A stretch of DNA of 54,663 nt from Gammaproteobacteria bacterium (GTDB lineage: Bacteria; Pseudomonadota; Gammaproteobacteria; Nitrosococcales; Methylophagaceae). The notes under the pieces were generated by a model. The model was not told where the DNA came from. It saw nothing but the letters and a program-made list of their open reading frames with translations, and did not search any database. Positions 1 through 54,663 of this stretch are shown here, piece after piece. Each line of letters begins with the position of its first letter. Within the stretch, counting starts at the first letter, position 1. A program made the position numbers and the translations under genes. The stretch covers positions 69,689 through 124,351 of the forward strand of contig JARGFJ010000002.1 in NCBI GenBank assembly GCA_029210875.1, in the 5' to 3' direction.

Positions 1-623
1 AGCAATGGAATATTGATGGTTTACAACAAGCACTACGAGATGACTTTGCTCTAGATTTGGATATTGCCAATTGGTTGGAAAATGATGACGAGTTACACGA
101 ACAATCATTACGTCAACGTATTCTGGAAGCGGCCGAGCAAGCATGCTTGGTAAAAGAAGAATTTGTGGGCGCTGAAATCATGCGTCACTTCGAAAAAGCG
201 ATCATGTTGCAAACACTTGATGCCCAGTGGAAAGAGCATTTGGCTCAAATGGATTATTTACGTCAAGGCATTAATTTACGTGGTTATGCCCAAAAAGATC
301 CAAAACAAGAATTTAAACGTGAAGCATTTAATATGTTCACCTCTATGCTTGAAAGCATTAAACATGATGTGATTTCATTGATTTCTCGTGTACAAGTGCG
401 TGCCCAAGAAGATGTTGAAGCGGTTGAACAACAACGTCGCCAAGCAGGCGCAGTTGAATATCAACATGATCAATCCGATGCTATGGGCGATGATTCAGAG
501 CAAGATGCTATGCCGACACACCAAGAACCAATTACTCGTGATGGTCGTAAAGTCGGTCGTAATGATCCATGTCCTTGCGGTTCAGGTAAAAAATTCAAAC
601 AATGCCATGGGGCGATTAATTAA
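1..623 (+). CDS. secA: Preprotein translocase ATPase SecA, C-terminal part
   Basis: This is the 3' end of secA; the open frame runs in from the window edge, so the first roughly 700 residues are missing. SecA is the cytoplasmic ATPase that pushes unfolded preproteins through SecYEG. Visible here are the helical scaffold region ([18 protein letters not shown] and the following helix), an acidic and glutamine-rich linker, and the C-terminal zinc-binding SEC-C motif [13 protein letters not shown], which binds SecB and phospholipid in the family. The stop codon overlaps the argJ start by one base (TAATG), so the two are probably translated together. The secA-argJ order is familiar from other gammaproteobacteria. 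The call is secure; only the N-terminus is unseen. Confidence 0.97.
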
Positions 624-1849
624 TGCCAGTTAATCTTTCTGCGCCGCAAGCAAAAGCTTTATTACCAATAGCTGGAATTAAATTGGGCATTAGCAGTGCC
701 GGCATTAAAAAAGTCGGTCGTCCTGATATTGTTTTAATTGAAATGGCAGAGGGAACAACCACCTCGGCTGTTTACACTAAAAATGCATTTTGTGCTGCGC
801 CAGTACATTTATGCAAACAACATCAAAGTGAAACATCACCACGTTATTTATTAATTAATTCTGGTAATGCCAATGCAGGAACTGGCGAGCAAGGTATGGC
901 AAATGCCAAAACCTGTTGTCAGTATGTTGCCGATGTAGCACATGTTGCTGCAAATACGGTGTTACCTTTTTCTACCGGTGTGATCGGGCAACAATTAATA
1001 CTCGAAAAATTTGAAGCAGCGATCCCCAATGCTTATCAAGCACTTTCAGTTGACAATTGGTTTGCTGCAGCACATGCCATTATGACGACGGATACTATTG
1101 CTAAAGGCTTGTCTAAGCAGATTGAATTTGATGGCAAGACTGTGACTGTAACGGGTATGGCTAAAGGTTCAGGCATGATTCGTCCTGATATGGCAACGAT
1201 GTTAGCCTATGTCGCGACCGATGCTGCTATTGAACAATCGGCACTTGATGCATTGATTATTAAAGCGACCAATCAATCATTTAACCGCATTACTGTTGAT
1301 GGTGATACTTCAACTAATGATTCATTTGTCATAATGGCATCAGGACGGGCAGCTAATACACCTATTACTGATTTAGATTCGGTAGAGGGTCAGACTTTAT
1401 ATACAGCTATTGCAGAAATAAGTCAGTTATTAGCGCATGCTATTGTGCGTGATGGCGAAGGTGCAACCAAATTTATTGAAGTCACTGTACAACAAGGTGT
1501 GAATTCGGAAGAATGCCGCCAAGTGGCTTACACTATCGCCCACTCTCCACTTGTTAAAACAGCATTATTTGCATCAGATCCTAATTGGGGACGTATTCTG
1601 GCTGCGGTAGGCCGAAGTGGCATTAGCAATTTTGATTTAGATAAAGTTGCAATTCATATTGGTGATGTCTGTATTGTTGATGGTGGTCAACCCGCTTCAA
1701 CTTATACTGAACAAAAAGGTCAACAGGTGATGGCTCAGGATGAAATTACAATCAGAGTTTCATTAGGACGCGGTCAAGCCAGTGATACAGTGTGGACCTG
1801 TGACTTTTCATATGATTATGTCAAAATCAACGCTGAATATCGGACGTAG
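623..1849 (+). CDS. argJ: Bifunctional ornithine acetyltransferase / N-acetylglutamate synthase ArgJ
   Basis: ArgJ moves the acetyl group from N-acetylornithine to glutamate and so recycles it in arginine biosynthesis; many members also make N-acetylglutamate from acetyl-CoA. The 408-residue protein has the usual family length. The autocleavage motif KGSGMIRPDMATML is present, with the nucleophilic threonine at residue 192, so the precursor should split into alpha and beta chains. The loop INSGNANAGTG near residue 78 and the conserved DPNWGRILAAVGRSG in the C-terminal half are also intact. The ATG overlaps the secA stop by one base, which fixes the start. Whether this ArgJ is mono- or bifunctional cannot be read from the sequence. 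Confidence 0.96.
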   Translation: MPVNLSAPQAKALLPIAGIKLGISSAGIKKVGRPDIVLIEMAEGTTTSAVYTKNAFCAAPVHLCKQHQSETSPRYLLINSGNANAGTGEQGMANAKTCCQYVADVAHVAANTVLPFSTGVIGQQLILEKFEAAIPNAYQALSVDNWFAAAHAIMTTDTIAKGLSKQIEFDGKTVTVTGMAKGSGMIRPDMATMLAYVATDAAIEQSALDALIIKATNQSFNRITVDGDTSTNDSFVIMASGRAANTPITDLDSVEGQTLYTAIAEISQLLAHAIVRDGEGATKFIEVTVQQGVNSEECRQVAYTIAHSPLVKTALFASDPNWGRILAAVGRSGISNFDLDKVAIHIGDVCIVDGGQPASTYTEQKGQQVMAQDEITIRVSLGRGQASDTVWTCDFSYDYVKINAEYRT

Positions 1850-1866
1850 CAAGCAGCAGTACAGCT

Positions 1867-2919
1867 ATGACTAGCAATACTATAACAACCCTAAGCGAGT
1901 TCCTTCATCATAGCGGTGCGAAATACCGTGTTTTCGATATGGGCAGACGTGTTGTTAAAATATCACCTGCTGAGTTTGTTGACTTTGAATGGGCAAAAGC
2001 ACCTTATCCCTATCCGTTCCAGCAAACGGCATTATTTGGTATTATTTTTTGGAATCCAAACTTACCAGATAAGCAGTATGTCTGGTTTTTAAAATTTCCT
2101 TTGGATGAACAAGGTTTATTAATTCAAGCAGCCCGTGACGAGTTTTTAGTTATGTTGCTCGATCGCGTTGGTGAATGCATGTTGGCTGCGGCTGATGGAC
2201 AAAATATTGAGGGCGCATTGAAAGACAGTCCTTATACATTCACACCACGTGAAGATAAAATGGCGGCGTTTAATGCGAAAGCGACAAAAAGTTTAGCAGC
2301 CAAGCCTTCTCGTTTTTATCAACAGGCCTATAACTACTTTACTGGTAAACATGACCTGTCTGATTGGGCAACATTAGGTATGCAGGGTGTTGCTGATGTT
2401 GCTGTCAGGTTAGATGATGATGAAGAAACCTTAGGATTGATAGAGACAATTCCAAAACTACCGGAACAGCCATTCCAATTGCTGTGTACCTTTCTGGAAA
2501 ATGCTGAAGCCGCGACTGGAATTGTTGAAGTATTAAGTCAGTTTGTTGATACCGAATTACAAGAAAAACAACCTAATATCTTACGTGTCTGTGCTTGTTT
2601 ACGTGCCGCCTCAAATAGTCCGGCGAAAGGGCTTGTTGACCGGATGGTGACACGTGTACTTCAACATCCATGCAGTCAAAATATTGAAATATTGGCCACT
2701 ATTTCGGGCCGGATATGGCGTGTATTAGAGCAAGAACATATCTGCAAGCTTTATCTGGAACAGCTTGCTCACAATGATGCAGGCTATGCTGGTTTTAGCC
2801 AAGTATTGGCTGATGCGATGTATATGCCAAAGATGAGAGGGCATATCATGAAGGTGATGCGTTCTCCAGCGCGTTCAGAAAAGTTAACCCGTTTTATGGG
2901 TAAACTATTTAGTGTTTAA
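1867..2919 (+). CDS. DUF3549-like conserved protein of unknown function
   Basis: This is a 350-residue soluble protein with no signal peptide or membrane segment. From memory it matches the DUF3549 family of gammaproteobacteria: an N-terminal FDMGRRV stretch, YPYPFQQTA, a WNP...YVWFLKFPLDEQGLL block, and a long alpha-helical C-terminal part that reads like HEAT-type helical repeats. It starts 17 bases after argJ and is probably in the same transcript. It ends 8 bases from the convergent marC gene, with no obvious terminator between them. No catalytic motif is visible and no function is proposed. The family name is recall and was not searched. Confidence 0.7.
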   Translation: MTSNTITTLSEFLHHSGAKYRVFDMGRRVVKISPAEFVDFEWAKAPYPYPFQQTALFGIIFWNPNLPDKQYVWFLKFPLDEQGLLIQAARDEFLVMLLDRVGECMLAAADGQNIEGALKDSPYTFTPREDKMAAFNAKATKSLAAKPSRFYQQAYNYFTGKHDLSDWATLGMQGVADVAVRLDDDEETLGLIETIPKLPEQPFQLLCTFLENAEAATGIVEVLSQFVDTELQEKQPNILRVCACLRAASNSPAKGLVDRMVTRVLQHPCSQNIEILATISGRIWRVLEQEHICKLYLEQLAHNDAGYAGFSQVLADAMYMPKMRGHIMKVMRSPARSEKLTRFMGKLFSV

Positions 2920-2927
2920 GCGTTGAG

Positions 2928-3554
2928 CTAAGCTAACACTGGGAACAAACCTTTCAAACCATTAGCAATAAATTCTACTGCAATCGCTGCTAAAATCAGC
3001 CCCATGATACGGGTTGAAATATTGATCCCTAACGTACTGATGCGAGAAGCAATCCAGGGCATCAGCAAGAAAAGTAGCGCTAGAATTACGGTCAGGGCGA
3101 TAATATCCAGGGACATCAATACATAGTGTTCAACACCATGACCTTTGTAGGCATTGATAATCACAGTACTGATTGCTGCAGGACCTGCTAATAAAGGAAT
3201 GGCTAATGGCACTACGGCCATTGATTCACTTGCCTGCTCTGCAATTTCACGATGTTGTCTGATTGTTGTATGTGAGGTATGTAGCATTGAAATAGCCATT
3301 AACAGCAACATGATGCCACCACCAACACGAAATGAATTAATACTAATTCCAAAGAAATTTAGTAATAATTCACCGAAAAATAATGAAACCAACAATACGG
3401 TTGCTGTAGCCAATACCACTAATTTAGCGATGCGTCGTTGTTCATCACTGCTTAGATCAGCAGTCATAGTAATAAAAATAGGCACAACACCTATTGGATT
3501 GACCACGGCAAGTAGTGATATTAGAAATTTGGTGTACTCAGTATATTCAAGCAT
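2928..3554 (-). CDS. MarC/YhgN-family integral membrane protein
   Basis: This 208-residue protein has about six hydrophobic helices in the MarC pattern: the first helix with NPIGVVPIFI, a central RVGGGIMLLLMAI segment, and the second-half repeat with VPLAIPLLAGPAAISTVI. MarC proteins are inner-membrane proteins of unclear activity; the original link to multiple antibiotic resistance was not upheld. The gene is the last of a tight minus-strand trio, after a 2OG-Fe(II) oxygenase and a peptide deformylase, with an 18-base gap to the deformylase. Length and topology are normal. The family call is firm; the substrate is unknown. Confidence 0.9.
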   Translation of the reverse strand: MLEYTEYTKFLISLLAVVNPIGVVPIFITMTADLSSDEQRRIAKLVVLATATVLLVSLFFGELLLNFFGISINSFRVGGGIMLLLMAISMLHTSHTTIRQHREIAEQASESMAVVPLAIPLLAGPAAISTVIINAYKGHGVEHYVLMSLDIIALTVILALLFLLMPWIASRISTLGINISTRIMGLILAAIAVEFIANGLKGLFPVLA

Positions 3555-3572
3555 TATAAAATTCTCGACGGT

Positions 3573-4130
3573 TTAGAACGCAGTATTGCTAGCATGTTGG
3601 TCTTGATTGACAATGCGTTTCTGCCACTCATCTTCAACCATAATGTCATGGCTGGTTTCGATCCGATCAAGAAAGACAAGACCATTTAAATGATCATATT
3701 CATGTTGAAATACACGTGCAATGAAGCCAGAATAAGCGCTTTCAATGATTTTGTTTGTTGGCAGTGTATAGCGAACCTTGATTTCTGTATTTCGTGGCAC
3801 TAATGCCCGAACACCTGGAACACTTAAACACCCTTCCCAATCTTTTTCTTTGCGATCTGACATCCAGAGTATTTCCGGATTAATAACAACCGTTGGTTCC
3901 ATAACAGGTGCATGTGGATAGCGTGAGTTGGGATGAGATGACATGATAAAAAAGCGTTGAGAAATATCCACCTGTGGAGCAGCTATCCCCATGCCTTGTT
4001 GTGCTATTACAAATGATAGTAACTGCCTGAATAAGACTTGATTATTATCACTTGCTACATCATTAACTGCCTCTGCAGTTAATCTCAGGTGGGGATGACC
4101 TAGCTTTAAGATATCGAAATCACGGCACAT
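3573..4130 (-). CDS. def: Peptide deformylase
   Basis: Deformylases remove the formyl group from the first methionine of nascent proteins at the ribosome, using a bound metal. All three family motifs are intact: GMGIAAPQ (residues 46-53), EGCLSVPG with the metal-binding Cys101, and HEYDH (143-147) with the two metal-binding histidines and the catalytic Glu144. At 185 residues it is slightly long, with an extra segment around residues 64-78 and a short polar tail. It lies between a 2OG oxygenase (12-base gap) and marC (18-base gap) and not beside fmt, so it may be a second deformylase rather than the main housekeeping copy. The rest of the genome is not visible. Confidence 0.93.
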   Translation of the reverse strand: MCRDFDILKLGHPHLRLTAEAVNDVASDNNQVLFRQLLSFVIAQQGMGIAAPQVDISQRFFIMSSHPNSRYPHAPVMEPTVVINPEILWMSDRKEKDWEGCLSVPGVRALVPRNTEIKVRYTLPTNKIIESAYSGFIARVFQHEYDHLNGLVFLDRIETSHDIMVEDEWQKRIVNQDQHASNTAF

Positions 4131-4142
4131 AAGTTAATCCAA

Positions 4143-4820
4143 TCAACGTAATAATGGTCGATCAATACGAAACCAACCAGCGATACTGTATCTGTCGCGT
4201 TCTGATTTTACTACTTCGTGTGGAAATTCTTCACTTATAAAAATAACAAACGTACCATATTCCGGATCAATAGACTCAATAATGTCACCAGACTCAGGAT
4301 GATAAATCAGTAACTGACCGCCATCATCCTTTTGCCAGTCTTTATTAAAGTACATTACGGTAGTTAGAACGCGGTTAGCTTCACCTTTAAATGCATCGAG
4401 ATGTTTTTTGTAAAATGCACCAGGCGCATAGTGTGCATAGTGACATTCATAGTCGAATAAACCTAAAAACAACCGTCTGTTTAACGCTAATTTGAACTTA
4501 GACATATATTGTAAAAACATAGCATCAACAGGGTGTTGATCACGTAACCAACGTGTTTCATCGGTACGTATAGTGTTTTCAACCTGAAAACCATGCTCAC
4601 GACCTATGCCAGCATCTTTAAAGTCATCATCATCAAGATTCATAACACGGCGTTGTAATGATGCGGTTAATTCTGGATTTAGAAAATCAGTTAATACGCA
4701 ATAACCATGTGTTGTTAGCGTTTCGGTAATTTGCTCAAAAAGAGCTGCATTTAGATATGAGAAAGTGTTCAAGCATGTTATCTCCAGACAGAATAGGCCG
4801 ACGTTCTCAACCAAAGTCAT
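4143..4820 (-). CDS. Prolyl-hydroxylase-like 2OG-Fe(II) oxygenase
   Basis: This is a cytoplasmic iron/2-oxoglutarate dioxygenase. The Fe(II) triad is readable as H140-x-D142 (KKHLDAF) and H201 (EEFPHEV). The 2-oxoglutarate-binding arginine follows in RDRYSIAGWFR, probably R210. The core around YKKHLDAFKGEANR and GGQLLIY resembles the SM-20/PHD-like bacterial enzymes, including the Pseudomonas prolyl hydroxylase known to hydroxylate EF-Tu. That substrate is therefore an inference, made attractive by the deformylase gene 12 bases downstream. The first 20 or so residues are weakly conserved in type, so the true start could be a later codon. Confidence 0.85.
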   Translation of the reverse strand: MTLVENVGLFCLEITCLNTFSYLNAALFEQITETLTTHGYCVLTDFLNPELTASLQRRVMNLDDDDFKDAGIGREHGFQVENTIRTDETRWLRDQHPVDAMFLQYMSKFKLALNRRLFLGLFDYECHYAHYAPGAFYKKHLDAFKGEANRVLTTVMYFNKDWQKDDGGQLLIYHPESGDIIESIDPEYGTFVIFISEEFPHEVVKSERDRYSIAGWFRIDRPLLR

Positions 4821-4926
4821 TACTGCATAACTTGTAGTTCAAGATACTGAACGGGTGATGAAATTTACCAGATTTGGTCGAGTGAAGGACAGGAAAAATC
4901 AGGGATTATCGGATAGCCTAATAAAA

Positions 4927-6156
4927 TCAGGCAAAGAACCAATAAGCAACCGCGATTGCGGTGACTATGCCTGCAAAATCTGCGATAAGTCCACAGCTTG
5001 CAGCATGACGAATATTCTTAATGCCAACAGAACCAAAATAGACGGCAAGCACATAAAATGTTGTCTCAGTACTGCCTTGAACAATGGATGCTAATCGTCC
5101 AGAAAAGGAGTCAGCGCCATAGGCTTGCATGGTATCGATCATCATTGCTCGAGCGCCACTGCCACTGAGTGGTTTGATCAAGGCCGTTGGAAGCGCATCA
5201 ATAAACCTATCATCCAGATTCAACGTTAACACAACTTGCCTGACTGCACCTGCAAGCATGTCAAGGGCGCCACTGGCACGGAAGACACCTATTGCCACTA
5301 ACATTGCCACAAGGTAAGGAATGATCTTGATTGCAGTTGCAAAGCCTTCTTGCGCCCCGTCAATAAAGGCCTCATACGCATTGATCTTTTTGACAATGGC
5401 ACCAGCAATGAACAGCATAACGAGTGAAAACAGAATAACGTTACTTATTAATGCGGATTGTGCCAGCATTTCTGTTTGAGATAAGTTAGCAAAGTAACCT
5501 AATAAGGCTGCGATGAACAGGGTGAAGCCGCCGAGATAACTGAGGATCACGTTATCTAGGAGATTGATTTTTTGTACTGTCGCAACAGCTAATAGACCTA
5601 TTAATGTTGAGGCATAGGTGGCAATCAAAATAGGAATAAACACATCGGTTGGATTTGCAGCCCCCATTTGTGCTCGATAGGTGAAAATGGTGACGGGAAA
5701 TAAGGTTACTGCCGATGTATTAATCACTAAGAATAAGATTTGTGCATTACTTGCAGTATCTTTTAATGGATTTAATTTCTGCAGTTCTTGCATGGCTTTA
5801 ATGCCAAGTGGGGTGGCGGCATTATCCAAGCCCAATGCATTAGCTGAAATATTCATCACCATTGCTCCTAAAGCAGGATGATTGCGGGGCACATCAGGCA
5901 TTAACTTTGCAAATAGTGGTGTCAGACCTCTGGTCAGTAAGTCAATAAAGCCGCTACGTTCACCAATACGCATAATACCTAACCACAATGCCAGGACACC
6001 CGTTAGGCCAAGTGAGATTTCAAATGCGGATTTGGACAGACTAAACATGGCGGTCATTAATTGACCGAATATTTCAGTATCACCTAACACCAATAGCTTT
6101 ATCAGCGCCACAATAAAGGCGATAGTGAAAAAAGCAATCCAAATGAAATTTAGCAT
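4927..6156 (-). CDS. Fused SpmA-SpmB nucleoside-recognition (Gate) membrane protein
   Basis: This 409-residue inner-membrane protein has about ten helices in two halves. The first half carries the SpmA-type motif NISANALGLDNAATPLGIKA (residues about 103-122); the second carries the SpmB-type features GAQEGFATAIKIIPYLVAM and LIKPLSGSGARAMM. In Bacillus these are two separate spore-maturation genes; in many non-sporulating gammaproteobacteria they are fused as here. The Gate/nucleoside-recognition domain suggests transport, but no substrate is established. It is monocistronic, with deaD ending 84 bases upstream behind its own terminator and the oxygenase gene starting about 100 bases downstream. 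Confidence 0.88.
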   Translation of the reverse strand: MLNFIWIAFFTIAFIVALIKLLVLGDTEIFGQLMTAMFSLSKSAFEISLGLTGVLALWLGIMRIGERSGFIDLLTRGLTPLFAKLMPDVPRNHPALGAMVMNISANALGLDNAATPLGIKAMQELQKLNPLKDTASNAQILFLVINTSAVTLFPVTIFTYRAQMGAANPTDVFIPILIATYASTLIGLLAVATVQKINLLDNVILSYLGGFTLFIAALLGYFANLSQTEMLAQSALISNVILFSLVMLFIAGAIVKKINAYEAFIDGAQEGFATAIKIIPYLVAMLVAIGVFRASGALDMLAGAVRQVVLTLNLDDRFIDALPTALIKPLSGSGARAMMIDTMQAYGADSFSGRLASIVQGSTETTFYVLAVYFGSVGIKNIRHAASCGLIADFAGIVTAIAVAYWFFA

Positions 6157-6205
6157 AGAGCATATTCTTACATTAGCTATGCAAGAGATAAAGTCATCTA
6201 GTCAA

Positions 6206-6236
6206 TAAAAAAAGCCCCCAGAGTTGGAGGCTTTAA
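6206..6236 (-). terminator. Rho-independent terminator of deaD
   Basis: Five bases after the deaD stop, the minus strand reads AAAGCCTCCA, a short loop, then TGGGGGCTTT followed by a T run. The stem is ten pairs with one G-U pair. It separates deaD from the downstream spmAB-like gene. Confidence 0.85.
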
Positions 6237-6239
6237 TTT

Positions 6240-8051
6240 TTAGACCGATTTACGTTTTAAACCTGGACGTCGTGCTGCATCACGCGGACGAGTGCGTGCT
6301 TTACCGGTACGTCTCGGTTTACGTTCGCGTGTATCCGTACCATGCTCGATGTCACCCGTTGCCAAGGTAATGTTGAGTTGTTTGTTATTAACCCATACTT
6401 TACGAAGTTGTTGGTATAAATCGCGTGGCATGCCTTTGGGTAAATCAACGATGCTGTGCGTTTCATTAATAGTAATGCGACCAATATCTTTACTGTCGAT
6501 ACCGGCTTCATTGGCAATTGCACCGACGATGTTTTTGGCTTCGACACCATCATTTTTACCGACTTCAATACGGAAGCTATCCATATCTTGTTCTGGTTTA
6601 TGCTGACTACGTTGTGCACCACGTCGAGGTGAGCGTTCACGATCTTGTCTTGTTTCCCCACCACGTTCGCTACGAAAATCACGTTGCGGGCGATCGTCGC
6701 GGGCAGGACGTTCTGTCTTATGAATAACAGGTTTTAATGGACGTGTTTTTTGCACAAGATAAGTCAATGCCGCTGCAACTTCGATTGGATCAGCATTATG
6801 CTCTTGTGTGTAGTTGGAAATAATGGTTTCAAAGAAGTTTAAATCTTGAGATTCAATCGTTTCACTTAACTGTTGGGTAAATTGACTGACACGACGATCA
6901 GCAATGTCTTCCGTGCTCGGTAATTTCATTAAGGTAATCGGTTGACGTGTTGCCTTTTCAATTGCAAATAACATCCGTTTTTCACGAGGTGATACAAACA
7001 GAATTGCTTCACCTTTGCGACCAGCACGGCCAGTACGACCAATACGATGTACATAGGATTCTGTGTCATAAGGAATATCGTAGTTAACAACATGACTCAT
7101 GCGTTCGATATCCAAACCACGTGCAGCAACATCGGTGGCAACTAGAATATCAAGTTTGCCTTTTTTCATGCGATCGATAGCTTTCTCACGTGCAGCTTGA
7201 TTCATATCACCATTTAGCGGTGAACTGGAATAACCACGGGCTTCAAGTTTTTCTGCCAGTTCAGTAGTAGCATTTTTTGTGCGAACAAAAATAATCATCG
7301 CATCAAATGTTTCAACTTCCAGAATACGAGTCAAGGCATCTAGTTTATGCATACCCGTTACTTGCCAATAACGTTGATTGATCGTTTCTATCGTTGTCGT
7401 TTTTGACTTGATATGAATTTCAACGGGATCTTTCAAATAACGTGAGGCAACACGGTGAATGGGGCCAGGCATGGTTGCTGAAAACAATGCAACTTGACGT
7501 TCAGCTGGTGTTTCTTTCAAGATAGTTTCAACATCATCAATGAAACCCATACGTAACATTTCATCGGCTTCATCTAATACTAAAGATTTGAGTTCGCCTA
7601 ATTGTAAGGTGCCACGACGAATATGATCGAGAATACGACCCGGTGTACCAACGATTACTTGTGGATTACGTTTTAATTGACCTAATTGAATGCCCATGCT
7701 CTGACCGCCATAAATTGGCAATACATGGAAACCTTTCATGTGTTTGGCATAACTTTGAATTGCTTCAGCTACCTGGATTGCTAATTCGCGAGTTGGTGCT
7801 AACACCAACATTTGCGGCATTTTTAATTTTGTATCTAAACGGCTAAGTAGCGGTAATGAAAAAGCGGCGGTTTTACCTGTACCCGTTTGCGCTTGACCTA
7901 GAAGATCTCTACCTTCTAAAAGTGGCTTGATACTTTGTGCTTGAATAGGTGAAGGGGTTTCATAACCTGCTTCATTAACGGCTTGTAAAACGGGTGCAGC
8001 GAGGCCTAGCTCCGCAAAGGAGAGTGTTGGAGTTTGTTCTGATGTGGACAT
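6240..8051 (-). CDS. deaD: DEAD-box ATP-dependent RNA helicase DeaD/CsdA
   Basis: DeaD unwinds RNA duplexes during ribosome assembly and mRNA turnover, especially in the cold. All helicase motifs are present: Q motif PSPIQAQSI, AQTGTGKTAAF, PTRELAIQ, GTPGRILDHI, VLDEADEML, SATMP, and HRIGRTGRAGRKG. A basic, arginine-rich linker and a DbpA-type RNA-binding domain follow (RIEVGKNDGVEAKNIVGAI, then IVDLPKGMP), ending in a basic tail. I start it at MSTSEQT (8051) because this matches where the family begins and an AGG lies about eight bases upstream. An in-frame ATG at 8126 would add 25 atypical residues. The long A/T-rich leader may hold cold-shock control, but this is inference. Confidence 0.95.
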   Translation of the reverse strand: MSTSEQTPTLSFAELGLAAPVLQAVNEAGYETPSPIQAQSIKPLLEGRDLLGQAQTGTGKTAAFSLPLLSRLDTKLKMPQMLVLAPTRELAIQVAEAIQSYAKHMKGFHVLPIYGGQSMGIQLGQLKRNPQVIVGTPGRILDHIRRGTLQLGELKSLVLDEADEMLRMGFIDDVETILKETPAERQVALFSATMPGPIHRVASRYLKDPVEIHIKSKTTTIETINQRYWQVTGMHKLDALTRILEVETFDAMIIFVRTKNATTELAEKLEARGYSSSPLNGDMNQAAREKAIDRMKKGKLDILVATDVAARGLDIERMSHVVNYDIPYDTESYVHRIGRTGRAGRKGEAILFVSPREKRMLFAIEKATRQPITLMKLPSTEDIADRRVSQFTQQLSETIESQDLNFFETIISNYTQEHNADPIEVAAALTYLVQKTRPLKPVIHKTERPARDDRPQRDFRSERGGETRQDRERSPRRGAQRSQHKPEQDMDSFRIEVGKNDGVEAKNIVGAIANEAGIDSKDIGRITINETHSIVDLPKGMPRDLYQQLRKVWVNNKQLNITLATGDIEHGTDTRERKPRRTGKARTRPRDAARRPGLKRKSV

Positions 8052-8127
8052 GTATAAACCTGTGAAAGTCAGTTTAAATATAAAACTGATATGGGGGGAG
8101 GAAACTAATCCAATAATTATACGCATC

Positions 8128-8150
8128 TTTAACTATAAAATACAGTTAAA
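8128..8150. promoter_or_regulatory. Perfect 7-bp inverted repeat in the deaD/FNT divergent region
   Basis: TTTAACT and AGTTAAA flank a nine-base AT-rich spacer, with another GTTAAA half-like copy at 8158-8163. It lies between the divergent deaD and FNT-channel genes, where a regulator could act on both. No known regulator consensus is recognised, and AT-rich palindromes arise easily by chance. Confidence 0.35.
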
Positions 8151-8243
8151 TCAGTCTGTTAAATATTTTTAGCTGTAACTATGCACACAGCCAGCAAAAT
8201 CATGCAGAATAGCGTTGTGTATTTCTAACAATTTAATGTGGAT

Positions 8244-9074
8244 ATGGATAACTTTTCAGTAGATGCTTACGCCCCCAAAGAAATTGCTGCTCGCATAGAA
8301 AATGCGGGTATTGTTAAAAGTGGTAATGACCCATTAAGAGTGTTTGCCCTTGCTATTTTGGCAGGTGCTTTCATCGCGTTTGGCGCTTTACTTTATACTT
8401 TGGTTACCTACGACAGTGCCGATATTGCAGCTGGTGTAACGCGATTGTTAGGTGGGTTTGTTTTTTGTTTGGGTTTGATTTTGGTTGTAGTTGCCGGTGC
8501 TGAATTGTTCACTGGCAATAATTTAATCGTTATGGCCTATGTTGATAAAAAGGTGACCTTGTCACAGTTAGTACAAAATTGGGTGATCGTGTATCTTGGT
8601 AATTTTGTCGGTGCTATTGGTGTATTAGTGCTGATTTATTTGAGTGGGCATTGGCTTATCGGCCAAGGTGCTGTTGGCGCTAAAGCCATTACCATAGCTA
8701 ACTACAAAGTTAATTTAACCTGGATGGAAGCATTCACCAGAGGTATTTTATGTAATATTCTGGTATGTCTTGCTATATGGTTATGTTTTGCCGGACGAAC
8801 AGTAGTAGATAAAGTCGTTGCGATTATTTTCCCTATTACTGCATTTGTTGCCTTGGGTTTTGAACATTCAGTGGCAAATATGTACTTTATAAGTGCGGGT
8901 TTATTGGCTAAGCAACAACCTGAAATAGCACAGTTAGTAGCAAACGTGCCATTAGATAGCCTGACTATGAGTGGTTTTCTTTGGAATAATCTATTACCAG
9001 TTACCTTGGGCAATATTATTGGTGGCAGTGTCTTTGTTGGATTGTTTTATTGGTTTATTTATATACGCAAATGA
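8244..9074 (+). CDS. Formate/nitrite transporter (FNT) family channel
   Basis: FNT proteins are pentameric inner-membrane channels for formate, nitrite, hydrosulfide or related small anions. This one has six helices. It carries the family marker AGAELFTGNN (residues about 86-95 counting from 8238) and the central histidine in GFEHSVANMYF, equivalent to His209 of FocA. The substrate cannot be read from these residues. The frame can start with GTG at 8238 or ATG at 8244; I prefer the ATG, though neither has a good ribosome site. Dodecin follows 20 bases later and is probably co-transcribed. FocA, NirC and HSC members are all possible matches. Confidence 0.92.
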   Translation: MDNFSVDAYAPKEIAARIENAGIVKSGNDPLRVFALAILAGAFIAFGALLYTLVTYDSADIAAGVTRLLGGFVFCLGLILVVVAGAELFTGNNLIVMAYVDKKVTLSQLVQNWVIVYLGNFVGAIGVLVLIYLSGHWLIGQGAVGAKAITIANYKVNLTWMEAFTRGILCNILVCLAIWLCFAGRTVVDKVVAIIFPITAFVALGFEHSVANMYFISAGLLAKQQPEIAQLVANVPLDSLTMSGFLWNNLLPVTLGNIIGGSVFVGLFYWFIYIRK

Positions 9075-9094
9075 TAAAATGAAGGAGTATTGTT

Positions 9095-9304
9095 ATGACT
9101 GAACATACGTACAAAACGATTGAATTGACGGGTAGCTCGGCAGAAAGCTCGGATCAAGCTATTCAAAATGCTATTGCTAAAGCATCTGAAACGATCAAAA
9201 ACTTACATTGGTTTGAAGTTGTTGAAACTCGTGGTTATATTGAACAAGGTGGTGTCAAATATTGGCAGGTTACGATCAAAGTTGGTTTTAGAATCGAAGA
9301 TTAA
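9095..9304 (+). CDS. Dodecin, flavin-binding protein
   Basis: This 69-residue protein has the full dodecin pattern: a strand (YKTIELTGSS), a helix (IQNAIAKASETIKNLHWFEV), then two strands with VETRGYIEQGGVKYWQVTIKV. Dodecins assemble into 12-mers that store or shield flavins; in the family the NLHWFEV tryptophan and a glutamine in the last strand sandwich the isoalloxazine ring, and both residues are seen here. A strong ribosome site (AAGGAG) precedes the ATG by seven bases. It follows the FNT channel by 20 bases. The protein is normal in length and complete. Confidence 0.94.
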   Translation: MTEHTYKTIELTGSSAESSDQAIQNAIAKASETIKNLHWFEVVETRGYIEQGGVKYWQVTIKVGFRIED

Positions 9305-9419
9305 ATAACGCAATTCATCATCTCATCATTCGATAGAATTTTCATCAAGCTGAACTAGCGCAAGAGAATATGACTAAAAAAATACAGAATTTTGCAGGAA
9401 AACAATTAAAATATGTCTT

Positions 9420-9758
9420 ATGCATAACCGAAAAATAAGCAGCGTCATTCGTGCTCAGTTATCTGAGTTTTCTTTACCTCCTATCACGGATGGTCTGGTA
9501 CTTGGCAAACATTCACCTATTGGCCACGTAGCGGTGGGCAAAGCATTAAGCCTGCTCACAACAACAGCTTTTGAACATCTGCAAATTGACGATGACGTGA
9601 TTAGCGATGTTTTGATACGCACAGCGATTTTACGTAAAGCGTCACAAGAGCAACTTATTAAATTTGTGCTTCAAGAAATAAAACCATTGATGGGCTCTGA
9701 AGAAATTATTCATCTTGATCTTAAAATTGAGGTGCAGCTGGAAGTAAAACAATCATGA
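9420..9758 (+). CDS. Small unknown protein coupled to a c-di-GMP gene
   Basis: This 112-residue protein is not recognised. It is predicted soluble and alpha/beta, with no cysteine, no signal peptide and no membrane segment. Its last four bases overlap the start of the CBS-PAS-GGDEF-EAL gene as ATGA, so the two are almost certainly translationally coupled. That makes it a candidate partner or regulator of that signalling protein. The start is uncertain: the ATG at 9420 has no clear ribosome site, and the nearest purine-rich stretch is more than 20 bases upstream. Because its partner is frameshifted, this gene may itself be decaying, though its own frame is intact. Confidence 0.6.
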   Translation: MHNRKISSVIRAQLSEFSLPPITDGLVLGKHSPIGHVAVGKALSLLTTTAFEHLQIDDDVISDVLIRTAILRKASQEQLIKFVLQEIKPLMGSEEIIHLDLKIEVQLEVKQS

Positions 9759-10297
9759 CCAGTAGTTTGCAAGTCAAAGACTGTCTTAGCTCGCACGTAT
9801 TCAGGGTGAATGCGCTACAAAGGTACCACGATATAGCAATCGAAGATAAAAATAAAACGGAGGTCTTTGCAGTATTCGATGACGAAGATCTATTCTTAGA
9901 TATAGTAAAAGCAAATCAAGCTGCACTATTTCCCGGACGAGTATTTTCTGATTTATTGGTGCGGAGAGCGGCCGATCCGATATCGCTAGACACTCCTTTA
10001 GATAAAGTACAAGCACGGTTTGATTCTGAAAAATGCGACTTTCTTACAGTAGTCGATAACGACCAGTTTATTGGTGTTATCTCCAACTTAAGTCTGATAA
10101 CTGCTTTAATTACACAGGAGAGAAAATTACAGCATCAACGCGATTCACTGATAAAAAAACTGGAAGTTGAACTTAACTACCGTAAATTGGCAACACTGGT
10201 ATTTGAAAATACATCTGAAGGCATTTTAGTCACTGATGTTAAAGCGCAATCATTCATGTTAACACCAGCTTTACCAAGACCACTGGCTATGAACTAA
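9755..10297 (+). pseudogene. CBS-PAS-GGDEF-EAL protein, 5' fragment (CBS pair and start of PAS)
   Basis: This is the N-terminal part of a c-di-GMP signalling gene. Residues 1-125 look like a CBS pair (FAVFDDEDLFLDIVKANQ, then FLTVVDNDQFIGVISNLSLI). A helical linker (about 130-150) and the opening of a PAS domain (LVFENTSEGILVTDVKAQ) follow. After Gln at about 10248 the reading frame changes sense and stops at 10297. Two frames over, the sequence continues as IHVNTSFTKTTGYELKE, exactly the expected PAS continuation. One lost A in the CAA-TC stretch at 10247-10250 explains it: CAAATC would restore Q-I-I-H. It could be a genuine mutation or a base-calling error. Confidence 0.8.
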
Positions 10298-11865
10298 AAG
10301 AGGTAGCGGGCAAGACCCCCAGCATCTTACATTCTGGATATCAGGACAAAGAATTCTATCGATCCATGTGGAGCACATTGATAGAAAAGGGCTGTTGGGA
10401 GGGTGAATTATGGAACCGTCGCAAAAATGGTGACATTTATCCAGAATGGTTGCATATCAATGCGGTATACGGACCAGACAATGAAGTAGTCAATTATGTT
10501 GGTGTGTTTTCCGACATAGGACCCAATAAAAAAATGCAAAAAGATCTGCATCGGCTTGCCTATTTCGACCCACTCACTAATCTGCCAAACCGACGGCTGT
10601 TGTTTGATCGTCTGCAACAGACAATAACGTCTAGCGAACGAGCTCATCAATATGGCGCATTAATATTCATCGATTTAGACAACCTTAAGACCTTGAATGA
10701 TACTAAAGGGCATAAATATGGTGATTTACTCCTGCAAGAAGTCGCGCAACGTCTGCAGCACTGTGTGCGAAAAGGTGATACTGTAGCAAGGCTGGGAGGC
10801 GATGAATTTGTGATTATTCTGCAAGGTTTGCCTAGTGAAAGTACACAAGCTGCCGTTCAAGCGGAGGCCGTAGCTAAAAAAATTCAAGGCAATCTCAAGG
10901 ATGTCTTCTACCTTGAAGAGTTCAAGTATCATGGTAGTGCATGTATTGGTATTAAGCTATTCAGTGAAAGTAAATCTTCAATTGAAGATTTGCTCAAACA
11001 AGCTGATATTGCGATGTATCAAGCTAAGCATATGGGCCGAAACAACGTGTGCTTTTTCGACCCAATCATGCAGGAAAAACTAAACGCCCGAACAGATATG
11101 GAGCACAATATTCGCAGAGCAATTGAGAATAATGAATTTCAACTGTACTACCAAGTGCAAGTAGATAGCGTCAATCATCCACTTGGCGCAGAAGCGTTAA
11201 TTCGCTGGGTACACTCCAAACGCGGTATGATTCCACCACTACAGTTTATTCCGTTGGCCGAAGAAACAGATCTGATTTTAGATCTTGGGCAATGGGTAAT
11301 AGAAACTGCTTGCGCACAAATCAAAACATGGGAACAAAATGCACTGACGCGTGAACTTACAATTTCAGTCAATGTTAGTGCTAAACAATTCGAACATCCG
11401 GATTTTGTAGCTCAAGTACATACCGCAGTAAAAAAACATGCCATTAATCCAGCGATGCTTAAATTAGAACTCACGGAAAGTATGCTGGTAAATAATGTTG
11501 AACACACCATTAACAAAATGAATGAATTGAAAGTCATTGGAGTTCGTTTTGAATTGGATGATTTTGGTACGGGGTATTCATCTTTATATTGCCTCAAGAA
11601 ATTGCCTTTGTCTCGACTGAAGATTGATCAGTCGTTTGTACGCGATATTCATACCGATAATAACGACCAAGTCATTTCGAAAACCATTATTTCAATGGCA
11701 CAAAACATGAATCTATACGTGATTGCCGAGGGTGTGGAAACTGAAGACCAACTAGCTTACCTCAAAAAGTGCGGGTGCAATCACTTTCAAGGTTACCTGT
11801 TTGGTAGACCAGTGCCAATTGAAGAGTTTGAGGCAGAATTGATTCACGCACAATTGTCTGGATAA
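10243..11865 (+). pseudogene. CBS-PAS-GGDEF-EAL protein, 3' fragment (PAS, GGDEF, EAL)
   Basis: This is the rest of the frameshifted gene. It begins in frame inside the PAS domain; its first ATG is at 10366. The diguanylate cyclase domain is intact, with ARLGGDEFVI and the inhibitory RKGD five residues before it. The phosphodiesterase domain is also intact: EALIRW, NVSAKQFEHPDF, KLELTESML, DDFGTGYSS, KIDQSFV and AEGVET. Both domains therefore look catalytically able, which argues that the frameshift is recent or an error. If repaired, the product would be about 703 residues and cytoplasmic, making and/or degrading c-di-GMP in response to ligands at the CBS and PAS domains. Confidence 0.82.
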
Positions 11866-12003
11866 AAGGGATAAAAGTGTAGTGGTCAAGTTTTAATGAA
11901 GTAACTACATAGAGTCTCTGAGATTAAGAGAAAACTATTTGAACAGTGCGTATCATTTGCTCTAATGCGAGGAAATGAGCGACATTCTTAAGATGTCTAA
12001 ATT

Positions 12004-12345
12004 TTAAGGCAGTGCTTTTTGAAATTGATGAACCCAGACTTTGTGGTCTGGGTTCCATTCCATGCCTTGATGCATTCTTAAAATAAGGGCTTTATATGCT
12101 GCCATATTTGGATAACCTTCGGCTTGTGCGCTGGCATCGGTCATATCCCCCAGAGTTTGGCGTTCAAGTCCTGTTACAGTAAACAACACACCTTCTAATT
12201 CAAAGGTTTCACCGGGATAGGCATAAACACCATCACGGCGTTGTTCGGTTTTTTGACCATTTAAAGCCGCTTCAACCAGTTTTTGATGCGTCACAAGGCG
12301 CGTAATATCACAGGTTTTTTCTGGGTAGTGTTGTTCAGTTGCCAT
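12004..12345 (-). CDS. ASCH-domain protein
   Basis: This is a 113-residue PUA-like/ASCH-fold protein. Supporting features are the QKTEQRR segment after the first helix, the small barrel strands (PGETFELEGVLFTVTGLERQTL), an EGYPNMAAYKAL block, and the closing VWVHQF strand typical of ASCH domains. ASCH proteins are thought to bind RNA and sometimes hydrolyse N4-acetylcytidine, as E. coli YqfB does; that activity is not assumed here. The gene starts three bases after the upstream SYLF gene stop and must share its transcript. The domain call is from motif pattern only. Confidence 0.75.
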   Translation of the reverse strand: MATEQHYPEKTCDITRLVTHQKLVEAALNGQKTEQRRDGVYAYPGETFELEGVLFTVTGLERQTLGDMTDASAQAEGYPNMAAYKALILRMHQGMEWNPDHKVWVHQFQKALP

Positions 12346-12348
12346 TAT

Positions 12349-12909
12349 TTATTTCACGAGTTTAGTAAATTTTGAGCCTTCAAGCGTTAAGTTATACATC
12401 AAGCCTTTATTGCTGAAAACAAAGCCAATAATAGGATCTTTGATGTCGATGGTATTAATATCTTCAGCTGCACCCCATTCAACTACTGCTACCGAACCAT
12501 CGACACCCGCTTTCCAGCCATCACTGTTTTGAAAGTTTTTTAATGCATCGTTGGTCATGAAAATGACTACAACAGATTTTGATTGAGCACCGATCTGAAA
12601 ACCGATTGAGGCTGCTGCTGTACTGTAATAAGCAACGGTTTTGCCACCAACTTGCAAGGCACCTTCACCATATTCACCACCGATGCCGAAGCCGGCTTTG
12701 ATCACGGTTGGAAAAACCAGTACACCTTTAGCTTGTGCTAAAAATTCATCGCCACCACGGATGTCGGTACGAAAACGTTTCAGGGTTTCTTTGACACCAA
12801 TATTTATTTCTGCAGCGGAATCAGCATAAACAGAGCCTGAAAGCGACAGCATACAAAAACTGATAAAAAGAGTGAAAAATCGGGCTAGAGTTAAATGTCG
12901 AGTGTACAT
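12349..12909 (-). CDS. Secreted SYLF/Ysc84-domain protein
   Basis: This 186-residue exported protein has a signal peptide of about 29 residues, with the hydrophobic stretch FFTLFISFCMLSLSGS and cleavage near VYA-DS. The remainder is a SYLF (Ysc84-like) domain: AKGVLVFPTVIKAGFGIGGEYGEGAL, a YYSTAAASIGFQIGAQ block, and VVEWGAAEDINT. SYLF domains bind lipids, and bacterial members are envelope proteins of unclear role. It is the first gene of a pair with the ASCH protein. A purine-rich AAGGAGA lies directly upstream of the start. No lipobox is seen. Confidence 0.87.
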   Translation of the reverse strand: MYTRHLTLARFFTLFISFCMLSLSGSVYADSAAEINIGVKETLKRFRTDIRGGDEFLAQAKGVLVFPTVIKAGFGIGGEYGEGALQVGGKTVAYYSTAAASIGFQIGAQSKSVVVIFMTNDALKNFQNSDGWKAGVDGSVAVVEWGAAEDINTIDIKDPIIGFVFSNKGLMYNLTLEGSKFTKLVK

Positions 12910-12971
12910 GTCGTATCTCCTTTGAACTTATTCATACACGGTATCATGACTATCTAATTCAAGGAAGTACT

Positions 12972-13001
12972 TAAAAAAGAGCCCATTCAAAATGGACTCT
13001 T
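12972..13001 (-). terminator. Rho-independent terminator of ybiT
   Basis: On the minus strand AAGAGTCCATT, a three-base loop, AATGGGCTCTT and a run of T follow the ybiT stop by eight bases. The stem is 11 pairs including one G-U. Confidence 0.85.
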
Positions 13002-13008
13002 GGTGGAT

Positions 13009-14604
13009 TTATTTGATACCTTGGCTTACCAAATATTCTTCGTATGTACCGCGGAAATCAATAATGCCGTTTTCCGTCATATCAAATATACGTGTTGCTA
13101 GAGATGATACAAACTCACGATCATGACTGACAAAGAATAATGTGCCGTCGTATTGTCCGAGAGCCATATTTAATGATTCGATAGATTCCATATCCATATG
13201 GTTGGTCGGTTCGTCCATAAGCAAAATATTTGGTTTTTGTAAAAGCAATTTACCAAACATCATCCGGCCTTTTTCACCACCTGATAATACTCTGGCCTTT
13301 TTATCAATCATATGACCAGAAAACAACAGGCGACCTAAAGTACCACGAATGACTTGTTCGTCATCTTCTGCTTTAGCCCATTGTTGCATCCATTCAAATA
13401 GATCTAAATCATTGTTAAATAAGGCTTCATGGTCTTGAGCATAGTAACCGATGTTAGCATTTTCTGACCATTTAATCATACCAGATTTAGGTGGCATTTC
13501 GCCGACGAGGGTTTTTACAAAGGTTGACTTACCAATACCATTTGGTCCGATGATCGCGATGCGTTCACCGACTTCAGCCATAAAGCTAAAGTCTTTGAAT
13601 AACAACTCATCATCGTTATAACCCTGGCTTATTTTCTCTACTTCAAGTGCGTTACGGAATAATTTCTTTTCTTGTTCAAATCGAATGTAAGGATTTACCC
13701 GGCTTGACGGTTTGATGTTATCAAGTTGGATCTTGTCGATTTGTTTAGCGCGCGAAGTCGCTTGTTTGGCTTTAGATGCGTTAGCAGAGAAACGACGAAC
13801 GAAATCTTGGAGTTCAAGGATCTGCGCTTTTTTCTTTTCGTTATCGGCGACTTGGCGAGCACGTGCTTGCGTTGATGCCAGCATGTATTCATCATAGTTA
13901 CCGGGATAAATACGCAGTTCACCAAAGTCCATATCAGCCATATGTGTGCAGACACTGTTTAGGAAATGGCGATCATGCGAGATAATAATCATGGTGCCGC
14001 TACGTTGATTGATAATGTCTTCTAACCAACGAATAGTATTGATATCCAAATGGTTAGTAGGCTCATCGAGTAACATGATGTCAGGTTCAGCAAACAAGAC
14101 CTGAGCAAGCAATATACGCAACTTCCAACCAGGAGCAATTTCACTCATTGGACCGTAATGTTGCTCAGTTGGAATGCCTACACCCAATAGTAACTCACCT
14201 GCACGCGATTCGGCAGTGTAGCCATCCATTTCAGCGTATATACCTTCAAGCTCAGCGACTTTTAGGCCATCCTCTTCAGACATTTCAGGAAGGTTATAGA
14301 TACGATCACGTTCATGATGTACTTCCCATAATTCTTTGTTACCCATGATAACAACATCAATAACGCGCTGATCTTCATAAGCAAACTGATCTTGTTTCAA
14401 CACAGCAAAGGTTTCATTGACATCATAACTAACATTACCGGATGTTGGTTCCAGCTGTTTGGAAATGATTTTCATGAATGTTGATTTACCACATCCATTG
14501 GCACCGATAAGGCCATAGCGATTACCATCGCCGAATTTTACCGATACATTTTCAAAAAGTGGCTTAGCACCAAATTGCATGGTGATATTTGCAGTAGTAA
14601 GCAA
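13009..14604 (-). CDS. ybiT: ABC-F family ATPase YbiT
   Basis: ABC-F proteins are soluble twin-ATPase proteins that act on the ribosome, mostly at the E site, to rescue stalled translation. This one matches E. coli YbiT along its whole length (531 residues against 530). Walker A motifs are GANGCGKST and GPNGIGKST; the second signature LSGGEKGRM is canonical, while the first is degenerate (IAPGWKLRI), as in Ybi[11 protein letters not shown] motifs are present. I place the start at the TTG at 14604 because the product then begins [12 protein letters not shown] as YbiT does, and AGGA lies eight bases upstream. The frame stays open to 14805, which would add 67 residues with no family match. Confidence 0.94.
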
Positions 14605-14659
14605 GAGAGTAATCCTGTTGTCTTGGGAGTTTGCAGAAAACTCGCCATTATACATGGTC

Positions 14660-14917
14660 TTACTGTTGATTGATAAGTGAAATTTTGGCTTGACGTGATA
14701 GTTTTTTGATGGCGGCTTCACGTTTCGAGGCGCTACTGCGATCTGGATGTGTTTCGTGGTAGACAAATTGTTTGGCTGCACTGGTATGAAAAAAGCGAGC
14801 ACCATTTTGTTTGGTTTGATGTTGTGTCAATCTACGTGCTAAATCTGTAGTGATCCCAGTATATAAATGACCATTCTCAGCTTCAATGATATAAACAAAC
14901 CATGATTGTTCAGTCAT
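14660..14917 (-). CDS. GIY-YIG nuclease-superfamily protein (YhbQ-like)
   Basis: This 85-residue single-domain protein begins [21 protein letters not shown], which is the GIY-YIG pair in the form VYI...[12 protein letters not shown] carries the catalytic-type arginine, and the motif [14 protein letters not shown] follows. Small proteins of this YhbQ/UPF0213 type have the nuclease fold, but their cellular role is not settled. I start at 14917, where the family begins. This start overlaps the msrB stop by eight bases, so it is probably translated after msrB. A longer form from 14986 would run over msrB without adding family sequence. Confidence 0.9.
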
Positions 14918-15302
14918 CAAACTCAAGTGCTGCCGAGTTAATGCAATAACGTAAACCGGTTGGAGCAGGGCCATCATCAAACACATGACCTAAATGTGCA
15001 TCACATTGTTGGCAGCGTACCTCTGTTCTATCCATACCCAAACTGTGATCAGCATGATGACTGACGACGCCATGTTCAATTTGAGCATTAAAACTGGGCC
15101 AGCCGCAACCAGCATTAAATTTGGTTTCGGACGAAAATAGTGGTTGATGACAACAGATGCAGTGATAAACACCGGGTGCGTTGTGATCGACATATTCTCC
15201 TGAAAATGGCGGTTCAGTTGCTGCTTGACGTGTTACTTTGTACTGCTGTTCATTTAACTGTTGACGCCATTGTGAATCAGTTTTGATGATTTTTTGTGTC
15301 AT
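14910..15302 (-). CDS. msrB: Peptide-methionine (R)-S-oxide reductase MsrB
   Basis: MsrB reduces the R epimer of methionine sulfoxide in proteins and repairs oxidative damage. The protein is 130 residues, the normal single-domain size. Four zinc cysteines are visible (Cys48/Cys51 in CICC and Cys97/Cys100 in CQQC). Cys66 in AGCGWPSF is the likely resolving residue, and the catalytic Cys120 lies in [10 protein letters not shown]. No signal peptide is seen, so it is cytoplasmic. It overlaps the downstream GIY-YIG gene by eight bases. The upstream 110 bases hold no recognised regulator site. Confidence 0.96.
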
Positions 15303-15414
15303 GTTGAATTTTCACCTCAAGCAAAACTATCGTTAGTGTCTGGTTTTTAGATTGAATTCTTAATGGCAACTATATTACAGACAGGCAGGACTAGGCTAGG
15401 TTTGAAACTTAAAT

Positions 15415-16866
15415 TTAGGCTTGTTCGACACGGTTTCTTCCGAGTTTTTTAGCATTGTATAAGGCTTTATCGACGCGATTAAATATGGCATCTTGTGATT
15501 CATCGATAGTATATTGGCACACACCAAAACTGGCTGTGATAGCAATACTTTGCTCTTGCGTAAATATGGTTTCCTGTTCAATTTTAAGACGTATTTTTTC
15601 AGCCAATAGTGTAGCTGCCTCCAAGTCACATTTTGGCAATAACAGCATAAATTCTTCTCCACCCCATCGACAGAGAAGATCGGAGTCACGCAGATTGTTT
15701 TTTAAGATCGTGGCGACATTTGTGAGAACCGTATCACCGATAATATGACCATATTCATCGTTAATCATTTTAAAGTGATCGAGATCAATTAATACAACAC
15801 TTAAAGGTTCTTTATAACGTATTGCATTTTTAATGGCGTGTTGAAATGCGGGGTCAAAGGCATGACGATTATCAACATCGGTCAGTTTATCTTTAGTCGC
15901 CATAATGATGAGACGTTGTTGGTATTTGCTGATCGTAAAATTAGCAAGAATAAGTACGATAATTGTAATCGCGGAACTAAGTGCCAAGTTAACCCACAGC
16001 GTTTTTTGAATATGCGATTCAGGGTTACCTATTTGCTCAACCAATAGATACCAGCTGAGTTCAGGTACAAAGCGGGTTTTTAGAAATACATCCCGACCAT
16101 CTCTGGAATAGGTATATGACCCCCCTGGAGTCACTAGTATTTGAGTCGCTATTTCAGCAAGACCAGGGGTACGATGAATCGTATCTGCGCCTTGATACTG
16201 TTTACCACTTAACGCAACGTTGCCACTGGGTTCGATGAAATAAACCTGGCGATTATAACGGCTTTGGTAGAACTCAATCATGTTAACCACTATTTCTGAT
16301 GACAGGCCAACGCCAATAGCACCAAGGTATTGGCCCTTATAATCAGTTATCTTATGATTCACGAAAAAGTTGGTTTGTTGACTGTTTACTGTATCGCTAT
16401 CGACATTTATTTCGAAATCACTTTTTAACGTGGCGATTCTGAAATACCAATTATCCTGAGGATCACTTGGGTTTACCTGTTTAAGTACCCCTGATGAGTG
16501 ATAGTAAGCGTGTGTGTTGTCGGAAACAAAAAAGGCGGTTGTTGTTTTGTAACGATCCTGTATTGATTTCAAATAACGAACAATTGGCTCAGGATCTTTC
16601 TCGCCATCCAGGATCCAGTCACGTACGAACGTATCTTGAGCCATTAATGATGAGATAACGATCGTGGGGAGAAGATCGCGTTGAATTTCAGAATAAATAT
16701 TATCACTGGTCAACGGCAGTGAATTGGTGCGAATGTAGCTGTCTAATGAATTATTGGCAACAAAATAGCTAATAATACTCGTGGATGAAAATCCAATGAT
16801 CAGTAAAACTGAAATGATGATAATAAAGCGTGTTTTACGGCTAGCAATATGTTGCACAATGGACAA
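15415..16866 (-). CDS. Membrane diguanylate cyclase with periplasmic Cache sensor
   Basis: This 483-residue protein makes c-di-GMP in response to an outside signal. A transmembrane helix (about 14-37) is followed by a roughly 250-residue periplasmic part in dCache style (DNWYFRIATLKSDFEINVD, YLGAIGVGLSSEIVVNMIEFY, GGSYTYSRDGRDVFLKTRFVP, SWYLLVEQIG). A second helix (about 295-316) and a GGDEF domain come next. The active site reads RWGGEEF, and an RDSD inhibitory site lies exactly five residues before GGEEF, so product inhibition is expected. There is no EAL domain. The ligand is unknown. It stands alone, about 110 bases from msrB and from the MATE gene. Confidence 0.92.
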   Translation of the reverse strand: MSIVQHIASRKTRFIIIISVLLIIGFSSTSIISYFVANNSLDSYIRTNSLPLTSDNIYSEIQRDLLPTIVISSLMAQDTFVRDWILDGEKDPEPIVRYLKSIQDRYKTTTAFFVSDNTHAYYHSSGVLKQVNPSDPQDNWYFRIATLKSDFEINVDSDTVNSQQTNFFVNHKITDYKGQYLGAIGVGLSSEIVVNMIEFYQSRYNRQVYFIEPSGNVALSGKQYQGADTIHRTPGLAEIATQILVTPGGSYTYSRDGRDVFLKTRFVPELSWYLLVEQIGNPESHIQKTLWVNLALSSAITIIVLILANFTISKYQQRLIIMATKDKLTDVDNRHAFDPAFQHAIKNAIRYKEPLSVVLIDLDHFKMINDEYGHIIGDTVLTNVATILKNNLRDSDLLCRWGGEEFMLLLPKCDLEAATLLAEKIRLKIEQETIFTQEQSIAITASFGVCQYTIDESQDAIFNRVDKALYNAKKLGRNRVEQA

Positions 16867-16981
16867 TCCATCTTAGCTATGAATGATAAATTTCCAATAA
16901 ATATAACATAGGCCGGATAGTTTTAACTGATAATTGCTGATCGTGGCTAAAAGTGCGTAAAGGATTAGTCAAGATCATGGT

Positions 16982-18301
16982 TTAAATAGTCTGTTTGATT
17001 AAATTGCGCATATGCAAAAATTGCATACTGGCCGTTATCCAGGTAGCAATGGCAATTGAGCCCCAGACACCATAAATACCTACGCCAAACATACCAAGTG
17101 CGATCACAATAAAAATAAGAGGCAAAACCAGTTGACGCACAATATTGAAATACATAGGAATAACGGGCCGTTTCATGCCTTGTAACACCGCACCAGCTAC
17201 AAATGACAACAGATAGGCAGGTAGAATAACCGCTCCAATTCGTAAGTAACCAACACCGATAGTAATCACCGCTTGATCATCAGTGAACAAAGCTAAAAGT
17301 GGGCGAGCAAAGATAAAGAGTGCTACGCCACCCATCACCATTAACGATGTGCCGATCTTGATTGAGTCCAGGGCTACTTGTTGCATACGTTGATAGTGTT
17401 TAGCACCATAGTTAACGCTGACCAAAGATAAAACGGCAATGTTGATACCGATTGTTGGCAGTAAAACCAGTTGTTCTATGCGTAAAGCGATGCCTAATCC
17501 GGCAACGGCATCTTCACCAAAACGAGCAACAGCTGAAGTAATTAACAGTGAACCTAAAGCCACCAAAAACATATTGGTACTGGCAGGCAGTGATTGTGCT
17601 ATCAGTGCGCGGTAATGCAGCCAATCTGGTTTTAAATTAGCAAACAGCAGACAGCCTGATAATTGACTTTGACTAAGTTTATAAGTCAGATAAAGTGCGC
17701 TACCTAACTGTGTCAGTGCTGTTGCCGCCGCAAGCCCATAAATGCCCCAATTAAAGCCGAACATCAATAAGGGATCGAGCACAATATTGGCAACAAAGGC
17801 GACCACTAAACTATTACGCAGACTGGTTGTATCACCCAGGGAATTCAAAATACCATTGGCAGCCATGCCATAGGCCATTAAGCCCAAGGTCGGCAAAATG
17901 ATGGATAAATACTTAAATGCATCAACCGTATAATCACCTTGTGCCGACATCACAGAGAATAACATCGGTGCTGACAACCAAATGATTAAGCCAACTACTA
18001 ATGCCGATAGCCATGCAAACGACAAGGCGTGCCCAGCATATTTTTGCGCAAGCTGATGATTGTTTTCTCCACGCGCATTACCAACTAACGCATTGGTACC
18101 TTGTCCTACACCAACAGCGATAGCTAGACCTAAAAATAGAATAGGCGCAGCTAACGATATTCCTGCCAGTGCTGTTGATGACAACATGCCCGCATAGAAG
18201 TTATCAACGACATAATACATAGTGTTGAAAAACATACCGATACTTGCAGGAATCGCAATTTTCTTGAGTAAATGTGGAATGGGATCGTGGGTGAGGTTCA
18301 C
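16982..18301 (-). CDS. MATE-family multidrug/cation exporter
   Basis: This 439-residue protein has twelve predicted helices in two similar halves. The MATE pattern is seen at the start (LLKKIAIPASIGMFFNTMYYVVDNFYAGML), in the loop GVGQGTNALVGNARGE after helix 2, and in the second half at GIALRIEQLVLLPTIGIN and SVNYGAKHYQRMQQ. Such proteins expel cationic drugs or metabolites in exchange for sodium or protons. The substrate cannot be predicted. The gene is divergent from ung, with 90 bases between the two starts. Length is normal for the NorM/MepA group. Confidence 0.92.
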   Translation of the reverse strand: MNLTHDPIPHLLKKIAIPASIGMFFNTMYYVVDNFYAGMLSSTALAGISLAAPILFLGLAIAVGVGQGTNALVGNARGENNHQLAQKYAGHALSFAWLSALVVGLIIWLSAPMLFSVMSAQGDYTVDAFKYLSIILPTLGLMAYGMAANGILNSLGDTTSLRNSLVVAFVANIVLDPLLMFGFNWGIYGLAAATALTQLGSALYLTYKLSQSQLSGCLLFANLKPDWLHYRALIAQSLPASTNMFLVALGSLLITSAVARFGEDAVAGLGIALRIEQLVLLPTIGINIAVLSLVSVNYGAKHYQRMQQVALDSIKIGTSLMVMGGVALFIFARPLLALFTDDQAVITIGVGYLRIGAVILPAYLLSFVAGAVLQGMKRPVIPMYFNIVRQLVLPLIFIVIALGMFGVGIYGVWGSIAIATWITASMQFLHMRNLIKQTI

Positions 18302-18391
18302 GAGATAGCCTGGATAAACGGTGGAATAGTTCTATAGAATAGTAGCTTAACGTAATATAGTCGATTAATAACAAACCGAAAGAGAAACGAT

Positions 18392-19084
18392 GTGGCTTTA
18401 GAAAACGCAGCCAGTTGGCAAGCACACTTAAATAGTGAATTTGAACAAAGCTATATGCAACAACTAAAAGCCTTTCTTCGTTCTGAAAAGGATCAAGGCA
18501 AAGTCATTTATCCACATTCGTCTAACTGGTTTCACGCATTAGAGGCAACGCCATTAGATAATGTAAAAGTCGTTATTCTGGGTCAAGATCCCTATCACCA
18601 GCCTAAGCAGGCACATGGCTTATGTTTTTCGGTTTTGCCCGATATTAAAATACCGCCTTCACTGGTCAATATATATAAAGAGTTACAGACTGATTTAGGT
18701 ATTCAACCGGTAAACCATGGTTATTTAGAATCATGGGCAACACAAGGTGTATTACTGTTAAATGCGGTATTAACGGTTGTTGATTCTAATGCTAATGCGC
18801 ATCAAGGCAAAGGATGGGAACGTTTTACCGACAAAATTATTTCTATAGTCAATCAACATTGTGACCATGTCGTGTTCATGTTGTGGGGCAGTTATGCCCA
18901 GAAAAAAGGTGCAATGATCGATAGATCGAAACATCTTGTTTTGAAAGCGCCTCACCCATCTCCCTTGTCAGCACATCGTGGCTTTTTAGGGTGTAAACAT
19001 TTTAGTCAGGCTAATGCCTATTTAAAACTACATGGTAAAACTGACATTGACTGGCAATTACCAGAGCAGGTTTTGACAGACTGA
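18392..19084 (+). CDS. ung: Uracil-DNA glycosylase
   Basis: Ung removes uracil from DNA in base-excision repair. The 230-residue protein carries the catalytic water-activating motif GQDPYH (residues 64-69, Asp66), the uracil-pocket sequence [14 protein letters not shown], and the DNA-intercalating loop HPSPLS with catalytic His188. The start is a GTG at 18392, preceded by AGAGAAA; the product [10 protein letters not shown] fits family N-termini and no ATG in frame does better. yheS follows after about 50 bases. All active-site residues are present, so it should be functional. Confidence 0.97.
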
Positions 19085-19135
19085 TTTCAAAGGTTTAACT
19101 CACCTGTTCATCACTCTTCAGGTACAATGCGCGCC

Positions 19136-21034
19136 ATGATAAAGCTTAATAATGTCTCAATACGTCGTGGCGCTCGCTTGCTGTTTGAATCTGCAAACTT
19201 GACTGTGCATCCTGGTCAGAAAGTGGGGTTAACTGGTGCGAATGGTACTGGAAAATCCAGTTTGTTTGCGGTATTACAAGATCAGTTACATGCTGATCAA
19301 GGTAGTGTGTCGATACCTGATTTATGGGTTATTGCTCATGTTGCCCAAGAAATGCCAGCAGTTGATATCCCAGCCATTGACTATGTATTACAGGGTGACA
19401 GTGACTATATTCAGTTACAACAAAAATTAGAAAAAGCCGAACTGGAACACGATGGCCATAGCCAAAGTGAACTGCATGATAAATTAGCGGCAATTGATGG
19501 TTACTCTGCACGTAGTCGCGCTGGTCGCTTATTACATGGTTTAGGCTTTACTGCTGAACAAGAAAATCATCCCGTCATTTCTTTTTCTGGTGGCTGGCGG
19601 ATGCGGCTCAATTTGGCACAAGCCTTAATGTGTCGTTCGGACTTATTATTACTTGATGAGCCGACCAACCATTTAGATTTAGAAGCGGTTTACTGGCTAG
19701 AAGAATGGTTGCGCAGTTATCAAGGCACCCTGGTATTGATTTCACATGATCGGGATTTCCTTGATCGTGTGGTTACGCAAATTGTGCACATCGAACAACA
19801 GCGGATCAAATCCTATAGTGGAAACTATTCTGATTTTGAATTGGCACGAGCTGAACATTTAGCGCATCAGCAAGCAGCGCATAATAAACAGCAGCGTGAA
19901 ATTGCCCATATTCGTAGTTTTGTGACTCGCTTTAAAGCAAAAGCCACCAAAGCTAAACAGGCACAAAGCAGGGTTAAAGCATTAGAGCGAATGGAGTTGA
20001 TTGCACCAGCTCATGTTGATTCACCGTTTCATTTTAGTTTTTTTGAACCAACACGCTTAACAGCACCATTATTGTCCTTGGATAAAGTCGCTGTTGGCTA
20101 TAACGAAACGCCATTGATTTCTGGTGTCAAACTATCATTAGCGCCAGGTGATCGAATTGGCTTGTTAGGGCCAAATGGTGCAGGTAAATCAACCTTAATT
20201 AAATTGATTGCGGGCGTGCTGGAGCCATTGCAGGGCAAACGCAAAGAGGCCAAAGATATTCGTGTTGCCTATTTTGCCCAGCATCAATTAGAACAATTAA
20301 CGATGGATGAAAGTCCATTACAGCATTTGCAACGTCTGGATCGGCAAGCCAGTGAAAATGAGTTACGTAAATTTATCGGTGGATTTGGGTTTCATGGTGA
20401 TGATGCTTTAGCACCGGTTGCTCCTTTTTCTGGTGGTGAAAAAGCACGATTAGTGCTGGCCTTATTAGTTTATCAGCGTCCGGCATTATTATTGTTAGAT
20501 GAACCAACTAATCACCTTGATTTAGAAATGCGTTTAGCTTTGACTATGGCTTTGCAGGAGTTTGAAGGGGCATTAGTTGTAGTGTCACATGATCGCCATT
20601 TACTTCGAACTGTGGCAGATGATCTATGGCTGGTATCCGATGGCCAAGCCAAAGCGTTTGATGGTGATCTGGATGATTATCGACAATGGTTGGCTAATAA
20701 AGATAAAAAACCTGTCGAGCAAACAGCGTCAGGAAATGTAAGTTCAAACACAAAAAAAGAGGATCGACGTCAAGCAGCGGCTGCCCGCCAGAAACTTCAG
20801 CCTTTACGCAATACTGTCAAAAAAGCTGAGCAGAAAATGACGCAGTTACAAGCTAAATTAGCTGATGTTGAACAAAAATTAGCTGATAACAGTCTCTATG
20901 AAGATAAAAATAAAGATCAATTAAAAGCGGTGTTATTAGAGCAAGCAACGCATAAATCAGACTTGGAACAAGCCGAACTAGACTGGTTTGAAGCAAGTGA
21001 ACAATTGGAAGCGGCAGAAGCTGCTGAGGAATAA
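19136..21034 (+). CDS. yheS: ABC-F family ATPase YheS
   Basis: This twin-ATPase ABC-F protein matches E. coli YheS in both halves and in its C-terminal coiled coil. Walker A motifs are GANGTGKSS and GPNGAGKST, signatures FSGGWRMRL and FSGGEKARL, and both [12 protein letters not shown] motifs are intact. The arm/linker region RFKAKATKAKQAQSR, which contacts the ribosome in the family, is present. I prefer the ATG at 19136 (MIKLNNVSIRRG, as in YheS) over the in-frame ATG at 19127. The sequence TACAAT just upstream (19123-19128) looks like a -10 box, which would place transcription close to the start codon. uup follows after three bases. Confidence 0.93.
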   Translation: MIKLNNVSIRRGARLLFESANLTVHPGQKVGLTGANGTGKSSLFAVLQDQLHADQGSVSIPDLWVIAHVAQEMPAVDIPAIDYVLQGDSDYIQLQQKLEKAELEHDGHSQSELHDKLAAIDGYSARSRAGRLLHGLGFTAEQENHPVISFSGGWRMRLNLAQALMCRSDLLLLDEPTNHLDLEAVYWLEEWLRSYQGTLVLISHDRDFLDRVVTQIVHIEQQRIKSYSGNYSDFELARAEHLAHQQAAHNKQQREIAHIRSFVTRFKAKATKAKQAQSRVKALERMELIAPAHVDSPFHFSFFEPTRLTAPLLSLDKVAVGYNETPLISGVKLSLAPGDRIGLLGPNGAGKSTLIKLIAGVLEPLQGKRKEAKDIRVAYFAQHQLEQLTMDESPLQHLQRLDRQASENELRKFIGGFGFHGDDALAPVAPFSGGEKARLVLALLVYQRPALLLLDEPTNHLDLEMRLALTMALQEFEGALVVVSHDRHLLRTVADDLWLVSDGQAKAFDGDLDDYRQWLANKDKKPVEQTASGNVSSNTKKEDRRQAAAARQKLQPLRNTVKKAEQKMTQLQAKLADVEQKLADNSLYEDKNKDQLKAVLLEQATHKSDLEQAELDWFEASEQLEAAEAAEE

Positions 21035-21037
21035 AAC

Positions 21038-22936
21038 GTGGCGTTATTGTCATTAAAACAAATTACCGTGAGTTTTGGCGGGCCGAATTTATTAAATAAA
21101 GTTGATTTCCAACTCGAACATGGTGAGCGAGTCTGTTTAGTTGGGCGCAATGGTGCAGGTAAATCGACATTAATGAAACTGATTGCGGGTAAGATTAAAC
21201 AAGATTCAGGGGAAATTGTCGGACAAGATCTAAAAATTGCTCGTCTTGAACAAGAAGTACCCGCTGGGACGCATGGCACAGTGTTTGATGTGGTGGCTCA
21301 GGGTTTGGGCGATATTGCACCAATATTAAGTGCCTACCATGAGGTACTCCATCGTCTGGAAACAGACTATTCTGAGAAAGTATTGGCCGAACTCGAAAAA
21401 GCGCAACACAAATTAGAAGCCGTTGATGGTTGGTCGGTTGAGCAACGTGTTGAAAGTGTCTTATCGCGTTTGAGTTTAGATCCTGACGTTGATTTTTCAG
21501 GCTTATCAGGTGGTATGAAACGTCGTGTTTTATTGGCACAGGCTTTGGTTAAAGATCCCGATATATTATTGCTGGATGAGCCGACTAATCACCTTGATAT
21601 CGCATCGATCACATGGCTGGAAGACTTTTTAAAAAGCTACGAAGGCACCGTGTTATTTATCACCCATGATCGCAGCTTTTTACAAGCATTGGCGACACGT
21701 ATTGTCCAGCTTGATCGCGGTAATTTAGTCAGTTTCCCAGGTGATTATGCTAATTTCTTAGTGCGTCGTGAAGCTATGTTGGAACAAGAAGCACAACAAA
21801 ATGCCTTGTTTGATAAAAAGCTGGCACAAGAAGAAGTGTGGATCCGCCAAGGAATCAAAGCCCGAAGAACCCGTAATGAAGGCCGTGTCCGCGCCTTGGA
21901 ACAATTGCGTCGTGAACGTAAAGCCAGACGAGAAGTGCAGGGCAATGTCAAAATGAAATTGCAAGAAGCCGATCGCAGTGGCAAATTGGTAGTTGAAGCT
22001 GAAGGCATAGGACAGAGCTACGATGGAAGGGTGTTATTTAAGGACTTCAGCACTGTTATTCAACGCGGTGATCGTATTGGTGTGATTGGGCCAAATGGCT
22101 GTGGTAAGAGTACCTTACTATCAATTTTATTGGGTCGAAATAAACCTGAAACAGGCCACGTTAGACTGGGTACTAAAATCGACGTTGCCTATTTTGATCA
22201 GCTACGTAGTCAATTAGATGAAAATATGAGTGTGGTCGATAATGTTGGTCAGGGTAAAGACTACATTGAAATCAATGGTGCCAGTAAACATGTTATGGGC
22301 TATTTACAAGATTTTCTGTTCTCACCTGAACGGGCGCGTACACCGATAAGATCACTTTCTGGTGGCGAACGTAATCGCTTGTTATTGGCAAAGTTGTTTA
22401 CGCAACCAGCTAATTTATTGGTGATGGATGAACCGACTAATGATCTTGATGCTGAAACCTTAGATTTACTGGAAGATCTATTGATGAATTACCAAGGCAC
22501 ATTATTACTGGTCAGCCATGATCGAAGCTTCTTAAATAATGTTGCTATGAGCACGATTGTATTTGATGACGATGGACAAGTCCGTGAATATATTGGTGGC
22601 TACGACGATTGGCAGCAACAACGTCAACAAGATAAAGCGTATGAGGCACAAAAAACCAAAACCGTGACTAAAGCCGTAAAATCTGAGATAAAATCCACTA
22701 AGAAAAAATCGAGATTGACCTATCAAGAACAACTTGATCTTGCTGCATACCCCAAAAAGATTGCAGAATTGGATAAAAAACAAACCGAGTTACATGACAC
22801 TATCGGCCAGCCTGCATTTTATAAACAATCAGAAGATAAGATTGCTGCCACGCAGGCTGAATTAGCTAAGGTAACAGCAGAATTAGATACCGCTTATGAA
22901 AAATGGGAAGCATTGGAAGCCAAGCAGGGCGCGTAA
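21038..22936 (+). CDS. uup: ABC-F family ATPase Uup
   Basis: Uup is an ABC-F ATPase linked to precise excision of transposons and to ribosome or replication-repair functions. The 632-residue protein has two ATP sites (GRNGAGKST with LSGGMKRRV; GPNGCGKST with LSGGERNRL), the Uup-type linker with IRQGIKARRTRNEGRVRAL, the second-site variant VMDEPTNDLD, and a C-terminal lysine-rich linker and coiled coil (about 545-630) that binds DNA in the family. It starts with GTG three bases after the yheS stop and ends overlapping the next gene by one base. The three genes should form one transcript. Confidence 0.94.
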   Translation: MALLSLKQITVSFGGPNLLNKVDFQLEHGERVCLVGRNGAGKSTLMKLIAGKIKQDSGEIVGQDLKIARLEQEVPAGTHGTVFDVVAQGLGDIAPILSAYHEVLHRLETDYSEKVLAELEKAQHKLEAVDGWSVEQRVESVLSRLSLDPDVDFSGLSGGMKRRVLLAQALVKDPDILLLDEPTNHLDIASITWLEDFLKSYEGTVLFITHDRSFLQALATRIVQLDRGNLVSFPGDYANFLVRREAMLEQEAQQNALFDKKLAQEEVWIRQGIKARRTRNEGRVRALEQLRRERKARREVQGNVKMKLQEADRSGKLVVEAEGIGQSYDGRVLFKDFSTVIQRGDRIGVIGPNGCGKSTLLSILLGRNKPETGHVRLGTKIDVAYFDQLRSQLDENMSVVDNVGQGKDYIEINGASKHVMGYLQDFLFSPERARTPIRSLSGGERNRLLLAKLFTQPANLLVMDEPTNDLDAETLDLLEDLLMNYQGTLLLVSHDRSFLNNVAMSTIVFDDDGQVREYIGGYDDWQQQRQQDKAYEAQKTKTVTKAVKSEIKSTKKKSRLTYQEQLDLAAYPKKIAELDKKQTELHDTIGQPAFYKQSEDKIAATQAELAKVTAELDTAYEKWEALEAKQGA

Positions 22937-23712
22937 TGAATCCATCTGTGCCCATCCTGATATTTAGTCAGCAAACGGCTGATAAAAATATTCGTGTTTG
23001 GCAGCAAGATGAACGACGTTGGTTAGATTTTGCTGATGGTTTGATTCAGTCAGAAATCACTTTGGGAAAGCCTGATATTTTGCCGCTAGTACTCAATCGA
23101 GCTATGTTAGCAGGCATGTTATTTGTCGGACCACCTAAGCGAATTTTGCTGGCGGGAACGGGCGGTGGGGCGATGGCACGTTATGTTGCCGATCGCTTTC
23201 CTGATGTGATTGGCGATGCGGTTGAGATCTCAGAGACAATTGTAGAACTTGCCAAAGATTATTTTGAGTTCCCGTTTAATAACTGGCAGCTCATCACCGC
23301 TGATATTGTGGACTACGTGCAAGATTGTCAGCAAAAATACGATTTAATTGTCATCGATATTGCTGTCGACCAAAAAACGCCAACATGGTTAATCAAACAA
23401 TTTTTTTTACAGCACTGCCGATCATTACTGACGACACAAGGTCATATTGCATTTAATTTATTGGTCGATAATGCCGATAGCTTTATGCATAGCCTGGCGG
23501 TATTACGCAAGGTGTTTGAACGACGCACGCTATGTTTGTCTTTGCCCAATTATCGCAATATTGTGGTGATGGGCTTTAAAAATAAACCTTCATTTTTAGA
23601 TGATGATATTGGCTCAAAACTAGCTGAACTTGAAATGGCTTGGGGAATTGAGTTCACTCAATTTTATCAACAAATGCTTAAAGATAATCCTAAAAATAGT
23701 GGCGTTTTCTAG
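22936..23712 (+). CDS. Spermidine-synthase-like SAM-fold protein
   Basis: This 258-residue protein has a class I methyltransferase-type nucleotide fold of the SpeE kind: RILLAGTGGGAMARYVADRFPD, then AVEISETIVELAKDYF, and YDLIVIDIAVDQ. In true spermidine synthases the third region carries an aspartate-rich catalytic loop; here it reads DIAVDQKTP, so polyamine synthesis is doubtful and the call stays at family level. I start it at the ATG overlapping the uup stop (TAATG). A GTG-type start 33 bases upstream lies inside uup. A short hairpin (CACTC-AATA-GAGTG, 23722-23735) follows the stop. Confidence 0.8.
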   Translation: MNPSVPILIFSQQTADKNIRVWQQDERRWLDFADGLIQSEITLGKPDILPLVLNRAMLAGMLFVGPPKRILLAGTGGGAMARYVADRFPDVIGDAVEISETIVELAKDYFEFPFNNWQLITADIVDYVQDCQQKYDLIVIDIAVDQKTPTWLIKQFFLQHCRSLLTTQGHIAFNLLVDNADSFMHSLAVLRKVFERRTLCLSLPNYRNIVVMGFKNKPSFLDDDIGSKLAELEMAWGIEFTQFYQQMLKDNPKNSGVF

Positions 23713-23759
23713 CAGGGTTATCACTCAATAGAGTGCTAAGATAAATCCATCTTATTTTC

Positions 23760-25133
23760 GTGGACACAATAACAATGGACATAATCGAATCAATTATCGA
23801 TCTGATGACGCAGCTTAATGATATCGTGTTGGGTCCCGCAATGCTTATACTGATTCTTGGTACGGGTATTTTTTTAATGCTGGGCTTAAAGCTAATGCCA
23901 TTGCTAAAACTAGGCTATGGCTTTTCAATGTTGTGGCGAGGCCGCGATAAAAATCAGCGAGGTGAAGGTGATATTTTACCGTTTAATGCGTTGATGACCT
24001 CATTATCAGCTACGATTGGAACAGGTAATATTGCCGGGGTTGCTACCGCTATTTTTTTAGGTGGTCCCGGAGCCTTGTTTTGGATGTGGATGACGGCGTT
24101 AGTTGGTATGGCGACCAAATATTCAGAGGCCGTATTAGCTGTTCATTTTCGAGAAACCGATGAAAAAGGTAACAAAGTCGGTGGACCCATGTATTACATA
24201 AAAAATGGATTAGGTCCCAGGTTTATATGGTTGGGTACTGTATTTGCTATCTTCGGTGCACTGGCAGGATTTGGCATTGGTAATACCATTCAGGCTAACT
24301 CTGTTGCTGACGTATTACATTCCAAATTTGCAATTCCTCCGTTGGCAACAGGGTTAGTTATTGCCATTTTGGTTGGTCTGGTTTTGATCGGAGGTATTAA
24401 ACGTATTGCTGAAGTTGCTGGTAAATTAGTGCCATTTATGGCAATTAGTTATGTAGTTGCTGGCGGCTTTATCCTGATTAGTAATGCAAACATGTTACCG
24501 GCTGCATTTGCCCTGATTTTTGAATCAGCCTTTACACCAGTTGCAGCAACTGGTGGTTTCGCGGGTGCGGCAGTGTGGGCGGCAATTCGTTTTGGTGTGG
24601 CCAGAGGCATTTTTTCTAATGAAGCGGGCCTGGGTAGTGCACCTATTGCTCATGCCGCTGCAACCACGGATAGTTCAGTGCGTCAAGGTACTGTTGCAAT
24701 GATTGGTACCTTTATTGATACCATCGTCATTTGTTCAATTACCGGCTTAGTTATTATTGTGTCAGGTGTTTGGACCAGTGGTGAAACAGGTGCCACCTTG
24801 TCATCGTTAGCATTTGAATCAGTGTTACCGGGATGGGGTAGTTATATTGTGACCTTAGGTTTAAGTGTTTTTGCCTTCACCACCATTCTTGGCTGGAGTG
24901 TTTATGGTGAACGTTGTGTTGAATATTTATTTGGAGTGCGTTCGATTATTCCATTTAGAGTGTTTTGGGTGATGGCTGTGCCGATTGGTGCTACCGCTAA
25001 ACTGTCTTTTGTCTGGCTGGTGGCGGATACCCTAAATGCATTGATGGCATTACCAAACCTGGTTGCATTGTTATTGTTGAGCCCAGTTGTGTTTAAACTG
25101 ACAAAATCCTATTTTCAGGATGAAAGGATTTGA
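23760..25133 (+). CDS. Sodium:alanine/glycine symporter (AGCS family)
   Basis: This 457-residue inner-membrane protein imports alanine or glycine with sodium. Family signatures are clear: FNALMTSLSATIGTGNIAGV near the first helices, VGGPMYYIKNGLG, GNTIQANSVADVL, RFGVARGIFSNEAGLGSAPIAHAAA, and GWSVYGERCVEYLFG. About ten or eleven helices are predicted. The reading frame can start at GTG 23760 or ATG 23775, five codons later; I cannot decide between them. A strong hairpin terminator follows the stop by about 20 bases. The gene appears to stand alone. Confidence 0.93.
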   Translation: MDTITMDIIESIIDLMTQLNDIVLGPAMLILILGTGIFLMLGLKLMPLLKLGYGFSMLWRGRDKNQRGEGDILPFNALMTSLSATIGTGNIAGVATAIFLGGPGALFWMWMTALVGMATKYSEAVLAVHFRETDEKGNKVGGPMYYIKNGLGPRFIWLGTVFAIFGALAGFGIGNTIQANSVADVLHSKFAIPPLATGLVIAILVGLVLIGGIKRIAEVAGKLVPFMAISYVVAGGFILISNANMLPAAFALIFESAFTPVAATGGFAGAAVWAAIRFGVARGIFSNEAGLGSAPIAHAAATTDSSVRQGTVAMIGTFIDTIVICSITGLVIIVSGVWTSGETGATLSSLAFESVLPGWGSYIVTLGLSVFAFTTILGWSVYGERCVEYLFGVRSIIPFRVFWVMAVPIGATAKLSFVWLVADTLNALMALPNLVALLLLSPVVFKLTKSYFQDERI

Positions 25134-25151
25134 CGTTTTTTTAAAATGATA

Positions 25152-25193
25152 AAAGCCCCCCTTTAATTACTCAAAATTAAAGGGGGGCTTTAA
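25152..25193. terminator. Strong bidirectional hairpin terminator
   Basis: AAAGCCCCCCTTTAATT pairs perfectly with AATTAAAGGGGGGCTTT around a loop of about seven bases, giving a 17-bp stem between two convergent genes (AGCS symporter and membrane cytochrome). T-rich stretches follow on both strands, longer on the minus strand. Confidence 0.9.
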
Positions 25194-25214
25194 TGTTAAT
25201 AAATCAGTTTCAAC

Positions 25215-25979
25215 TTATTCATCCAACAGGGCATCACGGCTATCTTCGTGTAGACGAGGCATGATCCACATTTCGTACATCGAAACAACCCACATAAAAG
25301 CAAATGACAGCGCCATCGCACCACCGCCAAAAATAACAAGATAAGCAAAGTTAGGGTTTAATTTGGTAAGCCACCACGATGAAATATCGATGATCAAGAA
25401 GATATAAGGCATAACAATTACTAATGCTTTAAGCACTTTCGGTACACCGGCTGCCAGACTAAAGATCAAACCCACAAACATAAAAATAAAGGCAATACCA
25501 AACAAGTGTATGTGGGATACACGAGCCAGGTTTGAAAAGCTTGCACCTGTATCGGTTTCGGCACGTTTGGCAATAGTTTCAAATTTGGTCCAATCGGGAA
25601 TTGGAAGGCCTGATGAGGCATTATGGCAACTTACACAGCTTGTATCGAAAATTTTACGAATGCCGGTGTCATAAAATGCTTTTTCATCAGCACCTTTATG
25701 AACCCAGTTAATTATTTTTAAACGGTCTGCTTCCGGTGCCATCAGTTTCATTGAGCCATTTAGTTTTGCTTCCAGAGCTGAGCCAGAACGCTTGCCATAA
25801 TAGCTATAAACAATATCATCAACCGATAAACCCATTTCACCATCAGCCATACCATGCGTAAATTGAATTTGTACTACCGCCATTAGATAACCAATCGCGA
25901 CCACGATCAAATACCCACTAAAAAGGGCTTTAAGGGCAATACCTTGGCTACAAAGATTGAGTTTATGTGCTTGGGCCAT
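25215..25979 (-). CDS. Unknown membrane-anchored monohaem cytochrome c
   Basis: This 254-residue protein is not recognised by name. One helix (about 18-38) precedes a periplasmic segment of about 115 residues carrying one c-type haem site, CVSCH (115-119). Three more helices follow (about 156-177, 182-204, 210-233). His156 and His158 sit at the start of helix 2 (RVSHIHLFG) and could bind a second haem or metal. The second half of the protein is a compact membrane bundle. It lies about 70 bases after the DUF4197 gene, at the end of the cbb gene row. A role in electron transfer is likely from the haem site; partner and donor are unknown. Confidence 0.72.
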   Translation of the reverse strand: MAQAHKLNLCSQGIALKALFSGYLIVVAIGYLMAVVQIQFTHGMADGEMGLSVDDIVYSYYGKRSGSALEAKLNGSMKLMAPEADRLKIINWVHKGADEKAFYDTGIRKIFDTSCVSCHNASSGLPIPDWTKFETIAKRAETDTGASFSNLARVSHIHLFGIAFIFMFVGLIFSLAAGVPKVLKALVIVMPYIFLIIDISSWWLTKLNPNFAYLVIFGGGAMALSFAFMWVVSMYEMWIMPRLHEDSRDALLDE

Positions 25980-26052
25980 GTTCTATCCTAAAATTGAAAG
26001 TAATGGGCATAGTAGTACAAATTGGACCTGTTCACCAAGTCTGATATACATG

Positions 26053-26811
26053 TTATTGGGCTTTAAAGACGGTTTTAAGTAATTCGGTTGTTCTTGCTGC
26101 AGGGTTTTGACGAATTTTCTTCTCTTCAGCAGCAATCATCGTGAACATACCATTTAGAGCCTGTTGTGTCACATAATCAGGTAAATCTAAATTCACTGTT
26201 TCACCAACAAAAGGTACTGCTGCAATCTGCCCCGTTAAGTCGTTGTAGTATTTTGTTGTACCGACCTGATTGAGCGAATCAGTAATAACAGGTCGAAATA
26301 AGTTAGTCAGTTTGTCACTGGTTTGCTGTTTGAAATAGTCAGTTGCAGCGTCGTCTTCACCATTTAGAATCGTTTTAGCATCATTAATCGTCATATTTTT
26401 TATTGCGTTAACGATAATATTAGTCGCTTCAGGTGCCGCTTTTTCAGCAGCATGGTTCATACTTTGTTCAAATTGATCGGCCATGGCATCAAGACCAAAT
26501 TTTCGCATTAAGCCATCCACTTGTTGTAACTGGGGTGGCATCGCAATATGAATTAATTCGTTAGCAAGGTAACCATCGGGCTGACTGACATTTTCAATCG
26601 CATGGCGAGTACCAATATCTAAGGCTTGTTTCAAGCCGGAAATGATCGTTTGATTATCCAGCGTTGTGGCTGAACTGTCTGAATTGGAAAGTAATGATTG
26701 CCCGGTTGATTTTAAATCCTCAAACAAACTGCCCCAATCAGCCGATGCTGGCATCATGTAGCTACTAAAAATAATACTGATTATTAGTATTACAGCGCTC
26801 GGTTTAGTCAT
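26053..26811 (-). CDS. Exported DUF4197 protein
   Basis: This 252-residue protein has a signal peptide (residues 1-24, cleavage near ASA-DW). The mature part is helical and matches my memory of DUF4197: an early ISGLKQALDIGTRHAIENVS, IAMPPQLQQVDGLMRKFGL, AKTILNGEDDAATDYFK, and a closing LPDYVTQQALNGMFTMIAAEEKKIRQNPAARTT. The family has no known activity. It begins 14 bases after the cbbO stop, so it is probably co-transcribed with the RuBisCO activase genes, which is unexpected for a periplasmic protein. Confidence 0.82.
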   Translation of the reverse strand: MTKPSAVILIISIIFSSYMMPASADWGSLFEDLKSTGQSLLSNSDSSATTLDNQTIISGLKQALDIGTRHAIENVSQPDGYLANELIHIAMPPQLQQVDGLMRKFGLDAMADQFEQSMNHAAEKAAPEATNIIVNAIKNMTINDAKTILNGEDDAATDYFKQQTSDKLTNLFRPVITDSLNQVGTTKYYNDLTGQIAAVPFVGETVNLDLPDYVTQQALNGMFTMIAAEEKKIRQNPAARTTELLKTVFKAQ

Positions 26812-26825
26812 GACGATTCCTCAAA

Positions 26826-29075
26826 TTATTTGGTTAAGCTCGCAAACAGCGCGGGTAGTTTCTCAGGCAGTTTATTGACGTTATCAATCACCATATGTTG
26901 ATTACCGAAAATATCATTAACATAGTCATCTGCATTCGGATCTAGGGTTATACAATAACTGTAAATATCTTTTTGTTGAAGTTCTTTTACTGCTTGGTGA
27001 GTATCTTCAATAAGTAAACGTTCATCGTTAACATCAATATCTGAGGGTTCACCATCAGTCAAAATTAACAATAATTTTTTATCAGCAGCTTGTGCTTCTA
27101 AATAATGAGCAGCATGACGCATGGCTGCACCCATACGAGTTGAATAGCCCGCTTTTAAACCAGCAATACGAGACTTGACCGCATCATTCCAGCTCTCACT
27201 AAACCCCTTAACATGATGATAGCGTACATCATGACGTGTGTTGGAATGAAAACCTGCAATCGCAAATTTATCACCGAGTTGTTCAATCGACCACGATAAT
27301 AATGATACCGATTCTTGGCATAATTCTAAAATAGTTTGTTCGCAACCGCGTGGTATTTCGTTAATTGATTCAGACAGATCAAGTAACAGCATCACAGCGA
27401 TATCGCGGCCATCATGTTTGTGACTCATATTGATGCGAGGATCGGGTGTACTGCCACTTTTTAAATCGATTAAAGAGCGTATTGCAACGTCAAGATCTAA
27501 TTCAGACCCTTCTTCCTGATAACGAACACGGACGAAGTTTTGAGGTTTAAGCAGTTCTAAAATCTGTTTAAGCCGTTTTAGTAATGCACTGTGTTTTTGT
27601 AAAAGCCGATCGATATCACTGGCATTGCCAGCGGGATGTAATGATTCATAAACGCTGACCCAATCAGGTCGATAATTTTTTGAATGATAATCCCATTCTG
27701 GGTAGTGTCTTGGTGGTAATCCTTGATGTTCATCTTGTTCAGTTTGGCTTGAACGATTATCATCAAATGATTCTTCTTCATCGCCATCTTCGATAAATGT
27801 CCACATATGGCGATTATCATCACGGTAATCAATTTCTGTATCATCAAAATAAACATTGGCTAACTGATCACTTTGGCGACGTGTTTTAGCGACAAAGGAT
27901 AAGCCTAAACTGGCAATGTCTTTGGTATTAGAATCTGATTCTGACATGATGTCATGGAAACGCTGGGTGAATTCAAGCAGATCTGGATCAGTGTAGCCAT
28001 GATGTTCATCTAATAAGGCACGAGACAACATGACCAGACGATGACGTAGGCATGATTGAGTTTCAGGATCACATGCACCTTCAATTGGCGTCGGGTGCAG
28101 ACTTAAAAATAATTTTTTTAAACCTGGATAACGTTTGATAGCAAGCGTTTCCACTCGACAGTCTTCGACAAACTCAACTGCCATACGTTGAAATGGACTG
28201 TAGTTATCTGCGATGATGGGACGTGTCCAGCGTTGATGTGCTGCCATGTGGGCTAAGGTGGCACGATAACGATCAATGCCAGAAATAGCATTACGCTCAT
28301 CGTAGACATCAGGAATACGCATACCCAAATGATCGAAATAGGGTTGTGGTTTGCGTAATTCATCGAAACCCAGCGAATAGGGTACAAGCTGCGGACTCTG
28401 CTCCCATAAGCCTTGCATATACAAGTTTAAGTTACGCTCATGATCATAAAATAAAACACCATGACGTTCTTTTTGCATCACTGCCAAACTATCTGCCGAC
28501 TGTAAGCTGAAGAAGTCTTTTTGTCGCTCTGGATGAGTGCTGTAATAGCGAATACCGTAATCGACCCAATTTTTCAGACCGGCTAACGACAACTGACTGA
28601 TAAGGTAGGGCATTTTTTCCAGAAAATCCGATAATGCTGGACTGGGTATGGTGGCATGATGACCATGAATAGACACAGTGGTTTTTTCCATCATTGTGAA
28701 AATGATGTCAAAATATTTTTCTAGAGCATGACTATCGCCTAAACGACGACAAACAGCTGCCAATGTTTGTAAAAATGTTGGAATGGCGTTGCCATTCGGG
28801 GTGCGTGAGATTTTCCAAACGGTTTGTGAAACCAAATGTAATACTGGTTCACCTAATTGCCCTGCAACTGCTGGTATATCTTGCATATAACTTAATACAG
28901 GCTCAACGCCACGACCTATCATGCACACTAATGATGCACCTTCCAGATAGTCATCAATACCTTGTTCTGTTAGATAAACCTGAGCTTCTGCTAAACACGC
29001 ATCAAAAACAGGTTCGATTTGATCAAACCCGCATTTTAATTTTAGGCGATAAGGATTTTGCTCTACATCACGCAT
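26826..29075 (-). CDS. cbbO: RuBisCO activase subunit CbbO
   Basis: CbbO is the adaptor of the CbbQO-type RuBisCO activase; it links the CbbQ AAA+ ring to RuBisCO and helps remove inhibitory sugar phosphates. The 749-residue protein has a long helical N-terminal region, an acidic linker (about 395-430, with DGDEEESFDDN) and a C-terminal von Willebrand A domain. The VWA metal site is complete: DLSES (566-570), a threonine in STRMG (about 646) and LTDGEPSD (about 672). NorD proteins share this layout, but the place directly after cbbM and cbbQ fixes the identity. The gap to cbbQ is 17 bases. Confidence 0.93.
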   Translation of the reverse strand: MRDVEQNPYRLKLKCGFDQIEPVFDACLAEAQVYLTEQGIDDYLEGASLVCMIGRGVEPVLSYMQDIPAVAGQLGEPVLHLVSQTVWKISRTPNGNAIPTFLQTLAAVCRRLGDSHALEKYFDIIFTMMEKTTVSIHGHHATIPSPALSDFLEKMPYLISQLSLAGLKNWVDYGIRYYSTHPERQKDFFSLQSADSLAVMQKERHGVLFYDHERNLNLYMQGLWEQSPQLVPYSLGFDELRKPQPYFDHLGMRIPDVYDERNAISGIDRYRATLAHMAAHQRWTRPIIADNYSPFQRMAVEFVEDCRVETLAIKRYPGLKKLFLSLHPTPIEGACDPETQSCLRHRLVMLSRALLDEHHGYTDPDLLEFTQRFHDIMSESDSNTKDIASLGLSFVAKTRRQSDQLANVYFDDTEIDYRDDNRHMWTFIEDGDEEESFDDNRSSQTEQDEHQGLPPRHYPEWDYHSKNYRPDWVSVYESLHPAGNASDIDRLLQKHSALLKRLKQILELLKPQNFVRVRYQEEGSELDLDVAIRSLIDLKSGSTPDPRINMSHKHDGRDIAVMLLLDLSESINEIPRGCEQTILELCQESVSLLSWSIEQLGDKFAIAGFHSNTRHDVRYHHVKGFSESWNDAVKSRIAGLKAGYSTRMGAAMRHAAHYLEAQAADKKLLLILTDGEPSDIDVNDERLLIEDTHQAVKELQQKDIYSYCITLDPNADDYVNDIFGNQHMVIDNVNKLPEKLPALFASLTK

Positions 29076-29092
29076 TGGTCTGTCTCATTGGC

Positions 29093-29905
29093 TCAACCAA
29101 ATACAGCGTTAATTGCGTGATCTAAGGTATCTCGAATATCGGTGTCATCAGTAATCGGTCTAACCAGCGCCATACGGCAAGCTGCTTTGGCCTCAATACC
29201 ACCATTAATTAACGTTGCCGCATAGGTTAAAAGGCGCGTTGAAATACCTTCGTCTAAGCCGTGTCCTTTTAAATTACGCGCTGTGGCAGCAATTTTAACG
29301 AGTTTATCGGCTAAATCTGTAGCAATACCAGTTTCTTTTTGCAAGATAGATGACTCAACATCTGTGGTCGGATAATCAAATTCAAATGCAGTAAAACGTT
29401 GTTTAGTCGATTGTTTTAAGTCTTTCATCAGACTTTGATAACCGGGGTTATATGAGATAACAAGTTGAAAATCAGGATGAGCTTCAAGCAATTCACCTTT
29501 TTTATCTAACGGTAATACGCGACGATGGTCGGTTAAAGGGTGAATAACAACGGTGGTATCCTGGCGAGCCTCAACGACTTCATCAAGATAACAAATAGCA
29601 CCAATACGAGCTGCTACAGTCAAAGGGCCATCTAACCAACGAGTACCATTGGCATCAAGTAAATAACGTCCCACAAGATCGGATGCAGTCATATCTTCAT
29701 TACAGGCAACTGTGATCAGGGGTTTGTTTAATTTCCATGCCATATGTTCAATAAAACGTGATTTACCACAACCTGTTGGCCCTTTAATCATAACGGGCAA
29801 ACGTGCATTATAAGCTGCGGTATAGAGTTCAACTTCGTCGTTTTGTTGTTGGTAGAAAGGTTCTTGCTTGATTAGATATTGGTTTTTGTCAGTCATCGTA
29901 TTCAC
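29093..29905 (-). CDS. cbbQ: RuBisCO activase AAA+ subunit CbbQ
   Basis: CbbQ is a MoxR-type AAA+ ATPase that, with CbbO, remodels and reactivates RuBisCO. In the 270-residue protein Walker A is GPTGCGKS (42-49), Walker B is ICYLDEVVEAR (104-114), and sensor and arginine-finger regions are present (ISYNPGY and STKQRFTAFEF). NorQ is the close relative in nitric-oxide reductase clusters; the adjacent form II RuBisCO shows this is the Cbb type. Two starts are possible, Met1 and Met4. It lies about 170 bases after cbbM, behind a hairpin that should lower its expression relative to cbbM. Confidence 0.95.
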   Translation of the reverse strand: MNTMTDKNQYLIKQEPFYQQQNDEVELYTAAYNARLPVMIKGPTGCGKSRFIEHMAWKLNKPLITVACNEDMTASDLVGRYLLDANGTRWLDGPLTVAARIGAICYLDEVVEARQDTTVVIHPLTDHRRVLPLDKKGELLEAHPDFQLVISYNPGYQSLMKDLKQSTKQRFTAFEFDYPTTDVESSILQKETGIATDLADKLVKIAATARNLKGHGLDEGISTRLLTYAATLINGGIEAKAACRMALVRPITDDTDIRDTLDHAINAVFG

Positions 29906-30020
29906 TTCTTGTTAGGTGAAAAGAATTCAGGAAAATAAACGATAAAAGAGACCATTCGTTTTACTGAATGCTTTTGGGGTGTCGAATAGAGTCAGCTAAA
30001 GAAATTTAGCGGTTTGAGTT

Positions 30021-30056
30021 TAAAAGGGACGCCCTGCCGAAGCAGGGTCGCCTCTT
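30021..30056 (-). terminator. Attenuating hairpin between cbbM and cbbQ
   Basis: On the minus strand, 18 bases after the cbbM stop, GAGGCGACCCTGC and GCAGGGCGTCCC pair around a TTCG tetraloop, with one bulged A, and are followed by TTTT. A UUCG-capped GC-rich stem and short U tract form a terminator or partial terminator, and also a likely 3' stabilising end for cbbM mRNA. Confidence 0.8.
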
Positions 30057-30073
30057 GTTTGTTGCGATTGGAC

Positions 30074-31453
30074 TTACTTATGTACGCCCAATTTTTCACG
30101 CCAGCCTGGGAAGATCTTGTCTGCATCACCCGGGAATGATTCAAACGCACGAGCAAACTCGCGATGTTGTTTAGCAAATTCAATTGGATCAGCACCTGAT
30201 TTCCAACATTCAAACGCTTGACGTAATGAAATCGCACCAGCCGCTGGGCTATCAATATGGCCGTAAGAACCACCACCTGAAGTATTGATAACATTACCAT
30301 GGCCCAAGTTTTCAAAGAAACCAGGTAAACGTAAGGCATTCATACCACCAGAAATGATTGGGGTTGTTGGTTTCATGCCATACCATTCCTGGTGATAGTA
30401 AGGACCATCAGCACTATCACGTTCGATCATATAGGCGATGATACGGTCGTCTTTACCACCTTCCATTTTACCGTAACCCATAGTACCAACATGGATACCT
30501 GAAGCACCTTGTAGACGGGCAATTTTAGCTAATACAAATGCTGTGTAACCACGAACAGATGATGGCGATGTTACTGCGCCATGACCTGCACGGTGGTAGT
30601 GTAAGTACTGACCAGGGTAGTTACGGCGTGCAGTGGTAATCATGCCAGGACCACCAACATAGCCATCAACCAAGAAAGCAACTTTGTCAGCATCAGCACC
30701 AAATGTTTCCAGGATATAATCAGCACGCGCTAACATTTCATAGTGATCATCAGCTGTGATGTTAGCTGAGAATAATTTAGCTTCGCCAGTTTCATCTTGA
30801 GCGCGTTTCATTGCATCAGCAACTAATGGGATTACTTTCTTCATTGGGCAGAAAGTTTGATTACCTTGAGGTTCATCATTTTTAATGAAGTCGCCACCTA
30901 ACCAGAATTGGTAAGCTGCTTCAGCAAATGGTTCAGGACGTAAACCTAATTTTGGTTTGATGATAGTACCGGCGATGTAACCACCATCAACTAATGGGCG
31001 ACCAAGAATACGCCACATATCTGTGATATCTTTTGATGGGCCATCAAATAATTGCAACATGCGAGGCGGTACGTAGAAATCTTGCATTTGTGCGCATTTA
31101 ACATCGCCCATGCCTTGGTTGTTACCAATTGCAAGTGTCAGGAATGACACGATCATAGTACGACCGTCAGTCACGTTACGATCAAATAATTCGCTAGGGT
31201 ATGCAATTTTCATCACACCTTTAGCTTCATCGATTTCATAGACTAAAGCGTCAACGCCTTTAGTAAAGTCATCCGTTGTCGATACTTCAACATTAGTACC
31301 TGTTGATGATTCAGCTGCAAAATGAGCGGCTGTTTCTAGGTAACCATGACCATCTGCTGGTGTCATATGATAAGCAACAAGAATATGTTTACCATTAGCG
31401 ATAAGGTCTTCTTCTCTCAAACTCAAATCAGAGTAGCGTGCTGATTGATCCAT
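30074..31453 (-). CDS. cbbM: Form II ribulose-bisphosphate carboxylase CbbM
   Basis: This is the CO2-fixing enzyme of the Calvin cycle, form II (large subunits only). The 459-residue sequence even keeps the Rhodospirillum rubrum numbering of the active site: Lys166 in [11 protein letters not shown], the carbamylated Lys191 with Asp193 and Glu194 in [10 protein letters not shown], His287 in [10 protein letters not shown], and the loop-6 Lys329 in [10 protein letters not shown]. The closing [12 protein letters not shown] and [12 protein letters not shown] phosphate sites are intact. A ribosome site AAGG lies about nine bases before the ATG. It is divergent from cbbR and followed by cbbQ and cbbO. 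No carboxysome genes are in view. Confidence 0.98.
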
Positions 31454-31502
31454 TATTAATACCTTCTATATTCAGTGAATAGCTGAAAGTAGCTATTTCG
31501 TT

Positions 31503-31557
31503 GTTTAGGTTATTTTTTCGTCGAGCTAATGACGTTTAAGAAGTTTAGGTTATTTTT
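31503..31557. repeat. 15-bp direct repeat upstream of cbbM
   Basis: GTTTAGGTTATTTTT occurs at 31503-31517 and again at 31543-31557, exactly 40 bases apart, which is about four helical turns. Both copies lie in the cbbM-cbbR promoter gap. Same-face spacing suits paired protein binding, but no known consensus is recognised. Confidence 0.6.
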
Positions 31558-31590
31558 GACATAAATTAAACTCAAAACTTTTGATTTTAG

Positions 31591-31609
31591 TCATAAGAAA
31601 TGCTTATGA
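31591..31609. promoter_or_regulatory. Probable CbbR operator (LysR-type palindrome)
   Basis: TCATAAG and CTTATGA form a perfect seven-base inverted repeat with a five-base spacer. The core contains T-N11-A (TAAG...CTTA), the recognition pattern of LysR regulators. It sits eight bases before the cbbR start and about 140 bases upstream of cbbM, the classic place for a site that represses cbbR and helps activate the divergent cbb operon. Confidence 0.75.
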
Positions 31610-31617
31610 TATGACGT

Positions 31618-32520
31618 ATGAATATAACAATCAGGCAATTACAGATCTTTGAAGCTGTTAGTATGCACTTAAGTTATACCCGTGCAGCAGAAGTTTTGTA
31701 TTTGAGTCAGCCTGCTGTTTCAATGCAAATCAAACAGTTAGAATCAGAAATTGATATGCCTCTATTTGAGCGTATGGGTAAACGTTTATTTTTGACTGAT
31801 GCCGGTAAAGAGTTGCAGATATATGCTCGTAATATCTCACAGCAGTTAGTCGAGCTAGAAGATGTTATATCTGAAATGCGTGGTAGTGAACGTGGACATC
31901 TAACTATCGCTGTTGCCACGACTGCAAACTATTTTGCGTTGAAAATATTAGGTGAATTTTACAAACGCTATTCCAGCACTAATATCAGTTTAGATGTAAC
32001 AAATAGAGCCAGTTTAATCAAACATCTAGCTGATAACACTGTTGATATGGTGATAATGGGACAACCTCCTGAAGGATGTGATGTAGAGGCGACACCGTTT
32101 TTGAAGAATCCTTTAGTAGTGATTGCACCGAGGCATCATTTTCTTGTGAGCCAAAAAAATATCCCGCTGTCTGAACTCCAAAAAGAAACGTTTATTATGC
32201 GTGAACTTGGCTCAGGGACACGGATTGCAATGGAACGTTTTTTTGAACAAGCAGGTTATAAAATTACCTCCGTGATTGAAATGAGCAGTAATGAGGCAAT
32301 TAACCAGGCAGTTGAAGCAGGGCTTGGATTGGGGATTGTGTCAAAGCATACTTTGGAATGGGAGTTGTCGTTAGACCGTTTGGTTATCCTGGATGTTGAA
32401 TCATTTCCAATTATGCGTCACTGGTATTTGGTTCATCGACATGGAAAGCGTTTTACTGCCATCATGGCGGCATTTAAAGATCTTGTAATTAATGAGACCT
32501 TATCTTTATTGAAAGAGTAG
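31618..32520 (+). CDS. cbbR: LysR-type regulator CbbR
   Basis: CbbR activates RuBisCO operons in response to metabolites such as RuBP, PEP or NADPH. The 300-residue protein has an N-terminal winged helix-turn-helix (RQLQIFEAVSMHLSYTRAAEVLYLSQPAVSMQIKQLE) and two effector-binding lobes (about 90-295). The identity rests on sequence type and on the divergent arrangement with cbbM. A perfect LysR palindrome lies just before its start, so it probably controls its own expression. The stop is followed immediately by the 200-bp structured element. Confidence 0.93.
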   Translation: MNITIRQLQIFEAVSMHLSYTRAAEVLYLSQPAVSMQIKQLESEIDMPLFERMGKRLFLTDAGKELQIYARNISQQLVELEDVISEMRGSERGHLTIAVATTANYFALKILGEFYKRYSSTNISLDVTNRASLIKHLADNTVDMVIMGQPPEGCDVEATPFLKNPLVVIAPRHHFLVSQKNIPLSELQKETFIMRELGSGTRIAMERFFEQAGYKITSVIEMSSNEAINQAVEAGLGLGIVSKHTLEWELSLDRLVILDVESFPIMRHWYLVHRHGKRFTAIMAAFKDLVINETLSLLKE

Positions 32521-32521
32521 T

Positions 32522-32720
32522 TAACCTGAATACTGGATAAGAAACAGCGCTCAGCAGCCCTAGTGACGCGAATAACGTCGTTGCAAAAGCGAGCAATAGA
32601 AAATACTATTACATCACTTTTGCGCCTTGTTGTTGACGCCACTAGAGCTACTGAGTTTAACAGTCTGATTACATTAGGGAAATAGTGTCTTGCACTATCC
32701 CTTATCCAGTATTCAGGTTA
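32522..32720. repeat. 199-bp structured element with perfect 20-bp terminal inverted repeats
   Basis: The ends at 32522-32541 and 32701-32720 are perfect 20-base inverted copies. Inside, 32550-32655 folds into a long imperfect hairpin: CTCAG/CTGAG, CTAGTG/CACTAG, GCAAAAG/CTTTTGC and an apical AATAG/CTATT. Then 32678-32700 forms a second hairpin (ATAGTG/CACTAT around a five-base loop). The whole reads as a three-way junction and fills the gap between the stops of two convergent genes. It could be a miniature inverted-repeat element, a structured RNA or a bidirectional terminator; no transposase or second copy is in the window. The structure was paired by eye. Confidence 0.7.
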
Positions 32721-32721
32721 G

Positions 32722-33168
32722 TTAGTCCAGTTTTAGCTGATCTGCTTCAAGCCACTTAACGTGTCCAAAACCAGCAATTAACCTGACCTTTACTAAATCT
32801 AATAGATAAAAGTGGAAACCGGGGAGTTGTACTATCATGTCCGCATCAGCAAAGTGTGTGACATAACGTTGGCGTAAGTCACTTTCATCATCAGCTTTTC
32901 TGGCATTAGCCAGACAGGTAATACGAGCACCGGCCTGAGGGTTATTTGAGTCTTCAGGATCGAATAAAGTTAAGGCTACTTTAGGATTAGCCAGAATATT
33001 GGTAGTGTGTTCTGCTAAATGACTAATTAAAATAGCTATTTCACCGTTATCGCTGATGATATAGGGCGTGATAGAACCAAATGGATAGCCCGCTTCTGTT
33101 ACTGAATGAGTTGAAAGTACACCGTAACGATGGCTTTTGATAAATTCACCTGGGTTTAATTTTGTCAT
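32722..33168 (-). CDS. FMN-binding split-barrel (pyridoxamine-phosphate-oxidase-like) protein
   Basis: This protein of about 148 residues belongs to the PNPOx-like flavin/haem-handling superfamily (HugZ-type N-terminal domain). The visible pattern is HRYGVLSTHSV...GYPFGSITPYIISDNGEIAILIS, HTTNILANPKVALTLFD, ARITCLANARK and the closing GFHFYLLDLVKVRLIAGFGHVKWL. Members include haem-degrading enzymes and F420/FMN oxidoreductases; which applies is not clear. I start at 33168, where ATG overlaps the upstream stop as ATGA; the frame is open to 33183. It is therefore translationally coupled to an HExxH membrane protein. Confidence 0.83.
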   Translation of the reverse strand: MTKLNPGEFIKSHRYGVLSTHSVTEAGYPFGSITPYIISDNGEIAILISHLAEHTTNILANPKVALTLFDPEDSNNPQAGARITCLANARKADDESDLRQRYVTHFADADMIVQLPGFHFYLLDLVKVRLIAGFGHVKWLEADQLKLD

Positions 33169-33953
33169 TCTTGAGAGATCCAATTAATTTCTGTCGCTGT
33201 TTTTTCACCGACGCTCACTTGTCTAAGACTATTCGCCATTTTAGCATCGTGTTCAGAAATGACCATTCTTCCCGCCATAATTTCAGCACGGAGTTGTGGG
33301 TATAGTGGCACTTTATTCGGATCAGCGTAGCCATCAGGATAAGTCGGCAAATTAAAGCGATCATATTTATCAGTTGCACCTACGGTATGTAAAATTTCAT
33401 GTGTCATTACAATTGCGTTTTGTGGGTTTTGTTTAGGATCAGCAAATGCGTGAACAATTCCAATCAAGCCTTTTTGTAAGCCAAGTGAATGTTCAAGTGC
33501 TTGGCTTTCTTTAGCTTGATGATAGATCACATAAAGTCTAATACGGTTTTTGTTGGATAATGAATCAGGCGTGTTTTGATAAGCCCAATATCGTAACTTG
33601 ATACTCCAGATAATGACTTGCAAGATAGCTGAACGATCTGTTGGCGGAGTTGGTGGATGTACGGTGATTGCCTGACCTAATGTCGTGATAATTGGCTGTG
33701 TTGCAATCAACTGATATTGCTCAGCATTTTGCGCAAAAAAGCTATCAATGTCTTTAAAGTCGGCAGTGCTAAGTTCAGATATATAACGATCTGTTTCTAA
33801 ACTAGTATCGCCATTTATAGGAAATATTGTGACGTAAACTGGTTTATACCAAGACCGGGAGTTTAGCTTCTGCTCTTTTGTATAGATTGCAGCATAAGCC
33901 AAAAGCCCTAGTAAAATAACGATGCGAACATTCTTAAAGGTAAATACTTTCAT
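33165..33953 (-). CDS. Membrane-anchored putative zinc metalloprotease (HExxH)
   Basis: This 262-residue protein is not recognised by name. A single N-terminal helix (about 8-24) anchors it, with the rest probably periplasmic. The zinc-type motif HEILH lies at residues 185-189 and continues HTVGATDKYD, with Asp195 and Asp198 resembling the extended motif of some metal-dependent peptidases. Upstream strands (LRYWAYQN, RIRLYVIYH) suggest an alpha/beta peptidase fold. Its stop overlaps the flavin-barrel gene start (ATGA). Protease activity is inferred from the motif only, and the substrate is unknown. Confidence 0.72.
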   Translation of the reverse strand: MKVFTFKNVRIVILLGLLAYAAIYTKEQKLNSRSWYKPVYVTIFPINGDTSLETDRYISELSTADFKDIDSFFAQNAEQYQLIATQPIITTLGQAITVHPPTPPTDRSAILQVIIWSIKLRYWAYQNTPDSLSNKNRIRLYVIYHQAKESQALEHSLGLQKGLIGIVHAFADPKQNPQNAIVMTHEILHTVGATDKYDRFNLPTYPDGYADPNKVPLYPQLRAEIMAGRMVISEHDAKMANSLRQVSVGEKTATEINWISQE

Positions 33954-33983
33954 AGAATATATGTCTGAAATCTAAGCAATAAA

Positions 33984-34016
33984 AAAGGCCGGTAGGTTTT
34001 ATCCTGACCGGCCTTT
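33984..34016 (-). terminator. Terminator after the cold shock gene
   Basis: On the minus strand AAAGGCCGGT pairs with ACCGGCCTTT, extended by a bulged AGG/CCT, then TTTTTT. It closes the mutY-yggX-csp row 20 bases after the csp stop. Confidence 0.92.
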
Positions 34017-34037
34017 AGAATTTCTGACTAAATAATT

Positions 34038-34247
34038 TTAGCCTGGAACAACATTCTCAGCTTGTGGGCCTTTAGCACCTTGAGAAACTTCCATTGTTAC
34101 AGTTTGACCTTCTTTTAAAGATTTGAAGCCTTCTGCCTGGATCGCGCTGTGGTGAACGAATACATCTGGACCAGATGCTTGCTCAATGAAACCGAAACCT
34201 TTTTCGTCGTTGAACCACTTAACGGTTCCTGTTACTTGTTCTGCCAT
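34038..34247 (-). CDS. Cold shock protein, CspA family
   Basis: This single cold-shock domain of 69 residues binds single-stranded nucleic acid and acts as an RNA chaperone. RNP1 reads KGFGFIE and RNP2 VFVHHSAI. The sequence begins [15 protein letters not shown] as in CspA/CspD/CspE types; which paralogue cannot be told. It lies 26 bases after yggX, so it can be read from the mutY transcript, and it ends at a strong terminator. No long cspA-type 5' leader fits in that gap. Confidence 0.95.
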
Positions 34248-34273
34248 GTCCTACCTCTATTTTTACGTTTTAA

Positions 34274-34543
34274 TTAATTTTCAGCTACAAAATCCACTGG
34301 TGGAGCCGAGCCTTCGCCAAAGAAAAATTTTTCTAATTCTTCTTTGAGAAACTGTTGTGATTTGGGATCTGCTAGCGACAATCGATATTCGTTTATTAAC
34401 ATCGTTTGTTGGCCTAACCACATTTGCCAGCCTTCTTTCGAGACGGACTCATAGATTTTTTTACCTAGCTCACCTGGATATGGTGCAAAGTCCAGACCTT
34501 CAGCTTCTCGATTGAGTTTAACACAATGGACGATATGTGCCAT
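34274..34543 (-). CDS. yggX: Probable Fe(2+)-trafficking protein YggX
   Basis: YggX is a small cytoplasmic protein that protects iron-sulfur clusters and moves iron under oxidative stress. At 89 residues it has normal length, the conserved Cys7 ([14 protein letters not shown]) and the family blocks [12 protein letters not shown] and [17 protein letters not shown]. It lies nine bases downstream of mutY, as in E. coli. MutY carries a 4Fe-4S cluster, which fits the pairing. Confidence 0.96.
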
Positions 34544-34552
34544 GGGTTCCTC

Positions 34553-35599
34553 TTATTGTAGTGAAATTAATAGTGATTTGACTGGTGCAGGCAAGCCTAG
34601 TTCCAGTGCTTGGTTTATTCTATACCATGTCAAATTTTTATTCTCGGCAATCTGATTTGAACTTGGGTCACATAGTACAAAATAAGGATGTATATCCAGC
34701 TTAAAGTGGCTAAATATATGACGTATCTGTTTTTCTGTTGAAATAGATTTGATCGAAATATTCAATTTATTTTGACAGGAAACTTCAATGTTTTCGGTCA
34801 TTTCAAACTCAGGAAAAGTCCATAATCCACCCCAAATTCCTGAAGCTTGTCGTTGCTCCAATAAAATCTCTCCAGCGGGATTTTGCGCAATTATCCAGTT
34901 GGTTTTGCGGATCGGGATGATTTTTTTAGGTTTTGCAAAGGGATATGTTTCTGGATTTCCTTGGATGAAACCAAGACAATTTTGTTTTAATGGACAATCA
35001 GAACATCTTGGTTTGGTTCGGGTACAGAGTGTTGCGCCAAGATCCATCTGAGCTTGTATGTAATTTGCGATACGTTTATCAGGCAATAAGCCCTCTGCAA
35101 ATTGCCATAATGTTGTTTCTACAGCCTTATTGCCTGGCCAGCCTTCAACAGCAAAATAGCGTGCAAGTACACGTTTTACATTACCATCAAGAATTGCATA
35201 ACGTTGGTGATGGGCCAAAGCCATAATCGCGCCAGCAGTAGAGCGACCTATTCCAGGAAGTGCTATTAGTTGATCTGGCGATGTTGGCATTTTGCCATTA
35301 TGGACATCGACAATAATTTTGGCAGATTTATGAAGATTTCTAGCTCTGGCGTAGTAACCAAGCCCTGCCCATAATGCTAAAACGTCATCACTATTTGCGT
35401 TGGCAAGGCTTATTACATCTGGAAAACGATCTATAAAGCGTTGATAGTAGCCAATAACGGTACTGACCTGGGTTTGTTGCAGCATGATTTCAGATAACCA
35501 GACATGATATGCCGTTGGTGATTGTTGCCAAGGCAGATCTTTGCGGCCATGTTGATCATACCAATTCAGTAATTGGACACTAAAATAATCAGATTTCAC
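34553..35599 (-). CDS. mutY: Adenine DNA glycosylase MutY
   Basis: MutY removes adenine mispaired with 8-oxoguanine. The 348-residue protein has the helix-hairpin-helix LPGIGRSTAGAIMAL with the catalytic-region ILDGNVKRVLAR, the 4Fe-4S cluster cysteines spaced C-x6-C-x2-C-x5-C (CTRTKPRCSDCPLKQNC), and a C-terminal NUDIX-like 8-oxoG recognition domain (GEILLEQRQASGIWGGLWTFPEFE). Catalytic Glu lies in SEIMLQQTQV. It heads the mutY-yggX-csp row, about 65 bases after the asmA-type gene. Confidence 0.96.
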   Translation of the reverse strand: MKSDYFSVQLLNWYDQHGRKDLPWQQSPTAYHVWLSEIMLQQTQVSTVIGYYQRFIDRFPDVISLANANSDDVLALWAGLGYYARARNLHKSAKIIVDVHNGKMPTSPDQLIALPGIGRSTAGAIMALAHHQRYAILDGNVKRVLARYFAVEGWPGNKAVETTLWQFAEGLLPDKRIANYIQAQMDLGATLCTRTKPRCSDCPLKQNCLGFIQGNPETYPFAKPKKIIPIRKTNWIIAQNPAGEILLEQRQASGIWGGLWTFPEFEMTENIEVSCQNKLNISIKSISTEKQIRHIFSHFKLDIHPYFVLCDPSSNQIAENKNLTWYRINQALELGLPAPVKSLLISLQ

Positions 35600-35615
35600 A
35601 GTTAATAGACTAGCG

Positions 35616-35642
35616 TACCGGAGTCAGTTTTTGACCCCGGTA
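35616..35642 (-). other. Hairpin between the AsmA-family gene and mutY
   Basis: TACCGG-x-GTCA pairs with TGAC-x-CCGGTA around a short T-rich loop, leaving one mismatch. It lies 22 bases after the AsmA-family stop. There is no T run after it, so termination there is doubtful; it may instead protect a 3' end. Confidence 0.4.
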
Positions 35643-35663
35643 TAAATTGAGTGAGTCATGTGC

Positions 35664-38117
35664 CTAGAACAAACTTTTTAGTTTATTTTTCAAGGCGTCT
35701 TTGGCTTGATCTTCAACTGATGGAGCTGGTTGTTCTGTTTGTTCAGGTGCTGGCTCAGTTGTAGTATCAGCCGGTGTTTGTGTTGTTTCTGGTTCACTAG
35801 TAGTGCCAAGTGCGCCACCAAGAAGACCGCCAAGATCGCCACCAACTTTATCTTTGAGTTTGTCTGCGACTTTTGCTTTAACTTCTTGTGTTGCTTTGTC
35901 TTTTAATAAGCTGGCTAAATCGACAGTTGGTTTGGGTTCAGTGAAGGTACCTGTGATTTTCACTGGAATGGTCAAGCCTTTAAGCTCATCAAGACTTTTG
36001 CCATCTTGTCCTTTAGACGTTCCAACTATTGATACCTTTAAACCATAATCAATTCCTTCTTTCGGCAAATCAACTTTGCCGGCACCATTAATACGTAAAA
36101 GTGGTGACATGGCTAATAAGTCTTGATTGTCGATAATGCCATTGGTTGCGGTAAAGGAGCCTGATAAGGCTGAGAAATCGGTTTTTAGGGGAGCCTCAGA
36201 TTCAGCGATTGTTTCACCTTTTAAAGCCGCTTTTGCCTTACGAATACTTTCACCAATATTGATTCCCTTTAAAGCACCATTAGTGAATGAAAATTGTCCA
36301 TTGCCTGTCAGTGTTTGTTTGATTTGTTCGATAGTTGCACCATTACCGGAAAGTTTGACTTGGGCATTGGCTAAACCGGAAATGGTGTCATCACCTTTAA
36401 GATCTTTTAGCAAAGGACCGGCTTGAACATCTTTTAGGTTTTCATTAATTGAAAGTTTTAGACTGTTGCCGCGAGCATCAAGATTAACGTTACCTTGATA
36501 TTGTCCTTGGTAAAGGTTGGCACTGATTGGACTAAGTTTGATTAAGCCATCAGCTGCATTGAGTTGAAGATGAATTTTTTCACTATGGGTACCACTGATT
36601 TTTAATTTACCAATATCAAATGTTCCTTGAGCATTGATTTGTCTTAATGTTTCAAGTGGCAGTTGGCTCGCTCCAGCCGCTGCTGAAGCTGCGGGTGGTG
36701 CAGCAGTTGTTTGCTCAGTTACTGGAGGCATATAACGATCTGCATCAATGTTATCAATGACTAGAGCAAACTTAAGTGCAGACTTGGCAAAATCAGTCAC
36801 TGCAAATTGACCGGTCAGATTAGTTTGATCGAGTGTTAATTTAAGCTGTTTTGCATCAAAACTTGTGCTTGAGCCGATAAAATCAGTATCAAGCTGAACC
36901 AGCTCAAGCGTTGAATCATCTGCCATCAGTGGTAGCTCAATCGCCAGCTTGTTAGCTAACTGACGAAGGTTAAATGGCTTAACATTCAGTTTGCCAGAAA
37001 AAACAGGGGTATCTGACAAGATTTTATTTGCTGATACATCAGCATTAATGATCACGTCATATACTTCCAGTGCGAGTGCTGACAGGCTTAGAGTTTGTTT
37101 GTGCATATCGGCCGCAATATCTGCAGTTAATTTAACGTCAGCTTTGCCTGTCGGCAGATTGGGATCCGTAACAGTTGCAGACAAATCAACTAATTTTAGC
37201 TGGGTTTGTTGATTTGAAAGATTTGTAGTTAAATTTGTTGTAAGTTTGGCATCAATCGCTTGCTGATCTTTGTTTACTTTCGCTGTGAGCACTAAATCAT
37301 TAATGGCAACAAGTTGTTTTATCATGTCAGCATTAATGTCACCTGATAATTCAATATCTGCTGTTGTGAAAGGCAACTCTTTACCTTCAGCCTGAGTTTT
37401 CAAAGTCAGCTCAGATAATGCATAGTGCTGTTTATCAAGATCAACCATTACTTTTGAGTCAAGAGCAACATGGACTGTTGCCTGAGGTTTGGTGCTAACC
37501 AGACTAAAGTCCATATCAACTGCCGTTGGTTTGCCCGGACTTAATGGATCTGTGTTTAGATTAAATTTTTCTAAACGAACAGTTTGTCCAGTACTGGCAT
37601 CAGACCACAGGATATTGGCATTAGTGAGTTGGACACCGGCAATAGTAATTGCAGCAAGTGCTGGGGCAGCATTATCATCAGTTTTAGCAGCATCATCTGT
37701 TGGTTTCGAGTCTGTTTTTTTATCGGATCCTGCTAAGTCATCCCAATTGGTTGTACCTGCTTTATTTTTTTGCAGATTAAGCACCAAACCATCAAGAATG
37801 ACAGTATCCATTTCTAACTGCTTTTGAAGCAGAGGCATCAGTTTTATACGAACTTCCGCAGCCTCAACTTTAGCAAATGGATCAGCATTAAAGCCTTTGG
37901 CATTGCTCAGAGATAGCGGGCCTAATTTTAATGCAATCCACGGAAACACCGATAAACCGATATCACCTTGTAAAGTCAGTTGTCGTCCGGTGGCTTTTTC
38001 AACTTGATCGGATATTTGTTGTTTGTAGTCATTGGGATCAACTACAAATGGAATTGCTATAAGACCTGCGATGACTAGCACCACAACGAGGCTAACTAAT
38101 TTGAATACTGTACGCAT
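35664..38117 (-). CDS. AsmA-family envelope protein
   Basis: This 817-residue protein has one N-terminal membrane helix (about 4-26, LVSLVVVLVIAGLIAIPFVV) and a long periplasmic part rich in short beta strands. AsmA-like proteins form bridge-like grooves that move phospholipids between inner and outer membranes. The AsmA start (DPNDYKQQISDQVEKATGRQL) and the C-terminal NGALKGINIGESIRKAKAALKGE block are typical. A proline/threonine/glutamate-rich tail precedes a final amphipathic stretch. It follows the 658-residue unknown gene by ten bases and is probably in its operon. Confidence 0.92.
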   Translation of the reverse strand: MRTVFKLVSLVVVLVIAGLIAIPFVVDPNDYKQQISDQVEKATGRQLTLQGDIGLSVFPWIALKLGPLSLSNAKGFNADPFAKVEAAEVRIKLMPLLQKQLEMDTVILDGLVLNLQKNKAGTTNWDDLAGSDKKTDSKPTDDAAKTDDNAAPALAAITIAGVQLTNANILWSDASTGQTVRLEKFNLNTDPLSPGKPTAVDMDFSLVSTKPQATVHVALDSKVMVDLDKQHYALSELTLKTQAEGKELPFTTADIELSGDINADMIKQLVAINDLVLTAKVNKDQQAIDAKLTTNLTTNLSNQQTQLKLVDLSATVTDPNLPTGKADVKLTADIAADMHKQTLSLSALALEVYDVIINADVSANKILSDTPVFSGKLNVKPFNLRQLANKLAIELPLMADDSTLELVQLDTDFIGSSTSFDAKQLKLTLDQTNLTGQFAVTDFAKSALKFALVIDNIDADRYMPPVTEQTTAAPPAASAAAGASQLPLETLRQINAQGTFDIGKLKISGTHSEKIHLQLNAADGLIKLSPISANLYQGQYQGNVNLDARGNSLKLSINENLKDVQAGPLLKDLKGDDTISGLANAQVKLSGNGATIEQIKQTLTGNGQFSFTNGALKGINIGESIRKAKAALKGETIAESEAPLKTDFSALSGSFTATNGIIDNQDLLAMSPLLRINGAGKVDLPKEGIDYGLKVSIVGTSKGQDGKSLDELKGLTIPVKITGTFTEPKPTVDLASLLKDKATQEVKAKVADKLKDKVGGDLGGLLGGALGTTSEPETTQTPADTTTEPAPEQTEQPAPSVEDQAKDALKNKLKSLF

Positions 38118-38127
38118 ATTACCTTCC

Positions 38128-40104
38128 CTAATTCTCTGTTAAGACGTTATAGCTAAATTGTTCGTAATTGAAACCGTTAACAATAAGCTCATCGGTTTTT
38201 ATGACAAAAGTGTGATGATTTTGTTTGACGCGTAAAACCCGGTTTTTAGAATAAACACCTTTTTCAACAATCATCGTCATAACTACTGGTTTTGTATTTG
38301 TATTTCCCGTTAATAATAACCCATATAGTATGAGAGGATCGCCATCAGCAGTGAATGTTACCGCAACAGGCTCACCGTTAAAGATTTCTAAACCTAATAA
38401 TGTTGTTTTATTATTGTCGGTATGTAACCAACGAATTATTGCAAGTTGTACTGGTTGATCTGGTTCAAACAACCCAACAAGTTCATCAATACTAAGTCGT
38501 CGCAAGCTGTTGCTGTCTCGACTTACCATCATGCCCAGAGTGCCCTCATTGATTAAATGCCATTCAACAATATGATTACTATCTTGATGTTGAAGATATG
38601 TATAGGTTGAACTAACACCATACGACATATTTATAGGGCGGTGCTTTGCTATCGGAAGTCGCTGGTACTTACGCTCATAGGAAGAATTGATCTGAGGGAT
38701 AATTTTTTTCAATAATTTGAAATCAAGATCGTAGCCACCGCGATTGGTAGTTGCATAGTGGTTAAATATTTTTTCAATCGTTTCTAAAACAATATGTGTA
38801 CTGAACACGCGAGTGAGTCCAGATGCACGAAGTTTATCTGCTGCTTTGTTGAGAGCAATTGGTAATTGATCACCAGAACAGTCAACACAAAAACTACCTC
38901 TAGCCAGAAAACCGGCTGGCGATTGCTTTTGTTTTTCACTGAGTGGACTAATAATGACTTTATCAGCCATTGAGTCCATTAATTTGAATAGTCTAAACAC
39001 TTCATATTTAGGCAAACTGTACGGATCACTGATACCAGTTAATATGATTTGGCAGTAGTAATGGTGGAACGGAACTGGTGCATTGAACAATTTCGAATTA
39101 ATAGTTTTAGTGGTGGTGTTACTTGCTTCGCAATAAATATAAAGCTGATGTAATTCATGCAGGCTATTAGTCGGCGCAGAACGGTAATAGCGATAGGCGT
39201 GAACAATTAACAACGCTAACATTTCACTTGCCCGAATGATCGCAACTAAAAAAGCATCGTGTGAATTGGGTCGCTCGCCTTGTTGATATTTATCATTGAT
39301 AATGATTTTATAGCCAATAGCTAATTCGTCTAATAATTGACTTAATGCTTTAATCGAACGCAAAAATTCTGCTGGAGAATGAATTTCTTTATTGATAGCC
39401 GAAATATCTCTATTAAAGATTAATTTGTTGATTGGAAGCCTGTAAATATCTAATAATGCCAAACGAGTATCGCTATCAAGCTTTGAGCGATTAAGAGGAA
39501 CAATATGGCCGAGTATTGCAGTAGTGATCTTATCAACATCATTTTCAGGCAAGTCATCTAGCCATTGTTTGAGCAGATTGGGTTCAAGAATTGTGTCGGG
39601 GCTGGGATCTCTTGTTTCAGGTAAATAAAGTGTGAGGGATGGCAAGTCAGACGCGGGTTCTTTGTTACCTGCCAGTTTCTTTGATAGCGCACTAAAAAAT
39701 GAGGGTTTACTCTCTTTTTGCAGTTTTTCTTGTTTTGGCGGCTTTTTATCAGCGATTTTCGTTATTGCTTGTGCTGGTTCTGAAAGTTTCTTTTTACTTT
39801 CAATTGAGTTAAGTGAATCAGAAAAATTTTTGGTGCGTAAAGGTTTTTTAAGAATAATATCTGCTTCTTGTTTCAGATTTATATCTGTCGTTAAGATGCC
39901 GGTAAAACCAGTTTGATGTTGTTGCCAGGCAGCCTGTCCCTGCTCAGTTTCCAATGAAAAAACAGTAAGGTCGGCATCGGTATCATCTACTAAAATCCAT
40001 GGATGATTTAATAATGAATGTGCAAGCCCAAGCATCGATTTTAGTGACGTGTAATCGATTTCAGATAAGCCGCAGGCTTTAAGTCGCAATGGCGTAGCCA
40101 TCAA
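38128..40104 (-). CDS. Large cytoplasmic protein of unknown function
   Basis: This 658-residue protein is not recognised. Residues 1-95 read like a small alpha/beta domain of receiver style (PWILVDDTDADLTVFS, then GFTGILTTDINLKQEADIILKKPLR). A lysine-rich disordered linker (about 95-150) is followed by a long helical middle part beginning LLKQWLDDLPENDVDKIT. The beta-rich end (about 500-658) contains HLINEGTLGMMVSRD and VQLAIIRWLHTDN, which could be a PilZ-like c-di-GMP barrel, though no RxxxR motif is clear. It overlaps the corB stop by four bases and precedes the AsmA gene, suggesting an envelope or signalling role. Confidence 0.6.
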   Translation of the reverse strand: MMATPLRLKACGLSEIDYTSLKSMLGLAHSLLNHPWILVDDTDADLTVFSLETEQGQAAWQQHQTGFTGILTTDINLKQEADIILKKPLRTKNFSDSLNSIESKKKLSEPAQAITKIADKKPPKQEKLQKESKPSFFSALSKKLAGNKEPASDLPSLTLYLPETRDPSPDTILEPNLLKQWLDDLPENDVDKITTAILGHIVPLNRSKLDSDTRLALLDIYRLPINKLIFNRDISAINKEIHSPAEFLRSIKALSQLLDELAIGYKIIINDKYQQGERPNSHDAFLVAIIRASEMLALLIVHAYRYYRSAPTNSLHELHQLYIYCEASNTTTKTINSKLFNAPVPFHHYYCQIILTGISDPYSLPKYEVFRLFKLMDSMADKVIISPLSEKQKQSPAGFLARGSFCVDCSGDQLPIALNKAADKLRASGLTRVFSTHIVLETIEKIFNHYATTNRGGYDLDFKLLKKIIPQINSSYERKYQRLPIAKHRPINMSYGVSSTYTYLQHQDSNHIVEWHLINEGTLGMMVSRDSNSLRRLSIDELVGLFEPDQPVQLAIIRWLHTDNNKTTLLGLEIFNGEPVAVTFTADGDPLILYGLLLTGNTNTKPVVMTMIVEKGVYSKNRVLRVKQNHHTFVIKTDELIVNGFNYEQFSYNVLTEN

Positions 40105-41378
40105 TTATTTTCCTCTTCCTCAGCAACTTTACGAATGCGAACGGTTTTGATGACATTATTTGCAGTTTGAACAACTTCAATCACGTAGTTTTCGACACGT
40201 AAACTGACACCAGGATCAGGAATACTTTCGAGTAGTTCCAGAATGAGGCCATTGATAGTTTTAGGGCCATCAGTTGGCAAATCCCAATGATTATTTCGGT
40301 TCACTTCTCGAATATTGGCAGTACCATTAATCAAAAAACTACCATCATCTTGAGGGTGTATATCTTTATCTTGATCAATTAAATCAGCCGTAAATTCACC
40401 GACAATTTCACGAAAGATATCTTCGAGCGTAATTAAACCAATTATTTCGCCATATTCGTCTACAACCAGCCCTGTACGACGAAGGTGACGCTGAAATTGG
40501 ATAAGTTGAATATTTAAAGGCGTGCCTTCAGGCACAAAATAAGCTTGTTTGATGATGGTATTTAATGTGTCTTTAGTGAAGTTGCCTTGCGCAAGTAGAT
40601 GCATGGCTTTTCTAACATGTAAGATGCCAATACAATGATCCATACTGTCTTCATAGACAGGTAGCCTAGTATTGTTGCAATAAGAAAGTTGTTTAATTAT
40701 ATCAGCTAAAGAACCGTTGATATCCAGACCTTCAATTTCATTGCGCGGCACCATAACATCATTAACGCTGACTTTCTCCAGATCAAGAATGCTGACCAAC
40801 ATCTTCTTATGGCGTTTCGGGATAATACTGCCGGCTTCCATTAAGGCAACACGGAGTTCATCACTATTGATCGCGGCAGATGATGTTTCTTCAGGTGAGA
40901 TGCCCAAAAGTCCCAGTAATCTGTTTGTTATGCCATTAGTGAACCAAACCAAGGGGTAAAGTAGAAATAATAGCGGCTTTAAAACAAAGCTTGCTGGGAA
41001 TGCCACACTCTCGGGATGAAGTGCTGCCAGCGTTTTAGGTGTGACCTCTGCAAATAACAATACAATTAACGTTAAAGTAAAAGTGGCTATAACGATCCCA
41101 TTTTCGCCATATAATTTAACACCGATAATAGTGGCAATCGCAGAAGCAAAAATATTAACGAAATTGTTACCTAATAAGATTAGGCCAATCAATCTATCGG
41201 GTCGATCTAATAGCTGACTTGCCCGTATTGCACCAGGATTGCCTTCAGTTTCCAGGTGTCTTAGACGATAGCGATTGAGTGACATCAAAGCTGTTTCTGA
41301 GCCGGAAAAAAAAGCTGAGCATAACAACAAGACAAAAAGTATCAGAAATAAAACTGTCAGTGATGTGGATTCAAGCAT
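40101..41378 (-). CDS. CorB/HlyC-type CNNM transporter with CBS pair
   Basis: This 425-residue protein consists of an N-terminal DUF21 (CNNM) membrane domain with about four helices (FFSGSETALMSLNRYRLRHLE, LILLGNNFVNIFASAIAT, FAEVTPKTLAALHPE), a CBS pair (about 205-325, with VMVPRNEIEGLD and DEYGEIIGLITLEDIF) and a C-terminal CorC/HlyC domain. CNNM proteins take part in magnesium or cobalt handling. It matches the E. coli YfjD/CorB type, which also sits beside ypjD and ffh. It begins six bases after ypjD and overlaps the next gene by four bases. Confidence 0.93.
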   Translation of the reverse strand: MLESTSLTVLFLILFVLLLCSAFFSGSETALMSLNRYRLRHLETEGNPGAIRASQLLDRPDRLIGLILLGNNFVNIFASAIATIIGVKLYGENGIVIATFTLTLIVLLFAEVTPKTLAALHPESVAFPASFVLKPLLFLLYPLVWFTNGITNRLLGLLGISPEETSSAAINSDELRVALMEAGSIIPKRHKKMLVSILDLEKVSVNDVMVPRNEIEGLDINGSLADIIKQLSYCNNTRLPVYEDSMDHCIGILHVRKAMHLLAQGNFTKDTLNTIIKQAYFVPEGTPLNIQLIQFQRHLRRTGLVVDEYGEIIGLITLEDIFREIVGEFTADLIDQDKDIHPQDDGSFLINGTANIREVNRNNHWDLPTDGPKTINGLILELLESIPDPGVSLRVENYVIEVVQTANNVIKTVRIRKVAEEEENN

Positions 41379-41384
41379 GATGAT

Positions 41385-42191
41385 TTAAGCTGCGGGTACT
41401 AGAATAAATTCTAAAACCAGCTTCGTTCCCAAATATGCCATAACAAGAAAAGCAAACCCTGTAAGCGTCCATTTTACAGCTGTTGTGCCACGCCAACCAT
41501 GTTGTTTTCGACCCCATAATAATGTGGCAAACACGCACCATGCAACTAATGATAATACGGTTTTGTGAACAAGGTGCTGTGCAAACAAATCTTCGATGAA
41601 GATCGCACCAGTAATAAGTCCGATTGATAATAAAATGAAACCAGAAACAAGCAATTGAAATAAGCCTTTTTCCATGGTTTGTAGTGGCGGAAGTCTTCTA
41701 AAAAAAACGTTAACATGATGCTGGCGTAACTGGCGTTCCTGAAATGAGAGAACAAGTGCTTGCAACGCTGCTAAAGTGAACAGGCTATAAGCAGCAAGCG
41801 ACAGCAAGATATGCCACTCAAGAGCAGGGTCGGTCAGTGCGGTTGCATGTTCACTTGGCAGACTTTCTTTTAATACAAGTGTAATGATGGTCAATGGGTA
41901 TATCACGATACCAGGATGAGCAGAGGATGTACGCAAACCAAATAAAAAAGCTAAAAAAGCCATTAACCATGAGGCAATGGTTAATGTTGTGAATAAGCCT
42001 AAATCCCATCCACCAAGCTGTTTCATTGTGAAAAAGATATCACTTGCATGAAAAATGAGCGCGAGCAGACCCAAAATTTCTGCAGAAAGTAAATGGGGAA
42101 TAACTGCTTGAGATTTCTGCAAAAACAGTCGTATCAAGATCACGCTGCAGCTTAAGTAAAGCAGAATAGCTAATGCATTAGCCAGAGCCAT
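41385..42191 (-). CDS. ypjD: YpjD, CcsA/HemX-like inner-membrane protein
   Basis: This 268-residue membrane protein has about eight helices and is related to the cytochrome c assembly (CcsA) family. Visible features are WHILLSLAAYSLFTLAALQALVLSFQERQLR in the middle and the closing VLSLVAWCVFATLLWGRKQHGWRG, with histidines that in relatives may handle haem. The position between corB and the divergent ffh is the same as in E. coli. Its own function is not established. Confidence 0.9.
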   Translation of the reverse strand: MALANALAILLYLSCSVILIRLFLQKSQAVIPHLLSAEILGLLALIFHASDIFFTMKQLGGWDLGLFTTLTIASWLMAFLAFLFGLRTSSAHPGIVIYPLTIITLVLKESLPSEHATALTDPALEWHILLSLAAYSLFTLAALQALVLSFQERQLRQHHVNVFFRRLPPLQTMEKGLFQLLVSGFILLSIGLITGAIFIEDLFAQHLVHKTVLSLVAWCVFATLLWGRKQHGWRGTTAVKWTLTGFAFLVMAYLGTKLVLEFILVPAA

Positions 42192-42271
42192 GGTAGATCC
42201 TTCCTGAATAATATATCTAAACTGTTGATCATGATAAACGATGTAAACACAATCTTGGTAATAATATGAGC

Positions 42272-42277
42272 TATAAT
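42272..42277 (+). promoter_or_regulatory. -10 element upstream of ffh
   Basis: A perfect TATAAT lies 55 bases before the ffh start in the ypjD/ffh divergent gap. No good -35 box is seen at the right distance, so only the -10 call is offered. Confidence 0.45.
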
Positions 42278-42332
42278 GCCATAGTTATTCAAGCCGAGGT
42301 TTTGGCAAAACGCATAAGTTTTAAGGTGAATT

Positions 42333-43700
42333 ATGTTTGATAGTTTGAGTGAAAGACTGGGCAGTACGCTTCAAAAGCTCCGTGGCCAAGGTCGAATCAC
42401 AGAAGATAATGTTAAAGATACCTTACGTGAAGTGCGAATGGCTTTACTCGAAGCTGACGTTGCACTTCCAGTTGTACGTGAGTTTGTAGATAAAGTTAAA
42501 CAACGTGCAACCGGTCAAGATGTATTGCGAAGCCTGACGCCAGGCCAGGCGCTGATCAAGATCGTCAATGACGAACTTGTTGCTGTTATGGGTGAAGCTA
42601 ATGAAACGCTGAACCTCAATACGCAACCACCTGCTGTGATTTTAATGGCGGGTCTACAAGGTGCTGGTAAGACAACCAGTGTGGCAAAACTTGCTCGCTG
42701 GCTTAAAGAAACGCAAAAAAAATCAGTAATGGTTGCCAGTGCTGACGTGTACCGTCCTGCTGCGATTGAACAGTTAAAAACATTGGCGAACGAAGTAGAT
42801 GCACACTTTTTCCCAAGCCAGACCGATCAAGATCCTGTTGCAATAGCACAAGCCGCTATAGAACAAGCAAAACTGCAGTTTGTTGATGTTGTGATTATTG
42901 ATACTGCCGGACGCTTACATGTTGATGATGACATGATGTCAGAAATCAAACGTATCCATGTAGCGATTAATCCAATTGAAACCTTATTTACCGTTGACAG
43001 CATGACTGGGCAAGATGCCGCCAATACAGCCAAGGCATTTAATGAAGCCTTGCCACTTACTGGTGTTATTTTAACCAAAACAGACGGTGATGCTCGTGGT
43101 GGTGCAGCCTTATCAATTCGCTATATTACAGGCAAACCGATTAAATTCATGGGGGTAGGCGAAAAAACAGCTGCCTTGGAATTATTCCATCCAGATCGTG
43201 TGGTATCACGAATTTTGGGGATGGGCGATGTTTTATCTTTAGTTGAAGAAGCACAACGCAAGATGGATGTAGGTTCAGCTGAAAAGCTGGCCGGTAAACT
43301 CAAAAGTGGCAAAAACTTTGACTTGGAAGATTTTCGCGATCAGCTTAGACAAATGGGTAAAATGGGCGGTATTGGCTCTATGCTGGAAAAAATGCCAGGC
43401 ATGTCAGCTATTCCCGCTGCTGCCAAACAACAAGTCAATGATAAAGAAATGGGGAAATTGGAAGCTATCATTAATTCTATGACAAAACGTGAACGTCAGC
43501 GGCCTGATATTATTAAAGGCTCACGCAAAAAACGTATTGCAGCCGGTTCTGGTACTCAAATTCAGGATGTGAATCGTTTGCTTAAACAGTTTGCACAGAT
43601 GCAAAAAATGATGAAAAAAATGAGTCAGAAAGGTGGGCTAGCCAAGATGATGCGTGGTTTAGGTGGTAAGTTTCCGATGGGCGGAGGCATGCCTTTCTAA
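42333..43700 (+). CDS. ffh: Signal recognition particle GTPase Ffh
   Basis: Ffh binds signal sequences on nascent chains with 4.5S RNA and delivers ribosomes to FtsY and SecYEG. The 455-residue protein has the N domain, the GTPase motifs (GLQGAGKTTSVAKLA, DTAGRLHVDDDM, TKTDGDARGGAAL, GVGEK) and a C-terminal methionine-rich M domain (MEKMPGM..., QMQKMMKKMSQKGGLAKMM). It heads the conserved ffh-rpsP-rimM-trmD-rplS row. rpsP has its own promoter in the 87-base gap that follows. Confidence 0.98.
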   Translation: MFDSLSERLGSTLQKLRGQGRITEDNVKDTLREVRMALLEADVALPVVREFVDKVKQRATGQDVLRSLTPGQALIKIVNDELVAVMGEANETLNLNTQPPAVILMAGLQGAGKTTSVAKLARWLKETQKKSVMVASADVYRPAAIEQLKTLANEVDAHFFPSQTDQDPVAIAQAAIEQAKLQFVDVVIIDTAGRLHVDDDMMSEIKRIHVAINPIETLFTVDSMTGQDAANTAKAFNEALPLTGVILTKTDGDARGGAALSIRYITGKPIKFMGVGEKTAALELFHPDRVVSRILGMGDVLSLVEEAQRKMDVGSAEKLAGKLKSGKNFDLEDFRDQLRQMGKMGGIGSMLEKMPGMSAIPAAAKQQVNDKEMGKLEAIINSMTKRERQRPDIIKGSRKKRIAAGSGTQIQDVNRLLKQFAQMQKMMKKMSQKGGLAKMMRGLGGKFPMGGGMPF

Positions 43701-43719
43701 AGATAAAGTCAAGTTAAGC

Positions 43720-43748
43720 TTTTCAAACGCTGGATAAGTGCGTAAAAT
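43720..43748 (+). promoter_or_regulatory. Sigma-70 promoter of rpsP
   Basis: TTTTCA (43720-43725) and TAAAAT (43743-43748) are separated by 17 bases, about 40 bases before the rpsP start. It can drive the ribosomal-protein operon separately from ffh. Confidence 0.7.
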
Positions 43749-43787
43749 GCATCTGTTTTTCAGTCCAGTTTTCCAACAGGCAGCAAT

Positions 43788-44036
43788 ATGGTAAAAATTA
43801 GAATGTCTCGTAGCGGCGCTAAAAAGCGTCCTTATTACACTGTGGTAGTAACAGATTCACGTAGCAAACGTGATGGTCGTTGCATCGAACGTGTCGGTTT
43901 TTTTAACCCTGTAGCGCAAGGTAATGAAGAGCGTTTACGTTTAGATATGGAGCGCATTACTCACTGGATCAGTGAAGGTGCTCAAACTACAGATCGTGTT
44001 ACACAGTTAATTCAACAAGCTCAAGCAGCAGCTTAA
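43788..44036 (+). CDS. rpsP: 30S ribosomal protein S16
   Basis: S16 is an assembly protein of the small subunit body. The 82-residue protein shows the standard start [21 protein letters not shown], the block [13 protein letters not shown] and the [19 protein letters not shown] end. It is first in the rpsP-rimM-trmD-rplS operon, with its own promoter upstream. Its length is normal. Confidence 0.98.
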
Positions 44037-44065
44037 TCTGCGTTTAGAGTTTTAGGCGAACAGTT

Positions 44066-44584
44066 ATGAGTGCTTCCGAGGAGTTTGTCCCGGTCGGTAA
44101 AATATCTGGCGCCTTTGGGGTAAAAGGGTGGGTGAAAGTGTTTTCATTTACCGACCCCAAACAAAATATTTTAAGTTATTCACCCTTATACATTTTACGT
44201 AAAGGTGAGTGGCTAGAGTTGAAAGTGTCGGGTGGACGCATTCAGGGAAAAGGCATAGTGATGGGGATTGACGGTGTAACCGACCCAGATCAAGCTTTAC
44301 CATTAATTGGTTCTGAACTTGCAATCACCAGACAACAGATGAAACCAACCAGGCAGGATGAGTTTTATTGGTCTCAGCTAATTGGTCTCACAGTTATCAA
44401 CCTTCATGACCAACAGTTAGGCACGGTTGATAATTTGCTCGAAACAGGTGCTCATGACGTGCTTGTTGTGCAAGATAAAGAAAACAAGATTGAACGATTA
44501 ATTCCATTTGTATTGGAACAGATTGTTCAAGAGGTTGATTTGGATAATAAACATATCCGAGTTGATTGGGAGTTAGATTATTGA
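44066..44584 (+). CDS. rimM: Ribosome maturation factor RimM
   Basis: RimM binds S19 and helps form the head of the 30S subunit. The 172-residue protein contains the N-terminal RimM barrel (VGKISGAFGVKGWVKVFSFTDP), the variable middle with GSELAITRQQMKP, and the PRC-barrel C-terminal half (DEFYWSQLIGLTV, AHDVLVV, LIPFVLEQIVQEVD, ending RVDWELDY). It lies 29 bases after rpsP and 12 before trmD. Confidence 0.97.
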   Translation: MSASEEFVPVGKISGAFGVKGWVKVFSFTDPKQNILSYSPLYILRKGEWLELKVSGGRIQGKGIVMGIDGVTDPDQALPLIGSELAITRQQMKPTRQDEFYWSQLIGLTVINLHDQQLGTVDNLLETGAHDVLVVQDKENKIERLIPFVLEQIVQEVDLDNKHIRVDWELDY

Positions 44585-44596
44585 GGTGACAAAATC

Positions 44597-45358
44597 ATGC
44601 GTATAGGTGTGGTCTGTTTGTTTCCTCAAATGTTTGATGCAATAACACAGTATGGTGTAACGGGGCGTGCGGTAACGCAGCGTAAGTTAACACTGGACTA
44701 TTGGAATCCGCGAGATTTTACCGAGGATAAACATCGAACAGTAGATGATAGGCCTTATGGCGGTGGGCCTGGCATGGTGATGAAAGTCGAACCATTGCAA
44801 GGCGCGATTGAAGCTGCCAAGTTACAATTAGGTCAGCAAACCAAAGTGGCGTATTTATCGCCACAAGGTCGACGCTTAGACCAAGCAGGTTTGCAGGAAT
44901 TAGCAACAAGAGAAGCAATGATCTTTGTTGCAGGACGTTATGAAGGTATTGATGAACGTCTGATAGAACAAAATATAGATGAGGAATGGTCAATTGGTGA
45001 CTATGTTCTCAGTGGTGGTGAGCTTGCTGCAATGGTCATGATTGATGGTCTGGCAAGATTGTTACCGGGCGTATTGGGTGATGAAGAATCTGCTCAGCAA
45101 GATTCTTTTATGGCGGGTCTTTTAGACCATCCACATTACACGCGTCCAGAACGATTATCACAACAGATGGTGCCTGAGGTACTTGTTGGTGGTGATCATG
45201 AGGCGATACGAAAGTGGCGTCTTAAACAGTCTTTGGGACGAACGTGGTTACGGCGGCCTGACTTATTGATAATGGAAGCATTATCGGATGAGCAGAAAGC
45301 GTTATTAGAACAATTTATTGCCGAATATGGGCAGGAAGAAGTTGGAGTAGAACAATGA
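44597..45358 (+). CDS. trmD: tRNA (guanine-N1)-methyltransferase TrmD
   Basis: TrmD methylates G37 next to the anticodon and prevents +1 frameshifting. The 253-residue SPOUT enzyme has its trefoil-knot SAM site readable as [30 protein letters not shown] and PGVLG. The N-terminal [12 protein letters not shown] and the C-terminal RPDL end are present. Its substrates include tRNA-Pro(UGG), a copy of which is encoded at 52183. The stop overlaps the rplS start by four bases (ATGA). Confidence 0.98.
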
Positions 45359-45702
45359 GTAATATTATTGAACAGCTAAATGCTGAACAAATGAGACAGG
45401 ACATTCCTGCATTTTCTTCAGGTGATACTGTTGTTGTAAAAGTAAAAATCAAAGAAGGTGATCGTGAACGTGAACAAGCGTTCGAAGGTATCGTTATCGC
45501 TAAACGTAACCGTGGTTTACATTCTGCATTTACAGTTCGCAAAATTTCAAATGGCGTTGGTGTAGAACGTGTTTTCCAAACACATAGTCCAGCAATTGGC
45601 AGTGTACAAGTTATTCGTCGTGGTGATGTGCGTCGCGCGAAACTATACTACTTACGTGAACTTACTGGTAAAGCAGCACGTATCAAAGAAAAATTATCTT
45701 AA
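45355..45702 (+). CDS. rplS: 50S ribosomal protein L19
   Basis: L19 lies at the subunit interface. The 115-residue protein shows [57 protein letters not shown] and [26 protein letters not shown], the complete family sequence. It is the last gene of the operon, coupled to trmD by ATGA, and ends before a strong terminator. Confidence 0.98.
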
Positions 45703-45744
45703 TTCTAATCAAATAGAGATCGGATGTCGGTCTCTTTTGGTTAA

Positions 45745-45786
45745 TAAAAAAGGGTATGGCCTGTCACGGTCATACCCTTTTTTTGT
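45745..45786 (+). terminator. Terminator of the rpsP-rplS operon
   Basis: AAAAAGGGTATG pairs with CATACCCTTTTT around an inner GCC/GGT part and a short loop, followed by a T run. It lies about 45 bases after rplS. Confidence 0.95.
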
Positions 45787-45833
45787 TTTGGCTTGTTAGA
45801 CTGCTACTTTAATTGAATATCCAGTTTGTATTT

Positions 45834-46739
45834 ATGACAAAATCAACAGTGAATGAACCGCGTTATTTGCAAGCCTTTCTGGATTCATTATGGCTAGAAT
45901 CAGGGTTAAGTAAAAATACAGTTGAAGCCTATCAACGTGATTTACTGGCTTTTTCAAGCTGGTTACGCCAGTTTGATATCGATTTGGTCGAGGCAAGTCG
46001 GCAAGATATTCAGCGCTATCAAAATGCGCGGATGCGAGAAGGTCGCAAAGTTCGAAGTGATGCCAGATTACTATCCAGTCTTAGACGTTTTTATCGCTAT
46101 TTATGTCGTGAAGATAGACGCGATTCCGATCCTACTGCTCAAATAGAATCACCGCGCCTGGGACGAACGCTTCCTGCAAGTTTGACCGAAATAGAAGTGG
46201 AAGATTTATTGGCTCAACCTGACATCAAGCAGGCATTAGGGTTACGCGATAGAACGATGCTTGAGGTACTTTATGCCACAGGACTTCGTGTTTCAGAACT
46301 TGTGACCTTAAAAGTTGAACAAGTTAATGTGCGACAGGGCTTAATACGTTGCATAGGCAAGGGCAATAAAGAGCGGCTGGTACCGCTTGGAGAAATTGCG
46401 TTGCAATGGCTGCATGACTATTTAATTGATGCCAGACCAGCTTTGCTTAAAGCCAGGGTGACAGATGACTTGTTTCCAACCAATCGCGGCAAGGCCATGA
46501 CCAGACAGGCATTTTGGTATTTAATAAAACGTTATGCCAAACAAGCGGATATTACTAAAGAATTGTCTCCGCATACATTACGACACGCTTTTGCAACACA
46601 TTTGCTTAATCACGGTGCTGATTTAAGAGTCGTGCAACTGCTACTTGGTCATGCCGATTTATCAACAACACAAATCTACACACATGTTGCCAAGGAACGC
46701 TTAAAAACTATGCATGCAGCACATCATCCTCGCGGTTAA
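45834..46739 (+). CDS. xerD: Tyrosine recombinase XerD
   Basis: XerD, with XerC, resolves chromosome dimers at dif under FtsK control. The 301-residue protein follows E. coli XerD closely: FLDSLWLESGLSKNTVEAYQRDL, YATGLRVSELVTL with the first catalytic arginine, GKGNKERLVPLG with the lysine, HTLRHAFATHLLNHGADLRVVQLLLGH with His-x-x-Arg and His, and TQIYTHV with the tyrosine nucleophile. I start at ATG 45834; a TTG at 45813 would add seven residues without homology. dsbC follows nearby, as in E. coli, with yajQ between. Confidence 0.95.
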   Translation: MTKSTVNEPRYLQAFLDSLWLESGLSKNTVEAYQRDLLAFSSWLRQFDIDLVEASRQDIQRYQNARMREGRKVRSDARLLSSLRRFYRYLCREDRRDSDPTAQIESPRLGRTLPASLTEIEVEDLLAQPDIKQALGLRDRTMLEVLYATGLRVSELVTLKVEQVNVRQGLIRCIGKGNKERLVPLGEIALQWLHDYLIDARPALLKARVTDDLFPTNRGKAMTRQAFWYLIKRYAKQADITKELSPHTLRHAFATHLLNHGADLRVVQLLLGHADLSTTQIYTHVAKERLKTMHAAHHPRG

Positions 46740-46793
46740 AAGACGATTTGATGATAAACTACCGCGCTTAAACCAGTTGATAGGAGTTAGAAC

Positions 46794-47279
46794 GTGCCTT
46801 CTTTTGATATTGTGTCAGAAATTGATAAACATCAATTAACCAATGCAGTCGATCAAGCCAATCGTGAAATTGGCAATCGTTTCGATTTTCGTGGAACTGA
46901 TTCTCGAGTCGAACAGTCGAACAAATCGTTGACATTACATGCCGATAGTGATTTTCAATTAGAGCAGATCCTCGATATCTTGCGAATGAAATTATCAAAA
47001 CGTGGGATCGAGGTGCGTTGTCTTGAGGTTAAAGACTCGGTCGGTAATGGCAAAATGCGTAAGCAGGAAGTAATTGTACGAGAAGGTATCGACAGTGATC
47101 TGGCACGTAAAATAGTCAAATTAATAAAAGAAAGTAAAGCTAAAGTACAAGCTATGGTTCAAGGCGAAAGTGTTCGGGTTACTGGTAAAAAGCGAGATGA
47201 CTTGCAAGGTGTGATGGCCTTACTTCGAGGCAATGATGATATTGAAATGCCCTTGCAATTTAATAATTTTAGAGATTAA
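46794..47279 (+). CDS. yajQ: YajQ family nucleotide-binding protein
   Basis: YajQ proteins have two ferredoxin-like domains; some members bind c-di-GMP and modulate transcription. The 161-residue protein starts [22 protein letters not shown], followed by [18 protein letters not shown] and the final [21 protein letters not shown], all family-typical. It starts with GTG behind a good AGGAG site. It ends nine bases before the likely dsbC start. With two c-di-GMP enzymes in this window, a c-di-GMP link is possible but not shown. Confidence 0.95.
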
Positions 47280-47288
47280 GGAATGCCC

Positions 47289-48011
47289 ATGTTTAAGCGA
47301 CAGGTTGTAACGATAGCGATTCTCTTGTGGAGTAGTATTACTTTAGCGGCAGATAGTGATGATAAAAAAGCATTATTTGAATCGATCATGCCAGGGGTCA
47401 AAATCGATAGTGTCACTAAACTTGATAATACCAGCTTGTATGAAACGATTATCAATGGCGAAATTATTTATTTTTCTGCAGATGGTCGTTATGTGTTTCA
47501 AGGCGATGTTATTTCATTAGAGACACGCCAAAATGTGACTGAGGCCAAGCGTATTGATGTGCGTAAACAAACATTGGCGAGTCTAAATGAAGACGATATG
47601 ATTATTTATGAGCCAAAGAAAACGGAGTATACATTAACAGTATTTACCGATATTGATTGTGGTTACTGTCGTAAATTACACCAACAAATGAACGATTATA
47701 ATGAATTAGGGATACGTATTCGTTATATGGCATTTCCTAGAGGTGGTATTGATTCTGTGTCTTATGATAAAGCGGTTGAAGTGTGGTGCGCTAACGATCG
47801 TCACCAGGCAATGACTGATGCCAAAAATGATAAAAAAGTGAGGTCAGAAATCTGTAATTCACCTGTTAAAGACCAGTATGAGATTGGTCGTCGTTTAGGC
47901 GTGACTGGTACACCAGCACTGTATCTGGATAGTGGTGAATTACTTCCAGGTTATGTACCACCAAAACGGTTAAAACAGTTATTAGATGAGCGTGCTCTGG
48001 CTCAGCTATAA
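47289..48011 (+). CDS. dsbC: Periplasmic disulfide isomerase DsbC
   Basis: DsbC reshuffles wrong disulfides in the periplasm and is kept reduced by DsbD. A signal peptide (MFKRQVVTIAILLWSSITLAA) precedes an N-terminal dimerisation domain and a thioredoxin-fold domain with the active site CGYC (about 124-127) and the cis-proline loop TGTPAL. A second cysteine pair in VEVWCANDR and SEICNSP matches the structural disulfide of DsbC. I start at ATG 47289 because AAGGA lies six bases upstream; the ATG at 47283 directly abuts that site. Confidence 0.93.
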   Translation: MFKRQVVTIAILLWSSITLAADSDDKKALFESIMPGVKIDSVTKLDNTSLYETIINGEIIYFSADGRYVFQGDVISLETRQNVTEAKRIDVRKQTLASLNEDDMIIYEPKKTEYTLTVFTDIDCGYCRKLHQQMNDYNELGIRIRYMAFPRGGIDSVSYDKAVEVWCANDRHQAMTDAKNDKKVRSEICNSPVKDQYEIGRRLGVTGTPALYLDSGELLPGYVPPKRLKQLLDERALAQL

Positions 48012-48023
48012 CATACTGAATTG

Positions 48024-48749
48024 TTAGGTAAGACGATGATCGGCCAGTGTAATATGCTGATTATCGCATTTTAAAAAGCTAACGTTATTATCCCAGTCCC
48101 CCAGAACAATACGCTGAGCTGGTTTGCCATTTATTGTTAGTTGGTGAAAAGCGGGTCTGTGGGTGTGACCATGTATCAATTGAGTGACATTAAATTTTGA
48201 CATGACAGCACTTACTTCGTTTTGATTAACATCCATGATCATGGCTGATTTGAACTGTTTTTGTTGTCGGCTTTTCTGTTTGATCTTATCTGAAATACCT
48301 TGCCGATATTTTGCCGACAGATTTAAAAAACACCACTGTAATAGTTTGGAACGTGTCCAGCGTCGATAGCGTTGATAGGATACATCATCACTACATAAGC
48401 TATCACCATGCATTAATAAGGTCTGAGTACCATATAAATCAATGATGTATGGGTCAGGGATGAGCTTACAGCCCGCTCGAAGCGCAAATTGCTCGCCTAA
48501 CATAAAGTCACGATTACCGACCATTAAATAAATAGTGATACCGTTTTGTTTGAGTTGCTGTAGTTGTCTTATTACCGGTTCAAACTCTGTTGGGACTATA
48601 TCGTCACCTAACCAGGTATTAAATAAATCACCCAGAATATAGAGCGTTTTAATATCTTTAGTTTCTTGTTTAAGAAAATTAATGGTCAGATTGATTAAGT
48701 CGTGGTTTTCTCGACTTAAATGTAAGTCTGAAATAAATAATGTGGACAT
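48024..48749 (-). CDS. lpxH: UDP-2,3-diacylglucosamine diphosphatase LpxH
   Basis: LpxH cleaves UDP-2,3-diacylglucosamine to lipid X in lipid A synthesis at the inner face of the membrane. The 241-residue calcineurin-like phosphoesterase shows its metal ligands in FISDLHLS, ILGDLFNTWLGDD, MVGNRDFML, LMHGDSLCSDD and IHGHTHRPAFH, all as in the family. It is preceded by the cyclophilin gene in the same direction, as ppiB-lpxH are in E. coli. A Gram-negative envelope is implied. Confidence 0.96.
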   Translation of the reverse strand: MSTLFISDLHLSRENHDLINLTINFLKQETKDIKTLYILGDLFNTWLGDDIVPTEFEPVIRQLQQLKQNGITIYLMVGNRDFMLGEQFALRAGCKLIPDPYIIDLYGTQTLLMHGDSLCSDDVSYQRYRRWTRSKLLQWCFLNLSAKYRQGISDKIKQKSRQQKQFKSAMIMDVNQNEVSAVMSKFNVTQLIHGHTHRPAFHQLTINGKPAQRIVLGDWDNNVSFLKCDNQHITLADHRLT

Positions 48750-48765
48750 AAATGAATATTACTTC

Positions 48766-48790
48766 GACACGCCCTATTGATGGGCGTGTC
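48766..48790 (-). other. Perfect 9-bp hairpin between the cyclophilin gene and lpxH
   Basis: GACACGCCC pairs with GGGCGTGTC around a seven-base loop, 13 bases after the cyclophilin stop. No T run follows on the minus strand, so it is probably a 3'-end or mRNA-stability hairpin rather than a classic terminator. Confidence 0.55.
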
Positions 48791-48803
48791 AGTAACTAAC
48801 TTG

Positions 48804-49385
48804 TTATTCGACAACTGTGGCGCTGATGATAACAACGTTTTCTGTCGGTACATCTTGGTGTGGACCTCTGCTACCAGTAGCTACAGCACGAATTTCATTA
48901 ACAACATCCATACCTTCAATCACATTACCGAAAACGGCATAACCCCACGCTGGGCCGTTCTCACCACGGAAATCGAGAAAGTTGTTATCAACTGTATTGA
49001 TGAAAAACTGTGCCGTAGCAGAATGTGGGTCACCGGTACGCGCCATTGCAATAGAGCCAGTCACATTACTTAAACCATTATTTGCTTCGTTTTTAATCGG
49101 TGCCTTAGGTTTTTTTTGGACGAATTCTTCGGTGAAACCGCCACCTTGAATCATAAAGTCTTTAATAACACGATGAAAGATCGTACCGTTATAGAAACCA
49201 TCTTCAACATAGCTTAAAAAGTTAGCAACCGTGTTTGGCGCTTTTTTAGAATTCAGTTCAATCACGATATTCCCGTGATTTGTTTCGAGTTTAACCTGTG
49301 GCAAGACAGTGTCTCCTTGTGCATAAACAGTAAAAGAAAGTGCTGCTAAAACTAATGGTGCCAAATAGCGGAATAGGTTTGTCAT
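48804..49385 (-). CDS. Periplasmic peptidyl-prolyl cis-trans isomerase (cyclophilin)
   Basis: This 193-residue cyclophilin carries a signal peptide (about 1-22, ending VYA-QG), so it should act in the periplasm like PpiA. The catalytic region is intact: [15 protein letters not shown] with the active-site arginine, [26 protein letters not shown] and [17 protein letters not shown]. It is transcribed ahead of lpxH. Family membership is certain; PpiA versus PpiB naming rests only on the signal peptide. Confidence 0.93.
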
Positions 49386-49597
49386 AACGTTTTGGTTCCA
49401 ATGATTAACACTTAAATGCTACATGATAGTGCAATTAAGGCTTTAAGTGGAGAGTTGGAGCTACTTTTAACTGCTAACATCACGTAAAATACGCGCTATT
49501 ACTACAAACCTTGATTTGTACCAAGTACACTGCTAATGATTTCATCCTAATTTGAAGTCTTTTTCTAATTATTTTATGTCCAAAGATTGAACATCAC

Positions 49598-50983
49598 ATG
49601 TTGCAAATTCATAACAGCCTGACTAAAAACAAAGAAGTTTTCACTCCAATTGAGCCTGGTAAGGTCAAACTGTATGTCTGTGGCATGACAGTATATGACC
49701 TGTGTCATGTTGGTCATGCTCGGGTTATGGTGGTGTTCGATGTGGTTACACGTTACTTACGAGCCAGCGGATACGACGTAACGTATATTCGTAATATTAC
49801 AGATATTGACGATAAAATCATTGCGCGAGCCAATGAAAATGGTGAAAAAATCCAGGATTTGACCGAACGCTTTATTGCCGAAATGCATCATGATGCTGAT
49901 GCCTTAGGCGTTATTCGACCTGATCAGGAACCGAAAGCAACCGAGTCAATGGCCGATATTATTGCCATGATTGAAACACTGATCATAAAAGGCTATGCCT
50001 ATGCTGCGGATAATGGCGATGTTTATTATGACGTCAGCGAATTTCCAAGTTATGGCAAATTATCAGGTCGTCAACTTGATGAGTTGCGGGCAGGTGAACG
50101 AGTTGCCGTTAATGAAGCTAAAAACGATCCTTTAGACTTTGTTTTATGGAAAGCTGCCAAACCTGAAGAACCAGCTTGGGAATCGCCATGGGGTCGAGGT
50201 CGTCCTGGCTGGCATATTGAATGTTCGGCTATGTCTTCTCGTTGTTTGGGTCAACATTTTGATATTCATGGTGGTGGCCAGGATTTACAGTTCCCACATC
50301 ATGAAAATGAAATCGCCCAATCTGAAGGTGCCCATGGTTGTCAATCAGTGAACTACTGGATGCACAATGGTTTTGTACGAATTGATGATGAAAAAATGTC
50401 CAAATCATTGGGTAATTTTTTCACTGTGCGTGATGTACTGGAAAAATATTCACCGGAAGTCGTGCGCTATTTTATTTTAACCAGCCATTATCGTAGTCCA
50501 CTTAATTATTCAGATGAACAGCTAGAACAAGCGAAATCTGCTTTAACGCGTTATTACACGGCATTACGTGATGTTAATGTTCAACAGTCTGTTCAATGGC
50601 AACAAGACCAAGATTTCGGTGTCCGCTTCCGAGAAGCAATGGATGATGATTTCAATACAGCATTAGCCTTATCTGTCATGGCTGATCTACGTCAGGCGAT
50701 TAATAAAGCGCAGTCAATAAATCCCGAACGCGCAAACTATCTTGCTGGTTTACTGGTGTCATTTGGTCATGTATTAGGTTTATTCCAACAAAACCCGCAG
50801 GACTTTTTGTTAACTGGCAGTGATGATCTTGATGTTGCTTTAATCGAACAATTAATTGAACAGCGTAACCAGGCTAGAGCCTCAAAAAATTGGGCAAAAG
50901 CGGACGAAGTGCGCGATCAACTTAACGCGATGAATATTATTTTAGAAGATAATGCCGGTCAGACGAGTTGGCGCCGAGTTTAG
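49598..50983 (+). CDS. cysS: Cysteinyl-tRNA synthetase
   Basis: CysS charges tRNA-Cys. The 461-residue class I synthetase has the HIGH-type motif HVGHAR, the KMSKS loop EKMSKSLGN, and the zinc ligands Cys28 ([10 protein letters not shown]), Cys209-region (WHIECSAMS) and the histidines of [19 protein letters not shown]. The helical anticodon domain is complete. It faces away from the cyclophilin gene over a 212-base gap, in which no clear promoter could be fixed. The stop directly borders the hairpin-repeat cluster. Confidence 0.98.
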
Positions 50984-51183
50984 GTCGAGCTTTAGCCCGA
51001 CAATCTGATGTTGGACTGACCAAAAATTGCTCCTGCATTTTCGGCATACCGACCATCCATGGTCATAAAGTCCAACCCACGAAAGGATCCCCGCACTGTG
51101 GCTCGGGTTTCAACCCGACGACCTGACGTTGGACTAAAGTCCAACCTACGGTAAGAATGTGGGTCAGGTTTCAACCTGACATG
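50984..51183. repeat. Hairpin-repeat cluster between cysS and folD
   Basis: This 200-base gap consists of hairpin repeats: TCGGGTT/AACCCGA (51103-51118), GTTGGACT/AGTCCAAC (51128-51145), GTCAGGTT/AACCTGAC (51163-51180) and GACCAT/ATGGTC (51051-51064). The same motifs recur at 54449-54640 in the opposite orientation. The segment 51051-51082 is an exact 32-base inverted copy of 54591-54622. It also separates the convergent cysS and folD genes, so the hairpins may end transcription. A 60-codon open frame across it is not believable as a gene. Confidence 0.85.
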
Positions 51184-52044
51184 CTATCCCAAATGTAGCT
51201 TCTCAGCCGCATAAAATGTATTTTCAAGCAATGTTGCTACCGTCATTGGACCAACACCACCTGGAACAGGTGTAATCCACGAAGCTCTCTCTTTAGCAAC
51301 ATTAAATTCAACATCACCAGTTAACTTGCCATTTTCAAGACGGTTAATCCCAACATCGATAATAATGGCGCCTTGTTTGATCCAATCACCCGCAATGAAA
51401 TTAGGCTTACCAACAGCAACAATTAAAATATCAGCGCGACGAACGTGGGATTCAAGATCTTTAGTCCAGCGGTGGCAAACCGTCGTTGTACAACCTGCAA
51501 GTAATAATTCCAATGCCATTGGTCGCCCAACAATATTAGATGCACCGACAACAACAGCTTCTTGCCCGTGTAAATCAACACCAGTGGACGTTAATAAGGT
51601 CATGACACCCTTAGGTGTGCAGGGGCGTAATTGCGGGTTACGTTGCGCTAGACGGCCAATATTATAAGGATGAAAACCATCGACATCTTTATCTGGTGCG
51701 ATTGCTTCAATGACATTTTCAGTGTTGATATGTTGCGGTAACGGAAGTTGAACCAGAATGCCATCAATTTCATCGTTATGATTGAGCTTGTCGATCAACG
51801 CCAATAGTGCTTGTTCAGATGTTGACTCGGGTAAATCAAATGATTCAGATTTAAAGCCAACTTGTTCGCAACTGCGACGTTTACTGCCGACATAGACTTT
51901 TGATGCTGGATCACCCCCAATCAAAATAACTGCGAGGCCAGGCGTTCTTAATCCTTGAGCTAAGCGCTGTTCATTTGCTTGTTTTAATGTGTGTTTAAGC
52001 TCTGTGGCAATCGCCTTACCATCGATAATTTTGGCGCTCATCAT
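51184..52044 (-). CDS. folD: Methylenetetrahydrofolate dehydrogenase/cyclohydrolase FolD
   Basis: FolD interconverts 5,10-methylene- and 10-formyl-tetrahydrofolate and supplies formyl groups for purines and initiator tRNA. The 286-residue protein carries the catalytic lysine in [13 protein letters not shown], the VQLPLPQHI loop, the [16 protein letters not shown] block, the NADP site [13 protein letters not shown] and the end [16 protein letters not shown]. It may start at the first or second methionine. It is convergent with cysS across the repeat cluster. Confidence 0.97.
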
Positions 52045-52116
52045 CTCATTCCAGACTGCAAAAAAGCGTTATATTCTCATGTTAAGACTATTTCAGCAAA
52101 AAATATAAAACAGTGA

Positions 52117-52145
52117 TTGACTGTTGAAAATCATCAGCGTATTAT
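52117..52145 (+). promoter_or_regulatory. Sigma-70 promoter of the tRNA-Pro/tRNA-Arg pair
   Basis: TTGACT (52117-52122) and TATTAT (52140-52145) are separated by exactly 17 bases. The -10 ends 37 bases before tRNA-Pro. This is the best-matching promoter in the window. Confidence 0.82.
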
Positions 52146-52182
52146 TTCGCCTTTCTTTAGGGATGTCTGTCCCAAAAGATGT

Positions 52183-52259
<77 letters not shown>

Positions 52260-52299
52260 ATTCTAAATACTCTATAATACAGCCTGACATCAACACAAT

Positions 52300-52376
<77 letters not shown>

Positions 52377-52490
52377 TTTCAAACTAAAAAACATGAAACA
52401 TTAGATTGATTTAGATCTAAACCTTGTACTTCCACCCCCGTTTTCATATCTAATCACCCAATAAAACTCTGAATTATTTTCAAAAAAAGC

Positions 52491-52496
52491 TATAAT
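52491..52496 (+). promoter_or_regulatory. -10 element upstream of the WbpM/CapD-type gene
   Basis: A perfect TATAAT lies 31 bases before the ATG. The surrounding sequence is AT-rich and no convincing -35 box is seen, so this is a tentative site. Confidence 0.4.
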
Positions 52497-52527
52497 TCAT
52501 ACTTTTTTTAAATGGATTTTAAGCGTT

Positions 52528-54438
52528 ATGTTGAAAGCATTACTTGAAAAACTGTTGTCGAGTTCCAGGAGTGTCAAAAGGACAGTTACAGCTAGTTTAG
52601 ACTTTATTACAGTAATGTTCTCTCTTTGGCTTGCTTTTTGTTTGCGACTTGGTGAACTTTATTATCCTCCCCAGCATCAATGGTGGATTTTTCTAGCAGG
52701 TCCAGTAATAGCAATTCCTATTTTCATCAAATTTGGATTGTATCGAGCAATAATCCGTTATTTGGGCATGCGTGCAATCTGGACGGTGGTTCAAGCAACC
52801 ATGTTGTATTCCATTTTGTTTGCTTTGCTTGTTTTGATATCGAACGTTCAAGGTGTTCCTCGAACAGTTTATGGTATTCAAGCGGTGATAATTCTGTTGT
52901 TAGCTGGCGGCACGCGCCTCGCAGCAAGATGGTGGATAATCCACATTCAAAATAACTATGGTTCACTAGGTAAACAGAGTCAATGCATACCGCCAGTCAT
53001 TATTTATGGAGCTGGTTCTTCAGGCATGCAGTTGGTAGCGGCATTGAAAATGTCGCGGCAACTTCGCCCTGTTGCTTTTATAGATGATGATCCTGCATTG
53101 GAAAATAACCAAATCAATGGGCTTAATATCTATCCTTTTACCAAGTTAAGCCATTTAATTGACAGATATAAAGCCGTTGATGTGTTATTAGCACTACCTT
53201 CGGTTTCACGTAGTAGACGTAGTGACATTATCAGACTGCTGGAAGCCTATCCTGTACATGTGCGGTCATTGCCTGGGCTTATGGATTTGGCTGAAGGAAA
53301 AGTAAAGGTTTCTGATATACAAGAAGTGGATATTGGTGATTTGTTGGGTAGAGAGCCAGTTGAGCCGATAGCTGAATTATTACATGCCAATATCACAAAT
53401 AAATCAGTCATGGTGACAGGAGCGGGAGGCTCGATTGGTTCAGAGCTGTGTCGGCAAATTGCCAAACTTGAACCAACAACACTTATTTTGTACGAGCTTA
53501 ACGAATTTAGTTTGTACGCCATTGAAAAGGAGCTGCAACAACACCAATCGTCTTTAACGATTGTCGCTGTGCTAGGTTCTGTGCAAAATCAGCAACGATT
53601 AGAAAGAGTGTGTCAGCAATTCAATGTAAATACGATTTACCATGCTGCAGCATATAAACATGTTCCTTTGGTCGAAAAAAACACTACAGAAGCAATACAA
53701 AATAATATTTTTGGCACATTAAATTGTGCCAAAGCAGCTATTAATTCAAGTGTTGAAACCTTCGTTTTAATTTCTACTGATAAAGCGGTTAGGCCGAGCA
53801 ATACGATGGGAGCAAGCAAGCGTTTTGCCGAGTTAGTGTTGCAAGCACTTGCGCAAGATAATGAAAACAATCCATCCACACGCTTTACCATGGTACGTTT
53901 TGGTAATGTACTAGGGTCGTCCGGTTCAGTTGTTCCCTTGTTTAGAGAGCAAATTGCCAATGGTGGCCCAGTTACCGTAACTGATAAGCGCATTATTCGT
54001 TATTTTATGACCATTCCAGAAGCAGCCGAGCTAGTCATTCAGGCAGGATCCATGGGACAAGGCGGCGATGTTTTTGTATTGGACATGGGCGAGCCTGTCA
54101 AGATTGTTGATCTTGCTAAAAGGATGATTCATTTGAGTGGCTTTGTTGAAAAAGATCAACAGGATCCTGATGGTGATATTGAAATTATTTATACAGGTCT
54201 ACGTCCTGGTGAAAAACTGTATGAAGAGCTATTGATTGGTGACAAAGTATCAGATACCCAACACCCAAAAATAATGCGAGCACAAGAGCATATTATTGTC
54301 TGGGCAGAGTTAAGGTCGATTTTGCAGAAATTGCAACAATGTAACAATGAAAATGATTGTCAAAAAGTCCGAGATATTTTGATGACACACGTTTCAGGTT
54401 TTAAACCGCAATGCGGTGTGGAGGATTGGTTGAGTTGA
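52528..54438 (+). CDS. Membrane UDP-sugar 4,6-dehydratase/epimerase (WbpM/CapD type)
   Basis: This 636-residue enzyme of surface polysaccharide synthesis has four or five N-terminal helices (residues about 20-140), a first nucleotide-binding domain (VIIYGAGSSGMQLVAAL, about 152), and the catalytic SDR domain (from about 290). Its NAD site is TGAGGSIGSEL, and the active region is STDKAVRPSNTMGASKR, where the usual SYK is replaced by the methionine form typical of WbpM-type UDP-GlcNAc 4,6-dehydratases. LRPGEKLYEEL is also present. It makes the 4-keto-6-deoxy sugar that feeds O-antigen, capsule or glycan synthesis. It probably opens a polysaccharide locus beyond the window. Confidence 0.92.
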   Translation: MLKALLEKLLSSSRSVKRTVTASLDFITVMFSLWLAFCLRLGELYYPPQHQWWIFLAGPVIAIPIFIKFGLYRAIIRYLGMRAIWTVVQATMLYSILFALLVLISNVQGVPRTVYGIQAVIILLLAGGTRLAARWWIIHIQNNYGSLGKQSQCIPPVIIYGAGSSGMQLVAALKMSRQLRPVAFIDDDPALENNQINGLNIYPFTKLSHLIDRYKAVDVLLALPSVSRSRRSDIIRLLEAYPVHVRSLPGLMDLAEGKVKVSDIQEVDIGDLLGREPVEPIAELLHANITNKSVMVTGAGGSIGSELCRQIAKLEPTTLILYELNEFSLYAIEKELQQHQSSLTIVAVLGSVQNQQRLERVCQQFNVNTIYHAAAYKHVPLVEKNTTEAIQNNIFGTLNCAKAAINSSVETFVLISTDKAVRPSNTMGASKRFAELVLQALAQDNENNPSTRFTMVRFGNVLGSSGSVVPLFREQIANGGPVTVTDKRIIRYFMTIPEAAELVIQAGSMGQGGDVFVLDMGEPVKIVDLAKRMIHLSGFVEKDQQDPDGDIEIIYTGLRPGEKLYEELLIGDKVSDTQHPKIMRAQEHIIVWAELRSILQKLQQCNNENDCQKVRDILMTHVSGFKPQCGVEDWLS

Positions 54439-54448
54439 CCCCCGATCC

Positions 54449-54640
54449 ACAAGGTTCCTGATCGTGGGTTGGACTTCAGTCCAACATCAGACCGTCGGGT
54501 TAAAACCCGACCTACAGGGTTCCTGATCGTGGGTTGGACTTCAGTCCAACATCAGACTGTCGGGTTAAAACCCGACCTACAGGGTTCCTATCGTGGGTTG
54601 GACTTTATGACCATGGATGGTCAGTCCAGCATCAGCACAC
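54449..54640. repeat. 65-bp tandem hairpin repeats after the dehydratase gene
   Basis: Two nearly identical 65-base units (54449-54513 and 54514-54578) each carry a GTTGGACT/AGTCCAAC hairpin and a GTCGGGTT/AACCCGAC hairpin. A third, diverged unit (54579-54640) has 16 extra bases inside its first hairpin. They are the same family as 50984-51183, in opposite orientation. No gene is seen from 54439 to the window end. Confidence 0.88.
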
Positions 54641-54663
54641 GATTATTGCTTGCCTTGTTCTTT

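Follow-up and report, generated by a model that had tools for sequence, protein, structure and literature searches.

The 199-bp stretch between a LysR-type regulator gene and a convergent flavin-barrel protein gene on this gammaproteobacterial contig (positions 32522 to 32720 of the window, that is, of the whole 54,663-nucleotide stretch of DNA analysed here) is, with little room for doubt, a MITE inserted at a TANNTA target, with a shared hairpin module inside it, and was probably mobilised in trans by an IS982-family transposase. The locus itself is ordinary, being a new IS982 MITE. As for the hairpin module, here called the core, we tentatively take it to be an undescribed, strand-specific folded module (RNA or single-stranded DNA) that MITEs of two or more unrelated transposition systems (IS982-type with 6-bp TANNTA duplications, and IS5-like with 4-bp YTAR/CTAG duplications) and of several further end types may have captured across Pseudomonadota, and that may promote the multiplication of the elements carrying it, as a parasite of parasites. 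A preliminary description of the stretch had offered three options, namely a non-autonomous mobile element, a structured RNA made at the end of the cbbR or flavin-barrel transcript, and an elaborate two-way terminator; the first is borne out, since the element has terminal repeats and target duplications, exists in dispersed copies, is missing from an empty site in a relative and has an IS982 partner.

The insertion between two convergent stop codons

The closing helix, the long imperfect arm and the short arm seen previously are all present (Table 1), the first as an exact 20-bp inverted repeat. The three-way junction that they were said to form exists on the + strand, in which the minimum-energy fold of the 199-bp stretch (-82.5 kcal/mol, z -10.2) has this shape with an extra small hairpin at about 32664-32676. 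The - strand, however, folds as a single long rod of greater stability (-100.8 kcal/mol, z -14.6). On either strand, none of 200 shuffled sequences folded equally well or better, and the fold thus stood the proposed comparison with shuffled sequence. No ORF of 80 aa or more inside the element, and no transposase gene, appears in the ORF list. The neighbouring regulator scores 268.5 bits on the NCBIfam CbbR model, under the cut-off of 450.

Table 1. Features at and around the insertion (window positions)
Feature	Positions	Strand	Remarks
LysR-type regulator	31618..32520	+	beside form II RuBisCO; cbbR by position; stop TAG at 32518-32520
Left target duplication TAGTTA	32518..32523	.	includes the cbbR stop TAG; identical to 32719-32724
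Left terminal inverted repeat TAACCTGAATACTGGATAAG	32522..32541	+	outer TA doubles as target end
MITE proper, 195 bp without the duplicated target	32524..32718	.	missing at the orthologous site of G004; dispersed copies
Central long hairpin	32550..32655	-	stabler on -: -59.7 versus -43.8 kcal/mol on + (32548-32663 folded)
Conserved core hairpin	32572..32630	-	AAGGCG ... GTAATAG loop CTATTGC ... CAACG; common to palindromic elements with other end types
Short hairpin of the + strand fold	about 32677..32700	+	on the - strand, part joins the extended closing helix instead
Right terminal inverted repeat	32701..32720	-	exact inverted copy of the left repeat
Right target duplication TAGTTA	32719..32724	.	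TTA (32722-32724) is the stop of the convergent gene
PNPOx/CREG-type flavin-barrel protein gene, convergent	32722..33183	-	

At the orthologous locus of a close relative (genome G004), whose PNPOx protein is 95% identical to that of the present genome, the element is missing and only one TAACTA (TAGTTA when read on the opposite strand) separates the two coding regions. The empty site reads GGAC-TAACTA-CTCTTTTAAT, as against GGAC-TAACTA-[element]-TAACTA-CTCTTTCAAT in the window, so the ancestral site was TAG|TTA, a pair of abutting convergent stop codons. The exact filling of the space between the two stops, which had already been noticed, follows because these abutting stops were the target and were duplicated on insertion; the duplication left each gene its stop, and therefore neither protein changed. 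A general targeting of convergent stops by the MITE was considered and rejected: among 12 copies, both duplicates lie on the stops of long ORFs only at the window locus. In another relative, the same PNPOx-type gene is broken near a contig end by a sequence with an IS982-type end (AACCTGAATCCTGTTTAAG; L184, G023:C71), an independent hit on this gene.

Fifteen elements (11 in the present genome and 4 in G004) could be delimited at both ends among the 17 loci analysed. Nine of them have an exact 6-bp duplication of the TANNTA form (one of the nine being TAATCA), two have a duplication with one mismatch, and four have none.

Dispersed copies and a probable IS982 partner

The blastn check for dispersed copies, which had been proposed earlier, was made with window positions 32500-32740 against the element's own genome and yielded 38 pieces, grouped by position into 22 places. 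Four of these are nearly full-length copies, on contigs C22 (the window copy, 100%), C36 (97%), C19 (93%) and C2 (89%, 186 bp), and the others are shorter pieces, one place consisting of a family-B core only (see below). The terminal repeat, at up to three mismatches, occurs at 37 sites in the genome, and the reversed control pattern at none. When 59 genomes (own included) were searched, matches were found in eight; outside the own genome a full-length copy exists only in G004 (87%), together with shorter pieces, and G008, G014, G018, G021, G023 and G031 match the element through the core only. Near the C2 copy lies a 397-bp span (L004) that starts with TAACCTTAACTCTGGGTAAG, has IS982-like ends and contains a repeat-like segment.

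Shorter forms, 93, 107 and 111 bp long, have the same ends as the element and resemble it over much of their length but lack its central hairpin, and look like deletion derivatives; by eye, the 111-bp forms retain differing remnants of the long hairpin arms. Five of the short forms (L007 and L018 of 93 bp, L005 of 107 bp, L026 and L063 of 111 bp) have exact target duplications of their own, which suggests that the hairpin is not needed for movement. As proof of this the short forms are weakened by the fact that the hairpin might have been lost after insertion. That a whole family-B element had inserted itself into a 93-bp MITE was also considered, but finds no support, since only the core is homologous and the B ends are absent. 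A cluster of MITEs was observed at L204 2011-2640 (G000:C8), with two short A-type elements and one family-B element in about 650 bp.

An insertion sequence with the 5' end TAACCTCAGCTCGGGATAAG and the 3' end TAACCTGAGATCGGTTTAAG stands at contig ends in this genome, and TANN precedes the TA at 13 of 14 of its 5' ends and at all 13 of its 3' ends (26 of 27 in total, a count that leaves out L087 and L198-L200, which are other sequences). The assembly breaks at most copies, and the resident type was read incompletely. Its first 103 codons are 83% identical to a 294-aa protein of G008, which scores 273.5 bits on the IS982 family transposase model NF033520 of NCBIfam (cut-off 130); the 103-aa fragment itself scores 39.5 bits on that model and matches no Pfam family at 0.001. 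The G008 insertion sequence is 993 bp long, has a complete IS982 transposase and is flanked by duplicated TAATTA. By eye, the MITE end shares 15 and 14 of its 20 positions with the two resident ends, whereas its C-variant and the 5' end of the G008 insertion sequence have 18 in common.

The MITE and the resident insertion sequence thus have related ends and the same TANNTA target, which makes an IS982 transposase the likely mover of the MITE. The true partner may be another, perhaps lost, IS982, because the resident ends match at only 15 and 14 of the 20 positions. As we picture the movement, resident insertion sequences would supply the transposase in trans; it would bind the ends (TAACCTGAATMCTGGATAAG) and cut the element out or copy it, these biochemical steps being surmised, and the element would then enter at TANNTA with duplication of those 6 bp, here TAGTTA. 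A second IS982-type MITE, 124 bp long with the end TAACCTCAGTTCTGGATAAG, was observed at L067 1501-1624 and L069 1501-1624, with exact duplications of TAATTA and TATTTA.

The core hairpin and the elements that carry it

Element positions of about 52 to 110 match dispersed sequences in six relatives at 77-83%. The matching core is held by family B, a palindrome of about 172 bp with the ends TATACCCG, which occurs also in the own genome (G000 C1, C4, C8 and C22). Among the loci examined, four copies of the window element's own family, A, have cores that are recognised by a profile based only on B (E-value = 3e-9 to 9.5e-7); the profile misses the 186-bp A copy, the hairpin loop of which is deleted. 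An exact core pattern occurred in 38 stretches of the named genomes; 11 of those outside Methylophaga-type records were viewed (L131, L143 and L152 being left out of this inspection), and by eye ten were chance-like and one, L129 (UBA652), was a B element. Ten stretches of viral contigs (L379-L388) were also seen to have exact matches to the core pattern.

In the 40 A and B cores, 97.4% of the cells pair, as against at most 54.4% in slid controls, and five of the 17 pairs vary on both sides, with 15 such cells versus 1.5 after shuffling. A covariance model (R1) was built from these 40 cores and run against 369 class genomes, 314 of them good; it detected the core in 22, among them the own genome, and in 17 of the good ones. 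From part of the R1 listing 72 loci were taken, and 77 matches in them were aligned, five antisense or weak ones included. In this alignment, which was fitted to the structure and so leans towards it, 86.5% of the cells pair, the double-side changes number 249 versus 79.6 shuffled, and the covariation score is 0.493 versus 0.146 shuffled and at most 0.100 in slid controls; 13 of the 17 pairs have a double-side change versus 11.5 shuffled, a weak difference. Model R2, built from the R1 finds, was run against 398 phylum genomes, 338 of them good, and recognised the core in 82, including 57 of the good ones and some from outside the class. The covariance-model search that had been recommended shows a core with covarying pairs in dispersed elements of many genomes. 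The internal arm, as had been suspected, exceeds what a terminator needs, its core being a conserved, covarying hairpin common to other repeat elements.

The letters common to most of 27 chosen rows are GCAAGGC, GUAAUAG, CUAUUGC and AACGC; the stem that lies between these blocks is variable and covaries, and the consensus of about 58 nt is GCAAGGCR-stem-GUAAUAG-loop-CUAUUGC-stem-YAACGCMGC. A search of Rfam gave no family for the 199-bp stretch (best E-value 0.27, far under the gathering score) and, for the 40 core loci, only two tRNAs elsewhere in the loci; one core locus at a relaxed threshold gave an E-value of 0.035, under the gathering score. No description of the core hairpin was found in the open-access literature, which was searched mainly by titles and the beginnings of abstracts.

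By eye, the core is central in palindromes of several end kinds: TATACCCG; GGAACCTCTGAATAAGTC; GGGGGTGTTAACAATTACC or GGGGGCGTTCTCAATCACC; TATACCTCTCGCG; TAGTGGGCCATGCG; TAGTGTCCTGTC; and the IS982 type. Core-bearing elements with GGAACCTCTGAATAAGTC ends have TTAG or TTAA duplicated (L236, L248, L249 and L251), those with GGGGGTGTTAACAATTACC/GGGGGCGTTCTCAATCACC ends have CTAG duplicated (L241, L260 and L262), and the duplications are imperfect in others (L219 and L225). YTAR duplication is the habit of IS5. Since IS5-like YTAR duplications stand against the 6-bp TANNTA duplications of the IS982 type, at least two transposition systems seem to carry the core. Among the open frames listed for L291-L350, no transposase gene was recognised by eye between paired IS5-like ends. 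Longer arrangements were observed as well: L282 304-481 is a longer element with two cores in inverted orientation, and L371 1400-1720, L263 and L265 have, by eye only, a second inverted core with a CCCTTCGGG-like stretch.

A plasmid search with two core elements gave no match, nor did a phage search with one. BLAST of plasmids with two other such elements gave six and four records, in stretches that are unannotated in an incomplete gene table, covering 24-85% of the query; in the search listing these come from Cupriavidus, Diaphorobacter, Comamonas, Azotobacter, Pseudomonas and Halomonas.

Strand asymmetry and the possible role of the core

The strand of each element was named by the model match, i.e., by the core alone. 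When the core was folded with 70 nt on each side, the named strand folded better in 48 of 49 genomes, a count that arises partly by construction as the model scores the structure of that strand; with the core swapped for GAAA, it still folded better in 42 of 49. The arms were also aligned symmetrically with the core omitted, leaving out L217, L221, L232, L237 and L239, all of which contain the core at coordinates of their own with the match not at 1501. Arm alignments above the cut-off were obtained for 27 genomes and not for the other 22 of the 49. G.U exceeded A.C in 25 of the 27, fell below it in one and tied in one, with 202 G.U against 55 A.C cells outside the core. By similarity the arms form 29 clusters, of which 14 are testable; G.U prevails in 13 of these and A.C in one (p = 0.0009). 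The margin is slight in one of the 13 (11 to 10), and the single cluster favouring A.C has G.U 2 and A.C 5.

In family B, local alignment of the arms outside the core gave 156 G.U against 9 A.C. Looser counts, which include the core and some flank, were 286 to 103 and 303 to 115, and a count on RNAalifold pairs chosen on the named strand, and biased by that choice, was 245 to 18. The central hairpin of the A copies, one of four being badly aligned, gave 19 to 9. Keto and amino same-base mismatches were counted as a control for composition; the former exceed the latter by 40 to 5 in family B and by 59 to 40 in the other genomes, where keto mismatches are the more numerous in 13 genomes and the less numerous in 5. 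Composition may thus lie behind part of the G.U excess, especially in B. Elsewhere, that is, in the other genomes, G.U outnumbers A.C by more than keto outnumbers amino mismatches (Fisher p = 0.0005, the cells within an element family not being independent), and G.A exceeds C.U by 141 to 39, an imbalance that folding of the strand would permit; in family B, G.A and C.U number only 37 to 30.

To judge from these alignments, the strand bias suggests a folded single-strand module, RNA or single-stranded DNA alike, that is passed between MITEs. Our best guess is that a folded single-strand signal from the core would help its carriers to spread, and that the core would have moved from one end type to another by recombination or template switching at the palindrome. 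At Watson-Crick-majority pairs of family B, the recurrent variant states number 27 G.U to 8 A.C and the singletons 27 to 15; the weaker bias of the singletons fits the idea that selection acts on the source copies and not on each new insertion.

The same figures enter into a serious rival, which we consider somewhat doubtful: that the asymmetry and covariation of the core come from palindrome-correcting mutation, ancestry and a compositional skew between strands, with no function of the folded strand. Quasi-palindrome correction is a known mutational process, the copies derive from few masters, the singletons of family B are less biased than its recurrent states, the arms are slightly rich in G+T (0.532 versus 0.486 in the flanks), and same-base mismatches are keto-biased too. 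However, the same strand wins in nearly all of the testable arm clusters, the G.U excess in the other genomes surpasses the keto excess, and palindrome correction as such predicts no strand preference.

It is also conceivable, though improbable, that the core rides inside DDE-type MITEs but serves as a substrate for RAYT/TIRYT-like Y1 (HUH) tyrosine transposases, enzymes that work on hairpins of single-stranded DNA. This would account for folding on one strand, and Y1 transposase genes are present in 21 of 24 core-bearing genomes versus 5 of 14 control genomes. Among 30 Y1 loci, however, taken from part of the matches listed and with at most 1.5 kb on each side, only one contains a core (L411 2327-2385, G235:C267, in a core-rich genome). 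Y1 enzymes are not known to make target duplications, whereas the elements have them.

Orientation with respect to neighbouring genes, called as longest ORFs, could be scored at 52 of 63 loci; the other 11 were excluded because they did not have a gene within 500 bp on each side. Both neighbours lay on the core strand at 17 loci and on the opposite strand at 20, and the mixed arrangements -+ and +- occurred at nine and six; there was no clear bias. No Pfam family occurred in more than three of 94 neighbouring proteins (25 of 113 families shown). Because there is neither a clear orientation bias nor a common neighbour, a role in host mRNA is unlikely to have set the strand. These results also bear on the second option of the preliminary description, by which selection would keep a structured RNA (a 3' UTR element or small RNA) at this locus as part of the transcript of cbbR or of the PNPOx gene: the fold is very stable on both strands and the core covaries, but the dispersal of the copies and the lack of the element at the locus in G004 make such an RNA very improbable. 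A bidirectional terminator for the convergent genes, for which a strong fold between two convergent stops would speak, is scarcely credible, as a terminator scan of 32400-32850 gave no candidate site, the ten bases after the closing stem contain no run of five T on either strand, and G004 again lacks the element.

Among known elements, the Cardinium MITE MITECca01, which is about 240 bp long and has the IS982-family ISCca4 as its parent, is likewise gene-less, has the ends of a resident IS982 and occurs in many copies in one genome, so an IS982-derived MITE is not new as a kind (PMC9769881). As far as its description allows comparison, it differs in its host and in being derived from the parental insertion sequence, whereas the centre of the window element is a module common to other end types (PMC9769881). 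ERIC/RU-1, Correia/NEMIS, YPAL and other MITEs of 100-200 bp are described as similar in size, with terminal inverted repeats, TA ends and transcripts predicted to be long stem-loops, but each family has its own ends, unlike the core with its several unrelated ends and duplications of differing length (PMC2229807). GTAG/CGTC-tagged REPs with their RAYT/TIRYT proteins are also dispersed proteobacterial palindromes with a possible function as RNA or single-strand hairpins; as described, they are 20-40 bp long with a tag (PMC3733652), whereas the core is about 58 nt within palindromes of about 160-200 bp that have target duplications, and it lies near only 1 of 30 Y1 loci. QMITE1 and QMITE2 of Coxiella burnetii, compared by description only, are likewise palindromic, combine a core with ends that vary, and are in some cases transcribed (PMC5896051).

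In short, R2 places the core in about one fifth of the sampled phylum genomes, often in many copies and with several unrelated kinds of ends. Bacterial MITEs are usually viewed as decayed copies of one insertion sequence. If the tentative reading of the core as a strand-specific folded module is true, such MITEs would have a functional RNA or single-stranded DNA part of their own and swap their ends around it, and a hairpin that recurs on one strand makes it directly testable what a MITE gains from folding.
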